Origin: Clostridiales bacterium
GTDB lineage: Bacteria > Bacillota > Clostridia > Lachnospirales > JAQSXR01
NCBI GenBank assembly: GCA_029256575.1
Contig: JAQSXR010000027.1
Coordinates: 1-51,138 of the forward strand
DNA: 51,138 nt
Direction of reading: 5' to 3'
Below, one piece after another: positions 1 through 51,138 of the stretch (its first letter is position 1; each line of letters opens with the position of its first letter). Both the position numbers and the translations under genes were made by a program. The notes under the pieces are model-generated. The model worked only from the letters and a program-made list of their open reading frames with translations, searched no databases and was not told the DNA's origin.

Positions 1-87
1 CAAATCTTCAATAATAAACTCATCTCCGGATTTATGATATCCCCCTCTGCATTTGCTTTCAGTAATTGTAATCTTTATTTTTTCCAT
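1..87 (-). CDS. TIGR04076-like small protein (N-terminal part only)
   Basis: Only the first 29 codons lie in the window; the gene runs off the left edge. The start is the ATG complementary to 85-87. The translated start reads MEKIKITITESKCRGGYHK followed by SGDEFIIEDL, which resembles the opening of the short TIGR04076 family: a conserved Cys, a G-G-Y-H motif, then a G-D-E-F segment. The family's function is not established. No partner gene is visible on the left side. The assignment rests on pattern memory of a short stretch, so it is moderate. Confidence 0.55.
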   Translation of the reverse strand, partial: MEKIKITITESKCRGGYHKSGDEFIIEDL

Positions 88-174
88 AGTCTAAAGCCTT
101 TCTTTGTAAATTCCTATTTAGTGATTAGTATCATATTTTAGAGTAACGTCACATCATTTGTAGCAGCACTGGTT

Positions 175-885
175 TTACACTATACTAGAATTACAATCTA
201 ACCTTCTCTCAGCAAAGTACATCCCCCAACTTTGCAAATCTTCTACTATACTATAAACTGTTTTATCTTGAGTTGAGTAAGATTCGGCGGTTCCAGGATT
301 ATCATCAGTAAAATTATCCCACGCAGTCTTTAAATTATCAGTCTGTTTAATCTCGTGTTCTAAATAAAAATCAATATATTTTACAACTTGGTTACTTTGA
401 ATTGTAACTACACCATATTTTTCTACCATCAATTCATCTCCACTCTTGTGAGATGCAAAACCAAATTTACACAACCCATCATTAATCAATATTTCAGAAT
501 GTCTATTTAAGACAGTTAACGCCTCTACCTTCGTACAGCCATCCATGTAAAATATATCTTTATGTAATTTTTCTATTAATCCATTCCCTATCTCTAATTC
601 TATCGATTCATTCGTTGGTATTTCTAATATGAAGAAAAGTGGTTCTTCTTGTACTTTAATAAAATGTTTTATTACTTCTACCTGCTTATCAGCATTAACG
701 TTAGCTAAAATAATATTATCTTGAATCTCGTATCCTTCACTTATTCCAGTCATATTAGCAACGTGGTATCCTTTTGATAATTTAAGTATATCCATCCACA
801 GATTATCCTTTCTCATATAATTATTAGTATTCACTAATTTTCTAAAAATAGAACGCCTATTCCAGGCCTCTTTATCAACCCTCAC
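175..885 (-). CDS. Uncharacterised protein, about 236 aa
   Basis: An uninterrupted reading frame with codon use like its neighbours. The product is soluble and acidic, without a signal peptide or membrane segment, and I do not recognise a family. The C-terminal third is rich in Asp, Ser and aromatic residues (for example WGMYFAERR near the end). The longest form starts at a GTG with only a weak GGGG nearby. The next in-frame ATG is about 22 codons later and has no good ribosome binding site either, so the start is uncertain. It reads toward the fragment at the left edge with an 87-base gap and could share its transcript. No function is proposed. Confidence 0.6.
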   Translation of the reverse strand: MRVDKEAWNRRSIFRKLVNTNNYMRKDNLWMDILKLSKGYHVANMTGISEGYEIQDNIILANVNADKQVEVIKHFIKVQEEPLFFILEIPTNESIELEIGNGLIEKLHKDIFYMDGCTKVEALTVLNRHSEILINDGLCKFGFASHKSGDELMVEKYGVVTIQSNQVVKYIDFYLEHEIKQTDNLKTAWDNFTDDNPGTAESYSTQDKTVYSIVEDLQSWGMYFAERRLDCNSSIV

Positions 886-970
886 ACCCCTATTCTACTA
901 TTGATTCTTGCTTGTGTTATGTATAAAGTATATTCTTTCATATTCCACTGTGGAAATATTTTTTTATATT

Positions 971-1000
971 CTTAACCGACGGTCATTTTCCCGTCTAGCG
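971..1000 (-). pseudogene. Relic of a P-loop kinase Walker A region
   Basis: On the minus strand this short piece reads T-G-K-M-T-V-G between stop codons. It closely matches at DNA level the Walker A coding segment of the intact small kinase at 5024-5584 (around 5520-5560). The shared core on the plus strand is ACCGACGGTCAT followed by similar bases. With the duplicated upstream region at 2061-2149 it suggests that a paralogous kinase gene once stood here and was replaced by the alpha/beta hydrolase. The match is short, so this is an inference. Confidence 0.4.
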
Positions 1001-1012
1001 TGGCTTTCAAAC

Positions 1013-1994
1013 TCATTGCTCTTTTACTTTCAATAACAACTCATAAAACTTATCACTCTCACTAAAATGAGGAAAGTGCGCAGAATTCTCAAACCAAACT
1101 AATTCCTTATACGGTGCTTCAAGCTTTTCATTTCTTCACATCCGTCATCAAATTAAATTCTTTATTTGTACCCCAAAGAGTTTCTGCTGACATTTTATTT
1201 CCCAACATAAACCTTATGCTGTCTATTCCATTATACTCTGGCGAGAACATACAACCCATCACGGCATCTTTGGTGACATTTGGCTCCACACCCTGCGGAC
1301 TGTACTTCTTTATGATTTTCTCTTTTGCTAACGTTGCTTCTATAACATCTTTATAAGGAGGGGGGCCTATCTCTTCTAATGTTTTTATCCCACTCTTATC
1401 CTTATACTGATTGGCCAATTCCAGAGCATATTCATACGAAATACGTTGCCCTTCCTTTTGATCAATTACTTGGCCCACTCCAATATAGGCTGAAATCTTA
1501 GTCGAATTATTCTTAACTAAATTCATACCCAATTCACTTCCCCAAGAATGTCCGACCACAATTATTTTTTCTTTGTTATATGTTTTACACAAATAATCGA
1601 TTACTTCCTCTGCATCTTTTAATAGTTGTTCTTTTGTCATACCTTTTTTATCCATAAAAAATGTATAGGATTTACCTGAACCTCTTTGGTCCCAATTCAC
1701 AACCACAAATTCTTCTTCCAGTTTTCTTTGATATTTTCTTGCAAAACTAATCTGAGGGAATCCCGGTCCCCCATGTAAAAATAAAATAACTGGATTTTCA
1801 ATATTCGTTCCTCTAATCTGTAGTGACTGCTTTTCACCACCAATCGAAATATCTGCTAATATATTAATACTATTGATTCCTTTTATATTAGGAGTATAGG
1901 TAGGTCGAAATAGAAAAATAAGAAGAATTACAATACCTACTGTTATTACTATTTTGCTGACTCTAATTTTGCCATTGCTCTTCCTAATACGCAC
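1013..1994 (-). pseudogene. Alpha/beta hydrolase (proline iminopeptidase-like), internally deleted
   Basis: The long open part (1128-1994) encodes 288 residues. It has an N-terminal membrane segment (about residues 13-31), the oxyanion motif HGGPG, the segment NWDQRGSGKS and the nucleophile elbow GHSWGS. All are typical of proline iminopeptidase-like alpha/beta hydrolases. The frame ends abruptly after MTDVKK. In another frame, directly downstream (1013-1123), the normal C-terminus continues: LEAPYKELVWFENSAHFPHF, containing the catalytic His, then a natural stop. The strand that carries the catalytic Asp is missing. The gene has therefore lost roughly 100 bases plus the frame and should be inactive. 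The start is GTG at 1992-1994 behind a GGGGAG ribosome binding site. It lies just downstream of a promoter-like region duplicated at 5.6 kb. Confidence 0.8.
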
Positions 1995-2060
1995 GACTCT
2001 TCTCCCCTTTATAGTAACTTATAACGGTTCATATAATGACTAATTTCATACTAACCATCT

Positions 2061-2149
2061 AATGTTTTGTTGATATAACTCTAGATACAGGGCATATATT
2101 GTTCTAAATCTATCTTTTCAGATTACCATTATTTGGTGTATTTATCAAG
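2061..2149 (-). repeat. Duplicated upstream/promoter region, copy 1
   Basis: These 89 bases align without gaps to 5597-5685 with 76 identical positions. Both copies lie directly upstream of a minus-strand gene: the broken hydrolase here, the small P-loop kinase there. On the minus strand both carry a promoter-like pair, here TTGATA, 17 bases, TAATCT. The duplication is best explained as the leader region of a former kinase paralogue. Confidence 0.7.
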
Positions 2150-2228
2150 ATAAATACGATGATTTAACTTTTGATTTGTTATTTGTATGCTTAGTAGAAG
2201 GATAATCCTTTCCCCTTGGGCTGAAAGC

Positions 2229-2258
2229 AAAAAAAGAATGCCTATAATGTGGGCATTC
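2229..2258 (-). terminator. Rho-independent terminator after the GH13 gene
   Basis: On the minus strand GAATGCC pairs with GGCATTC across a nine-base loop, followed by seven T. It lies about 80 bases beyond the stop of the sucrose-phosphorylase-like gene and ends the kinase/GH13 transcript. Confidence 0.75.
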
Positions 2259-2338
2259 CAATTTTTACAGTTCTGTTTATTATGTATTGGTCGATAGTGG
2301 ACAGAATGAATCTCCTTTGGGCTAACAAAGAGTTTTAC

Positions 2339-4042
2339 TTATCCAATAAAAGAATACATCTCATTCCCTTCTTTATCAATAGCACGAATCGTATACCTAT
2401 AATCTATAAAATATGCATCAAGCATTGCACGATAACCCTTATTCTCCCAACACAATCTTAAGCTATGCGAATCAGCTTCTAATACTTCTAACTTAGCATC
2501 AAACCCAAATGCCGGAAAAAGATTTCTAAATCGAATGAGTTCTAGCTGTTTCTTAACTACCTCTAGCTTTAAACCTTTTTGTACATCCTCAAAGGTCAAG
2601 TTTGTGCGATTGATCTCTTTATGTCCGCCCGAACCTGCCTTTTCCACAGCTTCATAGTTGTTCTTACCCGCAAACAGATCTAAATACCAGATTTGGGGCT
2701 TCCCAGGCATAAACATCTGTATAGCACGTGCTAAAAGCAGCTTCTGTTCGTCTTCACCCAAAGCGCTATAATAGGTCGCATTAACTTGGTAATACATATT
2801 CTTCTTGCCATGAAGATCTTTAACAAAACCTCCTCTGCTAACAACAACGTCAATAAGATGCTCTATCTGTTCATCTTCAAGCAAGCCTTTTAAATCAAGT
2901 AAAGGGATGCCATCATGACACCCAAGCATATTAACCGTTCTAATACCTTTTTTCTGAATATCAAGTATCCACTTTAACAAATACTGATTCGTTTTTCTTT
3001 CAAATGCATCAATGAGCAAACCAGGAAGGAAAAAGTCATAGGTCATATACCCCTTTTCTGCAATCTTCTCGTGAATGAGTTCACCATACGATGAATGTAT
3101 TTCCGGTAGAATTGTTAACCCAAAATTATCTGCAAGCAATTTAACACGTTCCAACAGCTCCCATGTTCCGGGGTCGTTCAGGAAGTTTTTAGCACCAGGT
3201 TCTTTGGGTGCATACGCAAATGCATCAAGTCTGACGATTTCTGCACCATAACTCGCAAGCTTTTTAAGTGTCTCTTCATAGAACTCCCATACCAGTGGAG
3301 ATTGGATGTTCAAATCCATCTGTCCTAAATAAGTGCGACTTGACTCAAGTAATTCAATAACGGTTTCTTTGTAATCCATAAATCTACCAAATTCTATTTC
3401 TTTTGGTTTCTTTCCACTCGCAAGCGCTTCATTCACTAAGTTGGTAAGTCCCTCTGCAGTACCATACTGAAGGTTCATCCCATGCATAAGATCTGTAGTA
3501 GCCAATGCCTTATATTTGACCTCCTGATAAAAAGTGTTCCAATAAGGTACCTCTTTCCCATCTGGCATACGTACATTCAGTATTGGAAGCCCAGGTTTTC
3601 TAAAAAACATATCTTTGATTAATTCATTATCCGGTTGAATATAGCCTTCTCCTGTCATCTGTCCATGCCCTTGCCAGAAATGATTCCAATTAATAAAGAA
3701 GTCTTTGAATATTGAAGTTTCACCATTTTTTAGGATGTCTTGAAATTGTTTCGATAACACTGATGCATGATTTAGAATAAAATCAAATTTAAAATCCAAA
3801 CCTTTATCTTTGATTGTGTTTAAATCGTCAAAGGTAGCAAACATTTCATTGAGTTCATAATCAATAACCGAAAATCCACGATCCAAATCCGTATTGAAAA
3901 GGCTAGGCAATACATAAAGTGACTGAAACACTTGATTCAGTTCTGGGTGATCTAAAAATATAGAAATATCTCTTAGTGTGCCTCCGATGCTATCTGGATA
4001 AACATTCAGCATAGGTCCAGCTTTCAATAAATTAGTATTCAT
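2339..4042 (-). CDS. GH13 sucrose-phosphorylase-like enzyme
   Basis: A 567-residue protein of the GH13 alpha-amylase clan, closest in layout to subfamily 18 (sucrose and related glycoside phosphorylases). Visible landmarks are DFILNH near residues 87-92, the nucleophile region VRLDAFAY (Asp about 273), the acid/base region LPEIHSSYGE (Glu about 314) and LGCHDG (His-Asp about 376-377). Family members cleave a glucoside with phosphate to release glucose 1-phosphate in the cytoplasm; no signal peptide is present. The exact substrate cannot be read from sequence and may be glucosylglycerate, glucosylglycerol or a sugar phosphate rather than sucrose. It follows the P-loop kinase gene after 16 bases, which points to a joint pathway. 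A terminator follows at 2229-2258. Confidence 0.85.
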   Translation of the reverse strand: MNTNLLKAGPMLNVYPDSIGGTLRDISIFLDHPELNQVFQSLYVLPSLFNTDLDRGFSVIDYELNEMFATFDDLNTIKDKGLDFKFDFILNHASVLSKQFQDILKNGETSIFKDFFINWNHFWQGHGQMTGEGYIQPDNELIKDMFFRKPGLPILNVRMPDGKEVPYWNTFYQEVKYKALATTDLMHGMNLQYGTAEGLTNLVNEALASGKKPKEIEFGRFMDYKETVIELLESSRTYLGQMDLNIQSPLVWEFYEETLKKLASYGAEIVRLDAFAYAPKEPGAKNFLNDPGTWELLERVKLLADNFGLTILPEIHSSYGELIHEKIAEKGYMTYDFFLPGLLIDAFERKTNQYLLKWILDIQKKGIRTVNMLGCHDGIPLLDLKGLLEDEQIEHLIDVVVSRGGFVKDLHGKKNMYYQVNATYYSALGEDEQKLLLARAIQMFMPGKPQIWYLDLFAGKNNYEAVEKAGSGGHKEINRTNLTFEDVQKGLKLEVVKKQLELIRFRNLFPAFGFDAKLEVLEADSHSLRLCWENKGYRAMLDAYFIDYRYTIRAIDKEGNEMYSFIG

Positions 4043-4058
4043 GTAATCCTCCTATACC

Positions 4059-4961
4059 CTATTCTTGTCCCATGAGTTCTAAATATGTATCATATGAAAC
4101 TATTTCGCCACTCTTAGTTACAATGATCTTTGCCTTTGATGCTTGGGAAAACAGCAACTCTTGCTCAATATGAAGAACCATCGATGTAAATGGACTATCT
4201 ATTGCACCATCCCTGTTACGAAGCTTACGATGTTCAAGTGTTTCTTGAGGCGTACTATTCAAAAGTACGGGAATGTCAACATTCTGAAGATTTGTATTGT
4301 TTCCATGAGTCCATTCAATAATCATGACCTTTTTATCGCTAAAATCAACCGAATCATACCACACTTCACTTTCTTCCCTACCCATTCTCTTAAGCATTAA
4401 CTTTTCGTCACCATTCTTAAAGTTTGTGATAATCTGATTCAATTCATTAAAATCTATTTCAAGCAATGATCCCAGATAACTTTTAAGGCCATTTCTTCCT
4501 GCTGCCTGATACGCAGAAATCCATTGATGTTCTTTACAAGCGTCTGGATCAACATCCTGAAAGGATTCCTGTAAAGTCTTTAAGATTTTGTTTCTTTCTT
4601 CCGTATATACCCCACTATATACTAATCCCTTTAATCCATTTTCTCTAAAAACTCGAAGTCTTTCAGCATCATTGTGCTTAGGTATTCTATGTGGATAATT
4701 ATCTCCAGATAGTACATAACTACCTATTTTAATGTCGTTGAGATAATAGGATAGCAAAGCACCAATCTCAGATTTACCAACACCTGAGCCACCATGTACA
4801 GCAACAACTTGCGCTTTCGTGATATGTAAAGAATTAATTTCAATTTTATCCCCTGGCATATCTCCTTTTGGAATGCTTTTGATATCTTCTATACAAGGTG
4901 GAATCCATTCGGATTCTAATAAGATCTTGTCATCATTTTGAACTAAAATATTTTTTTTCAT
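4059..4961 (-). CDS. P-loop sugar/nucleoside kinase-like protein
   Basis: A 300-residue protein with a Walker A motif GGSGVGKS at about residues 57-64, a segment VLSGDNYPHR like the substrate-binding part of uridine kinase/phosphoribulokinase folds, and an acidic strand VMIIEWTHG further on. The start is taken at the ATG at 4959-4961, because GGAGG stands eight bases upstream of it. A longer GTG start would read through that ribosome binding site. The gene precedes the GH13 phosphorylase-like gene by 16 bases, clearly in one operon. A likely job, inferred only from this pairing, is to phosphorylate a product or substrate of the phosphorylase. The substrate is unknown. Confidence 0.75.
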   Translation of the reverse strand: MKKNILVQNDDKILLESEWIPPCIEDIKSIPKGDMPGDKIEINSLHITKAQVVAVHGGSGVGKSEIGALLSYYLNDIKIGSYVLSGDNYPHRIPKHNDAERLRVFRENGLKGLVYSGVYTEERNKILKTLQESFQDVDPDACKEHQWISAYQAAGRNGLKSYLGSLLEIDFNELNQIITNFKNGDEKLMLKRMGREESEVWYDSVDFSDKKVMIIEWTHGNNTNLQNVDIPVLLNSTPQETLEHRKLRNRDGAIDSPFTSMVLHIEQELLFSQASKAKIIVTKSGEIVSYDTYLELMGQE

Positions 4962-5023
4962 ATTAAAAACCTCCACTTATTAATTTTATATTTACCTTTT
5001 GATTGATTACTTGGCCACTCTGA

Positions 5024-5584
5024 TTATAAATTAAATTTCTCCTGAATCATTCTTGCAACCATTTCAGGTTCCAAATTTGTATTATTAATTTTCAAATAGT
5101 TATCTTTCATGAATTCTCCATCCAAAGAATTCAGTCGATACTTTTCCTCTAACCTTCGAAACAATGCTTCTGATTTTCCTATATCCCTTTTTGTTGACTT
5201 ATTGAGCAAACGGTTCTCTGTCTTATTTCTCTCAATTCTTAGATCATAATCTGCCTCTAACTCTACATAAAATACCTCTGCGCCTCTCGATAGGAACAAT
5301 GTCTCAAGCTGATTGACAAAATCCCAGTCTTCTGGTGCATCCAATGCCCACATATATGTAAAAATCATACCGTATTCGCTACTCTTAGAATATGCATCAA
5401 ATATTTCTTGTCTGAATAGTCTTGTGAGGCGACTTCTTTCTGATGGCATATTAGTAAATAAATCAGAGACCACATCTATTGTCATGTGGTTGTGAAATAA
5501 TCTTAGATCTGTAATCTTTGTTAGTTCTTGACCGACGGTCATCTTACCGACTGCGTGTGGACCAAATATAATGATTAATTTCAT
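5024..5584 (-). CDS. Small P-loop kinase / AAA-type ATPase
   Basis: A 186-residue nucleotide-binding protein starting MKLIIIFGPHAVGKMT, with Walker A (GPHAVGKMT) at residues 8-16 and an overall size like shikimate or adenylate-type kinases. The start is the ATG at 5582-5584 with GGAGG seven bases upstream; the longer frame has no such site. Its phosphate acceptor is unknown. The gene seems to belong to a small local family, since relics of related genes are visible at 971-1000 and 9626-9670 and its upstream region is duplicated at 2061-2149. It stands alone, 62 bases upstream of the kinase/GH13 pair in the same direction. Confidence 0.7.
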   Translation of the reverse strand: MKLIIIFGPHAVGKMTVGQELTKITDLRLFHNHMTIDVVSDLFTNMPSERSRLTRLFRQEIFDAYSKSSEYGMIFTYMWALDAPEDWDFVNQLETLFLSRGAEVFYVELEADYDLRIERNKTENRLLNKSTKRDIGKSEALFRRLEEKYRLNSLDGEFMKDNYLKINNTNLEPEMVARMIQEKFNL

Positions 5585-5596
5585 TTTAAAACCTCC

Positions 5597-5685
5597 AATG
5601 GTTTGCTGATAAAATTCTAGATACATTGCATATATAGTTCAAAATCTATCTCTTCAAATTACCATTATTTAGTATATTAATCAAG
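5597..5685 (-). repeat. Duplicated upstream/promoter region, copy 2
   Basis: Gap-free counterpart of 2061-2149 (76 of 89 bases identical), directly upstream of the intact small kinase gene. On the minus strand it holds TTGATT, a 17-base spacer and TAATTT as a plausible promoter. Conservation between copies is highest in the stretch ACCATTATTT and around CTAGATACA. Confidence 0.7.
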
Positions 5686-5748
5686 TATTAAAAAAATGGA
5701 GTTTAGACGACTCAAAATTTCCAAACCGTAGGTGTTTATGGTCTAACA

Positions 5749-6240
5749 TTATCCCATATAATTTCTAGACATAAATCGCATATATAAATATTGTACCACA
5801 ATTGATATCAATGTTGCACCCAAAGGCCAGAATCCAGTAAAACTAAGATAGGACGTATCTGTGCGTGATAGGCCGATAAAATGTATAATTTGAATTGGTA
5901 TGTAAAAACAGATAGAAAAACGGATTAATAGTATTAATTTCGCTCTGGCAAACAACTTTTTATCAATAGGCATATTCTTATATTTTTTGAAAATTGATAC
6001 GATAAGGAGATTTTCTCTTACTTGAATCAGTGGCCAAAAATAAAGAGAGGATGCAATCAGGCAACAAATTACGTATATATTAAAAATTGCAATGTGATCC
6101 ATCTCCCCAAAGGAACCTGCCAGCACAAAGGTACAAAACAAAAACATTACGACACCACCGATTCCAAGATTTTTTGTATCGTAATATTCCAAGTTCTTTT
6201 TGTAGCTTTTATCCATTTTTATATAATTAAGTAGTTTCAT
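5749..6240 (-). CDS. ABC transporter membrane protein (YtrC/D-like)
   Basis: A 163-residue integral membrane protein with about four hydrophobic segments (around residues 28-45, 50-70, 105-125 and 133-153). It is the last gene of the GntR/ABC operon, 44 bases after the ATPase gene at 6285-7019. By position it is the membrane partner of that ATPase, as in the Bacillus ytr locus, where YtrA-type repressors control exporters that respond to cell-wall antibiotics. It is small for an ABC permease and would have to multimerise or pair with the 250-residue protein of the same operon. Its substrate is unknown. Confidence 0.65.
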   Translation of the reverse strand: MKLLNYIKMDKSYKKNLEYYDTKNLGIGGVVMFLFCTFVLAGSFGEMDHIAIFNIYVICCLIASSLYFWPLIQVRENLLIVSIFKKYKNMPIDKKLFARAKLILLIRFSICFYIPIQIIHFIGLSRTDTSYLSFTGFWPLGATLISIVVQYLYMRFMSRNYMG

Positions 6241-6284
6241 AAATCACCCTTTCTGTAATCGTTTCGTATGGAATACGTTTCAAT

Positions 6285-7019
6285 TTACTTGTTCCATCTT
6301 CCTTTTTTGAACAGATTACTGATACTAAATCGAAGCTTTTCATCCGTATTGTTCTGGTACTCATCAAATAATGTTTCAACATCCTTACTAAATATTACCC
6401 TGCCATTATCCAGCATGGTTATGTAGTCGGCAACCTTATCAAGATCACTGGTATTATGAGTAGAAAAAAGTATAGAGGCATTCTCTTCCGCTACAATTTC
6501 CTGAATTATCTTCAAAAAGTCATACCGAAAGACCGGATCAAAGCCAGCTGTCGGCTCATCCATTGCGTAAAGTATAGGATGATGAGCTGCCGCAAATGCT
6601 AACTGAAACTTCAAGAAGGTTCCTCTAGATAAATCTATTATTTTCGTTCGTGTTGAAATTTCGAAGCGGTCCAAATATTTTTGAAATGTATCTTCGTCCC
6701 AATTGGAATAGTAACAACTGTATATCTCTGCATTTTTCAATACACTTTCTTCAAAAAAGAAATTCTGATCATCCGAGATAAAGGCGGTGATATCTTTCAC
6801 TTTTGCTTCCTGAGTGCGACAGTCATAACCACCAATGAGAATCTCACCTTCATATCTTTTATATTGATTTGCCATTAGTCGAAACAATGTCGTTTTTCCT
6901 GCACCATTGTACCCGACCAGTCCCATGATATATCCTTTTTCCAAAGAAAAATTTACATCCTTTATTGAAAAATCAGGCCATACCATACTAACATGATTAA
7001 ATTCAAATACTTTATCCAT
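6285..7019 (-). CDS. ABC transporter ATPase (YtrB-like)
   Basis: A 244-residue ABC ATPase with Walker A GYNGAGKTT (about 36-44), a signature LSRGT instead of LSGGQ, Walker B YAMDEPTAGFD and the switch His in FSTHNTSDLD. The divergent signature and the short, domain-free architecture fit the YtrB/EcsA-like exporters that follow YtrA-type GntR genes. It lies 14 bases after the regulator gene and 44 bases before a membrane-protein gene, in one transcript. Confidence 0.88.
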   Translation of the reverse strand: MDKVFEFNHVSMVWPDFSIKDVNFSLEKGYIMGLVGYNGAGKTTLFRLMANQYKRYEGEILIGGYDCRTQEAKVKDITAFISDDQNFFFEESVLKNAEIYSCYYSNWDEDTFQKYLDRFEISTRTKIIDLSRGTFLKFQLAFAAAHHPILYAMDEPTAGFDPVFRYDFLKIIQEIVAEENASILFSTHNTSDLDKVADYITMLDNGRVIFSKDVETLFDEYQNNTDEKLRFSISNLFKKGRWNK

Positions 7020-7033
7020 TGTTCCCCCTCTTT

Positions 7034-7411
7034 TTATTCCATCGCATCAAATAATATTTTGATTGTATCTAGGATATCATCCCTTGGAATTCCAGCCACT
7101 TTACAATCCCGCACGATAGTGGCTAGTCGTTCCTCTAACATTGCAACTTGTTTCTCTTTCAGAAAATCTGTATTATGTTCACAAACATAAAAACCTTTCC
7201 CCACAACTGATTTTAGAAGGTTTTCCTTTTCTAATTCTTCATAAGCCCGCTTGGTTGTAATTACACTAATTTGAAGATCTTTTGCAAGATTTCGTATAGA
7301 GGGCATCGCCTCTCCCGGTAATAGTTCTTTTTTTATGATGGCGTCTTTAATTTGATTAATAATCTGCTCGTAGATTGCAAGCGTACTCATTCTAGATATA
7401 CTAATCTGCAT
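7034..7411 (-). CDS. GntR-family regulator, YtrA type
   Basis: A 125-residue protein with the winged-helix GntR domain (residues about 8-75: IYEQIINQIKDAI, LPGEAMPSIRNLA, SVITTKRAYEELE) and a short helical tail only. That size defines the YtrA subfamily, which lacks a large ligand-binding domain and represses its own ABC operon. The start overlaps the preceding permease stop by 11 bases. The 17-base palindrome at 9078-9094, downstream of the operon promoter, is the best candidate operator. The inducer is unknown; in Bacillus the homologue responds to cell-wall active peptides. Confidence 0.88.
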   Translation of the reverse strand: MQISISRMSTLAIYEQIINQIKDAIIKKELLPGEAMPSIRNLAKDLQISVITTKRAYEELEKENLLKSVVGKGFYVCEHNTDFLKEKQVAMLEERLATIVRDCKVAGIPRDDILDTIKILFDAME

Positions 7412-8153
7412 GGAATGTACCTGCTTTCTTCTTTCCTATATAATGGTACATTTCGTGATTCGCATTGAATGTGATGACTTCATCAAAATATTTCATAAAA
7501 AATACTACTATACATGCACTGGACACAAGGAAAGACGGAATATAATAGAGCCACAGTAGCATATTAAATTCTTTATCATTCATTGGAAGCAAAACACCTA
7601 TCCACGCTAATATAATTGTGGTAATTAACAAAATATTGCTATGGATAGTCGTCTTACGCTCTTCTTTCTCCATTTTGGGTTTAACGGGAACGGGAAGATT
7701 TTTAGAAAAATAATATTTTTGAATAGCAATATCCGAAGCGTAATAGCTTGGTAATAGGGATAGTAATATTGATCCAAGGAGAATGAATCCAGTATAAATA
7801 AATTGAATCAATAGGATAAAACTATTTACCTCAAGGAATAATCGAGATACCATCAGGATGAGTCCGAATAATAGCATCATAATAACGAGGCGAAAAAAGC
7901 ATGCTGTCACTAGATATTTTTTTCGTTCCGATTCTGTAAGTGGACATAAATATAATCCTTTTGCGAGTTTAACTGGAAAGAGAGTCAAAATAGTCAAAAT
8001 TAATAAAATGGAAGACCCAAATATATAGTGATATTTAGAATTATTTCCAATTATCAATAAGTTCATATATGAAGCCCATATCATCGGGATTGTAAATATT
8101 GAATAATTGCCTTTCTCATAATGGAAGCTGCTTTTCCAAATTAAATTCCACAC
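7401..8153 (-). CDS. ABC transporter permease-like membrane protein
   Basis: A 250-residue polytopic membrane protein with about six hydrophobic segments and a charged cytoplasmic stretch in the middle (KPKMEKEERKTT). It starts at GTG (8151-8153) with GGGGG about nine bases upstream, inside the end of the preceding ATPase gene (38-base overlap), and it overlaps the regulator start by 11 bases. This tight packing indicates translational coupling. Position and topology make it the membrane partner of the ATPase at 8116-9003. The sequence itself shows no substrate clue. Confidence 0.7.
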   Translation of the reverse strand: MWNLIWKSSFHYEKGNYSIFTIPMIWASYMNLLIIGNNSKYHYIFGSSILLILTILTLFPVKLAKGLYLCPLTESERKKYLVTACFFRLVIMMLLFGLILMVSRLFLEVNSFILLIQFIYTGFILLGSILLSLLPSYYASDIAIQKYYFSKNLPVPVKPKMEKEERKTTIHSNILLITTIILAWIGVLLPMNDKEFNMLLWLYYIPSFLVSSACIVVFFMKYFDEVITFNANHEMYHYIGKKKAGTFHAD

Positions 8154-9003
8154 TATGGAGTCCCCCTTTTACCATAAAATACATTAATTCCTCAATAGTT
8201 GGCTCAAACATTGTCAGCCCTGATTCATTAAGGAATACATCAAATGCATTATATATCAAAGCCATCGAATTATAGATTCCATTCTCCCGATATACAACCA
8301 TCCTTTCCGGTAATCCATTGATTTTACTTTCCTCTCCCGACACTAGGATATACTTATCCATTAAGATCTCTTTGCTCATGGAAAAGACTATATTACCCTC
8401 ATGCAAAAGGGTAATATAATCTGCTATCTGATCGAGTGTATCCGTTTGGTGGGTCGCAAGTAGTATGCTTTTTTCACCATCCGCAATCAAATCCTGCATT
8501 ATATCCATAAATTCCTGGCGGAATGCCTGGTCCAGATTAGCCGTCGGCTCATCCATAATGAAGAGTTTTGCATTGTGTGATAAAGCAAATGCTATCTGAA
8601 ACTTCATATGTTGTCCCTTGGATAATCGTTTCAGTTTCTTTTTCGTATCTACATGAAACTGCCTGCAGTATCGAAGAAATTCATCGTGATTATAGCATTC
8701 AAAGTATTTGCCAAAATTTTTAGCATTCTCTTCTGCACAAAGGTTCCGCTCATAATAATTTTCATCCAGAACAATACCCATCATGTTTTTTGCTATCTTC
8801 TCTTCTTCGTCCATAGATAATCCATCCACATAAACTTTCCCACTATCTTTATGATATATATTTATTAAGGTTTTTATTAATGTTGACTTTCCAGAAGCAT
8901 TCACTCCAACCAATCCCATAATATACCCCTTGGGAAGATGAAAGCAGACATCTGTTAATGAAAAATCCATGATTTTTTTATTTAGGTGTTCCACTCTTAG
9001 CAT
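8116..9003 (-). CDS. ABC transporter ATPase, first gene of the YtrA-type operon
   Basis: A 295-residue ATPase with Walker A GVNASGKST (about 33-41), signature LSKGQ, Walker B LFIMDEPTANLD and switch His in LLATHQTD. A C-terminal extension of about 80 residues follows the nucleotide-binding domain. The ATG at 9001-9003 is chosen because GGAGG stands four bases upstream; the longer frame starts within the leader without a ribosome binding site. It is transcribed from the strong promoter at 9105-9133. The operon thus holds two ATPases, two membrane proteins and one regulator, enough for two exporters or one hetero-complex. Confidence 0.87.
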   Translation of the reverse strand: MLRVEHLNKKIMDFSLTDVCFHLPKGYIMGLVGVNASGKSTLIKTLINIYHKDSGKVYVDGLSMDEEEKIAKNMMGIVLDENYYERNLCAEENAKNFGKYFECYNHDEFLRYCRQFHVDTKKKLKRLSKGQHMKFQIAFALSHNAKLFIMDEPTANLDQAFRQEFMDIMQDLIADGEKSILLATHQTDTLDQIADYITLLHEGNIVFSMSKEILMDKYILVSGEESKINGLPERMVVYRENGIYNSMALIYNAFDVFLNESGLTMFEPTIEELMYFMVKGGLHSVEFNLEKQLPL

Positions 9004-9077
9004 GGTTCCTCCGTTCTGATATAAACCTCGAATCGATTGTGAGATCCTCTTAGGATGAATCAAATCATATGGGGTGT

Positions 9078-9133
9078 ATATAAACCGTTTATATCTATAT
9101 ATACAGTATATGTACCATGGTATTTTTTGTCAA
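9078..9133 (-). promoter_or_regulatory. Promoter and operator of the YtrA-type ABC operon
   Basis: On the minus strand TTGACA (9128-9133), a 17-base spacer and TATACT (9105-9110) form a near-consensus housekeeping promoter. The spacer contains the palindrome TACCATGGTA. Just past the expected transcription start lies a perfect 17-base palindrome with one central base (9078-9094, arms ATATAAAC and GTTTATAT). It is the most likely binding site for the GntR regulator of the operon, and binding there would block elongation or initiation. Confidence 0.75.
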
Positions 9134-9404
9134 GCGTTTCCTAATCTAGATATTATATTCCCGTTCTTCCACTTGAACTCTAGATATAAGAATGCACCAA
9201 TTGTCGCATAAACTCTTTCTTTTCATCCCAAAATAGAAAATACCCACTCAGTCTGATACGCACACATTCTCCATACTATGTATGAATAAGTTGCTTCATA
9301 CTTTCTCCATTTTGCAATTACCAATGACTTATTTTTTCACTTCTGATTTACTTTCTCATCCCATTCACCTACTTTTTTTATTAGTATATATTTCCCTTAC
9401 CTTG
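9134..9404. other. Intergenic stretch without a gene
   Basis: AT-rich DNA between the leftward ABC operon promoter and the rightward micro-gene promoter. I see no reading frame with a ribosome binding site, no strong hairpin and no obvious repeat here. Confidence 0.5.
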
Positions 9405-9433
9405 TTGACTATTTCTACCATGTAAGTGATAAT
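9405..9433 (+). promoter_or_regulatory. Promoter of the 22-residue micro-gene
   Basis: TTGACT (9405-9410), a 17-base spacer, then GATAAT (9428-9433) gives a good housekeeping promoter. Transcription would start near 9440, about 60 bases before the micro-gene start. Confidence 0.6.
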
Positions 9434-9500
9434 ATAAAAGTATAAACACTACATATAACTTTTACAAGGATGTGTAATATAAATAAGGAGGAGTCTTTAT

Positions 9501-9569
9501 ATGGACGGGTACAATGTTGACTCTGAATTAAAATCAGCAACTACTAATATGCTAAATCAAATTGAATAG
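9501..9569 (+). CDS. Isolated micro-gene encoding a 22-residue peptide
   Basis: Translates as MDGYNVDSELKSATTNMLNQ plus IE and a stop. Support comes from context: a near-consensus promoter at 9405-9433, a strong ribosome binding site AAGGAGGAG eight bases before the ATG, and an excellent terminator 13 bases after the stop. The peptide is acidic, has no signal sequence or Cys, and matches no family I know. It could be a functional small protein, a leader whose downstream gene is lost, or a carrier for a regulatory RNA. It diverges from the ABC operon. This is one of few plus-strand genes in the window. Confidence 0.55.
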   Translation: MDGYNVDSELKSATTNMLNQIE

Positions 9570-9582
9570 CATATTCAAATAC

Positions 9583-9617
9583 AAAAACTGGAGTGGGATG
9601 ACACCACTCCAGTTTTT
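9583..9617 (+). terminator. Strong terminator after the micro-gene
   Basis: A perfect 14-base-pair stem (9583-9596 with 9604-9617; core CTGGAGTGG / CCACTCCAG) with a seven-base loop, flanked by A and T runs. It can end transcription in either direction. Confidence 0.85.
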
Positions 9618-9625
9618 GTAATATC

Positions 9626-9670
9626 TTATAAACCAATTTTCTCCTGTATCATTCTTGCAACTGCTTCCGG
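9626..9670 (-). pseudogene. C-terminal relic of a small P-loop kinase
   Basis: The minus strand reads PEAVARMIQEKIGL and a stop, nearly the same as the end of the intact kinase at 5024-5584 (PEMVARMIQEKFNL). Nothing else of the gene is present: the plus-strand terminator lies directly on its downstream side and unrelated DNA on the other. It is a second trace, with 971-1000, of lost kinase paralogues. Confidence 0.6.
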
Positions 9671-9708
9671 TTAGTTATCTTTATTTATCTTTTTATTAGT
9701 TATCTACA

Positions 9709-10434
9709 TTACTTCTTCGTACAACGATAATATTTTAACCTAAGCTTGAGTCCAATAACATACCCCTCCACAGATTTAAAACACTCAGGATGAGCTTGGC
9801 TTATGAATTTTACAGGATTACTTACTGCCAGCTTCACATAATCCTTCTTTGTCCAGCTTTCAAACCCTGATGAACTTTTATGCTTAAGCAAATCAACTTT
9901 ATTGCTTCCAAATGAATAATATTTTTTAAAGCTATGGTAAATATCCTCTTCATTTACAATCATCTTAAGTTTTCCGTTATTATAAAAAGCCATTAATAGG
10001 GGCATCTTATATGATTTATTCATACTAGTTGTTTCAATCATAGTTATAAACTCTTTACCTAAACTACTACATAATGCCTTCTCATCCTGGTCTAACAAAT
10101 CTCTTTCTTCCAGAAAACTTAGATAATCTCGAAACGGTGAGTATTTCGTATTTCGCTTCAGCGCTTCATAAATCTCCGTTTCCATATAGGTAAACAAATC
10201 AACCCTGCTTGGTATTTTTCCCGCTACTTCACTTGTAACTTTTCCTCTAATAATGTCAAACTGTTCTTCAATTTTTTCTCTAATTGACATCTCTTGTTCT
10301 GCCTGCCGTTTAAATATATCAATCAATTCAAGATCAAAGTCAATCATACACTCATCTGGAATCTCGTAGTCCCCTTGTGTAAAGCTCTTAGCAGCTTCCT
10401 TCTCATACTTTTTGCCACTCAGAAAAAAGGGCAT
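9709..10434 (-). pseudogene. C-terminal stump of a large DEAD/DEAH-type helicase
   Basis: The 241 residues contain no helicase motifs. Segments such as SRVDLFTYME, FITMIETTSMNKSYKMPLL and NPVKFISQAHPECF resemble the C-terminal region of roughly 900-residue restriction-type DEAD/DEAH helicases of Bacillota. This recognition is from memory and moderate. The frame opens about ten bases from an IS3-like terminal sequence (10444-10464), which fits truncation of the 5' part by an insertion followed by loss of the element. No promoter or good ribosome binding site precedes the ATG at 10432-10434. An alternative is a free-standing protein of unknown function. Confidence 0.5.
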
Positions 10435-10443
10435 TAAGTGATG

Positions 10444-10464
10444 TGACCCCCATTAGTTAGACTT
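10444..10464. repeat. Relic of an IS3-family terminal sequence
   Basis: The 21 bases starting TGACCCCCATTAGTTAGAC align with the start of the IS at the right edge of the window (TGACCCCAATAAGTTAGAC from 51045) with about four mismatches. No transposase remains. It separates the truncated helicase from the distal end of the CRISPR array. Confidence 0.55.
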
Positions 10465-10508
10465 TATTGCGTAGTAGTGTTTAAAGTTTTGTATGCTTCG
10501 TTATTAGA

Positions 10509-13500
10509 GTTTCAATACAACTCTTGTTTCGGTTACGGGGTTAGGTCCTCAATATGCCCTCTTTTTGTTTCTTGGTTTCAATACAACTCTTGTTTCGGTT
10601 ACGGTAAAAACTATAGGTTTAATGGCACAGATGTATTTATGTTTCAATACAACTCTTGTTTCTGTTACGGTTAAGGATGCCGATACTTTACCGTCTGCAA
10701 AGGCTCGTTTCAATACAACTCTTGTTTCGGTTACGGATTCCCAGTTATGGTTGAAGCTAGCGTACATAATAGGTTTCAATACAACTCTTGTTTCGGTTAC
10801 GGGCTTGCTCTCTTATTTTTTTAAGTCCATCTACATTTGTTTCAATACAACTCTTGTTTCGGTTACGGTAATGAGGCATGGACATTTATTAATTCAGACT
10901 ACAAGTTTCAATACAACTCTTGTTTCGGTTACGGTGTTAATTCTAAAGTTCTTTTGTTATTGGTATTATAGTTTCAATACAACTCTTGTTTCGGTTACGG
11001 TTAAATGGATTGATATGTATATTTATTAATAGTATAGTTTCAATACAACTCTTGTTTCGGTTACGGATGGGTTGCTTTATTAACTTATAACTTATTATAT
11101 CAGTTTCAATACAACTCTTGTTTCGGTTACGGAATACGAGATGCATTATCTTGCCATTTTCAGCATAAGTTTCAATACAACTCTTGTTTCGGTTACGGTA
11201 TATGACACCTGTTATAAATGGGGGATTAGTTGAGTTTCATTACAACTCTTGTTTCGGTTACGGTAATTGAAGATACTTCTTTCGCTAGATATACAACCGT
11301 TTCAATACAACTCTTGTTTCGGTTACGGGATGTAACAGGCGGGATAATAAATATTCATTGGAAGTTTCAATACAACTCTTGTTTCGGTTACGTTATGAAC
11401 AGATTGCTATTAATAGCGAAAACATGCGGTTTCAATACAACTCTTGTTTCGGTTACGGCTAAAAATTTCGCTTGCCACACTTGCTTTGTCCATGTTTCAA
11501 TACAACTCTTGTTTCGGTTACGGGGTATGCGTAGTTGGGAGAATACAAACATCAAACTAGTTTCAATACAACTCTTGTTTCGGTTACGAGGATATATAAA
11601 TGGATATATCAATGCATTTTGTTTGTTTCAATACAACTCTTGTTTCGGTTACGGCCCCCTTTGAAAACCAATAATTCCGTCTTGGTATCGTTTCAATACA
11701 ACTCTTGTTTCGGTTAACGGTTATATATTAAAATATGTTGCAAAGGGATTTGAAAGGTTTCAATACAACTCTTGTTTCGGTTACGGTTATTCCGTGGAGA
11801 TGCCACGCTCCATCTAGGTGTCGTGTTTCAATACAACTCTTGTTTCGGTTACGGCAGTAAGAGCAAAGGAACTTGTAAGTATCTCTATGTTTCAATACAA
11901 CTCTTGTTTCGGTTACGGATTTAGTGTATTGTTTGATGGAGTAACAGATAGCATGTTTCAATACAACTCTTGTTTCGGTTACGGAGATGCAAATATTCGA
12001 TGTTCATTATCTTTCGTAAATGTTTCAATACAACTCTTGTTTCGGTTACGGCTTGTGCTGCTTGTGCGCCTTTTGTTGCTAGTGTAGGTTTCAATCCAAC
12101 TCTCGTTTCGGTTACGGGATATTGGAGGATTAACAATTGACGTTGCTCTTGTGTTTCAATACAACTCTTGTTTCGGTTACGGTTTAAACACTGATAATGG
12201 TACCGTTCGATTAGACTAGTTTCAATACAACTCTTGTTTCGGTTACGGCCCATTGCCTGTGTGATTTCGGTTATTCTCAACCGTGTTTCAATACAACTCT
12301 TGTTTCGGTTACGGTTATAATTGCTGTATGTAATATGTTGGCACGTATATTGTTTCAATACAACTCTTGTTTCGGTTACGGCTTATCTATCCTATCTTTT
12401 AGTATCCCACTTAAAAAGTTTCAATACAACTCTTGTTTCGGTTACGGCTTTTTCTTGAGATATAATTTCTTCAATTATTGTGTTTCAATACAACTCTTGT
12501 TTCGGTTACGGCTATATTTTAAAATATGTTGCAAAGGGGTTTAATAGGTTTCAATACAACTCTTGTTTCGGTTACGGCCTGTAGGCTCATATTTTAAAAG
12601 AGAAATATACAAGTTTCAATACAACTCTTGTTTCGGTTACGGAGTAAGATTTTACAATGATACAAAAAATACAAAGTCGTTTCAATACAACTCTTGTTTC
12701 GGTTACGGGTAGAAAGTGGGAATTACATTACTCAAGATATAGTGTTTCAATACAACTCTTGTTTCGGTTACGGAAAAGATTATACATCTACAATATTACA
12801 CTATGGATTTGGTTTCAATACAACTCTTGTTTCGGTTACGGATGGGAAATCGGTACAAGCAAGATTGAGATTATTAAGTTTCAATACAACTCTTGTTTCG
12901 GTTACGGCCCCTATATTTAACTATACTTCGTATTAGTTCTACGTTTCAATACAACTCTTGTTTCGGTTACGGGATCTCGTCATTGAATTTATCGAATAAT
13001 TTAATTGTTTCAATACAACTCTTGTTTCGGTTACGGACATAACAACTTTGCTAATAACTTCAAATGCTTTTGATTTCAATACAACTCTTGTTTCGGTTAC
13101 GGGCGCACAACGTAAAAGCAAGCGTTGCTATTAATGCGTTTCAATACAACTCTTGTTTCGGTTACGGTTATCGGATGATTTAATCCGGATGCTAGTAATA
13201 AAGTTTCAATACAACTCTTGTTTCGGTTACGGTTGTTACACCAAGGACAACTATTTGCCATATTTCTGTTTCAATACAACTCTTGTTTCGGTTACGGTCT
13301 TTCATTTGCAATCGTGCGCTGTATTTTAACGAGTTTCAATACAACTCTTGTTTCGGTTACGGTTTCCACTCATTACACATTGCATACTCTTGTATTTTGT
13401 TTCAATACAACTCTTGTTTCGGTTACGGCACTATTACCTTACATACAGCCATTATTACTATTATGTTTCAATACAACTCTTGTTTCGGTTACGGACAGAT

Positions 13501-15003
13501 ACGCAAATAATATTAACATATATACATAAGTTTCAATACAACTCTTGTTTCGGTTACGGCACCACTGCTGTAATACCACCATAAACTATAGCTGTTTCAA
13601 TACAACTCTTGTTTCGGTTACGGAACGTTAAAACCAAAGAATACTGTGGATATAACAAAGTTTCAATACAACTCTTGTTTCGGTTACGGAGAATATGTGT
13701 AACGGATGAGTTAGAAGAAATTGAGTTTCAATACAACTCTTGTTTCGGTTACGGATTGAAAATCTTCTTTAAATCATCAATAGTTGTAACTGGTTTCAAT
13801 ACAACTCTTGTTTCGGTTACGGCAACTACCATCTGCAACACAAGAATCAATTAGAACGTTTCAATACAACTCTTGTTTCGGTTACGGTGGCAAAGAATTA
13901 ACGGCTGGTGGCTATTGTTTTATGTTTCAATACAACTCTTGTTTCGGTTACGGTATTGACAATGCAAAGCGTACAGATTTTGTATCTAAGTTTCAATACA
14001 ACTCTTGTTTCGGTTACGGAAATTACATTCGAGACAGCAATAATGCCAATCCAGTTTCAATACAACTCTTGTTTCGGTTACGGCATTTAAGGAAAGCGAA
14101 GAAGATATTTATAACGAAGGTTTCAATACAACTCTTGTTTCGGTTACGGATCCTCTTTTGCTACCATAATCCCTGTTTTATCAAGTTTCAATACAACTCT
14201 TGTTTCGGTTACGGAGGCTGTTAAGAAACTTAAGAAAAGGAATGGTTAAAGTTTCAATACAACTCTTGTTTCGGTTACGGCTATATCTATGCCGTGGTGA
14301 ATGTCGCTGAACTGTGTTTCAATACAACTCTTGTTTCGGTTACGGAGATTTTAATAGTCAAGTTGAGAATCTATCTAATTAGTTTCAATACAACTCTTGT
14401 TTCGGTTACGGGAATCAACCTCTAGCCTTCTTCTTATTCGCTTATGAGTTTCAATACAACTCTTGTTTCGGTTACGGTCCGTTGGCATAGCCTGGAACTC
14501 TTCCGTTTTGATAGTTTCAATACAACTCTTGTTTCGGTTACGGCAAAGCTGAATGGATGGATGGAAACACCCTACAAAGGTTTCAATACAACTCTTGTTT
14601 CGGTTACGGTAGATATCGTTGATAGTATGTTGGGGGCATATGATAGTTTCAATACAACTCTTGTTTCGGTTACGGTATTGTTATTAATTTATTCGTTACT
14701 GACATAAATATGTTTCAATACAACTCTTGTTTCGGTTACGGTATAATAGAAATACATTTAGTAACAAAATAGTGGGGTTTCAATACAACTCTTGTTTCGG
14801 TTACGGTGGTTATCGGAACTGTAATTGGTATTGCAACAACAAGTTTCAATACAACTCTTGTTTCGGTTACGGGGTTATCGGAACTGTAATTGGTATTGCA
14901 ACAACAAGTTTCAATACAACTCTTGTTTCGGTTACGGAACATAAAAAATGGACAATATGGGATGGATACGGTTGTTTCAATACAACTCTTGTTTCGGTTA
15001 CGG
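10509..15003 (-). CRISPR. Type I-B CRISPR array, 69 repeats and 68 spacers
   Basis: Repeats are 30 bases. On the plus strand they begin GTTTCAATACAACTCTTG and end TTTCGGTTACGG; in the transcribed direction they end in ATTGAAAC, the usual 5' handle of type I-B crRNAs. Spacers are 34-38 bases, mostly 35-36. Transcription and crRNA orientation are leftwards from the leader at 15004-15182. Variant repeats lie almost entirely on the leader-distal side: starts at 10641 (one substitution), 11234, 11364, 11560, 11690 (one base longer), 12088 (two substitutions) and 13073 (first base changed). The repeats closest to the leader are uniform. This confirms the polarity. Two adjacent leader-proximal spacers are almost identical (14807-14842, 14873-14907), and two distant ones are homologous (11721-11756, 12512-12547). 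Confidence 0.99.
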
Positions 15004-15182
15004 TCACACAGACTCTACATTCCTAATATTATGTTTTATGCATACCCTGCTTGATCACTGGTTTCAAAGATTTTTTCCAAGCGCTCATCTTAATATTTAG
15101 AAACAAACATAAATGCCTGAAACTCTTTAATTACATTGGTTCAGAATTTTAGTGTAACATACCGGTTGGAAAAATAGTAGTC
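15004..15182 (-). promoter_or_regulatory. CRISPR leader with candidate array promoter
   Basis: This gene-free stretch lies between the cas2 stop and the first repeat. On the minus strand TTGAAA (15062-15067), a 17-base spacer and TATGCA (15039-15044) form a plausible promoter, with a start near 15032, about 30 bases before the first repeat. It is the expected place for adaptation signals. Repeat polarity (degenerate repeats at the far end) independently assigns the leader to this side. Confidence 0.7.
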
Positions 15183-15467
15183 TTATAGAATCAATTGTTC
15201 TGAGTTATTTATATTAGTTCCAAGTGTTTCTTCATCGAAACTAGATGTGTTCATCAATTTAATGATTGACACAAAATCCTCTTTGGGTTGTATAATATTT
15301 AGTAGTTCTGACCTTAATGCAATTAAATTAGATGGTGTAATATGACCACGAAACACGGATTTTTGATGATGTTTAAAATACTTTTTGCATATTTTAAAAA
15401 CCTTGCCTACGCGCTTTTCTCCAATATCATAAAATACAAAAGCATAATTATAATTTGTTTTTTTCAC
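15183..15467 (-). CDS. cas2: Cas2, CRISPR adaptation protein
   Basis: A 94-residue Cas2 with the N-terminal ferredoxin-like strand YAFVFYDIGEKRVGKV, whose Asp after FY is the conserved acidic residue. Cas2 forms the dimeric core of the Cas1-Cas2 integrase that inserts new spacers at the leader end. The start is GTG (15465-15467), supported by GGAGG eight bases upstream; no ATG is better placed. It is the last gene of the operon, 17 bases after cas1 and directly beside the leader. Confidence 0.95.
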   Translation of the reverse strand: MKKTNYNYAFVFYDIGEKRVGKVFKICKKYFKHHQKSVFRGHITPSNLIALRSELLNIIQPKEDFVSIIKLMNTSSFDEETLGTNINNSEQLIL

Positions 15468-15484
15468 AATATATGCCTCCTGTG

Positions 15485-16493
15485 TTATTGCTTATTCTCT
15501 AAACTAAATGGCACAAAGTCTTTTCCTTCAATAATATATTTTATTAATTTATAACCGTCTATCTTAATAGCAGTTTTATAAGTTACCTTTCTCCTAAGTT
15601 TTGTGTGCTCAAAGACATTATTGATACGATTTTCATATTCTTCAACAAATATCTTTTTTCCACTTTCATTTAGCAGAGCATAATTCAGTTTCTTATCAAA
15701 GTGTTTTTCTACTGTAATCTTTCGGTTATTTACACAATCAAAAATAGTTTTAAATACAATAATTGGCTTAAATACTTCTGATAAATCTAAGCTTAATGAA
15801 AATCTACGTTCCACAGGTTCATGCAGAAATGAGATTGATTGATTCAAATGTGTTTCATATAACTGTGAAACTGTTTTTGTATATAACAAAGTGTTGCCAA
15901 AAGAAATCAATGCATTAATTGGATTATCTGGCGGTCGCTTTACTCGTTTTAACATTGCAAAGTCTTCTGGTAGAATAAATTTAAACGTGGCATAAAATTT
16001 CCCCCATATTTCTCCTTCTAACGCAAGTAACTGATTGATACCTTTTATTTTTAAGAGCATACTTTTTACATCTTTTCTTAACCAATCCAAATAATCTTTT
16101 AGTTCTGTTTTTCCATGTCGATAATAGTGGTACAAAGTAAAATATATGTTTTCAGCTATGCCATTAACTATTGCTTTAGCAATATGCATCCTCTTATCAT
16201 GATTATCATAAGCTAATGCTTGTTTAACGATTACCCTTCCGCTCATTAAATGCTCTTTAGGGAAAAAGGTTCCAATATAATTCCTGTAATAACCAAAAAA
16301 GTGCAGAACAATTCCTGCTTTTGATAATATCTCCAGTAGTTTTGTACTAACCGTTATATCATTAAAACAATACAATTCTTTGGTGTCTTTAATCGGTAAA
16401 TATATTAATCCGTTTTTTTTTGCGGAAACATATGGAAAAGTCTTTTCGTGATAACTCGCCCTTTGAAAATATATACCGTGTTTCTTCCTTCAT
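15485..16493 (-). pseudogene. cas1: Cas1 integrase, frameshifted near the N-terminus
   Basis: Cas1 is the metal-dependent integrase that joins new spacers to the array. The gene starts at ATG 16491-16493 (GGGGG six bases upstream) and reads MKEETRYIFSKGELSRKDFS, the usual Cas1 opening, up to a run of nine A (16413-16421 on the plus strand as T). With nine A the frame ends a few codons later. With eight A it would continue through NGLIYLPIKDTKELYCFND into the long open part (15485-16375), giving a 335-residue Cas1. The total, 1009 bases, is one more than a multiple of three. The open part holds the expected core: ALEGEIWGKFY (Glu), and PPDNPINALISFGNTLLYT. The protein is absent unless slippage or a start at about 16375 (which would lack the N-terminal domain) rescues it. 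Sequencing error in the homopolymer is possible. Confidence 0.88.
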
Positions 16494-16503
16494 TGTCATC
16501 CCC

Positions 16504-17001
16504 CTATATAAAACAGTATTCATAATATGCACATTTTTTACATCCCTTTTTAAGTATTGACTCAGGAGTGTATTCAGAACATATCAGTTCGATGATTTTT
16601 GCATACTCTAAATTAAGCTCGTTCTCCAATTCCTCATTCAATTCTATATAAATCATCTTTTGCTCTATCTGGTTTTTCTCAATACATTCTAGTCGACCTT
16701 TTCGAATAATTCCTTTTTCTTTTAATTTCATTAAATAGAAATACAATTGTTGGATTCCTGCATTTACATCTGCATCTGACTTCTTTATTTCAACAACGTA
16801 CTCATTCGTTATTTTATCTATTCGAATATTATCTATTGCAACTTCCTCTTTTCGGCCTGCCTTCAATTGATGCAATACACGGCCAATTCGTACTTCTTCA
16901 GAATTATCTTCTAAATTAATTCTGTGATAAAAAAGCCAACATTGCTTTTTACAATGGTAAAAATAATTTACAATTGTTCCAGTAATCTTCCCATCTATCA
17001 T
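16504..17001 (-). CDS. cas4: Cas4, RecB-like nuclease of spacer acquisition
   Basis: A 165-residue Cas4. The N-terminus GTIVNYFYHCKKQCWLFYH and the C-terminal cluster GCKKCAYYEYC supply the Cys ligands of an iron-sulfur centre (Cys near 17/21, then 154, 157 and 163). VVEIKKSD carries the E-x-K motif of the RecB-type nuclease core. Cas4 trims prespacers and selects them for the right PAM together with Cas1-Cas2. Its ATG overlaps the cas3 stop by four bases, and cas1 follows after ten bases. Confidence 0.95.
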   Translation of the reverse strand: MIDGKITGTIVNYFYHCKKQCWLFYHRINLEDNSEEVRIGRVLHQLKAGRKEEVAIDNIRIDKITNEYVVEIKKSDADVNAGIQQLYFYLMKLKEKGIIRKGRLECIEKNQIEQKMIYIELNEELENELNLEYAKIIELICSEYTPESILKKGCKKCAYYEYCFI

Positions 17002-19424
17002 AATATTAACCTCTTCGAAAAGTCAATTAACTTTTGGCGATCAAACTTGCCATTATCCATAAATTCATCTCCATTTTGAATATAAATGTAGCCACCAAAT
17101 TCTTCTCCACAAAATTTTGCAGAATCCGCATACCTTAAGTTATATGTAAAAAAAGTCATTTTGCTATATAATTCAGACAACCTAATCCTTTTCTCTGCAT
17201 AACCTAAAACATTATTACTACATAGCTCCTTGTATTCTAGCCACAAAGAATTTCCATCTATAATTTCACCATTATTGCGATGTAGTTTATATCCTAAATA
17301 CAATTGATAATTGGGCTCCATTAACGACATCGTATTTTCAATCTCTCTAAAGTTCAAATTCCTGCAATTATTATAGACCGTCTCGATGTTCTGTCCGTTT
17401 TTCTGACTTCTAAATAGACGAATATCTTCTATTACTAATTCATATAGCTTTCTAAACTCTTTATTTACAAATAGGTCTGCATACTCTTTTTTATCAATTG
17501 AATACTTTAAACGAACATCTAAAGTTCCATTTTTTTGATAAACTTCTTTCGCATCATCATGATGAAAAAAGAAGATCTTACTTCCACTCTTCCTACAAGA
17601 TCGATTTATTCTACCAACAAATTGTTCTTCAGAATCTGGAATTGATGTATCTTTAAACCCTATATCCATATCAATATCGACCCCAGCTTCTATTACTTGT
17701 GTAGCTATTAAAATAATGTTTGTAGCAGTTTTTATCTCAAGCAATACTTTTTCCCTTGTATCTATATTGTCATCACCCGTTAATTCAATTACCTTAGCTT
17801 CACCACAATCTAAAGTAATTATATAATTATAGAATTTTCTTGCCGTGCTTTTTTTTATAAATTCTATTAATACTTTGCTGCCTCTAAATAGTAGAACTTT
17901 TTCTGCAATTTCTTCTAAACTATATTTTCGATCCATTAAACTAAAATCAACTTCGACCCTGTTTTTAAAAAAATAATTTTTGAAATAGTAATCAGTATTT
18001 TTTATCAAGTTTACAACATCTAATTGATTATTTTTATCTATAAGCATATTTAATTTAGGAAGCGTTGCAGACATAATAATGACCTTTATATTAAGTAATT
18101 TTGCATAATTACGTAGTAAAATAATCAACTCCGACCATATCCCTATTCGATAGCTTTGGATCTCATCCATAATAATTACACTATTACAGAATTGAAATAG
18201 ACTAAATACCTGTTCCCTTGTTGTACCAAATAGCGTGTTGAATAAATTAACATGAGAAGTCACTACAATTGGATAATTCATAGCAATTCGGTTCATAAAT
18301 GCATCCTCATACTCCTCAGTTGCATTCTTTTTAATTGGCGTAAGAGAATTGATTACTGACATATAGGTTGGCTTAATATACTCTTCTAATGTTTCTCTTG
18401 TTTGCTCCACCAAAGTATTGAACGGAAATATGTAAAATACATTATTTAAATTCAACGAACTATTTAATAGTTTAAGAAAAAGATTGATTGAAGTATTTGT
18501 TTTCCCTGATCCAGTAGGTGCTTCTAAATAAAAAATATTCTTATCCATATTGTCCATTAATGTTTGTTCTGCTTCGAGAAACAATTCACTTCTTAATTGA
18601 TTAATATCATTTAGCTGCTGTGGTTTATCTTTCTTTCGATAATTATCGATATTTTGATATAAATCTGAAGATGTATAGTTTTTATAAATCTCATCAAATG
18701 GCATCGTACAACTCACTTCAACTGATTTACCACTTTTATATTCTGAAGTAGCATAAAAATCACATGCGGTAATTAATGAAAATAATAATCGTGCTAAAAC
18801 AAAGTAGGCCGCTTCATTTTTAATTTCACGTATTAATAGTTTCTTTGTACTAATGAATATAGGCTTTTTTAAATTAAGCTTTTCTTTATATGGTGAATTT
18901 TCCAACCATGCGCTTAACTTATTAGCAAAATCATCCGTATGGTCTAAATGGCAGTGGTGCCTGGATATGCAATATGCAAACGAAATTAAATAAGGAGCTC
19001 TTTTTAATGAGTTCTCATCCGAAAGCTCTTTCATATATTCATTTAAGTAAATATAGGATGACAATAATGAATGATCGCCCTCTCGATCAGCTCTTTCACT
19101 TTCCTCCTTAAATAACTTATTTTTCAATTTTTTATACTGATAAGTAGGATTAATTTTTCCTATGTCATGCATCAATACTGCATTCCGGAACATATTCCAA
19201 ATATAATCAAACTCATTTTTTTCACATCCACACTCACAAATTATACGATAAACGACTTCCTTGACCTTTTTATTCTTGTCTATCTTATCAAAATAAGTAA
19301 TGCAAAGCTTGGAATGTTCTTTGAGGGTCTCTACCTTTTTATCACTATTGTTTTTCTCATCAGGAATATGAGCTAAGTAGTTGCTATTTTCAAATATACT
19401 ATTTAGAAATTCATTCCTTATCAT
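16998..19424 (-). CDS. cas3: Cas3, HD nuclease-helicase
   Basis: An 808-residue Cas3 that degrades target DNA after recruitment by Cascade. The N-terminal HD nuclease is visible as LMHDIGKINPTYQ with later histidines in RHHCHLDHTDDF. The helicase part has Walker A EAPTGSGKT (about 300), DEAH-like IIMDEIQS, MSATLPK and motif VI region QFVGRINRSCRKSG. All motifs look intact. The start is ATG at 19422-19424 with GAGGAATAATA in front. It is separated from cas5 by 109 bases containing two hairpins but otherwise belongs to the cas operon. Confidence 0.97.
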   Translation of the reverse strand: MIRNEFLNSIFENSNYLAHIPDEKNNSDKKVETLKEHSKLCITYFDKIDKNKKVKEVVYRIICECGCEKNEFDYIWNMFRNAVLMHDIGKINPTYQYKKLKNKLFKEESERADREGDHSLLSSYIYLNEYMKELSDENSLKRAPYLISFAYCISRHHCHLDHTDDFANKLSAWLENSPYKEKLNLKKPIFISTKKLLIREIKNEAAYFVLARLLFSLITACDFYATSEYKSGKSVEVSCTMPFDEIYKNYTSSDLYQNIDNYRKKDKPQQLNDINQLRSELFLEAEQTLMDNMDKNIFYLEAPTGSGKTNTSINLFLKLLNSSLNLNNVFYIFPFNTLVEQTRETLEEYIKPTYMSVINSLTPIKKNATEEYEDAFMNRIAMNYPIVVTSHVNLFNTLFGTTREQVFSLFQFCNSVIIMDEIQSYRIGIWSELIILLRNYAKLLNIKVIIMSATLPKLNMLIDKNNQLDVVNLIKNTDYYFKNYFFKNRVEVDFSLMDRKYSLEEIAEKVLLFRGSKVLIEFIKKSTARKFYNYIITLDCGEAKVIELTGDDNIDTREKVLLEIKTATNIILIATQVIEAGVDIDMDIGFKDTSIPDSEEQFVGRINRSCRKSGSKIFFFHHDDAKEVYQKNGTLDVRLKYSIDKKEYADLFVNKEFRKLYELVIEDIRLFRSQKNGQNIETVYNNCRNLNFREIENTMSLMEPNYQLYLGYKLHRNNGEIIDGNSLWLEYKELCSNNVLGYAEKRIRLSELYSKMTFFTYNLRYADSAKFCGEEFGGYIYIQNGDEFMDNGKFDRQKLIDFSKRLIL

Positions 19425-19441
19425 TATTATTCCTCACATTT

Positions 19442-19522
19442 CTACAAACAATATGTTTTTGTAGCAAAATCAAATATAGAAAGGGCACCTCATAATCCTA
19501 TTAAAAGTCATGTGAGTTGCCC
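19442..19522 (-). promoter_or_regulatory. Tandem hairpins in the cas5-cas3 gap
   Basis: Two inverted repeats lie in the only sizeable gap of the cas operon. CTACAAA pairs with TTTGTAG (19442-19464), and GGGCACCTCA pairs with TGAGTTGCCC (19483-19522, one mismatch). They could attenuate, process or stabilise the transcript between the Cascade genes and cas3. Neither has a clean T-run, so full termination is unlikely. Confidence 0.45.
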
Positions 19523-19533
19523 ATGCAACACGT

Positions 19534-20283
19534 TTAACTAAAACAAAGCACTTTATCTTTATCCGAATATAGTGTTAACCCCGTTGAAGAAAACAGTTTA
19601 TAATTTGTAAATATAGAGCGCTTATATTGATAAAAGTTATGCTTTGAAGCCAACGTTACAGGTGACATTTCACGAAATAAAAATGGTAACTCATCCCCTG
19701 TTTCTGAGATATCATCCACTTGATCCAACTCCCCATAGAAGATTGAATCAATATGGTCAAATTCTCCTCCATGCAGTTCAAGCTTTTCGCAATTAGTGAT
19801 TATTGCTGGAAAATCATTTTTCCCTAAATATGGAACATATACGCACTTGCCTAAGAGAATATACTCTTGTAACTTGTTCCATACACTATTATCCGTATCT
19901 CCTTTTAACAAATACACCGTCCATGAAGGGTTCTCAAGCCATTGCTCTCTTACCATAAGATTCCCCCCCTCTTCCTTTGAAGCAAATCCAATACTATTAT
20001 TAAAATATTGAATTTTCTTTGAAAAGTAACCCCTTTTTGCATTGGGAATGATAGAAACTCTTAATAAATTCAATTTATCATAAAACTCAGGAAAATCAGA
20101 TGGATATTCTCCAAAAAGCTTATAACTTTTGTAGCCATCTAATCCAATAATTGCACCTATCATACCAAGTAAAGCGATTCTATGAATATTGTTATAAGTG
20201 AAATAGACTTTTTCATTCACATCTGGCTTTTTAAAAAATGCTGCTTTACCGGATATTGTAAACTTTAATGCAGTAACACTCAT
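19534..20283 (-). CDS. cas5: Cas5, Cascade subunit (type I-B)
   Basis: A 249-residue Cas5 of the I-B type. The opening VTALKFTISGKAAFFKKPD followed by a segment with IHRIALLGMIGAIIGLDGY is the typical RAMP first strand and the following helix with small residues. Cas5 caps the 5' handle of the crRNA in Cascade and contacts Cas8. It lies 19 bases after cas7 and 109 bases before cas3. Confidence 0.93.
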   Translation of the reverse strand: MSVTALKFTISGKAAFFKKPDVNEKVYFTYNNIHRIALLGMIGAIIGLDGYKSYKLFGEYPSDFPEFYDKLNLLRVSIIPNAKRGYFSKKIQYFNNSIGFASKEEGGNLMVREQWLENPSWTVYLLKGDTDNSVWNKLQEYILLGKCVYVPYLGKNDFPAIITNCEKLELHGGEFDHIDSIFYGELDQVDDISETGDELPFLFREMSPVTLASKHNFYQYKRSIFTNYKLFSSTGLTLYSDKDKVLCFS

Positions 20284-20302
20284 ACCCTTATACCTCTCTG
20301 CT

Positions 20303-21256
20303 CTAGTATAGTCTTCTTAACGAAGCCTTAAATTTATTACCCATTTCAATTATTGTTGTAACCGGATTGTAATAAATTTCTATACTTTCTATTTCATCAT
20401 TTTTACCCTCTAGCAATTCGCCCAGCTTAAGAAGTGATATTTTATTCATGTCATCACCAGTACCTTTTTCAAATACTACATAAGCATCAAGATTCGGCAA
20501 ATAAGCCTCGCATTCCTCCTTGCATATAACAAATAATGCAAACTCATTTTCACATCCTGCTTTACTGTTTGTATTAAATGCGGTTGCTGAAATGAGTGCT
20601 GCCTTTTTGAACAATTCATAAGCCTCTTCACTATATCCAGTAAAGTTCTCAATACCTAATTTTTCATAGTCTTTATAGTTGTTTGGATTTATAGAAAATG
20701 GATAGAAATAATGTGCTTCATCTGTTACAATTTTAGTTCCTAACGTTGAGGTTGTATTTCCTTCACTGCTATCGTTGGAGTTTCTATAAGGAGATAAAAT
20801 ATCCTGTGTATGTATATCTGCATCTTTGTATTTATTAAATCCTTGTCCTAATTGAACTGCTCCTGTTATACTAATATTTTGTTTCTTTACCGCAAATGTA
20901 GTTCCAAAATTCATAACATCCACTGCTGCAAATAAATTCTTTAGAACTGTTAATGAAGGCGTTTTTTCATTCACTTCTTCACCAAATATATATTCATACC
21001 GTTCTTCTAAGTCTCTAGGCTGAAACTTGTCCAATTCTTTTCCCTTTTTATCATTCGGAATAATATAAGATTTAATTGCTAACACTTTTTCTCCAGTGTT
21101 ATCCCACATTTTTTTCATCGGATATTTCAGTGCTTTATCGCTACCAAAAATCTCCCCATTAATAGTTGTTTTAGGACGATGTGAAAAATCAGCATTCCAA
21201 TTTGCCATTATACTTGATATCCCTATTACCCCATATACTCTTTTATTCCATTTCAT
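20303..21256 (-). CDS. cas7: Cas7, Cascade backbone (Csh2 type)
   Basis: A 317-residue Cas7. The start MKWNKRVYGVIGISSIMANW followed by NADFSHRPKTT and IFGSDKALKYPMKKMW are hallmarks of the Csh2/I-B Cas7 group. Cas7 polymerises along the crRNA spacer. The ATG at 21254-21256 is chosen since AGGAGG lies ten bases upstream, within the cas8b end. The longer frame overlaps cas8b without such a site. Five bases separate the cas8b stop and this ATG. Confidence 0.94.
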   Translation of the reverse strand: MKWNKRVYGVIGISSIMANWNADFSHRPKTTINGEIFGSDKALKYPMKKMWDNTGEKVLAIKSYIIPNDKKGKELDKFQPRDLEERYEYIFGEEVNEKTPSLTVLKNLFAAVDVMNFGTTFAVKKQNISITGAVQLGQGFNKYKDADIHTQDILSPYRNSNDSSEGNTTSTLGTKIVTDEAHYFYPFSINPNNYKDYEKLGIENFTGYSEEAYELFKKAALISATAFNTNSKAGCENEFALFVICKEECEAYLPNLDAYVVFEKGTGDDMNKISLLKLGELLEGKNDEIESIEIYYNPVTTIIEMGNKFKASLRRLY

Positions 21257-21261
21257 GTTTT

Positions 21262-22974
21262 TTATTCCTCCTCTTTGTTTATTGCTTTTGTATAGATAAG
21301 GCATGGCGAAGCTAGTCCTGCCATAAATGAATCACTATGTTCGCTAATATTCTCCTGTGGTTTGTAACCATTAACTGCTGCAAACATTTTGTCAAAACGT
21401 CCATTGGGATTTAGCTCAATATCATATCCATATTTCAAAAACAGTTGATCAAATATTAATTTAAATCTTCTACTGTTTCTTGCATTAATCAAATCATATG
21501 CAAGACGATATGTAGTTTTCTGTGCTTTTGATTTTGACAATAAGAAGTTTGCCAGTTGCCCTACCAAATAATAATAGGTCTCATCATTTTGGCAGTCTAA
21601 TCTTTCCACTTTTTTTATAATCAGATCATTTAATAATTTTTTATGAATATCTTTGACCATTTCCCCCATACCTTCTTTCCCTTCTATTTTCAAATAATCA
21701 AGCATTGAAAACCTCATATTTAGAGCTTCTATTGGTAACTTTGAAGAATTTACAAACATCAATTTAATCATTGTAGTTGAAATATTATCAAACAGTATAC
21801 GCATTGCGGTAATATCACCTTTTTTAAAATAAGTATAAACCGCATTTCTTGATAATAACAATAATTCTATTTGGTTACCCGTAAACCATTCCTTAGGTTT
21901 TATTGTATCTGTCGTAAAATAGTTCATTCTCATTTGACCTTTAAATAACATTTTATCAAACAATTCTTCTAAAGTTTTTAAATCGGTGATTTTTTTTGAT
22001 TCAAATCCTTCTGAGGACAAATAATTATGTAAATTAAAGTCAACCGTAGTTTGAATGCCAGGCACAAAATCATAATCATCAATCATCGCATATTTCCCTT
22101 TTTCTATATGAATAATATGTGCATCTGATTTATTTTTCACTCCTCTTTTTAATGTGTAACCTTCATGATCTTCGCATTCGAGGTAACCTGCAACTATTGA
22201 TTTTCCTTCTGCATCATACTGGTTTTGAAACCACAGAAACATTTCCGAAATGTTTAATGCTTGCTCAGTCGTAATGCGAAAAGGCACACCAAAATTCGTT
22301 GTTTTATGTTCAAGAAATGGTTTCTTAGCATTCAATCCCATATTGCTGTTTGATAGCCCATATGTCTCGCCATCCACCTCTTTATTATAAGTATTACTGT
22401 TAAATATCTTAGGTATCATATATCGTAAATACTCGGTTATATATTTCTCTTGTGACACATCTGCAAATAGTTTTACATACGTTACTGGCTTTAATTTGAC
22501 CTCTTTAATCAATTGATATGCTGTAGAAACAAATTCTATAAATCGATTTTCCCATTTATTCATAAGATCCATATCTGGTTTATCTAATTCATAAGGAACT
22601 AAAAGAGAACTACCTCCTTGATTTTTTAAAGTTGAAAAGAATCTATCAATCCCTACAATAATCTCAGTTTCTGAATTATTCTCATCTTCAGGTTTTGGTG
22701 ACTTGAAAAAAATTGAATACATGTTATTCGAATGAATTTGTTTTTTGGGATCAACCGGTTTATTCATATCTACAAGTATGCTTCTAAAATCCGCATTTCT
22801 AAACCATGTATATTCCATTGAGGACTGATCTGTATTTTTATCTACTTTCAAAAATTGATGATCACCGTTTTCGAATAATCTTATATATAGTCCTTCTTTT
22901 AATTTGTAGCTAGCTAGAGCAAGGTTATCTCCTTTCCCTATTGCTTGGTAGCTTTCAAGCATGTCTAATATCAT
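21262..22974 (-). CDS. cas8b: Cas8b, Cascade large subunit (Csh1 type)
   Basis: A 570-residue protein in the position of the large Cascade subunit, between cas6 and cas7. Its size, and phrases such as the opening MILDMLESYQAIGKG and KKPFLEHKTTNFGVPFRI, fit the Csh1/Cas8b group, which recognises the PAM and recruits Cas3. The ATG at 22972-22974 has GGGGGTGA just upstream, overlapping the cas6 stop. A GTG three codons earlier is the alternative. Large subunits diverge fast, so the assignment leans partly on gene order. Confidence 0.88.
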   Translation of the reverse strand: MILDMLESYQAIGKGDNLALASYKLKEGLYIRLFENGDHQFLKVDKNTDQSSMEYTWFRNADFRSILVDMNKPVDPKKQIHSNNMYSIFFKSPKPEDENNSETEIIVGIDRFFSTLKNQGGSSLLVPYELDKPDMDLMNKWENRFIEFVSTAYQLIKEVKLKPVTYVKLFADVSQEKYITEYLRYMIPKIFNSNTYNKEVDGETYGLSNSNMGLNAKKPFLEHKTTNFGVPFRITTEQALNISEMFLWFQNQYDAEGKSIVAGYLECEDHEGYTLKRGVKNKSDAHIIHIEKGKYAMIDDYDFVPGIQTTVDFNLHNYLSSEGFESKKITDLKTLEELFDKMLFKGQMRMNYFTTDTIKPKEWFTGNQIELLLLSRNAVYTYFKKGDITAMRILFDNISTTMIKLMFVNSSKLPIEALNMRFSMLDYLKIEGKEGMGEMVKDIHKKLLNDLIIKKVERLDCQNDETYYYLVGQLANFLLSKSKAQKTTYRLAYDLINARNSRRFKLIFDQLFLKYGYDIELNPNGRFDKMFAAVNGYKPQENISEHSDSFMAGLASPCLIYTKAINKEEE

Positions 22975-22979
22975 ATTGT

Positions 22980-23672
22980 TCACCCCCGATCCATAATAAA
23001 ATAACCCATTCCTACTGAGCCTTTTTCTAATCCTGATGCTAAAATAGTAAATGCAAGTTTTTGAGAATATTCATCTGATTTGCATGATATAATTATTTTG
23101 TTACCAATCAAACTTGTAGACTTGTAAGGGATTTTTATAGGTTTATAATTCAGTAGCTCAATGCTCTCAATAAAACCTTCTCCTTCCTCCTCTAATTCTC
23201 CAATGTAGCGTTTATATTTTTTTATTGCACAAGTATTGATACGCTCCATTAATAATTTAATTCCATCTTCCTTTGTCCAGTATCGTCCGGAATCTAGCGT
23301 GCACACAATAGGCGTTAAGGATTTCAGTTGTATAATTGGTTTTAACAGATAATTTGACATTTGGATCGCTAGCACTTTAATTACTGTATCATGAGACCTC
23401 TCCATATACTTCTTTAATTTAAGTATAAATTCTAAATTCAGACTTCTTAAATGCATAATATACACTCTTCCTGACTTATATATTTTGTCTTTCTCGATGG
23501 GAAATAGCGATGTGAAAACATATCCTTTTACAAATTTTTCTTGATGGTACTCTTTTAAACTTTCGTCTTGTAACATCACATGAGATATGAACTTAGATAA
23601 TGCTTGGTAGGATTTTTCATAAATAACATCCTCTTTTAACTGGATGCTAATTTTTAATTCAAAATATATCAT
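22980..23672 (-). CDS. cas6: Cas6, pre-crRNA endonuclease
   Basis: A 230-residue Cas6, first gene of the operon. The N-terminal RAMP strand (YFELKISIQLKEDVIYEKS) and the C-terminal glycine-rich loop (GLEKGSVGMGYF) are diagnostic. It cuts the long array transcript within each repeat, leaving the ATTGAAAC handle seen in the array. The ribosome binding site AGAAGGTGA precedes the ATG. Its stop lies inside the ribosome binding site of cas8b. Confidence 0.92.
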   Translation of the reverse strand: MIYFELKISIQLKEDVIYEKSYQALSKFISHVMLQDESLKEYHQEKFVKGYVFTSLFPIEKDKIYKSGRVYIMHLRSLNLEFILKLKKYMERSHDTVIKVLAIQMSNYLLKPIIQLKSLTPIVCTLDSGRYWTKEDGIKLLMERINTCAIKKYKRYIGELEEEGEGFIESIELLNYKPIKIPYKSTSLIGNKIIISCKSDEYSQKLAFTILASGLEKGSVGMGYFIMDRG

Positions 23673-24000
23673 ATTTCACCTTCTTTTTATTTTCATTAGT
23701 TTGTATTATAGAAAATGTGCTGATTTAAATTAAATGGCAAATTATGTAAATCTGTTTTAGTTTTAGTTTTCTACATTGTTATTGTCCGTAAAATACCTTC
23801 CCTTCTGATACTGCCTTCAAATTTTGTCATCTAGCTTACATTCTTAACATAGGATACTACTTTATATATCCCATAAAACGGACTCTAAATGATTCTACCA
23901 AATTAATACTTTCTACATTGATATCCATGAGTTCCCCTCCCTTGTAATCAATTTTTTCATCTCTAGCATTTTGAGTTTTATCTATGCTAAACTATGACTT
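23673..24000 (-). promoter_or_regulatory. Gene-free region with candidate cas operon promoter
   Basis: No reading frame is supported here. On the minus strand a consensus -10 box TATAAT (23705-23710) stands about 33 bases before the cas6 ATG, with only a weak -35 (TTTAAT 18 bases upstream). The promoter may need an activator or an extended element. The rest is AT-rich and featureless to my eye. Confidence 0.45.
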
Positions 24001-24630
24001 TTATTTCTTAATCTCTAACAGTAAATAATTAAATGCTCCATTTCTATCTGCTGATAATCTACTATACTCTTGCCAATTTAGATGATATTCATTTTCTAAA
24101 TATATTGGCTTTTCCCTGTTTTTAATAGTCCCTAAACTTGGATTTCCATTCCAATTCAATTCACCAGTCTTTTTATTTCCCTCGTGAATCCTAAAATTAT
24201 CACAAACACTTTCTCTAGAGTTACTTGGTTTGTACCAATATGATGGATCGTTTGAAAGAATAACTGCATATCCCTTTTCAAATTTATCTATTTTATTCTT
24301 TAAAATTTCAATTCGCTTAACATCAATCCAATAATCATATCTGCCTAAATCATGTGCTCCATGGGTCTTCAAATTATAAGATTCCATATCTGCTGTAACA
24401 TTTGTCTTTAGCGTTTTATATTTCAATTCTATAGGAAACCATTTTCTGTCGATTTCAACGAGTATATCCAAGTGCATATTAGGCAGTTCAGCTGGGCAAT
24501 ACTCTAATCGAATTTCAGCCTCAGGATACGCTTTTTGGATTTCCCAAGCTAATGCAAATTGAAAATCTGCTTCAGAATGGAAAATTGATCGACTTATTTT
24601 TAATGTATTCAAATGTTCGCTCAAGTTCAT
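24001..24630 (-). CDS. Putative PD-(D/E)XK nuclease, third gene of an unknown module
   Basis: A 209-residue soluble protein. The stretch FQFALAWEIQKAYPEAEIRL, then MHLDILVEIDRKWFPIELKYK, has the layout of a PD-(D/E)XK nuclease: a helix with Glu, then Asp at the start of a strand and E-x-K on the next (LDILV ... IELKYK). This fold is used by restriction enzymes and many defence effectors. No close family is recognised. It follows the two uncharacterised genes at 24711-26544 after 80 bases and ends 328 bases before cas6, all in the same direction. The ribosome binding site is poor. The nuclease call is an inference from motif layout. Confidence 0.55.
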   Translation of the reverse strand: MNLSEHLNTLKISRSIFHSEADFQFALAWEIQKAYPEAEIRLEYCPAELPNMHLDILVEIDRKWFPIELKYKTLKTNVTADMESYNLKTHGAHDLGRYDYWIDVKRIEILKNKIDKFEKGYAVILSNDPSYWYKPSNSRESVCDNFRIHEGNKKTGELNWNGNPSLGTIKNREKPIYLENEYHLNWQEYSRLSADRNGAFNYLLLEIKK

Positions 24631-24710
24631 TTTTGCACTTATTTACCTTCCATGTTCACTTATTTTTGTTACTAAATAATTTAGAAATAACAAGATACTT
24701 TTACCTATTT

Positions 24711-25982
24711 CTAATTTATTATATATACTGGTGAATCTTTGCTTATTTCATCAGCAGAAACCTTCAAATATTTCCATGTAGTGTCTAAGTATTCCTGAGC
24801 ATATTCAATCTTACCTAATTCCCGGTCATATGCAAGCCATTTTAAAGTTTTAAAACCATATTTAGCTGTTGCAACCCATGAAACATAATTTATCGAAAAA
24901 GGGTTTTTAGTTATAGAAATCTTTCCCACGTTTTCTGCAAAAAGCATTCCATTTGCTATAGTTATCATTACTGTCATAATAACAGGCATACTCATTCCAA
25001 TAAAATGATTAAAGTTATAGCCATCGTAATACATTTTTTTAGATAAATCAGCAACTGTATATTTTTTACCTTTGTATTCAACACAACCTTCTTGCACCAT
25101 TTGCAATAGTGGAGTTAGTGGGGCTGGTACACTAAGAATCATTCCTGTTTTACTTTTTGTACTTACGTCAGATAGAAAATGTCCAAAAACATTAACAATA
25201 GACTCAATAAATGATTTTCCTTCTGCTCCATCTACAGTTTGGACTATCCATCTTCCATATCCATCAATTGCTGTTAATTGTCCCTTCATTAAGTCCCTTA
25301 CACCAAATATGAAACCTAATATTGGATCATGCCCTAATGATATAAATCTATGATAAAGAGGGCATAACCCTAATACTTCCTGCGAGATTTTTGACGTACT
25401 TTGTGATATGTCATATGGAACTTTATACTTTTCTTCTAATTTACGAATTTTTTCGTTAGACAAAAGTTTATTCCATAAATCTTCAACACCCGAATTTAGT
25501 TTTCCAGGAACTACTTTTTTGCCATCTACCTTAGTCACCAAGTAATAGTCCATCAGCGCTGCCATTGTTCCAATTATTCCAGAAATAGCGTAGTCATATT
25601 TATCCAAGCTATATTGTTCAGTAAAATCTTTATAATAAGATTTCAATAGGTAATTAGCTTCTTTAATTTCTTTATCTGATGCAATTTCATAAAGTTCAGT
25701 ATCTAAATACCCATTCTTATGTGCTTGTCCTAATAAATCATTAAAGTTTTTTTCTGACTTTTTTTCGGTTTGAATTACTTCATCTATACCCTCGTAATTT
25801 ATTTCAATATATTCTGTATTTATACGTGTACCTATATTATTGAGACTTATAAATTCTTGAACTTTATTTTCAAACTTATCTATATCGTTTTTAGTTTGTA
25901 AAACACGATTATCTAAGGATTTTATTTTATCTCGCTGGTAACCTAACACATCTGTTTCTTTATTGAAAATATGTTTATCCAT
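24711..25982 (-). CDS. Uncharacterised 423-residue protein, second gene of the module
   Basis: An intact frame for a protein with an N-terminal coiled coil (about residues 15-55), an acidic middle, and a conserved-looking core. The core holds the segments YHRFISLGHDPILGFIFG, LTAIDGYGRW and FGHFLSDVSTKSKTG, then a hydrophobic helix near residues 340-362 (MSMPVIMTVMITIANGMLF). The scattered His and Asp residues in the core could bind metal or form a membrane-associated catalytic site. I do not recognise the family. Its ATG overlaps the end of the upstream glycine-rich protein gene by eight bases, so the two are translationally coupled. Confidence 0.65.
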   Translation of the reverse strand: MDKHIFNKETDVLGYQRDKIKSLDNRVLQTKNDIDKFENKVQEFISLNNIGTRINTEYIEINYEGIDEVIQTEKKSEKNFNDLLGQAHKNGYLDTELYEIASDKEIKEANYLLKSYYKDFTEQYSLDKYDYAISGIIGTMAALMDYYLVTKVDGKKVVPGKLNSGVEDLWNKLLSNEKIRKLEEKYKVPYDISQSTSKISQEVLGLCPLYHRFISLGHDPILGFIFGVRDLMKGQLTAIDGYGRWIVQTVDGAEGKSFIESIVNVFGHFLSDVSTKSKTGMILSVPAPLTPLLQMVQEGCVEYKGKKYTVADLSKKMYYDGYNFNHFIGMSMPVIMTVMITIANGMLFAENVGKISITKNPFSINYVSWVATAKYGFKTLKWLAYDRELGKIEYAQEYLDTTWKYLKVSADEISKDSPVYIIN

Positions 25983-26544
25983 TTATGTCTGTTTCCATAT
26001 CTTTTTTTACGCCCATTAGCATATCCATTGTTAACTTCAAATGATTCAACCTTTCTACAGATGACTCATTTTCTTTTTCAAGTCGAATCATTATCCTATC
26101 ATGTGAAAGCATAATTCTTTGAATAAGCATTTCTTTCTCTTGAATCAGTTTTTTACTTTTTATCTTACCGGCAATTGCGTATGCCCCACCACCTAGTACT
26201 ACAGCTGGTGCTGCTAACACTCCTATGCCTGCAACCATTCCTCCACCTATTACCGTGCCTGCAGCAGCTAACCCTGATGTTATTCCTGCTGCACTTAACC
26301 CTGCTACACTCCCTAATGCACTAAGCAGACCAACTCCCGCAATCCCGCCCGCTGCAAGACCAGCTCCTGCCATACCAATTCCAAACGCTTCTGATTTTAA
26401 TATGCTATCCATTATTTTACCTAAATCACCACTAACATCTGAAGTAATTCTGTTGTTATCCTCAAGTGTTTTCTCTGCTTCATTCAATAATTTATTTACT
26501 AAATCAAGAGAGTCGCTAATCTTAAAATTCATTTTTTTGCCCAT
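25975..26544 (-). CDS. Glycine/alanine-rich hydrophobic protein, first gene of the module
   Basis: A 189-residue protein in three parts: a polar helical N-terminus (about 1-60), a long Gly/Ala-rich hydrophobic block (about 60-130, with repeats of GAGLAAGGIAG type), and a charged coiled C-terminus (about 135-180). The central block resembles membrane-inserting or pore-forming segments. ATG at 26542-26544 is chosen for GGAGG nine bases upstream; a longer frame would begin inside the leader. It is coupled to the 423-residue gene. A membrane effector or scaffold is possible, but no function is established. Confidence 0.65.
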   Translation of the reverse strand: MGKKMNFKISDSLDLVNKLLNEAEKTLEDNNRITSDVSGDLGKIMDSILKSEAFGIGMAGAGLAAGGIAGVGLLSALGSVAGLSAAGITSGLAAAGTVIGGGMVAGIGVLAAPAVVLGGGAYAIAGKIKSKKLIQEKEMLIQRIMLSHDRIMIRLEKENESSVERLNHLKLTMDMLMGVKKDMETDING

Positions 26545-26760
26545 TTTATTAATCCTCCGTGTTTTAAATTTTAGTTTCAATTTCATAGTATCTTGAATAA
26601 TACATTCTATTCCCTTCTTTCATTTAGTGTATTGCTAACTACTTTCTAATATTAACATTCCACTTGTCCTATAAAACGTACATTCATTTCAAACATATTA
26701 ATTGAAAGACTTTATTGCATTTCTTATAATCTTTTATACACGATTACTTATCCTACCCCA

Positions 26761-27598
26761 TCATTTATATATTTTAACCGCCAAATCAACCATTCGCTGC
26801 ATTTGTTCGACCACATTCACAGGTGACAAGATTTTCACACCTGAACCTAAACCAAATATCCATCCTAAAAAGGTTTGGCTGACTTCAATTTTCACATTCA
26901 CGGTGAAATGATCTTCTTTTTCTTTCCTTATTTGAATTTCTTTTCCAAATTGGTCTATGACAACCCCTACTAATTTATTTTCAAATTGAAGCTTAACCGT
27001 CTCTTCCTTGCCTCCATACATACCAAATAATCTTTTCGAATAGACTGCCATATCAAGACCTTTAAACTGTTCTTTCCCTTGTCTTCTAATATCAGTAATC
27101 TGGATATCCTTCATTTTATCTACACGATAATGCTTAATGATTCCGCCTTCATCATCATATCCTACCATATAGTAATTCTCATCTGCCCAAGTCAATGCCC
27201 AAGGGCTAATTATGTAACGTTCTCCATCCTTACGAAAGATCATCTGTTTATCAATTGTCCATTCAAAATATTGAAAGCTAATTCGAACATTAACTGAAAT
27301 TGCTTCATGAATTTTATCTACATTATAGTAAATGCTCTCATTTTGTGTTTTAATACGCTTTGCTACATACACCTGTCTTTGGAGCTTTGAAGCCTCATAT
27401 GTACTTGCAAGGCTTTCAATTTTCTTAATTAAATCATTTGTCTTTTTATGTGTAATGAATTTAGATGACTGAACTGCATCAACCAATAGCTTCAATTCTA
27501 ATCTCTGACATTGTGATGGAATGTTCTTCATCTGTTTTGTCGAGTAGGATACGCATTAGGTATAGAAGTTTTAGTTTTTGATTTGGTGACTTTGACAT
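26761..27598 (-). pseudogene. WYL-domain regulator, HTH core deleted
   Basis: The long frame (26761-27531) encodes the WYL ligand-binding part: PELKLL-like ELKLLVDAVQSSKFITHKKT, the middle with WALTWADENYYMVGYDD (the WYL region) and the C-terminal extension ending VDLAVKIYK. Its apparent N-terminus, MKNIPSQCQRL, is nonsense. A separate frame upstream (from ATG 27596-27598, with GGAGG five bases upstream) gives the true start MSKSPNQKLKLLYLMRILLD and stops shortly after. The bulk of the winged helix, about 50 residues, is missing between the two and the frame is lost. The regulator cannot bind DNA. Such proteins often control defence or CRISPR loci, which is notable beside this one. Confidence 0.82.
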
Positions 27599-27729
27599 GC
27601 GGACCTCCAATTTTTATTTTTCTCTGCCCTTTAGCTCAGTCTCGCACGTCATATATGTCATATTTTGGAACATTACTATAATAATACTATTTTTTTACAT
27701 TTTTTTCAATATAGATAGATAAAATATTC

Positions 27730-27771
27730 AAAAAATAGCATTACTATTTTAAAATAGTAATGCTATTTTTT
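27730..27771. terminator. Perfect 42-base palindrome, terminator after the serine hydrolase
   Basis: Two 21-base arms match exactly around position 27750/27751 (arm core AATAGCATTACTATTTT). With the A and T runs at its ends it works as a terminator in both directions. It ends the PadR/serine hydrolase transcript. Confidence 0.7.
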
Positions 27772-27859
27772 CTCAAACCAGATACAAAAACTATTTACAC
27801 GCCTTCAATCTCTCAATTTCTCTTTTCGGAAATTAACTTAACCAATGGTTTATATTGCC

Positions 27860-28934
27860 TTATCTCCGACCCTTCTCATATTTAAAACAATTTGCCAACT
27901 GCAACACCATTCTTGTTGCCTTTGATTCATTCACCTCATTCATACAACCAGTTAGATAAACACGATACTCCGGAGCATAATAACACAAAACCCCAGTAGA
28001 TCCAGAATGCCCAATAATCTCCGTTGATCCAAACGCCTTAAAACGCATATGCCCTACCCCATATTGTATTGGATAGAATTGAATGTAATTATATACTTTC
28101 ATTTCCTCAAGGTGCATTTTATCAAATAATGTACCATTCCAAAAAGCCTTTAGAAAAATCATCATATCTGTTTTCGTTGATATTACACTTCCGGAAGCTG
28201 GCCAACCAGATAATAAATTTGGAACTTTATATGTAAGTTTCATGTAAATGCAATGGTTCATATATGTATTTAATAAAATTTTCTGCAACATTCAAACCGG
28301 TTACATATTCAATAATTTTTCCCAGTAAATCAAAATTCATATCAGAATAGTATGCTTTTCCTTTTCTATCCGGTATAAAACGGGGTGACAATTGTTTTGA
28401 TATTGCTAGTGCCTTCTCAAATGGTAAGAATGGGTCCAATGCAAATTGCTGATCAATCGGAAGTGCCCCATTTGATTTCTCTGTATAATAATCTGGTAAT
28501 CCACTTGTCTGGGCAATTAATTGTCGTATGGTTAATTGCCTGGAATAATCAATTCCCTTATAATCATGCAATCCTTCGATTATTTCTTCTGGCAAATACT
28601 CACATATTTTTGATTCTAATTTTATTTTCCCTTCATCTACTAAATTCATAATTACAGTTGTCGTATATAGTTTTGTCACACTAGCCGTAGCAAATTTATG
28701 ATTGTCACGAAGTGCACCTGTTTCTCTCTGCCACCTTATTTCATTATCATCATCTTCAATCAAAAATGCCATACCTTCTGACTTCATCTTCTTTTCATAT
28801 TTTCTATAAACTAATTCTAATCTTTCTTCTAAGGTCAACCGTTTCATTTTATAATTTTGAATATAAATACTAACTGCAACTAGTACGAATGCCGCTATTA
28901 TGATACAACATAAGATAAGCAAAGTCTTTATCAT
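27860..28934 (-). pseudogene. Serine hydrolase (beta-lactamase fold), frame-broken
   Basis: The first frame (28227-28934) encodes a membrane anchor (residues about 4-24), the catalytic S-x-x-K in ASVTKLY (Ser about 85, Lys 88) and YSD in AYYSDMNFDLLG. It then stops after HLHETYI. The second frame (27860-28291) continues the family with YKVPNLLSGWPASGSVISTK, DMMIFLKAFW and the third motif HSGSTG. About a dozen residues that normally sit between the two appear to be missing, and the frame shifts at about 28230-28250. Intact relatives are cytoplasm-anchored, outward-facing penicillin-binding-like esterases or peptidases. The ATG overlaps the PadR gene by four bases. Confidence 0.82.
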
Positions 28935-29456
28935 AACTTGTTTCCTTCTTCCCTGTTTATTATTTTTTGGTAGAAATCAATGTCGAATTGCATTCTTTCT
29001 AATCCATATTCAAGGCAAAATATTTGATACTGATACATATTAAAAACGGTATTCTCTAATCTATCATCCAAAGATATCTCAAGTATATGCTTGTGTAAAT
29101 CTTCATCTTTGCAGATTCGTTCTACATTCCTCTCGATTACATTTTCTTTTGTGTCTTCAATAAATCTCTGAATCTGCAATAATTGCTCTTGCTCTTGTTT
29201 TAAGCTTTGGTGTTTCAATCCACTCTTTAAAAGATACAAGTCCACTGTCCGTGATACTATATTCTTTTTTATTGAGCCCGTTATCAACAAATTCACGATA
29301 AGTAATTTGATTCGTTGCTAGTAATTTCTTAATTGCAGCCTGAATACTTCCAAAGCTATCACTACATGCAGAAGTTAAGTATTGTGCAATGAAACCTCGA
29401 ATCTCATAAATTGTCATGCTTTTTATTAATAGTAAGCTTAAAATTATTTTATCCAT
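28931..29456 (-). pseudogene. PadR-family regulator, frame-broken
   Basis: Frame one (29157-29456) encodes the PadR winged helix: MDKIILSLLLIKSMTIYEIR, FGSIQAAIKKLLATNQI, KKEYSITDSGLVSFKEWIE. It runs out after a few odd residues (TRARAIIADSEIY). Frame two (28931-29296) carries the C-terminal helical domain from about QLLQIQRFIEDTKENV onward. The shift, with probable loss of a short segment, lies around 29180-29215. PadR repressors usually control the adjacent gene, here the serine hydrolase, which is also broken; both may have decayed together. Confidence 0.8.
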
Positions 29457-29614
29457 TGGGTATATTCCTCATTATTTTAGTGGTTAATATGTTACTAATA
29501 GTAATATTTCTATTAGTAATATGTTAGCTTGATTTTTAAATTTTGTCAACACTTATACTGATCAAGTAGGAGGAAAATAATTAGCCCATTTTATCTCCTA
29601 CTATTAATTAAAAA

Positions 29615-29652
29615 ATGCGCCTTTTCCTGTTTTCTCAAACGAAAAGGCGCAT
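29615..29652 (-). terminator. Terminator of the sigma/anti-sigma operon
   Basis: ATGCGCCTTTTC (29615-29626) pairs perfectly with GAAAAGGCGCAT (29641-29652); on the minus strand a T-run follows. It lies about 50 bases after the anti-sigma gene stop. Confidence 0.8.
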
Positions 29653-29704
29653 ATATTGAATCCCAAATTAATTCTTAAAACAACTTCCGAGTATAACCTG
29701 CCAA

Positions 29705-30691
29705 TCAATTAAATAAACAAAACGCCCTCCTCGTCTTTAGATGATCCGATAAGTCATCAATAGGTGAATACTTTCCTGTTTTAACTTCTAGCTTTTCACT
29801 AGTAACACCCCCAAAGGTGATTTTACCATCCTGAACGAAGAATATGATCCGTCCCACTTCATTTGTGTTCGCCCACTTTACAGAAACCTTATATTCAATC
29901 TGATATTGGTTATCAACCATATATGCATTCACAAATTTAAATTCAGTAATTTTATTACCTTCCTTCTCCCATTCCTGCATATTATTTATAAAGTATTCCT
30001 TTCCGTATTCCTTATATTCCTCGAATGGTACAAGAAACGTCTCAAACCACTCGTAGCGTTCCTCTTTACTTTTTTGAACCAATTCCGAATATTCATTATC
30101 AAACGTTTCTTGTGGAATTCGATAACTCATGCTGTAATCTAAGTAATAATTTCCATTTAAAGTTTCAAACAAATCAAACCATTCCTCACCACCATGTTTT
30201 AGTGGGTCATATTCATATACCTTTTCTACTGCAATCCTATTTACTCCTTTCAACCGCCCATAATAATTCTTTTCCAAATCCACATACTTAAGCGCTTCTT
30301 CATATTTTCCATTTTTTAAATCAGACATCAACATTCTTGTCTTAATAACCGGAACTAACGAGGTAAAAGAAATTCCGTCTCCACGTTTTTGATTCACTCC
30401 CATTCCTACTATTGGTATCAAAATCAATACAATTGCAAGTACCGTAATAATAAGACGTCTTTTCACTTTTTTAATTGTCTTCTTAAATATAAAATCTTTT
30501 TTATATTCTTCTATTTCTTTCGGCTCTACCACCACTAATTCCATCCATTTGTTACTCATTGCTTGACATTTGTTTTTACAAGAATCACACTCAACAAAAT
30601 GTTCCTCTACTGCTTTATTTGTCTCGTCCGAACAAATCTTATCCATATAATTTGGTAATAAATCTTGAATAATATCACAATGCATTCTCAT
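29705..30691 (-). CDS. Anti-sigma factor with zinc-finger domain
   Basis: A 328-residue membrane protein that should hold the co-encoded ECF sigma factor inactive. The N-terminus has the putative zinc-finger of anti-sigma factors: MHCDIIQDLLPNYMD, then HFVECDSCKNK giving the H-x3-C-x2-C ligands. One membrane segment lies at about residues 78-98 (RLIITVLAIVLILIPIVG). The outer part of about 220 residues is unassigned and would be the sensor. It overlaps the sigma gene by four bases. The signal is unknown. Confidence 0.85.
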   Translation of the reverse strand: MRMHCDIIQDLLPNYMDKICSDETNKAVEEHFVECDSCKNKCQAMSNKWMELVVVEPKEIEEYKKDFIFKKTIKKVKRRLIITVLAIVLILIPIVGMGVNQKRGDGISFTSLVPVIKTRMLMSDLKNGKYEEALKYVDLEKNYYGRLKGVNRIAVEKVYEYDPLKHGGEEWFDLFETLNGNYYLDYSMSYRIPQETFDNEYSELVQKSKEERYEWFETFLVPFEEYKEYGKEYFINNMQEWEKEGNKITEFKFVNAYMVDNQYQIEYKVSVKWANTNEVGRIIFFVQDGKITFGGVTSEKLEVKTGKYSPIDDLSDHLKTRRAFCLFN

Positions 30692-31173
30692 TTCTCTTCC
30701 TCCATTTTACTCGAAATTTTCTCCTTACTTCTATAATATGTGACCTTCGCCCAGTTCTCTGTTTTCCCAAACAACTTCCCAATATCTCGAAAGCTTACTT
30801 CCCCAAATATTCTTAGAGTAAACACTTCCTTATATGGATCTGGCATATTGTGCAGAATCTGATGAATTCGCATTACATTTTCTTTGTTTACAAAATGTTC
30901 CTCGAGATAGAGCGGATCTTCTATCTCTGGGACTTCTTCTTCTGAAACGAATCGCTTCTGCTTATTATATTCATTAATATAGGTATTTTTTGCAATCTGA
31001 CACAACCATGATGACATCGAACATTTCCCCTTGAACTGGTTGATGTGAATCATTGCTTTATAAAAAACCACCTGTGTCAGTTCTTCCGCCTTATGTTGAT
31101 TCATCGTAAGCGATAGCGCATATCGGTACACTTGTCGTTCATACTCCTTATAAATCATTTCAAATTCTGCCAA
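30688..31173 (-). CDS. ECF sigma factor
   Basis: A 161-residue ECF sigma-70 protein. Region 2 is visible at YRYALSLTMNQHKAEELTQVVFYKA and region 4 at YKEVFTLRIFGEVSFRDIGKLFGKTENWAKVTYYRSKEK, cited here as landmarks near residues 16-40 and 115-155. The start is TTG (31171-31173), favoured by the ideal ribosome binding site AGGAGGTGA seven bases upstream; an internal ATG five codons later is less well placed. It is co-transcribed with its anti-sigma factor and probably autoregulated, though no promoter motif is evident in the 110 bases upstream. Confidence 0.9.
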   Translation of the reverse strand: MAEFEMIYKEYERQVYRYALSLTMNQHKAEELTQVVFYKAMIHINQFKGKCSMSSWLCQIAKNTYINEYNKQKRFVSEEEVPEIEDPLYLEEHFVNKENVMRIHQILHNMPDPYKEVFTLRIFGEVSFRDIGKLFGKTENWAKVTYYRSKEKISSKMEEEK

Positions 31174-31285
31174 TTAATCACCTCCTATGTAAGTAAGACA
31201 AAGTTATATGGAAAAAGATACAAAATTCTTTATATTATTATAGGATTATTTGTGAAAATAAGCCACCCCTTTATATGGGCTTTCA

Positions 31286-33187
31286 ATCGAGTAGGAGGTA
31301 GTTGATTATTTCAACTACCGACCTCTCACACCACCGTGCGTACCGTTCGGTACACGGCGGTTCCTTAGTTTTCACAAACTTTCATATAATAGTCAGCCAT
31401 AGAGATATACCCTAGGTTGACTATTTCTTTGTTGGTTAGTACACTATTTAACATTATGGTTGAACGCCATATACCTTTACGGCAATTAGCGAATTCGTGT
31501 ACTACCCAATCTGGTAGGTTGTATTTTCTCAGCATCTTATACCTAGTCTTTACTTTCTTCCATTGTTTCCAATAAATTGCCCGTATTTTACGTCTAAGCC
31601 ATTCATCTGTAGCTATCACTAATGTTTTCATATCGGATAGGCTAAAATAATTTATCCATCCTTTTATGAATTGTGTTAGCTTCAATGCTCTGTAATCATT
31701 ACTCCATCCATTATTTCTAGCTGTAAGCTCCCTAATTCGGTTCTTCATCTTTTCAATGGACTTTGCATGTACTCTGAACCTACATTCTCCTCTAAATCTG
31801 TAGAAACTATAACCAAGGTATTTCACTTTACTTATATGTGCTACCGAGGTTTTCTCACGGTTAACTTTTAGGAATAGCTTTTCCTCAATAAAAGGAATGA
31901 TGTTCGTTAAGGTTCTTAATGCACTCTTTCTGCTTTTGCAAAATATCATACAATCGTCTGCATAGCGAACAAATCTATGTCCCCTACGTGTTAGTTCCTT
32001 ATCTAGTTCATTAAGCATTATGTTACTAAGCAGTGGACTTAGTGGTCCCCCTTGTGGCACTCCTACTTCTGTTCTTTCAAACAGTCCTTTTTGTACCACT
32101 CCCGCATTTAGATACTTGTGTATCAACGAGATAACTCTGCCATCTTTGATGGTTCGTGATAGGATTTCTATCAACTTACTTTGGCATACCGTATCAAAGA
32201 ACTTTTCTAAGTCCATATCTACTACATACGCAAAGCCATCGTTTACATTTTGTCGGCATTGTTTAAGGGCGTCATGGGCTCCTCTGTTTGGTCGAAAGCC
32301 AAAACTATAGTCTGAAAATTGCTCCTCGAATATCGGGGATAGTATTTGTGTAGTTGCTTGTTGTATAACTCGGTCAACTACAGTCGGTATTCCCAGCTTT
32401 CTAAACTTACCCTTTTCTTCTTTGGGTATTTCAACCCTACGGACTGGATTTGGTTTATATTTCCCATCTTTTATCTTTTGGATAAGTTGCTTTTGGTTGT
32501 CTCTGAGAAACGTTAGAAGTTCATCTACGCTCATCCCATCAACTCCACCAGCTCCTTTGTTTGATTTTACTTTCTTGTACGCATTGTTTAGATTGTCTTT
32601 GTGTAAAATCAATTCCATTAGATTGTCCGTTTGAAAGTCTGTGATGGTGCGGTTGTTTTCAGCAATCCTCTGATGGGCGAACACTTCTGCATACTCTTTC
32701 TGTTCCGCAGATACCATTTGCAGATAGTCCTCATTATGAAGTTGTCTGTTCTTAAATCCATCTTTGGTTACATTCATTTACTCACACCTCCTAAAGTTCA
32801 GTCCTTCCCAACACATTTGCAACCGCATTGGTACTATGACCTCGGCTGACTTCTCACGATAAATCTTGTTTCAACCGTAATTACAAATGTTATATTGTAT
32901 TATTACGTCCGTGAGACCTCCCCAGGTAAGAGCGCAATCTTTCTCTCCATCTATCTGCCACATTTACAATAGTTGATTCCGAGTAGTTATTGGACTTTGA
33001 CTTGTCTTGCAGCCTTATCCTCAACTGTTGCCTGATGTGATTTCTGTTCGTCAGACCAGAGATTTGCCTACACCTTCCTTCAGATTCCATCTCACGATGG
33101 ACACCCTTGGTGTTCAGCTATGTCTTTCCCACTACTAGGGCAGACTAGGGACTTTCACCCATTAGATTGCGCCCTTGCTGGGCGCAC
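31286..33187 (-). mobile_element. Group II intron with maturase gene
   Basis: The 5' end on the minus strand is GTGCGCCCAGCAAGGGCG (33187 leftwards), a canonical group II start. The 3' end shows domain V (CCGTGTACCGAACGGTACGC, about 31335-31355) and domain VI (GGTAGTTGA paired with TCAACTACC), ending CTCGAT at 31286 in the expected A-Y. The total is about 1.9 kb with the reverse transcriptase in domain IV. It is inserted six bases past a terminator hairpin (33194-33225). The element looks complete and may be mobile. Boundaries are read from motifs, and the 3' end could be off by a few bases. Confidence 0.88.
31365..32777 (-). CDS. ltrA: Group II intron reverse transcriptase/maturase
   Basis: A 470-residue protein. 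Reverse transcriptase motifs: VEIPKEEKGKFRKLGIPTV (domain 2), YVVDMDLEKFFDTV, GVPQGGPLSPLL and the active site RYADDCMIF. A maturase (X) domain follows, with GWINYFSLSDMKTL. There is no C-terminal HNH endonuclease domain, so integration would rely on replication forks or nicked targets. The ATG is preceded by TAGGAGGTGTGAGTAA. The protein splices and mobilises the surrounding intron. Confidence 0.95.
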   Translation of the reverse strand: MNVTKDGFKNRQLHNEDYLQMVSAEQKEYAEVFAHQRIAENNRTITDFQTDNLMELILHKDNLNNAYKKVKSNKGAGGVDGMSVDELLTFLRDNQKQLIQKIKDGKYKPNPVRRVEIPKEEKGKFRKLGIPTVVDRVIQQATTQILSPIFEEQFSDYSFGFRPNRGAHDALKQCRQNVNDGFAYVVDMDLEKFFDTVCQSKLIEILSRTIKDGRVISLIHKYLNAGVVQKGLFERTEVGVPQGGPLSPLLSNIMLNELDKELTRRGHRFVRYADDCMIFCKSRKSALRTLTNIIPFIEEKLFLKVNREKTSVAHISKVKYLGYSFYRFRGECRFRVHAKSIEKMKNRIRELTARNNGWSNDYRALKLTQFIKGWINYFSLSDMKTLVIATDEWLRRKIRAIYWKQWKKVKTRYKMLRKYNLPDWVVHEFANCRKGIWRSTIMLNSVLTNKEIVNLGYISMADYYMKVCEN

Positions 33188-33193
33188 AAGGAA

Positions 33194-33225
33194 ATGGCAC
33201 TAGCTCATATTCAAGCTAATGCCAT
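33194..33225 (-). terminator. Terminator hairpin of the broken ABC exporter, intron insertion site
   Basis: ATGGCACTAGCT pairs with AGCTAATGCCAT across an eight-base loop (one mismatch). It lies ten bases after the exporter's stop, followed by a short T-rich tail that is cut by the group II intron at 33187. Confidence 0.7.
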
Positions 33226-33234
33226 AATTGAAAT

Positions 33235-34902
33235 CTAAATATTGGTTTTTATTGAGGCATTCCATAACTTACCGAAATATTGGTTATGGTCTAAGAGCTC
33301 CTTAAAATCACCCACTCCAACAATTTCACCATCTTTGAATGCATAAATTCTCTCAACATTTTTAATTGTATTCAAACGATGAGCAATAATAATAATTGTT
33401 TTATTTTTCAAAAATCGATTTCATTTTTCATTACCAATTCTTCTGTAACATTATCCATTACTGAAGTAGCTTCGTCTAAAATAACGATTTTTGCATCTCC
33501 AAAAAATACTCTTACCCGAAAGTAGAACACCTCTTTCTCCAACTTCTGTAGCGAGTCCTTTGGGTAGAGCATCATAAAATGATGTGAGCCCTACTCGTTC
33601 TAATACTTCAATAATTGCATAATCTGAAACATCTTTGTCAAACACGATATTCTCTCTTAAGGCTCCATCAAAAACAGGCGATTCCTGCGAAGTATATGAA
33701 ATGTAATTATAGAAATGATTCAAGTTAAGCTCTGACAAATCATGATTATCGATATAAATTCTTCCTGAATCTGGCTTAATAAGCCCCATTATTTGCTTCA
33801 CAATTGTTGATTTTCCAGAACCACTTTCCCCTACAAATGCAGTTGAACTCCCAGTAGATATATCAAAAGATAAATCCTGAAAGATATTCTTCTCATTATA
33901 GGAAAAGCACACATTTTCAAATGAGATATTCCCCTCAATGGAAGTTACTAACTTTCCAGAAATCAATCTAACGTCATCTGACAAATCCAATAAATCCTCA
34001 TATCGCCTAAAAGCACTTATATCCAATTTAAATTGCACAAACAATACATTAAATATAGCAATGGGCGAATATGCCTTGTCGATTAAAAGCAGCAAAGCAA
34101 CTACAGCACCTGCTGACAATGAATTGTTTTTCCAACTAATGAATATAATAATCACTTTTACTAGCGTAATAAATAATGCGAAAATAGCAAAAAACGCTTC
34201 ATGAATCATCCTCATTTTCGTCGTTGATTTTACAATTTCTTCAGATGCAGTTGTTGATTGTCTTATCTCATGCTCAAACCTTTTATTTGTCCGAAAGACA
34301 ACCAATTCCATAAAACCACGAACTATATATTTATTGAAGATTTCCTCATTGTTTAAAATGTGTTCTTTAATTTTATATAAATATTTCAGTAAGATATTAG
34401 TTATCACAAAGACAAATACATAACCAATTGCAATATAAATCATAATATTCTTATCAATATTGGCAATGAAAATCAAACTAAAAACCATACTAGGTATCAA
34501 TTCACCTAATAATCGAAAGTAAAAGTCAAATAATATACTTCTACCTGCGTTCGCTCCATTTTCTATTTTTTGAATTAAATTTCCTGTCCCCAATGATTGA
34601 TAGCATTGGTAGTCTATGGTACTTATTTTTCTCAATGCTTTCAACTTAAAGTCCAAGTATATGCTTTGTGACAATTTGCAACTTGGATATTCATTAAAAT
34701 AGTTTATGCAACAAATCTGTACTAAAATAAACCCATAAATATATATTGTTGTAATTGAAAGGGACCTATATCCAAAACCATCTAATACCTTTTGAAAATA
34801 GTTGGCGCTAAACGCATTTAACAAAGCCAATACTATTCCCAATAATATGTAAACAGCAACTAATATTTTCTTCTTGTTTAAAATTTCTAAATAATGTTTC
34901 AT
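33235..34902 (-). pseudogene. ABC exporter half-transporter (membrane plus ATPase), two lesions
   Basis: An exporter-type fusion: about six membrane segments (residues 1-300), then the ATPase with Walker A GESGSGKST and Q-loop YTSQESPVFDGALREN. Lesion one removes the ABC signature. After VGERGVLLSG the sequence jumps to the equivalent of RVFFGDAKIVILDEATS in another frame, so roughly 28 bases with the Q-K-Q-R helix are gone. Lesion two is a missing base near 33415: EIDF is followed by a stop, where one added T gives FLKNKTIIIIAHRLNTIKN with the switch His. The rest, to FGKLWNASIKTNI, is preserved. Relatives export drugs or peptides. A leader peptide/hairpin system precedes it. Confidence 0.85.
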
Positions 34903-35022
34903 AACTGTACTCCTTCTAATATTTAATTTTAATTTTTATTTAAAATTAGTACAGTTGAGAATGCCAGCAGATAAAATTAACCTCAGTACAATCTGCTAAC
35001 AGATTATATCAACTGTACTGAG
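34903..35022 (-). promoter_or_regulatory. Translational attenuator with mutually exclusive hairpins
   Basis: In the mRNA order, region 1 (35009-35022) overlaps the end of a leader peptide gene; then come region 2 (34982-34990), region 3 (34948-34958) and region 4 (34903-34911) at the exporter ribosome binding site. Fold A pairs 1 with 2 (CTCAGTACA/TGTACTGAG, plus inner AATCTG/CAGATT) and 3 with 4 (AACTGTACT/AGTACAGTT). The latter covers the spacer up to the ATG and the end of AGAAGGAG. Fold B pairs 1 with 3 (11 bases, AGTACAGTTGA/TCAACTGTACT) with an inner AGCAGAT/ATCTGCT stem, leaving the ribosome binding site free. Fold choice would depend on ribosomes on the leader. Confidence 0.65.
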
Positions 35023-35045
35023 TATTTACTTCGTTTCATTCTCAT
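35004..35045 (-). CDS. Leader peptide of the ABC exporter, 13 residues
   Basis: Reads MRMKRSKYSVQLI and a stop. GGAAG stands ten bases before the ATG. Its last codons and stop form region 1 of the attenuator, so a stalled or translating ribosome would directly change the folding. Leader peptides of this kind precede ribosome-targeting-drug exporters (such as bmrCD in Bacillus) and erm genes. The basic, hydrophobic-ended sequence is compatible with drug-dependent stalling, but this is inference. Confidence 0.55.
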   Translation of the reverse strand: MRMKRSKYSVQLI

Positions 35046-35125
35046 TATGAGGACACTTCCTTTCAATATTTGACATTCAAGTAAAAGTATACTTCATAAC
35101 TTCGATTTTAGCTATATAATTTAAA

Positions 35126-35166
35126 TACTTGTATGAAACACTCTTCATTGGCGTTCCATACAAGTA
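35126..35166 (-). terminator. Inverted repeat after the XRE/membrane-protein operon
   Basis: TACTTGTATG (35126-35135) pairs perfectly with CATACAAGTA (35157-35166) around a 21-base loop; on the minus strand TATTTAAATTATA follows. Another small hairpin (GGAACATA/TATGTTCC, 35178-35196) stands nearer the stop. Together they probably end the operon. Confidence 0.5.
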
Positions 35167-35203
35167 CATTCATTTATGGAACATAAAATATGTTCCCGCC
35201 CAA

Positions 35204-35695
35204 CTATTCGTCTTTCTCATCTTCATCCAACCGCTTTTGAATTTTCGATTGTTTTTTCTTGTTCAGAAAATCAAGGCACGACAGTAAAATAAAAACGGTG
35301 ACGGTTGAGCTGATAAATGAAACTGCCAACGTAGCGATAAAAAAGCCAATTCCATCCTCTTTATAGTTTTCTGCATATCTTGTATAGTTTAAAACGCCGT
35401 TAATCACTGTTACTGTAATTCCGGTCACTATACTGTTCACCAAAGGAATATTTTTTACCCGTTTTCCTTCGCCGTATATATTAAGTCCGAGCGTCATATA
35501 TCGTACTATCATATAGATGGAAACTCCAAATAAACATATGAACTCAGCGGCATATTGCTCAAACGGAGCATCAAGCAAAAATTGTTGTACAAGAATTGAA
35601 GCGAGAAGCACTATCATTAAAATGCTGTATGCTTCGCTATTTATTTTACGTTTTTGTGCTGATACTCTTTCGTCCTGCATGTTTTGTCTTTTCAT
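35204..35695 (-). CDS. Four-helix membrane protein co-encoded with an XRE regulator
   Basis: A 163-residue protein with four hydrophobic segments (about residues 23-40, 48-66, 85-105 and 120-142) and a strongly charged Lys/Asp/Glu tail. Small proteins of this type commonly follow short XRE regulators in Bacillota (DUF6773-like); the function is unknown. The ATG at 35693-35695 overlaps the regulator stop (ATGA) and has GGGAGGAAT just upstream, so it is preferred over the longer frame. Confidence 0.7.
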   Translation of the reverse strand: MKRQNMQDERVSAQKRKINSEAYSILMIVLLASILVQQFLLDAPFEQYAAEFICLFGVSIYMIVRYMTLGLNIYGEGKRVKNIPLVNSIVTGITVTVINGVLNYTRYAENYKEDGIGFFIATLAVSFISSTVTVFILLSCLDFLNKKKQSKIQKRLDEDEKDE

Positions 35696-35892
35696 ACTAA
35701 TTCCTCCCAAAATAAATCATTTAATGTTTTATTCAATGCCTTGCAAATGGCAATACACAAATTTAGCGTTGGGTTGTAGTCTCCTGCCTCTATTAATCCA
35801 ATCGTCTGCCTAGTAACACCAACAGATTTTGCTAAATCTTCTTGTTTCATATCACATTCCATACGCGCGATTTTCATTCGTTTGTTTTTCAT
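35692..35892 (-). CDS. Small XRE-family regulator
   Basis: A 66-residue helix-turn-helix protein: MKNKRMKIARMECDMKQEDL, then AKSVGVTRQTIGLIEAGDYNP as the recognition helix, and NPTLNLCIAICKALNKTLNDLFW. The ATG at 35890-35892 has GGGGG six bases upstream; the longer frame lacks a site and would span the promoter. It is coupled to the membrane-protein gene. A consensus promoter overlapped by a palindrome (35906-35943) suggests autorepression. Confidence 0.88.
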   Translation of the reverse strand: MKNKRMKIARMECDMKQEDLAKSVGVTRQTIGLIEAGDYNPTLNLCIAICKALNKTLNDLFWEELV

Positions 35893-35905
35893 ATTATTCC
35901 CCCTT

Positions 35906-35943
35906 ACATTGCATATTATAATATATACATTGCACAATGTCAA
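35906..35943 (-). promoter_or_regulatory. Consensus promoter and operator of the XRE operon
   Basis: On the minus strand TTGACA (35938-35943), exactly 17 bases, and TATAAT (35915-35920): a perfect consensus. The inverted repeat ACATTG-CA-CAATGT (35927-35940) overlaps the -35 box, and a further copy of the half-site, ACATTGCA, lies at 35906-35913 near the start point. These are likely binding sites of the XRE protein. Confidence 0.8.
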
Positions 35944-36060
35944 TTATATATTGCATTTTAAATCAAAAAAAGTAGCAATCTAGATTTCAAGATTGAATAG
36001 TAACACGAGATTCCACATCGTAAATCGAAAAGCTATCTATGTAACTGACAACTGAATATT

Positions 36061-36120
36061 TGTAAACGAAACGCAACTTTTGTATCCGAAATGCATGTTT
36101 TGTAAGCGAGATGCAACTTT
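36061..36120. repeat. Three tandem 20-base repeats
   Basis: Three head-to-tail units of exactly 20 bases: TGTAAACGAAACGCAACTTT, TGTATCCGAAATGCATGTTT, TGTAAGCGAGATGCAACTTT; a weaker fourth may follow. They lie in the otherwise gene-free stretch between the XRE operon and the toxin-antitoxin operon (35944-36260). Their role is unknown. Confidence 0.7.
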
Positions 36121-36179
36121 TATAACCCAAATATAAAATCTAAACTAATAATTTTTCTTAGTTGTTTTTTTGTTATTGA

Positions 36180-36229
36180 TATAATACAATATAATTATGA
36201 TAATATATCGATAATATATTGATAATATA
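36180..36229 (+). promoter_or_regulatory. Toxin-antitoxin promoter and candidate operator
   Basis: A TATAAT box (36180-36185) is followed by three direct repeats of GATAATATA at an exact 11-base step (36199-36229), about one helical turn apart. These suit cooperative binding of the antitoxin or toxin-antitoxin complex between the start point and the ribosome binding site AAGGAG. The -35 box is weak. Confidence 0.55.
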
Positions 36230-36260
36230 ATCCATAATCAATAGGATAAGGAGTGGTATT

Positions 36261-36536
36261 ATGATTCAAATTAGACCTGTCTCAGATTTGAGAAACAAAT
36301 TTCCTGAAATAGAAAGTGTTGTACAAGAGGGTGAACCTGTTTACTTAACAAAAAATGGTTATGGATCTATGGTTGTTATGAGTCTGGAAAAATATGCAGA
36401 GCTTACAGATGATATTGAATTTAAATTAGATGAAGCGGATAAAGCAGCGGCTATAGATAACACCAGACATACTCATAAAGAAGTATTTTCAAAAGTAAGG
36501 GAGAGAATAAATGGCGGAAAGAAGTTACGCTCTTAG
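36261..36536 (+). CDS. Phd/YefM-type antitoxin
   Basis: A 91-residue antitoxin with the conserved N-terminal DNA-binding fold (IRPVSDLRNKFPEI, VYLTKNGYGSMVVMSLEKY) and a charged C-terminal tail that would wrap the toxin. AAGGAG stands nine bases before the ATG. It should repress its own operon through the sites at 36199-36229. It is stable in complex and degraded under stress in characterised relatives. It overlaps the toxin gene by 26 bases. Confidence 0.9.
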   Translation: MIQIRPVSDLRNKFPEIESVVQEGEPVYLTKNGYGSMVVMSLEKYAELTDDIEFKLDEADKAAAIDNTRHTHKEVFSKVRERINGGKKLRS

Positions 36537-36843
36537 ATATTTACCGATATTTGAAAAAGACTTAGCCGAAACAGTAGATTACATCTCTTATAAATTGAAG
36601 AATCCCATAGCCGCAAATAACTTTATTAACGATGTAGAACAGTCTATTATGGATAGGTTAAAGTGTCCCGAAAGCTTTGAAACTTATCCATCTATTAAAT
36701 ACCGTAAGTACCCATATTACCGGATTTACGTAAAGAATTTCGTAATATATTATGTAGTTATTGATGATGAATCAGATGATATAAAAATTATGGAAATAAG
36801 ACGATTATTGTATAACAAAAGGGATAGAAGTAAATTAATTTAA
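36511..36843 (+). CDS. RelE/ParE-family toxin
   Basis: A 110-residue toxin of the RelE/ParE fold: YLPIFEKDLAETVDYISYKL, then a core with YPYYRIYVKNFVIYYVVIDD and IKIMEIRRLLYNKRD. RelE-type members cut mRNA on the ribosome; ParE-type members poison gyrase. Sequence alone does not decide between them. The intact length and overlap with the antitoxin gene indicate a functional module. It is the second gene of one of the few plus-strand transcripts in the window. Confidence 0.88.
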   Translation: MAERSYALRYLPIFEKDLAETVDYISYKLKNPIAANNFINDVEQSIMDRLKCPESFETYPSIKYRKYPYYRIYVKNFVIYYVVIDDESDDIKIMEIRRLLYNKRDRSKLI

Positions 36844-36878
36844 GTTGTCAAAATTATATACGAGATGTTCATAAAAAT

Positions 36879-36949
36879 TAATCCCTGTAGTCTTAACTGA
36901 TATGCCCCCTGTCTACTTGACGGGTGCATATCAAACGCTACAGGGATTA
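36879..36949. terminator. Long rod-like hairpin between toxin and MerR genes
   Basis: TAATCCCTGTAG pairs with CTACAGGGATTA (outer 12 bases); inside, TGATATGC-CCC pairs with GGGTGCATATCA, and the tip has a further short stem. It lies between two convergent genes, five bases past the MerR stop, and is followed by T-rich DNA on both strands, so it can serve as a shared terminator. A short mobile relic is an alternative. Confidence 0.6.
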
Positions 36950-36953
36950 TTAT

Positions 36954-37349
36954 TCAATTTTTACTTTCAATTATATCCCGCAAATCTTTTTCCGCTATCA
37001 TTAATCCCTGCTCATACCGGTCAATTTTTTCATCCAAAAGATTAAGGGATTTTTGAATATCTTCCATCTTTTCTACTAATTGATGTCGTTGTTCTATAAG
37101 TATCTGTTTTCTAGCATCAACAGAAGAATCACCCTGACGAAATAAAGCAACATACTCTATCAATGCTTCAATCTGAACGCCAGCTTTTCTCATACATCGC
37201 ATGAGTTCTACCCATCTACAGGACTCTTCATCGTAATCACGTATTCCGCTACTGTTTCTTGGTACTGTAGGAATTAAACCAATCCGTTCATAATATCTTA
37301 ATGTATCTGCAGTTATATCGTACTTTTTTGAAATTTCTGAAATCGTCAT
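36954..37349 (-). CDS. MerR-family regulator (AdhR-like)
   Basis: A 131-residue MerR protein: winged helix MTISEISKKYDITADTLRYY, ERIGLIPTVPRNSSGIRDYD, then a dimerisation coiled coil (residues about 80-120). No Cys in a metal-binding arrangement is seen. It lies 68 bases after the iron alcohol dehydrogenase gene in the same direction. With the typical 19-base-spacer promoter at 38773-38803 it probably activates that gene under aldehyde or redox stress, as described for AdhR in Bacillus. Confidence 0.85.
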   Translation of the reverse strand: MTISEISKKYDITADTLRYYERIGLIPTVPRNSSGIRDYDEESCRWVELMRCMRKAGVQIEALIEYVALFRQGDSSVDARKQILIEQRHQLVEKMEDIQKSLNLLDEKIDRYEQGLMIAEKDLRDIIESKN

Positions 37350-37417
37350 GTTAGGTTTCTCCTTCCCCTATCTAGAGTTTTTTACTCATATTTCTCAACA
37401 CATTATATCATCTTTTC

Positions 37418-38584
37418 TTACAAACACATTCTAAATATTTCTTCAATATCACTAGCTGCTAAAGGCTGGAATGCATACATGGTTCCACCTGTTACTGACT
37501 TCTTAGCCATAATTTCAAAGTTAGTATCATCAATACCGATTTCTGTTAGGGTGCTTGAAAGACCAAGTGTACCAAACAAGAAATCTTTTAGCATCTCAAT
37601 ACTCTTCTTTGCTACTTCCATTTGTGGAAGAGTTCCATCCAAACCAAAGACATTCACACCAAACTGATAGAATTTGCTTACTGTATTTTCATTTAAAGTA
37701 TACTCCATCCATCTTGGTGTAAGTATTGCAAGACCAAGGCCATGTGTAATGTCATAGATGGCAGATAGTTCATGTTCCATTGGATGACAACTCCATGCCT
37801 GACGTTTTCCACCATTGACAAATCCATTAATTGCCCAAGTTGAAGTCCACATCAGGTTTGCACGTGCTTCATAATCATCTGGTTTTTCCATAGCGATTGG
37901 AGCAAATTTGATGATGGTTTTCATAAGGCCTTCCATAACGTAATCTAACATGTATAAATCTTGATTCATATTGAAATATACTTCTATGATATGACTTATC
38001 ATATCTGCGGCACCACATGCTGTATGGAATTTATTTACTGTGTAGGTCACCGTTGGATCCAAGAAGGAAACTTTTGGTTGCATAACTGGGAAGATTAAAC
38101 CTATTTTATCCTTTGTTTCCGGATTGCTGATAACACCTCCAGCATCCATTTCAGACCCTGTTGCTGCCAATGTAAGGACTGTAATAATCGGTAGGCATTT
38201 CTCTACTGGTGCTTTCTTAAGTAGAATGTCCCAAGCATCTCCATCGTAATAAGTAGCTGCTCCTATATATTTGGTACAATCCAATACAGATCCGCCTCCG
38301 ACAGCAAGAAGAACGTCAATATCCTCTTTCTTACAGATATCAGCTCCTGCATTTACAGATGAAACTCTTGGATTTGGATCGATGCCGGATAATTCGAAAA
38401 GTTCTAAGCCAGCTTTGCTAATCTCTGCAACCACCTTGTCATAAAGACCAATTTTCTTGATGGAACCTCCGCCATAAGTCAACAGTACTTTTTTACCATA
38501 TTTACTTAATTCAGCCCCTAAGTTTTCTAGTTGGTTTTCTCCAAAATATACTTTGGTAGGAATGTTATATACAAAATTGTTCAT
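37418..38584 (-). CDS. Iron-containing alcohol dehydrogenase
   Basis: A 388-residue group III alcohol dehydrogenase. NAD(P)-binding GGGSVLDCTKYIGA (about 97-110), iron ligands in the segments HTACGAADMISHIIE and WSCHPMEHELSAIYDITHG (His about 268, 272 and 282) and the full family length are present. It probably reduces aldehydes to alcohols during fermentation or detoxification (BdhA/YqhD-like). AAAAGGAG precedes the ATG. Expression is likely driven by the MerR-type promoter upstream, and the MerR gene follows it. Confidence 0.92.
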   Translation of the reverse strand: MNNFVYNIPTKVYFGENQLENLGAELSKYGKKVLLTYGGGSIKKIGLYDKVVAEISKAGLELFELSGIDPNPRVSSVNAGADICKKEDIDVLLAVGGGSVLDCTKYIGAATYYDGDAWDILLKKAPVEKCLPIITVLTLAATGSEMDAGGVISNPETKDKIGLIFPVMQPKVSFLDPTVTYTVNKFHTACGAADMISHIIEVYFNMNQDLYMLDYVMEGLMKTIIKFAPIAMEKPDDYEARANLMWTSTWAINGFVNGGKRQAWSCHPMEHELSAIYDITHGLGLAILTPRWMEYTLNENTVSKFYQFGVNVFGLDGTLPQMEVAKKSIEMLKDFLFGTLGLSSTLTEIGIDDTNFEIMAKKSVTGGTMYAFQPLAASDIEEIFRMCL

Positions 38585-38772
38585 AATTTATTTCTCCTTT
38601 TTATTGTTTGTTTTTTGTTTTTATTGGAGCTGTATCTTGCTCCAATGTTTGGACCTCTGCAAATTCTATAGCAAGCTTTTCATATTATCAAAGTATTTCC
38701 CTGATAACGTAGAAATAAGCTTTTCCTTGTATTCTTTTAAATACTGTGCTCAACAATTTAATGTCTATATAT

Positions 38773-38803
38773 AGACTATCACTTGGAGTGAACTCTAAGT
38801 CAA
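38773..38803 (-). promoter_or_regulatory. MerR-type promoter and operator for the alcohol dehydrogenase
   Basis: On the minus strand TTGACT (38798-38803) and TAGTCT (38773-38778) are separated by 19 bases, the long spacer that MerR activators correct by twisting DNA. Within the spacer lies the dyad CTTAGAGT-TC-ACTCCAAG (38782-38799, one mismatch), of the kind bound by AdhR/NmlR-type MerR proteins. The MerR gene at 36954-37349 is the obvious partner. Confidence 0.8.
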
Positions 38804-38844
38804 GTTTTTTAAATTAATTTCGCGTATGCATTTTAGAATAAAAA

Positions 38845-38873
38845 AAGGAAGTCCTTTTTCTTCGGACTCCCTT
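38845..38873 (-). terminator. Terminator of the PTS operon
   Basis: AAGGAAGTCC (38845-38854) pairs with GGACTCCCTT (38864-38873, one mismatch); on the minus strand seven T follow. It lies 15 bases beyond the HAD gene stop and closes the long sugar operon. Confidence 0.8.
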
Positions 38874-38887
38874 GTTAAATACTATCA

Positions 38888-39661
38888 TTATAGATTTTCA
38901 ATGGCATACGCAACACCATCTTCATCAATATTTTTTGTAACGTAATCTGCACATGATTTCACACTATCAATGGCATTTCCCATCGCAATTCCAAGCCCAG
39001 CCTTTTTTAGCATAGAAATATCATTTGAACTATCTCCAAAACATACTACATTTTCCCACGACATAGCATAATATCCAAGTAATTTTTCAATTCCATCTGC
39101 CTTCGATACCGCTATGTCCAACACATCTGCTCCATCATAAAAAGCGAACATAAAATAATTGATTTCGGGAAAATTATTTTTCAACATTTCTAGCTCACTT
39201 TCTTGTCCATAAAAGTTCAAAGAATAAACTGGTTGTTCCATAAGCTTTTCGTAGGATGAAAAGGAGGTGTGTGCTCCAAATACTTTTTCAGAGCCAATTT
39301 GAGGAAGCGTTTCAGGATTCGTAAAATAATGAATATCATCTATCGAAGAACCTATAATTAGTCCATTTTCTTTGGAAAAATCCAGTATTTGTTTCAATAA
39401 ATTTTTATCAAACAAATGCTCAAAATAAACTTCGCTTCCAATCGTTACTTTTAGCCCATTGGCGTGGACAATTGCATCGGGTTTTACCACTTCAACTATA
39501 TTTATACTATGGGTATCAAATAGGTCTCGACCCGTTGCTAATACAATCAGATGTCCTTCTTGTCCCAATGTTTCGATTGCTTCAAGCGTTCGCTCAGATA
39601 TCTCATAATTTCGATGATTGAATATCGTATTATCTACATCAAAGCAGAACATTTTTCTCAT
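38888..39661 (-). CDS. HAD-superfamily phosphatase (Cof type)
   Basis: A 257-residue HAD phosphatase: the catalytic FDVDNT (Asp 8 and Asp 10), VLATGRD (motif II), and FGDSSNDISML (motif IV), with a Cof-type cap between. Relatives dephosphorylate sugar phosphates in the cytoplasm. It is the last gene of the PTS operon and overlaps the Enzyme I stop (ATGA), so it may relieve sugar-phosphate overload. The substrate is inferred from context only. Confidence 0.87.
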   Translation of the reverse strand: MRKMFCFDVDNTIFNHRNYEISERTLEAIETLGQEGHLIVLATGRDLFDTHSINIVEVVKPDAIVHANGLKVTIGSEVYFEHLFDKNLLKQILDFSKENGLIIGSSIDDIHYFTNPETLPQIGSEKVFGAHTSFSSYEKLMEQPVYSLNFYGQESELEMLKNNFPEINYFMFAFYDGADVLDIAVSKADGIEKLLGYYAMSWENVVCFGDSSNDISMLKKAGLGIAMGNAIDSVKSCADYVTKNIDEDGVAYAIENL

Positions 39662-41349
39662 CGTGATTCCTCCAATACTAAAAGCTCAATTTCAGATGTC
39701 TTTTTACAAGTCAGAACCTTGTGTGCTAATTTTTCGGCATCTTGATAGGATGTATTGCAAATAAGCTTCTTTATCTTGCCAGTTTGCCCTACTGACATAC
39801 TAAACTCGTCTAATCCTAGACCTAATAATAATTTTGTTGCAGTTTCATCACCAGCAAATTCACCACACATACCAACACTCACTTGGTTTGAATGGGCCGC
39901 ATCGATAATTTTCTTGATTGCTTTAATTACTGCGGGATGGAATGAATTATACATATGGGATATTTTATTATTTCCACGATCTACCGCTAACAAATACTGC
40001 GTTAAATCATTTGTTCCAATACTGAAAAAGTCAACTAATTGTGCGAATTCTTCCACCAAAAGAACAGAAGCAGGCGTTTCAATCATCATACCAACTTCGA
40101 TCTCTTCGTCAAATTTACATCCCTTTTCTCGTAATTCTTCCTTGCACTCACTAAGTATTGTATTTGCTTGCTCTAATTCCTCGATTGAAATAATCATAGG
40201 ATACATAATACGGATATGACCAAACGCACTCGCACGTAAAATTGCCTTTAATTGCGCCTTAAATACATCTACTAAATCCAAACTAATGCGAATGGCTCTC
40301 CATCCGAGATATGGGTTTTCCTCTTGATCAAATCGATAATATGGGAGTTCCTTATCCCCTCCGATATCAAGCGTCCGAATGGTGATTTCTCCGGTACATT
40401 TTTGTGCTGCTTCTTTATATATATCAAATTGTTCTTCTTCTGTAGGAAAGTTCTTGTTTTCCATGTAAAGGAATTCACTTCGAAACAATCCAATTCCAGA
40501 AACATTATGCTTATTGGCGTTGTCAATGTCTTCTATATTACCTGCATTACCAAATATCTTGATTTCTCTACCGTCTAACGTTATGGCTTCTAGCTTTTCA
40601 CTCTTTTCTAATTCTATTCGACTTAATTTGTATAATCGTTCTAAGTTACGATATTCTTCAAGGGTTGCTTCATCCGGATTTATTACTATAATTCCTTTAC
40701 CTGCATCCATGGCAATCGTATCCTTGTTCACAACCTGTTTCATAATCCCACTAACACCAACAAGCGCAGGAATTCCAATACTTTTTGCCATAATGCACAC
40801 ATGGCTTGTTACTCCGCCCTCTTCTGTAATAAATCCTAGTACATGGTCCAAATCCATAGTGGCAGTATCGGATGGGGACAAATCTTTTGCAACAACGATA
40901 ACCTCATTTGCTAAGTTGCTTAGGTTTACTTCTTCCCTTTTTTGCAGAATTCGTATAATTCGATTTCGCACATCTTTAATATCTGCTCCACGTTCTCGTA
41001 GGTATTCATCTTCCATGGCTTCAAACATAACCATATATTCCATATAAGCTTTGTTAACTGCAATCTGTACATTGACGATTTCATCCTGAATTATTTGTAG
41101 CACTGTGTCTCGAAGCATAACATCCGTTACCATCATACTATGTCCTTCAAATATATCTGAATTTTCAGCCAGTATTGCTATTTCAGCTTGTGCTTTATCC
41201 ATAGCCTCATAAAATTTTGTTTCTTCTTGTTTTATGTCATCTTTTGTAATTGGGTACTTCTCTGGACTGTATTCTTGAATTTGTACAACCATAGCTTGAC
41301 CAATTGCAATTCCATCGGACGATGTTTTCTTAATATGAATTTTTTCCAT
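39658..41349 (-). CDS. ptsI: PTS Enzyme I
   Basis: A 563-residue phosphoenolpyruvate-protein phosphotransferase. The phosphorylated His lies in GGVTSHVCIMAKS (about residue 183). PEP-binding elements GLFRSEFLYM, YPMIISIEEL, GMMIETPASVLL and the C-terminal SVGMCGEFAGD are present. It starts the phosphorelay by passing phosphate from PEP to HPr. The gene lies 24 bases after ptsH, inside the sugar-specific operon rather than at a stand-alone pts locus. Confidence 0.95.
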   Translation of the reverse strand: MEKIHIKKTSSDGIAIGQAMVVQIQEYSPEKYPITKDDIKQEETKFYEAMDKAQAEIAILAENSDIFEGHSMMVTDVMLRDTVLQIIQDEIVNVQIAVNKAYMEYMVMFEAMEDEYLRERGADIKDVRNRIIRILQKREEVNLSNLANEVIVVAKDLSPSDTATMDLDHVLGFITEEGGVTSHVCIMAKSIGIPALVGVSGIMKQVVNKDTIAMDAGKGIIVINPDEATLEEYRNLERLYKLSRIELEKSEKLEAITLDGREIKIFGNAGNIEDIDNANKHNVSGIGLFRSEFLYMENKNFPTEEEQFDIYKEAAQKCTGEITIRTLDIGGDKELPYYRFDQEENPYLGWRAIRISLDLVDVFKAQLKAILRASAFGHIRIMYPMIISIEELEQANTILSECKEELREKGCKFDEEIEVGMMIETPASVLLVEEFAQLVDFFSIGTNDLTQYLLAVDRGNNKISHMYNSFHPAVIKAIKKIIDAAHSNQVSVGMCGEFAGDETATKLLLGLGLDEFSMSVGQTGKIKKLICNTSYQDAEKLAHKVLTCKKTSEIELLVLEESR

Positions 41350-41373
41350 TTGTAGTTGCTCCTTACCTATATA

Positions 41374-41637
41374 TTACTCACCAAGACCACTTTCAATTGC
41401 ATTGATCATAGTCACTAAATCAGCTTCTTCTGTTTCTCCGGTACAGACAATTTCAATCTCTGTACCGCATTTGATACCAGCTGCCATAATATTTAATATA
41501 CTCTTTGCTTCCAGTTTCTTTTCTCCAAATACAACCTTGATATCAGATTTACAATTCGATGCATATTTTACAAATACCCCCGCAGGACGTAGATGTAGAC
41601 CAGACTTATTTTTTACAATTATTTTTTCACTTACCAT
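41374..41637 (-). CDS. ptsH: PTS phosphocarrier HPr
   Basis: An 87-residue HPr with the active site KSGLHLRPAG (His 15) and the regulatory Ser 46 in KSILNIMAAG, the target of HPr kinase in Bacillota. It carries phosphate from Enzyme I to IIA. The ATG at 41635-41637 is chosen because AAAGGAAG is spaced eight bases from it; a GTG three codons earlier lies in that site. It lies between a 6-phospho-beta-glucosidase gene and ptsI. Confidence 0.94.
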   Translation of the reverse strand: MVSEKIIVKNKSGLHLRPAGVFVKYASNCKSDIKVVFGEKKLEAKSILNIMAAGIKCGTEIEIVCTGETEEADLVTMINAIESGLGE

Positions 41638-41705
41638 TTGATACACTTCCTTTCAAAATCATACTGTTTTTTATATTATGTTCCTTTTCTTTTGTTCTAC
41701 TAGTT

Positions 41706-44059
<2,354 letters not shown>

Positions 44060-44074
44060 AACTAACTGCCTTTC

Positions 44075-46904
<2,830 letters not shown>

Positions 46905-46905
46905 A

Positions 46906-47214
46906 TTATTTTACCCCCAATAAATTTTCTGCTTGTTTCAAAACTGCTGCTCCATTACAAGTACCATATGATACTGATTCAATAATATCCATTGGGAAAT
47001 CTTCTCCAACGATTTTCTTAATTTTTCTCTGTATGTGTCTCACTTGAGGTCCCAATAGAAGAACATCGAATTCACCCAATTGAAGCTTAACTTCCGACTC
47101 ATCTACCGCCCAAATTTTATAGTCATCTTTTCCCTGGGCTTTCGCTGCTTCTATCATTTTCGAAACTACTAAACTAGTAGACATTCCTAATGCACATGCT
47201 AACATAATTCTCAT
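46906..47214 (-). CDS. PTS IIB, lactose/cellobiose family
   Basis: A 102-residue IIB with the phosphocysteine in MLACALGMSTSLVV (Cys 7) and the conserved LLGPQVRH. It takes phosphate from IIA and gives it to the sugar bound in IIC. GGAGGG stands eight bases before the ATG. The full length and the Cys loop are intact. Confidence 0.94.
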   Translation of the reverse strand: MRIMLACALGMSTSLVVSKMIEAAKAQGKDDYKIWAVDESEVKLQLGEFDVLLLGPQVRHIQRKIKKIVGEDFPMDIIESVSYGTCNGAAVLKQAENLLGVK

Positions 47215-47247
47215 AACTTGACCCTCCTGTTTGATTTCATTGATGGT

Positions 47248-47574
47248 TTATTTTTGCTTTAATTCTTGAATCGTCTCGTACAACTCAACAAACCGTTCTG
47301 CAATGTCTTTTGCCATAACAGCCATTGTCATATGGTCTTGGGCATGTACCAAAATGATATTCACATCTACTGGATTACCCTGTGCTTCTTGCTGGATCAT
47401 TCCTATTTGCATTGCATGCGCTTCTCTCATTTCGTTTTCTGCTTCTTCTAAATGTTTATTAGCACCTTCAAAATCAAATACTTTTGCCATGTCGATGGCC
47501 ATTAAAGAACTAGATTTTGCATTTCCTGCTTTCATTATTAATTCAAAGGCTACCTGATATTTTGTTTCATCCAT
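47248..47574 (-). CDS. PTS IIA, lactose/cellobiose family
   Basis: A 108-residue helical IIA. The phosphorylated His is in IILVHAQDHMTMA, the usual site of this trimeric IIA class. The start MDETKYQVAFELI (ATG 47572-47574) is favoured; GGAG lies upstream within the end of the regulator gene, whose stop is one base away, so translation is coupled. IIA accepts phosphate from the HPr encoded in the same operon or elsewhere. Confidence 0.93.
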   Translation of the reverse strand: MDETKYQVAFELIMKAGNAKSSSLMAIDMAKVFDFEGANKHLEEAENEMREAHAMQIGMIQQEAQGNPVDVNIILVHAQDHMTMAVMAKDIAERFVELYETIQELKQK

Positions 47575-47575
47575 T

Positions 47576-49495
47576 TTAATCATTCTCCATTTTATTTTCA
47601 ATTTGATTTAATATTTCCATTAAAGTTGTATACGTACCTTTTTTTATTAATTCGGTAGTCCAAGTTTTACTTAACAACAATTGTGAAGTGATTTTATAAA
47701 AATCCTTAATATTTTTATTTGGAGTATTCTCTATGGATACAAGAAATACTGCTCGCACCATTTGATTCTCACTCCACTGAATAGGTTTTTTTAATATACA
47801 CACGCTCACAAATGTTTCTTTTGTCATTACTTTATATGGATGAGGCATTGCTACCATATTACCAAACGAGGTTTGAGCTAATTCTTCTCGTTTCATAACT
47901 GCAGCATAAAAGCCATTCGGTATATCTCTCTTTTTCCCAATTTCTTGGCATAAATACTTGATTACTGCTTGTTTTGTGTCAAGATCTACCTCAGAAAAAA
48001 ACAGCTCTGGTGGATAATATTTTGCGGTATTACATTTATCCTCTGAATTAAGAAGTTTTCTCATAGCGTTTATATCTTTCGTTTCCATGAAATACTTAAT
48101 TTCACATATAGGAACGGGTACAAAATCAGTAATTGGAACTGTTGTGAAAATATAATCAATATTTTGAAAATCCATTTTCCCTAAACTTCTACTATCACAT
48201 GTCTGTATTTCCTTAATACAATCCCGAAATAAATCCTGTAGCTTATAAGATAAAAGTTTTGCACTTCCTGCACCTGACGAACAAACCAACAATATTGTCT
48301 TTTTCTCAATACATGTTCTTTGTCTTTCTAGGGCTAATGCCAAGGCAAGAGCAATGTATCCGATTTCGTCATCTTCTAGCACTTTATGATATCGTTGCTT
48401 AAATACCACACATGCTTGAGAGGCCATTGTATATGCTAGACTAAATCTCTCTTTTATTTGTTTTAGCAATGGATTTTTCATCTTCATACCATATTGAATC
48501 CGAACTGTTAAGGGAATCAGATGTTGGCCCAATGAAATAATGAGTTCAAGATCATTTCTTAATTCAATTCGAAAAACTTGATAGATTTCTTCTAACATAG
48601 CCGTTACCATTTCATTGATTTCACTGTTGATTACTATGTTGTCAGAGCCCTCTGGTTCTTCACGGTGCGATTTCTTACCTGCTAGATGAACTGCTACATA
48701 AGCGATTTCTTGTTCTGGAAATTCCATATGGAAGATCTCCCCGATTTTATCGGTACACTTTTTCGCAAGTTGGTATTCGTCCTCTTTTACCCACTTGTGA
48801 AAGTCACTGATTTCCAAAGGGATATAATTGGAGCTTTCAATTCTCTTAATCGCGATATGCAGATGGATAATTAAATTCTGCAGTGCTACATCGGATATTT
48901 GATAATTTTCCAATGCGATACTTTCCATAACGCAATCAGCAATTTTACTTAAGGACTTTTGTATCTCATCATCTGCAGCAAAAATATTTCTTTGCATTTT
49001 TATTTCTGTACTTTCCGCAATGCAAAGCCTGATATGAAATTCATCTCCTATTACTTTCATCCCATAATACGGTTTTCTTTCTAGGGAGACATTATACTTA
49101 CCAAGCATTCGTTCTACTTCTTTTAAATCCACCGCTAATGTTTTTTTACTCACACATAACATATCGCACAAATCTTCTGTTTTTATATGTTCTTTACTGC
49201 TTAAGAAGTATTCAAGAAGATATTGAACTCGTTCTTGTGAGGTATTTGGTAAATAAGATTTATCTATTGATAAAAAATCACTAAACTTTTCAAGATTGTT
49301 AATACTAAGCTTATATCCATATCCACTCTTTGCTATTATGCGTGCACCATTGTCTAGCAAATTGTCCTCTAGTTGTTTTAATAAATTACGTACAGTTTTT
49401 GTACTTGTATTCAATTTTTTTGCAAAAATCTCTGCCGTTTGAAAATCGTCCTGAGACAGTAGACTTAATAGATTCGTCAATCGTTCGCCTAACAT
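47576..49495 (-). CDS. PRD-containing transcription activator (LicR/BglG type)
   Basis: A 639-residue regulator built from two helix-turn-helix parts (about 1-60 and 85-140), two PRD domains (about 175-270 and 285-385, with conserved His in VAVHLAGKK and LGQHLIPL), an EIIB-like domain (LLVCSSGAGSAKLL) and an EIIA-like domain (SFGNMVAMPHP). Phosphorylation by PTS proteins sets its activity, so the operon senses its own sugar. The ATG at 49493-49495 has AGGAG six bases upstream; a longer TTG-started frame does not. It is the first gene of the operon. Confidence 0.93.
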   Translation of the reverse strand: MLGERLTNLLSLLSQDDFQTAEIFAKKLNTSTKTVRNLLKQLEDNLLDNGARIIAKSGYGYKLSINNLEKFSDFLSIDKSYLPNTSQERVQYLLEYFLSSKEHIKTEDLCDMLCVSKKTLAVDLKEVERMLGKYNVSLERKPYYGMKVIGDEFHIRLCIAESTEIKMQRNIFAADDEIQKSLSKIADCVMESIALENYQISDVALQNLIIHLHIAIKRIESSNYIPLEISDFHKWVKEDEYQLAKKCTDKIGEIFHMEFPEQEIAYVAVHLAGKKSHREEPEGSDNIVINSEINEMVTAMLEEIYQVFRIELRNDLELIISLGQHLIPLTVRIQYGMKMKNPLLKQIKERFSLAYTMASQACVVFKQRYHKVLEDDEIGYIALALALALERQRTCIEKKTILLVCSSGAGSAKLLSYKLQDLFRDCIKEIQTCDSRSLGKMDFQNIDYIFTTVPITDFVPVPICEIKYFMETKDINAMRKLLNSEDKCNTAKYYPPELFFSEVDLDTKQAVIKYLCQEIGKKRDIPNGFYAAVMKREELAQTSFGNMVAMPHPYKVMTKETFVSVCILKKPIQWSENQMVRAVFLVSIENTPNKNIKDFYKITSQLLLSKTWTTELIKKGTYTTLMEILNQIENKMEND

Positions 49496-49585
49496 AGGAC
49501 ACTCCTTCCCTATAAGGTTTTTGTCTTTCAATAGATCATTTGTCGATTTTGTACAAATTTACTTGAAAAATGTTCTATTGCCTTA

Positions 49586-49614
49586 TGAATATACTTTAAC
49601 ATCATAATATGCAA
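49586..49614 (-). promoter_or_regulatory. Candidate promoter of the PTS operon
   Basis: On the minus strand TTGCAT (49609-49614), a 17-base spacer and TATTCA (49586-49591), about 90 bases before the regulator ATG. The match is moderate, as expected for an activated promoter. No clear catabolite-control site was recognised nearby. Confidence 0.35.
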
Positions 49615-49764
49615 ACCTCAATTACCACTTTTTCCACATACAAAATGGAATTTTACTGCTACTCTTTGTATAAAATGTATACTTTTAAATTTGTATTTCT
49701 GTTTGCTTTTCTACTTATACACTTATAATCTCTGCTTTTTTTCTCTTTATATACAACACTAAAA

Positions 49765-49792
49765 AAGGACCTCTCAATTATGAGAAATCCTT
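49765..49792 (-). terminator. Terminator of the GNAT gene
   Basis: On the minus strand AAGGATTTCTC pairs with GAGAGGTCCTT (with mismatches) and six T follow. It lies about 45 bases past the stop of the membrane-anchored GNAT gene and separates it from the PTS operon. Confidence 0.7.
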
Positions 49793-49837
49793 AACTTCTT
49801 TAGTTACATTTTTTCATTAAAATTACCGCACTAAATA

Positions 49838-50884
49838 TTAAATATGTTCATCTTGTACATGACACAAAAAAGAATTCAAAATAGCATCTTTTTGTGGTAC
49901 ATCAGAATGTATAAATTCATAAGCAGACGAAACAACTTCTTTTATTTGTTCTTTCGGTAGAACTGGAATAGATGACAATTGTTTAAAATAAAGGTACATA
50001 GGAAATCCCCCATTTATTGTCGGAAATTGATAATCAAAACCCAATCTTTTTGAACCCATTCTTTCATAAAATTTAATTCTACGTAGTTGATCTTCTTTTT
50101 CTATACCTTCTTTTCCAGGGATTTCAACTTCAAAAAATACCCCAATAACTTCATTCTTTTTAAATTCTAATATCTTATTAAATAAAAGAGTCCCATATCC
50201 AGCATTCTGGAAGTTTGTATCGATTGCCATATAATCTAACCAAAGAATCCTCAAATCATACATCTCATATATAAATGCATATCCTATAATATCATTGAAA
50301 ACCTTATGCTTAGCTAAAATCAATTTATATTTTTTCTTTAGCATTAGCATTTCAATGTGAGCAATATCCTTTATTTCCTCTGTAGCAAAATCTCTACTCA
50401 TCATCGTATTATAAATATCTTTTAAATCATCTGTAGTGCCTTCAATTATTTCAATATCATTCAATTCACCTGTAACAAATTTTTGAAATCCTGGCTTAAA
50501 CAATCTTATATTATGTTTAAACCATGTATAATGCATTCTATTTTCTTCAAACATAATAGGGATCCATGTTTCTGCAAGCTTAAATTGACCTTTTTTATCT
50601 TTTTGCTTATCATATATCGTCTCAACGAGATTCCAACACATAAATGCATAAATATGATACTTTTTTTTAAAAACATTGTCCGAATCCAACTTATAAAACA
50701 TTGAGGTTTTTTCATAATCTCTTAAATCAGGATCATCCATTGCCAATTTTAATAGATCAGAATATTGTTTATCAACTTCTAAATATGAAGTATCCACACG
50801 TGAAGCTTTGAATATATAATATGAAAAAATAAGTGAAAGAAAAGCAAATATTGCCGAAGTGATAGAAACTGCGTTACTTATCAT
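49838..50884 (-). CDS. Membrane-anchored GNAT-family protein
   Basis: A 348-residue protein with an N-terminal membrane segment (about residues 5-25), a middle part of about 140 residues without a recognised family (rich in Trp, His and Asp), and a C-terminal N-acetyltransferase domain. The acetyl-CoA loop is seen in FQNAGYGTLLFNKI, and the end of the fold at FYERMGSKRLGF. The ATG at 50882-50884 has GGAGG five bases upstream; the longer frame begins without one. The acetyl acceptor is unknown. It is a single-gene unit with its own terminator. Confidence 0.75.
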   Translation of the reverse strand: MISNAVSITSAIFAFLSLIFSYYIFKASRVDTSYLEVDKQYSDLLKLAMDDPDLRDYEKTSMFYKLDSDNVFKKKYHIYAFMCWNLVETIYDKQKDKKGQFKLAETWIPIMFEENRMHYTWFKHNIRLFKPGFQKFVTGELNDIEIIEGTTDDLKDIYNTMMSRDFATEEIKDIAHIEMLMLKKKYKLILAKHKVFNDIIGYAFIYEMYDLRILWLDYMAIDTNFQNAGYGTLLFNKILEFKKNEVIGVFFEVEIPGKEGIEKEDQLRRIKFYERMGSKRLGFDYQFPTINGGFPMYLYFKQLSSIPVLPKEQIKEVVSSAYEFIHSDVPQKDAILNSFLCHVQDEHI

Positions 50885-51044
50885 ATTGTCCTCCAAATCA
50901 ATGTATCGTACAGAAATCCTTAAGTAGTTAAACTTTCCATACATTAGTAAAATTTTATATAATTATATCATAGAACAGCAGACAAAAACATACTAAAATC
51001 CCGTGGTTACAACAAAAGAGGCTATAAAAGCTCATAGACTGAAC

Positions 51045-51138
51045 TGACCCCAATAAGTTAGACCTAAAAAATCTAACTTATTGGAGGTCAGTTTTTTATG
51101 GCAAAATACAGTTTTGAATTTAAACTACAAGTAGTTCA
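51045..51138 (+). mobile_element. 5' end of an IS3-family insertion sequence
   Basis: The element begins TGACCCCAATAAGTTAGAC, forms a hairpin with TCTAACTTATTGGAGGTCA (51072-51090) and continues into a transposase gene; the rest lies beyond the window. A degraded copy of the same end is at 10444-10464. The hairpin covers the transposase ribosome binding site GGAGG (51083-51087). Confidence 0.8.
51098..51138 (+). CDS. IS3-family transposase OrfA (first 13 codons)
   Basis: Reads MAKYSFEFKLQVV and runs off the window. This is the standard opening of IS3/IS150-group OrfA proteins, which carry the helix-turn-helix that binds the element ends; OrfB with the DDE catalytic domain normally follows by frameshift. 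The gene uses GGAGG ten bases upstream, hidden in the terminal hairpin. Confidence 0.8.
   Translation, partial: MAKYSFEFKLQVV

Follow-up and report, generated by a model that had tools for sequence, protein, structure and literature searches.

A putative translational attenuator with competing RNA helices upstream of ABC exporter, methyltransferase and other resistance-type genes

Results

Features of the locus

The window, which is the whole stretch of 51,138 nucleotides analysed here (contig JAQSXR010000027.1 of a Clostridiales bacterium, assembly GCA_029256575.1), carries on its minus strand a gene for an ABC exporter, preceded by a very short leader gene and a series of complementary RNA segments (Table 1). 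The exporter is broken, as the initial annotation had proposed: its open reading frame stops after 483 amino acids within the ATPase domain, and the similarity to an intact Clostridium protein of 564 amino acids (79%) runs on past this stop to position 33238. Intact copies of the exporter are present in several Clostridium species. Directly downstream of the broken gene, a group II intron was recognised at 31286-33101 (minus strand, three Rfam matches), with its reverse-transcriptase ORF at 31365-32777. Two overlapping small genes at 36261-36843 (plus strand) resemble in sequence a Phd/YefM-type antitoxin and a RelE/ParE-type toxin. Searching plasmid DNA with the exporter region gave only short matches to ABC domains, and no match was found in the viral contigs searched.

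Table 1. Positions of the leader, the pairing segments and the exporter gene in the window.
Feature	Position	Strand	Evidence
Leader ribosome-binding site GAAAGGAAG	35056-35064	-	sequence; SD-like site and in-frame start in 66/67 copies
Leader peptide gene, MRMKRSKYSVQLI and stop	35004-35045	-	frame kept in 66/67 copies; other frames 1/67 and 0/67
Codon 4 (AAA), predicted P-site codon of the activating stall	35034-35036	-	ribosome-masking computation
Codon 5 (CGA, Arg), predicted A-site codon of the activating stall	35031-35033	-	ribosome masking; CGA in 50/67
Segment 1, partner of segment 2 or segment 3	35009-35022	-	leader end; alignment pairing and tree-aware test
Segment 2a, partner of 2b within the 1:3 fold (ON state)	34991-35002	-	pairing, covariation, tree-aware test
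Segment 2, partner of segment 1 (OFF state)	34982-34993	-	98.6% of cells paired; 8 compensatory branches, null mean 0.9, 0/300
Segment 2b	34961-34972	-	pairing, covariation, tree-aware test
Segment 3, partner of segment 1 (ON) or segment 4 (OFF)	34948-34958	-	alignment pairing; opening-energy test
Exporter ribosome-binding site AAGGAG	34910-34915	-	sequence
Segment 4, pairs with segment 3, predicted to hide the exporter start	34903-34911	-	80.7% of cells paired; opening-energy z>1 in 38/41
ABC exporter (membrane domain and ATPase), inactivated; open frame ends at 33451	33238-34902	-	

The leader gene of 13 codons plus stop codes for MRMKRSKYSVQLI, and the SD sequence GAAAGGAAG about 10 nt 5' of it provides the separate ribosome-binding site that had been claimed for it. 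All of the complementarities noted in the initial annotation are likewise present. Segment 1 pairs with segment 2 through 12 base pairs, two of them G-U, or alternatively with segment 3 through 11 pairs, and positions 34956-34948 of segment 3 can instead pair with segment 4, which adjoins the ribosome-binding site of the exporter (start at 34902). Helix 2a:2b, which had been missed, nests within the 1:3 fold. Folding of the minus-strand RNA, which had been suggested as a check, yielded -42.3 kcal/mol, far more stable than the shuffled sequences (mean -27.8 kcal/mol; z -4.0, 0/200). The combination of helices 1:2 and 3:4 (OFF fold) was calculated at -41.2 kcal/mol, compared to -36.6 kcal/mol for helices 1:3 and 2a:2b (ON fold).

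Distribution and downstream genes

A protein search with the exporter returned close orthologues from Clostridium species (73-85% identical) and a distant one from Enterococcus. Every close Clostridium orthologue matched over its full length is directly preceded by the leader and the segments, and the element was present at 7/7 of the close orthologues examined (L002, L003, L004, L005, L007, L016 and L022), including an exporter pseudogene in C. manihotivorum (L022). A lack of conservation of the leader or the pairing upstream of orthologous exporters had been named beforehand as an outcome that would refute the proposal, and this outcome did not occur. The Enterococcus copy has the layout of the Clostridium copies in quite different letters. 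Because it was the only one with the element among ten enterococcal relatives of the exporter (about 45% identical), the element is not general to such exporters.

A first covariance model made from six copies matched 37/207 genomes of the Clostridium family and 17/295 genomes of the window's own order, while a second one built on 41 copies also found the element in other clostridial families, in 14/246 Lactobacillales genomes, in other families of the phylum and on two mobilizable Lactobacillaceae plasmids. The two models together provided 67 copies, with one match per genome in the genome searches, ranging from Clostridium and other clostridial families to Enterococcus/Lactobacillales and the plasmids. 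The plasmid copies (L091 2357-2441 and L093 2359-2442), from Levilactobacillus brevis and Lactiplantibacillus plantarum, precede methyltransferase genes and lie beside a MobQ relaxase and a replication initiator. As its sequence comes close to an inverted repeat, the element was also matched weakly by the second model on the opposite strand (L003 4886-4980, minus strand; also L005, L007, L016, L024 and L037). A match to skipping-rope RNA (RF02924) lies near one copy (L053 405-484, minus strand), and in two loci (L022 and L026) segment 3 is separated from the exporter start by about 110 additional bases, including another stretch that looks structured.

Rfam gave no credible match at gathering or permissive thresholds for the window, nor at the permissive threshold for seven representative loci, and we found no description of the element in the literature, the coverage of which was partial, so that priority cannot be excluded. 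Within these limits, the earlier statement that no element of this sequence is known still holds. Judged by its conservation, we take the element to be a real and apparently undescribed switch.

Analysis by tblastn revealed a gene for a class I SAM methyltransferase downstream of 43 copies (44 when a degenerate methyltransferase fragment at L071 is counted), an ABC exporter downstream of 17 including the window, a radical-SAM protein of two kinds downstream of four and an MFS efflux protein downstream of one; nothing recognisable followed the copy at L024. The initial annotation had described a translational attenuator upstream of an ABC exporter: the attenuator is supported, but it is not specific for exporters, the methyltransferase being the commonest gene downstream. 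The genes make up a typical resistance-type list, with functions that are inferred in the absence of functional data. A structure model of the methyltransferase (mean pLDDT 92.9) retrieved the 23S rRNA methyltransferase RlmA as top hit of a fold search, yet only with a TM of about 0.57 and among many other class I methyltransferases, so that the substrate is not fixed by this search. A Fusobacterium relative of the methyltransferase lacks the element. At L052, the methyltransferase frame continues into dicarboxylate symporter-like sequence (1622-2914), an apparent fusion or rearrangement.

Covariation of the competing helices

The pairing of the segments was evaluated on a plain MAFFT alignment of 41 copies (A5), which was fitted to no structure. 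Despite sharing segment 1, helices 1:2 and 1:3 were paired in 98.6% and 97.7% of the cells, followed by 2a:2b with 89% and 3:4 with 80.7%. The OFF helices were 91% paired with 46 double-change cells (18.1 in shuffles), and the ON helices 92.9% with 53 (16.4 in shuffles). No shuffle out of 500 reached the covariation score of either the OFF or the ON helices; for double changes that keep pairing, this applied to nearly all measures, with 2/500 for one of them. Sliding the partner out of register lowered the pairing to 25-51%, and RNAalifold alone predicted helices 1:3 and 2a:2b.

Because kinship inflates the counts of double changes, we added a tree-aware null with substitutions placed at random on the tree (300 simulations). 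Compensatory changes occurred on 8 branches for helix 1:2 (null 0.9), on 5 for helix 1:3 (null 0.9) and on 7 for helix 2a:2b (null 1.4), in each case with 0/300 simulations reaching these values. Helix 3:4 did not exceed this null (2 branches vs. 1.0, 78/300). Because the register of its 3' partner differs among clades, we additionally applied a register-free test, in which the region from segment 3 to the start hid the SD more than shuffled upstream sequence did in 38/41 copies (mean z 2.7); the exceptions were three close exporter copies (L016, L004 and L002), in which the SD was hidden no more than with shuffled sequence. The sequestering helix 3:4 is thus supported in 38/41 copies by the start-site test, but not by the tree-aware null.

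Among the copies provided by the covariance-model search, which had been recommended, the competing helices covary across the phylum, and the two exclusive folds postulated for the window recur with compensatory changes, beyond chance, in an arrangement common to the 67 copies. Sequence comparison thus demonstrates the leader, the two helices that compete for segment 1 (1:2 and 1:3), the nested helix 2a:2b and the association with genes for efflux, methyltransferase and radical-SAM proteins.

Translation of the leader and conservation at codon 5

An SD-led frame runs through segment 1 in 66/67 copies, compared to one and none for the other two frames. Towards its end, the peptide shows no conservation as such, since several leaders stop after YSI or YLV and others continue through segment 2, with the stop ranging from codon 11 to beyond segment 2. 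The fixed part is the stretch from codon 5 to codon 9 (R-x-N-Y-S) together with its distance from segment 1, preceded by 2-8 residues, most often 4. An element conserved only as structured DNA or RNA, such as a protein-binding or mRNA-stability element with an incidental leader ORF, might be expected to have the strong inverted repeats observed and to tolerate the variable stop and the variable residues after Val (YSI-stop, YLV-stop), but it is hard to reconcile with the preference for a single frame, the covariation of mutually exclusive helices and the fixed spacing to codon 5, and we regard it as very improbable.

Codon 5 is CGA in 50/67 copies, and all arginines at this position are encoded by CGA, a codon which accounts for only 6-18% of the arginine codons in the element loci. 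The other 17 copies have different codons, Tyr and Asp included. Codon 5 ends in A in 61/67 copies, even when it specifies Leu, Pro, Ser, Thr or Val, and codon 6 ends in T in 64/67 despite amino acid changes (codons 5-6 at 35033-35028 in the window). We could not account for this conservation of third bases by the peptide alone.

Effect of a stalled ribosome on the start site

We placed a 30-nt ribosome footprint at every position of 41 copies and computed the cost of opening the SD of the main gene, using a folding model that assumes equilibrium and is not co-transcriptional. The mean cost was 3.24 kcal/mol without a ribosome, fell to 2.27 kcal/mol with the front edge at columns 7-8 (35021-35020 in the window) and amounted to 5.4-5.6 kcal/mol once the ribosome covered segment 1. 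The corresponding values for the window were 6.3 kcal/mol without a ribosome, 0.8 at column 8 and 6.4 over segment 1. The contrast between the best stall and later ribosome positions was strong (34/41 copies, p = 5e-8), whereas that to the state without a ribosome was modest, with only 23/41 copies opening by more than 0.5 kcal/mol (p = 0.012); some copies (L053, L054) were already open without a ribosome.

A stall just before segment 1 opens the SD in these computations because helix 1:2 starts three bases earlier in segment 1 than helix 1:3. Toeprints lie 15-16 nt from the P-site codon (PMC6851288); by this measure, codon 4 would occupy the P site and codon 5 the A site at the best front edge. 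The A-site codon predicted by masking is therefore the one that was singled out independently by conservation. The stall position that opens the start is computed from the equilibrium model; that a stall occurs at all is inferred, without any expression data.

These values also bear on the classical erm-type logic, in which a stalled ribosome masks all of segment 1, segment 2 captures segment 3 and segment 4 is set free. The location of segment 1 within the leader, as in ermC-type attenuators (whose switching is described generally in PMC4191407), would allow for such a circuit, but segments 2 and 3 share just a GUAC core, from which no useful helix can form, and in most copies the start opens less easily once segment 1 is covered. 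We therefore consider this explanation improbable.

The main rival concerns the trigger, which might not be a drug but slow decoding of CGA, a rare codon, a shortage of its tRNA, or translation that is slow overall. Such a codon-level attenuator would agree with the exclusive use of CGA for arginine at codon 5 (50/50), with the third base A kept alongside other residues and with the computed position of the A site. The 17 copies with another codon do not fit, the regulated genes resemble drug resistance rather than arginine metabolism, and the conservation at base level could alternatively reflect a constraint on the RNA. In our opinion, the codon-level explanation is unlikely, without being negligible.

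For the reading we prefer, a pause caused by a ribosome-targeting drug, the cause is likewise inferred; we consider it likely in the absence of induction data. When a macrolide is bound to the ribosome, an A-site arginine serves poorly as acceptor, as described for the tlrB leader (PMC6851288). We also considered a simple macrolide sensor based on the R/K-X-R/K motif for the whole family and found it unsupported: with codon 5 in the A site, the motif occurs in just 8/67 leaders (with codon 4 in the A site, in 23/67), too few to claim such a sensor for the family.

Discussion

Proposed mechanism

In the proposed default state, leader ribosomes would run through segment 1, or segment 1 would pair with segment 2 once the latter is made; the freed segment 3 could then pair with segment 4, hiding the start of the main gene (OFF). 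If a ribosome paused early, its P site holding codon 4 and its A site the conserved Arg/CGA codon 5, its front edge would reach only two or three bases into segment 1 (the CUC clamp). This would weaken helix 1:2 and leave the rest of segment 1 available to segment 3, so that helix 1:3 could form nearly whole and, with 2a:2b nested inside, would take segment 3 off the start site (ON). Run-through or a later stall would favour helix 3:4. The initial annotation had not gone into this logic, with its stall directly ahead of segment 1.

Most likely, the downstream genes are turned on by a ribosome pause early in a tiny peptide. We hold it to be probable that the element acts in cis as a translational attenuator whose circuit logic is its own and which is turned on when ribosomes pause after about four residues. 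We lean only slightly towards the broader proposition of an undescribed, phylum-wide class of ribosome-sensing RNA switches, in which the ribosome would pause at CGA (Arg) after about four residues, just short of the switching strand, and which, on mobilizable plasmids as well, would have been recruited before four or more gene families that are not related to one another. If true, a single element would mark an uncharacterised methyltransferase family, ABC and MFS pumps and radical-SAM proteins as parts of one stress response, probably to a ribosome-targeting compound, and the leader would offer a direct handle on finding the inducer of a circuit that differs from the textbook erm arrangement.

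Comparison with known attenuators

The element resembles the bmrB-bmrCD system of B. subtilis (PMC4191407) in having a leader peptide before an ABC exporter and alternative RNA folds. The bmrCD genes, coding for a multidrug ABC exporter, are controlled by transcription attenuation with a leader of 53 residues (PMC4191407), which raises the question of whether our leader might likewise control a terminator. Unlike in bmrCD, no terminator-like site was found in the region 34880-35350 of the window, and on the 3' side the pairing involves the main gene's own start site, which leaves transcription attenuation barely credible here.

The yxjB/tlrB leader of Bacillus subtilis (PMC6851288) has in common with the translational attenuator we propose the short leader, a hairpin hiding the SD of a methyltransferase gene and a ribosome stalled with Arg in the A site, the last being a prediction in our case. 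In tlrB leaders, the stall takes place at R/K-X-R/K, where the peptide of 9 residues ends, and these leaders additionally govern a terminator with NusG pausing (PMC6851288). In contrast, the conserved Arg of our element is near the start of the leader, R/K-X-R/K is present at the predicted register in only the few leaders mentioned, a terminator was not found, and the methyltransferase bears only a remote similarity to RlmA.

With the ermC-type translational attenuators of rRNA methyltransferase genes, the element has in common a short leader peptide with its own ribosome-binding site and competing, mutually exclusive hairpins, one fold of which hides the start of the resistance gene, even though helix 3:4 itself is not above the tree-aware null. 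The ermC-defining capture of segment 3 by segment 2 upon masking of segment 1 is not met, as the complementarity is limited to GUAC and masking does not open the start. We therefore regard the system as erm-type-like translational attenuation without one defining feature of the circuit, the 2:3 helix. Unlike in the ermC type, the anti-sequestering helix is 1:3, with 2a:2b nested inside it, the activating ribosome would have to stop just before segment 1 and not on it, the nascent chain at the predicted stall would comprise only about four residues, and one family of elements serves at least four gene families.
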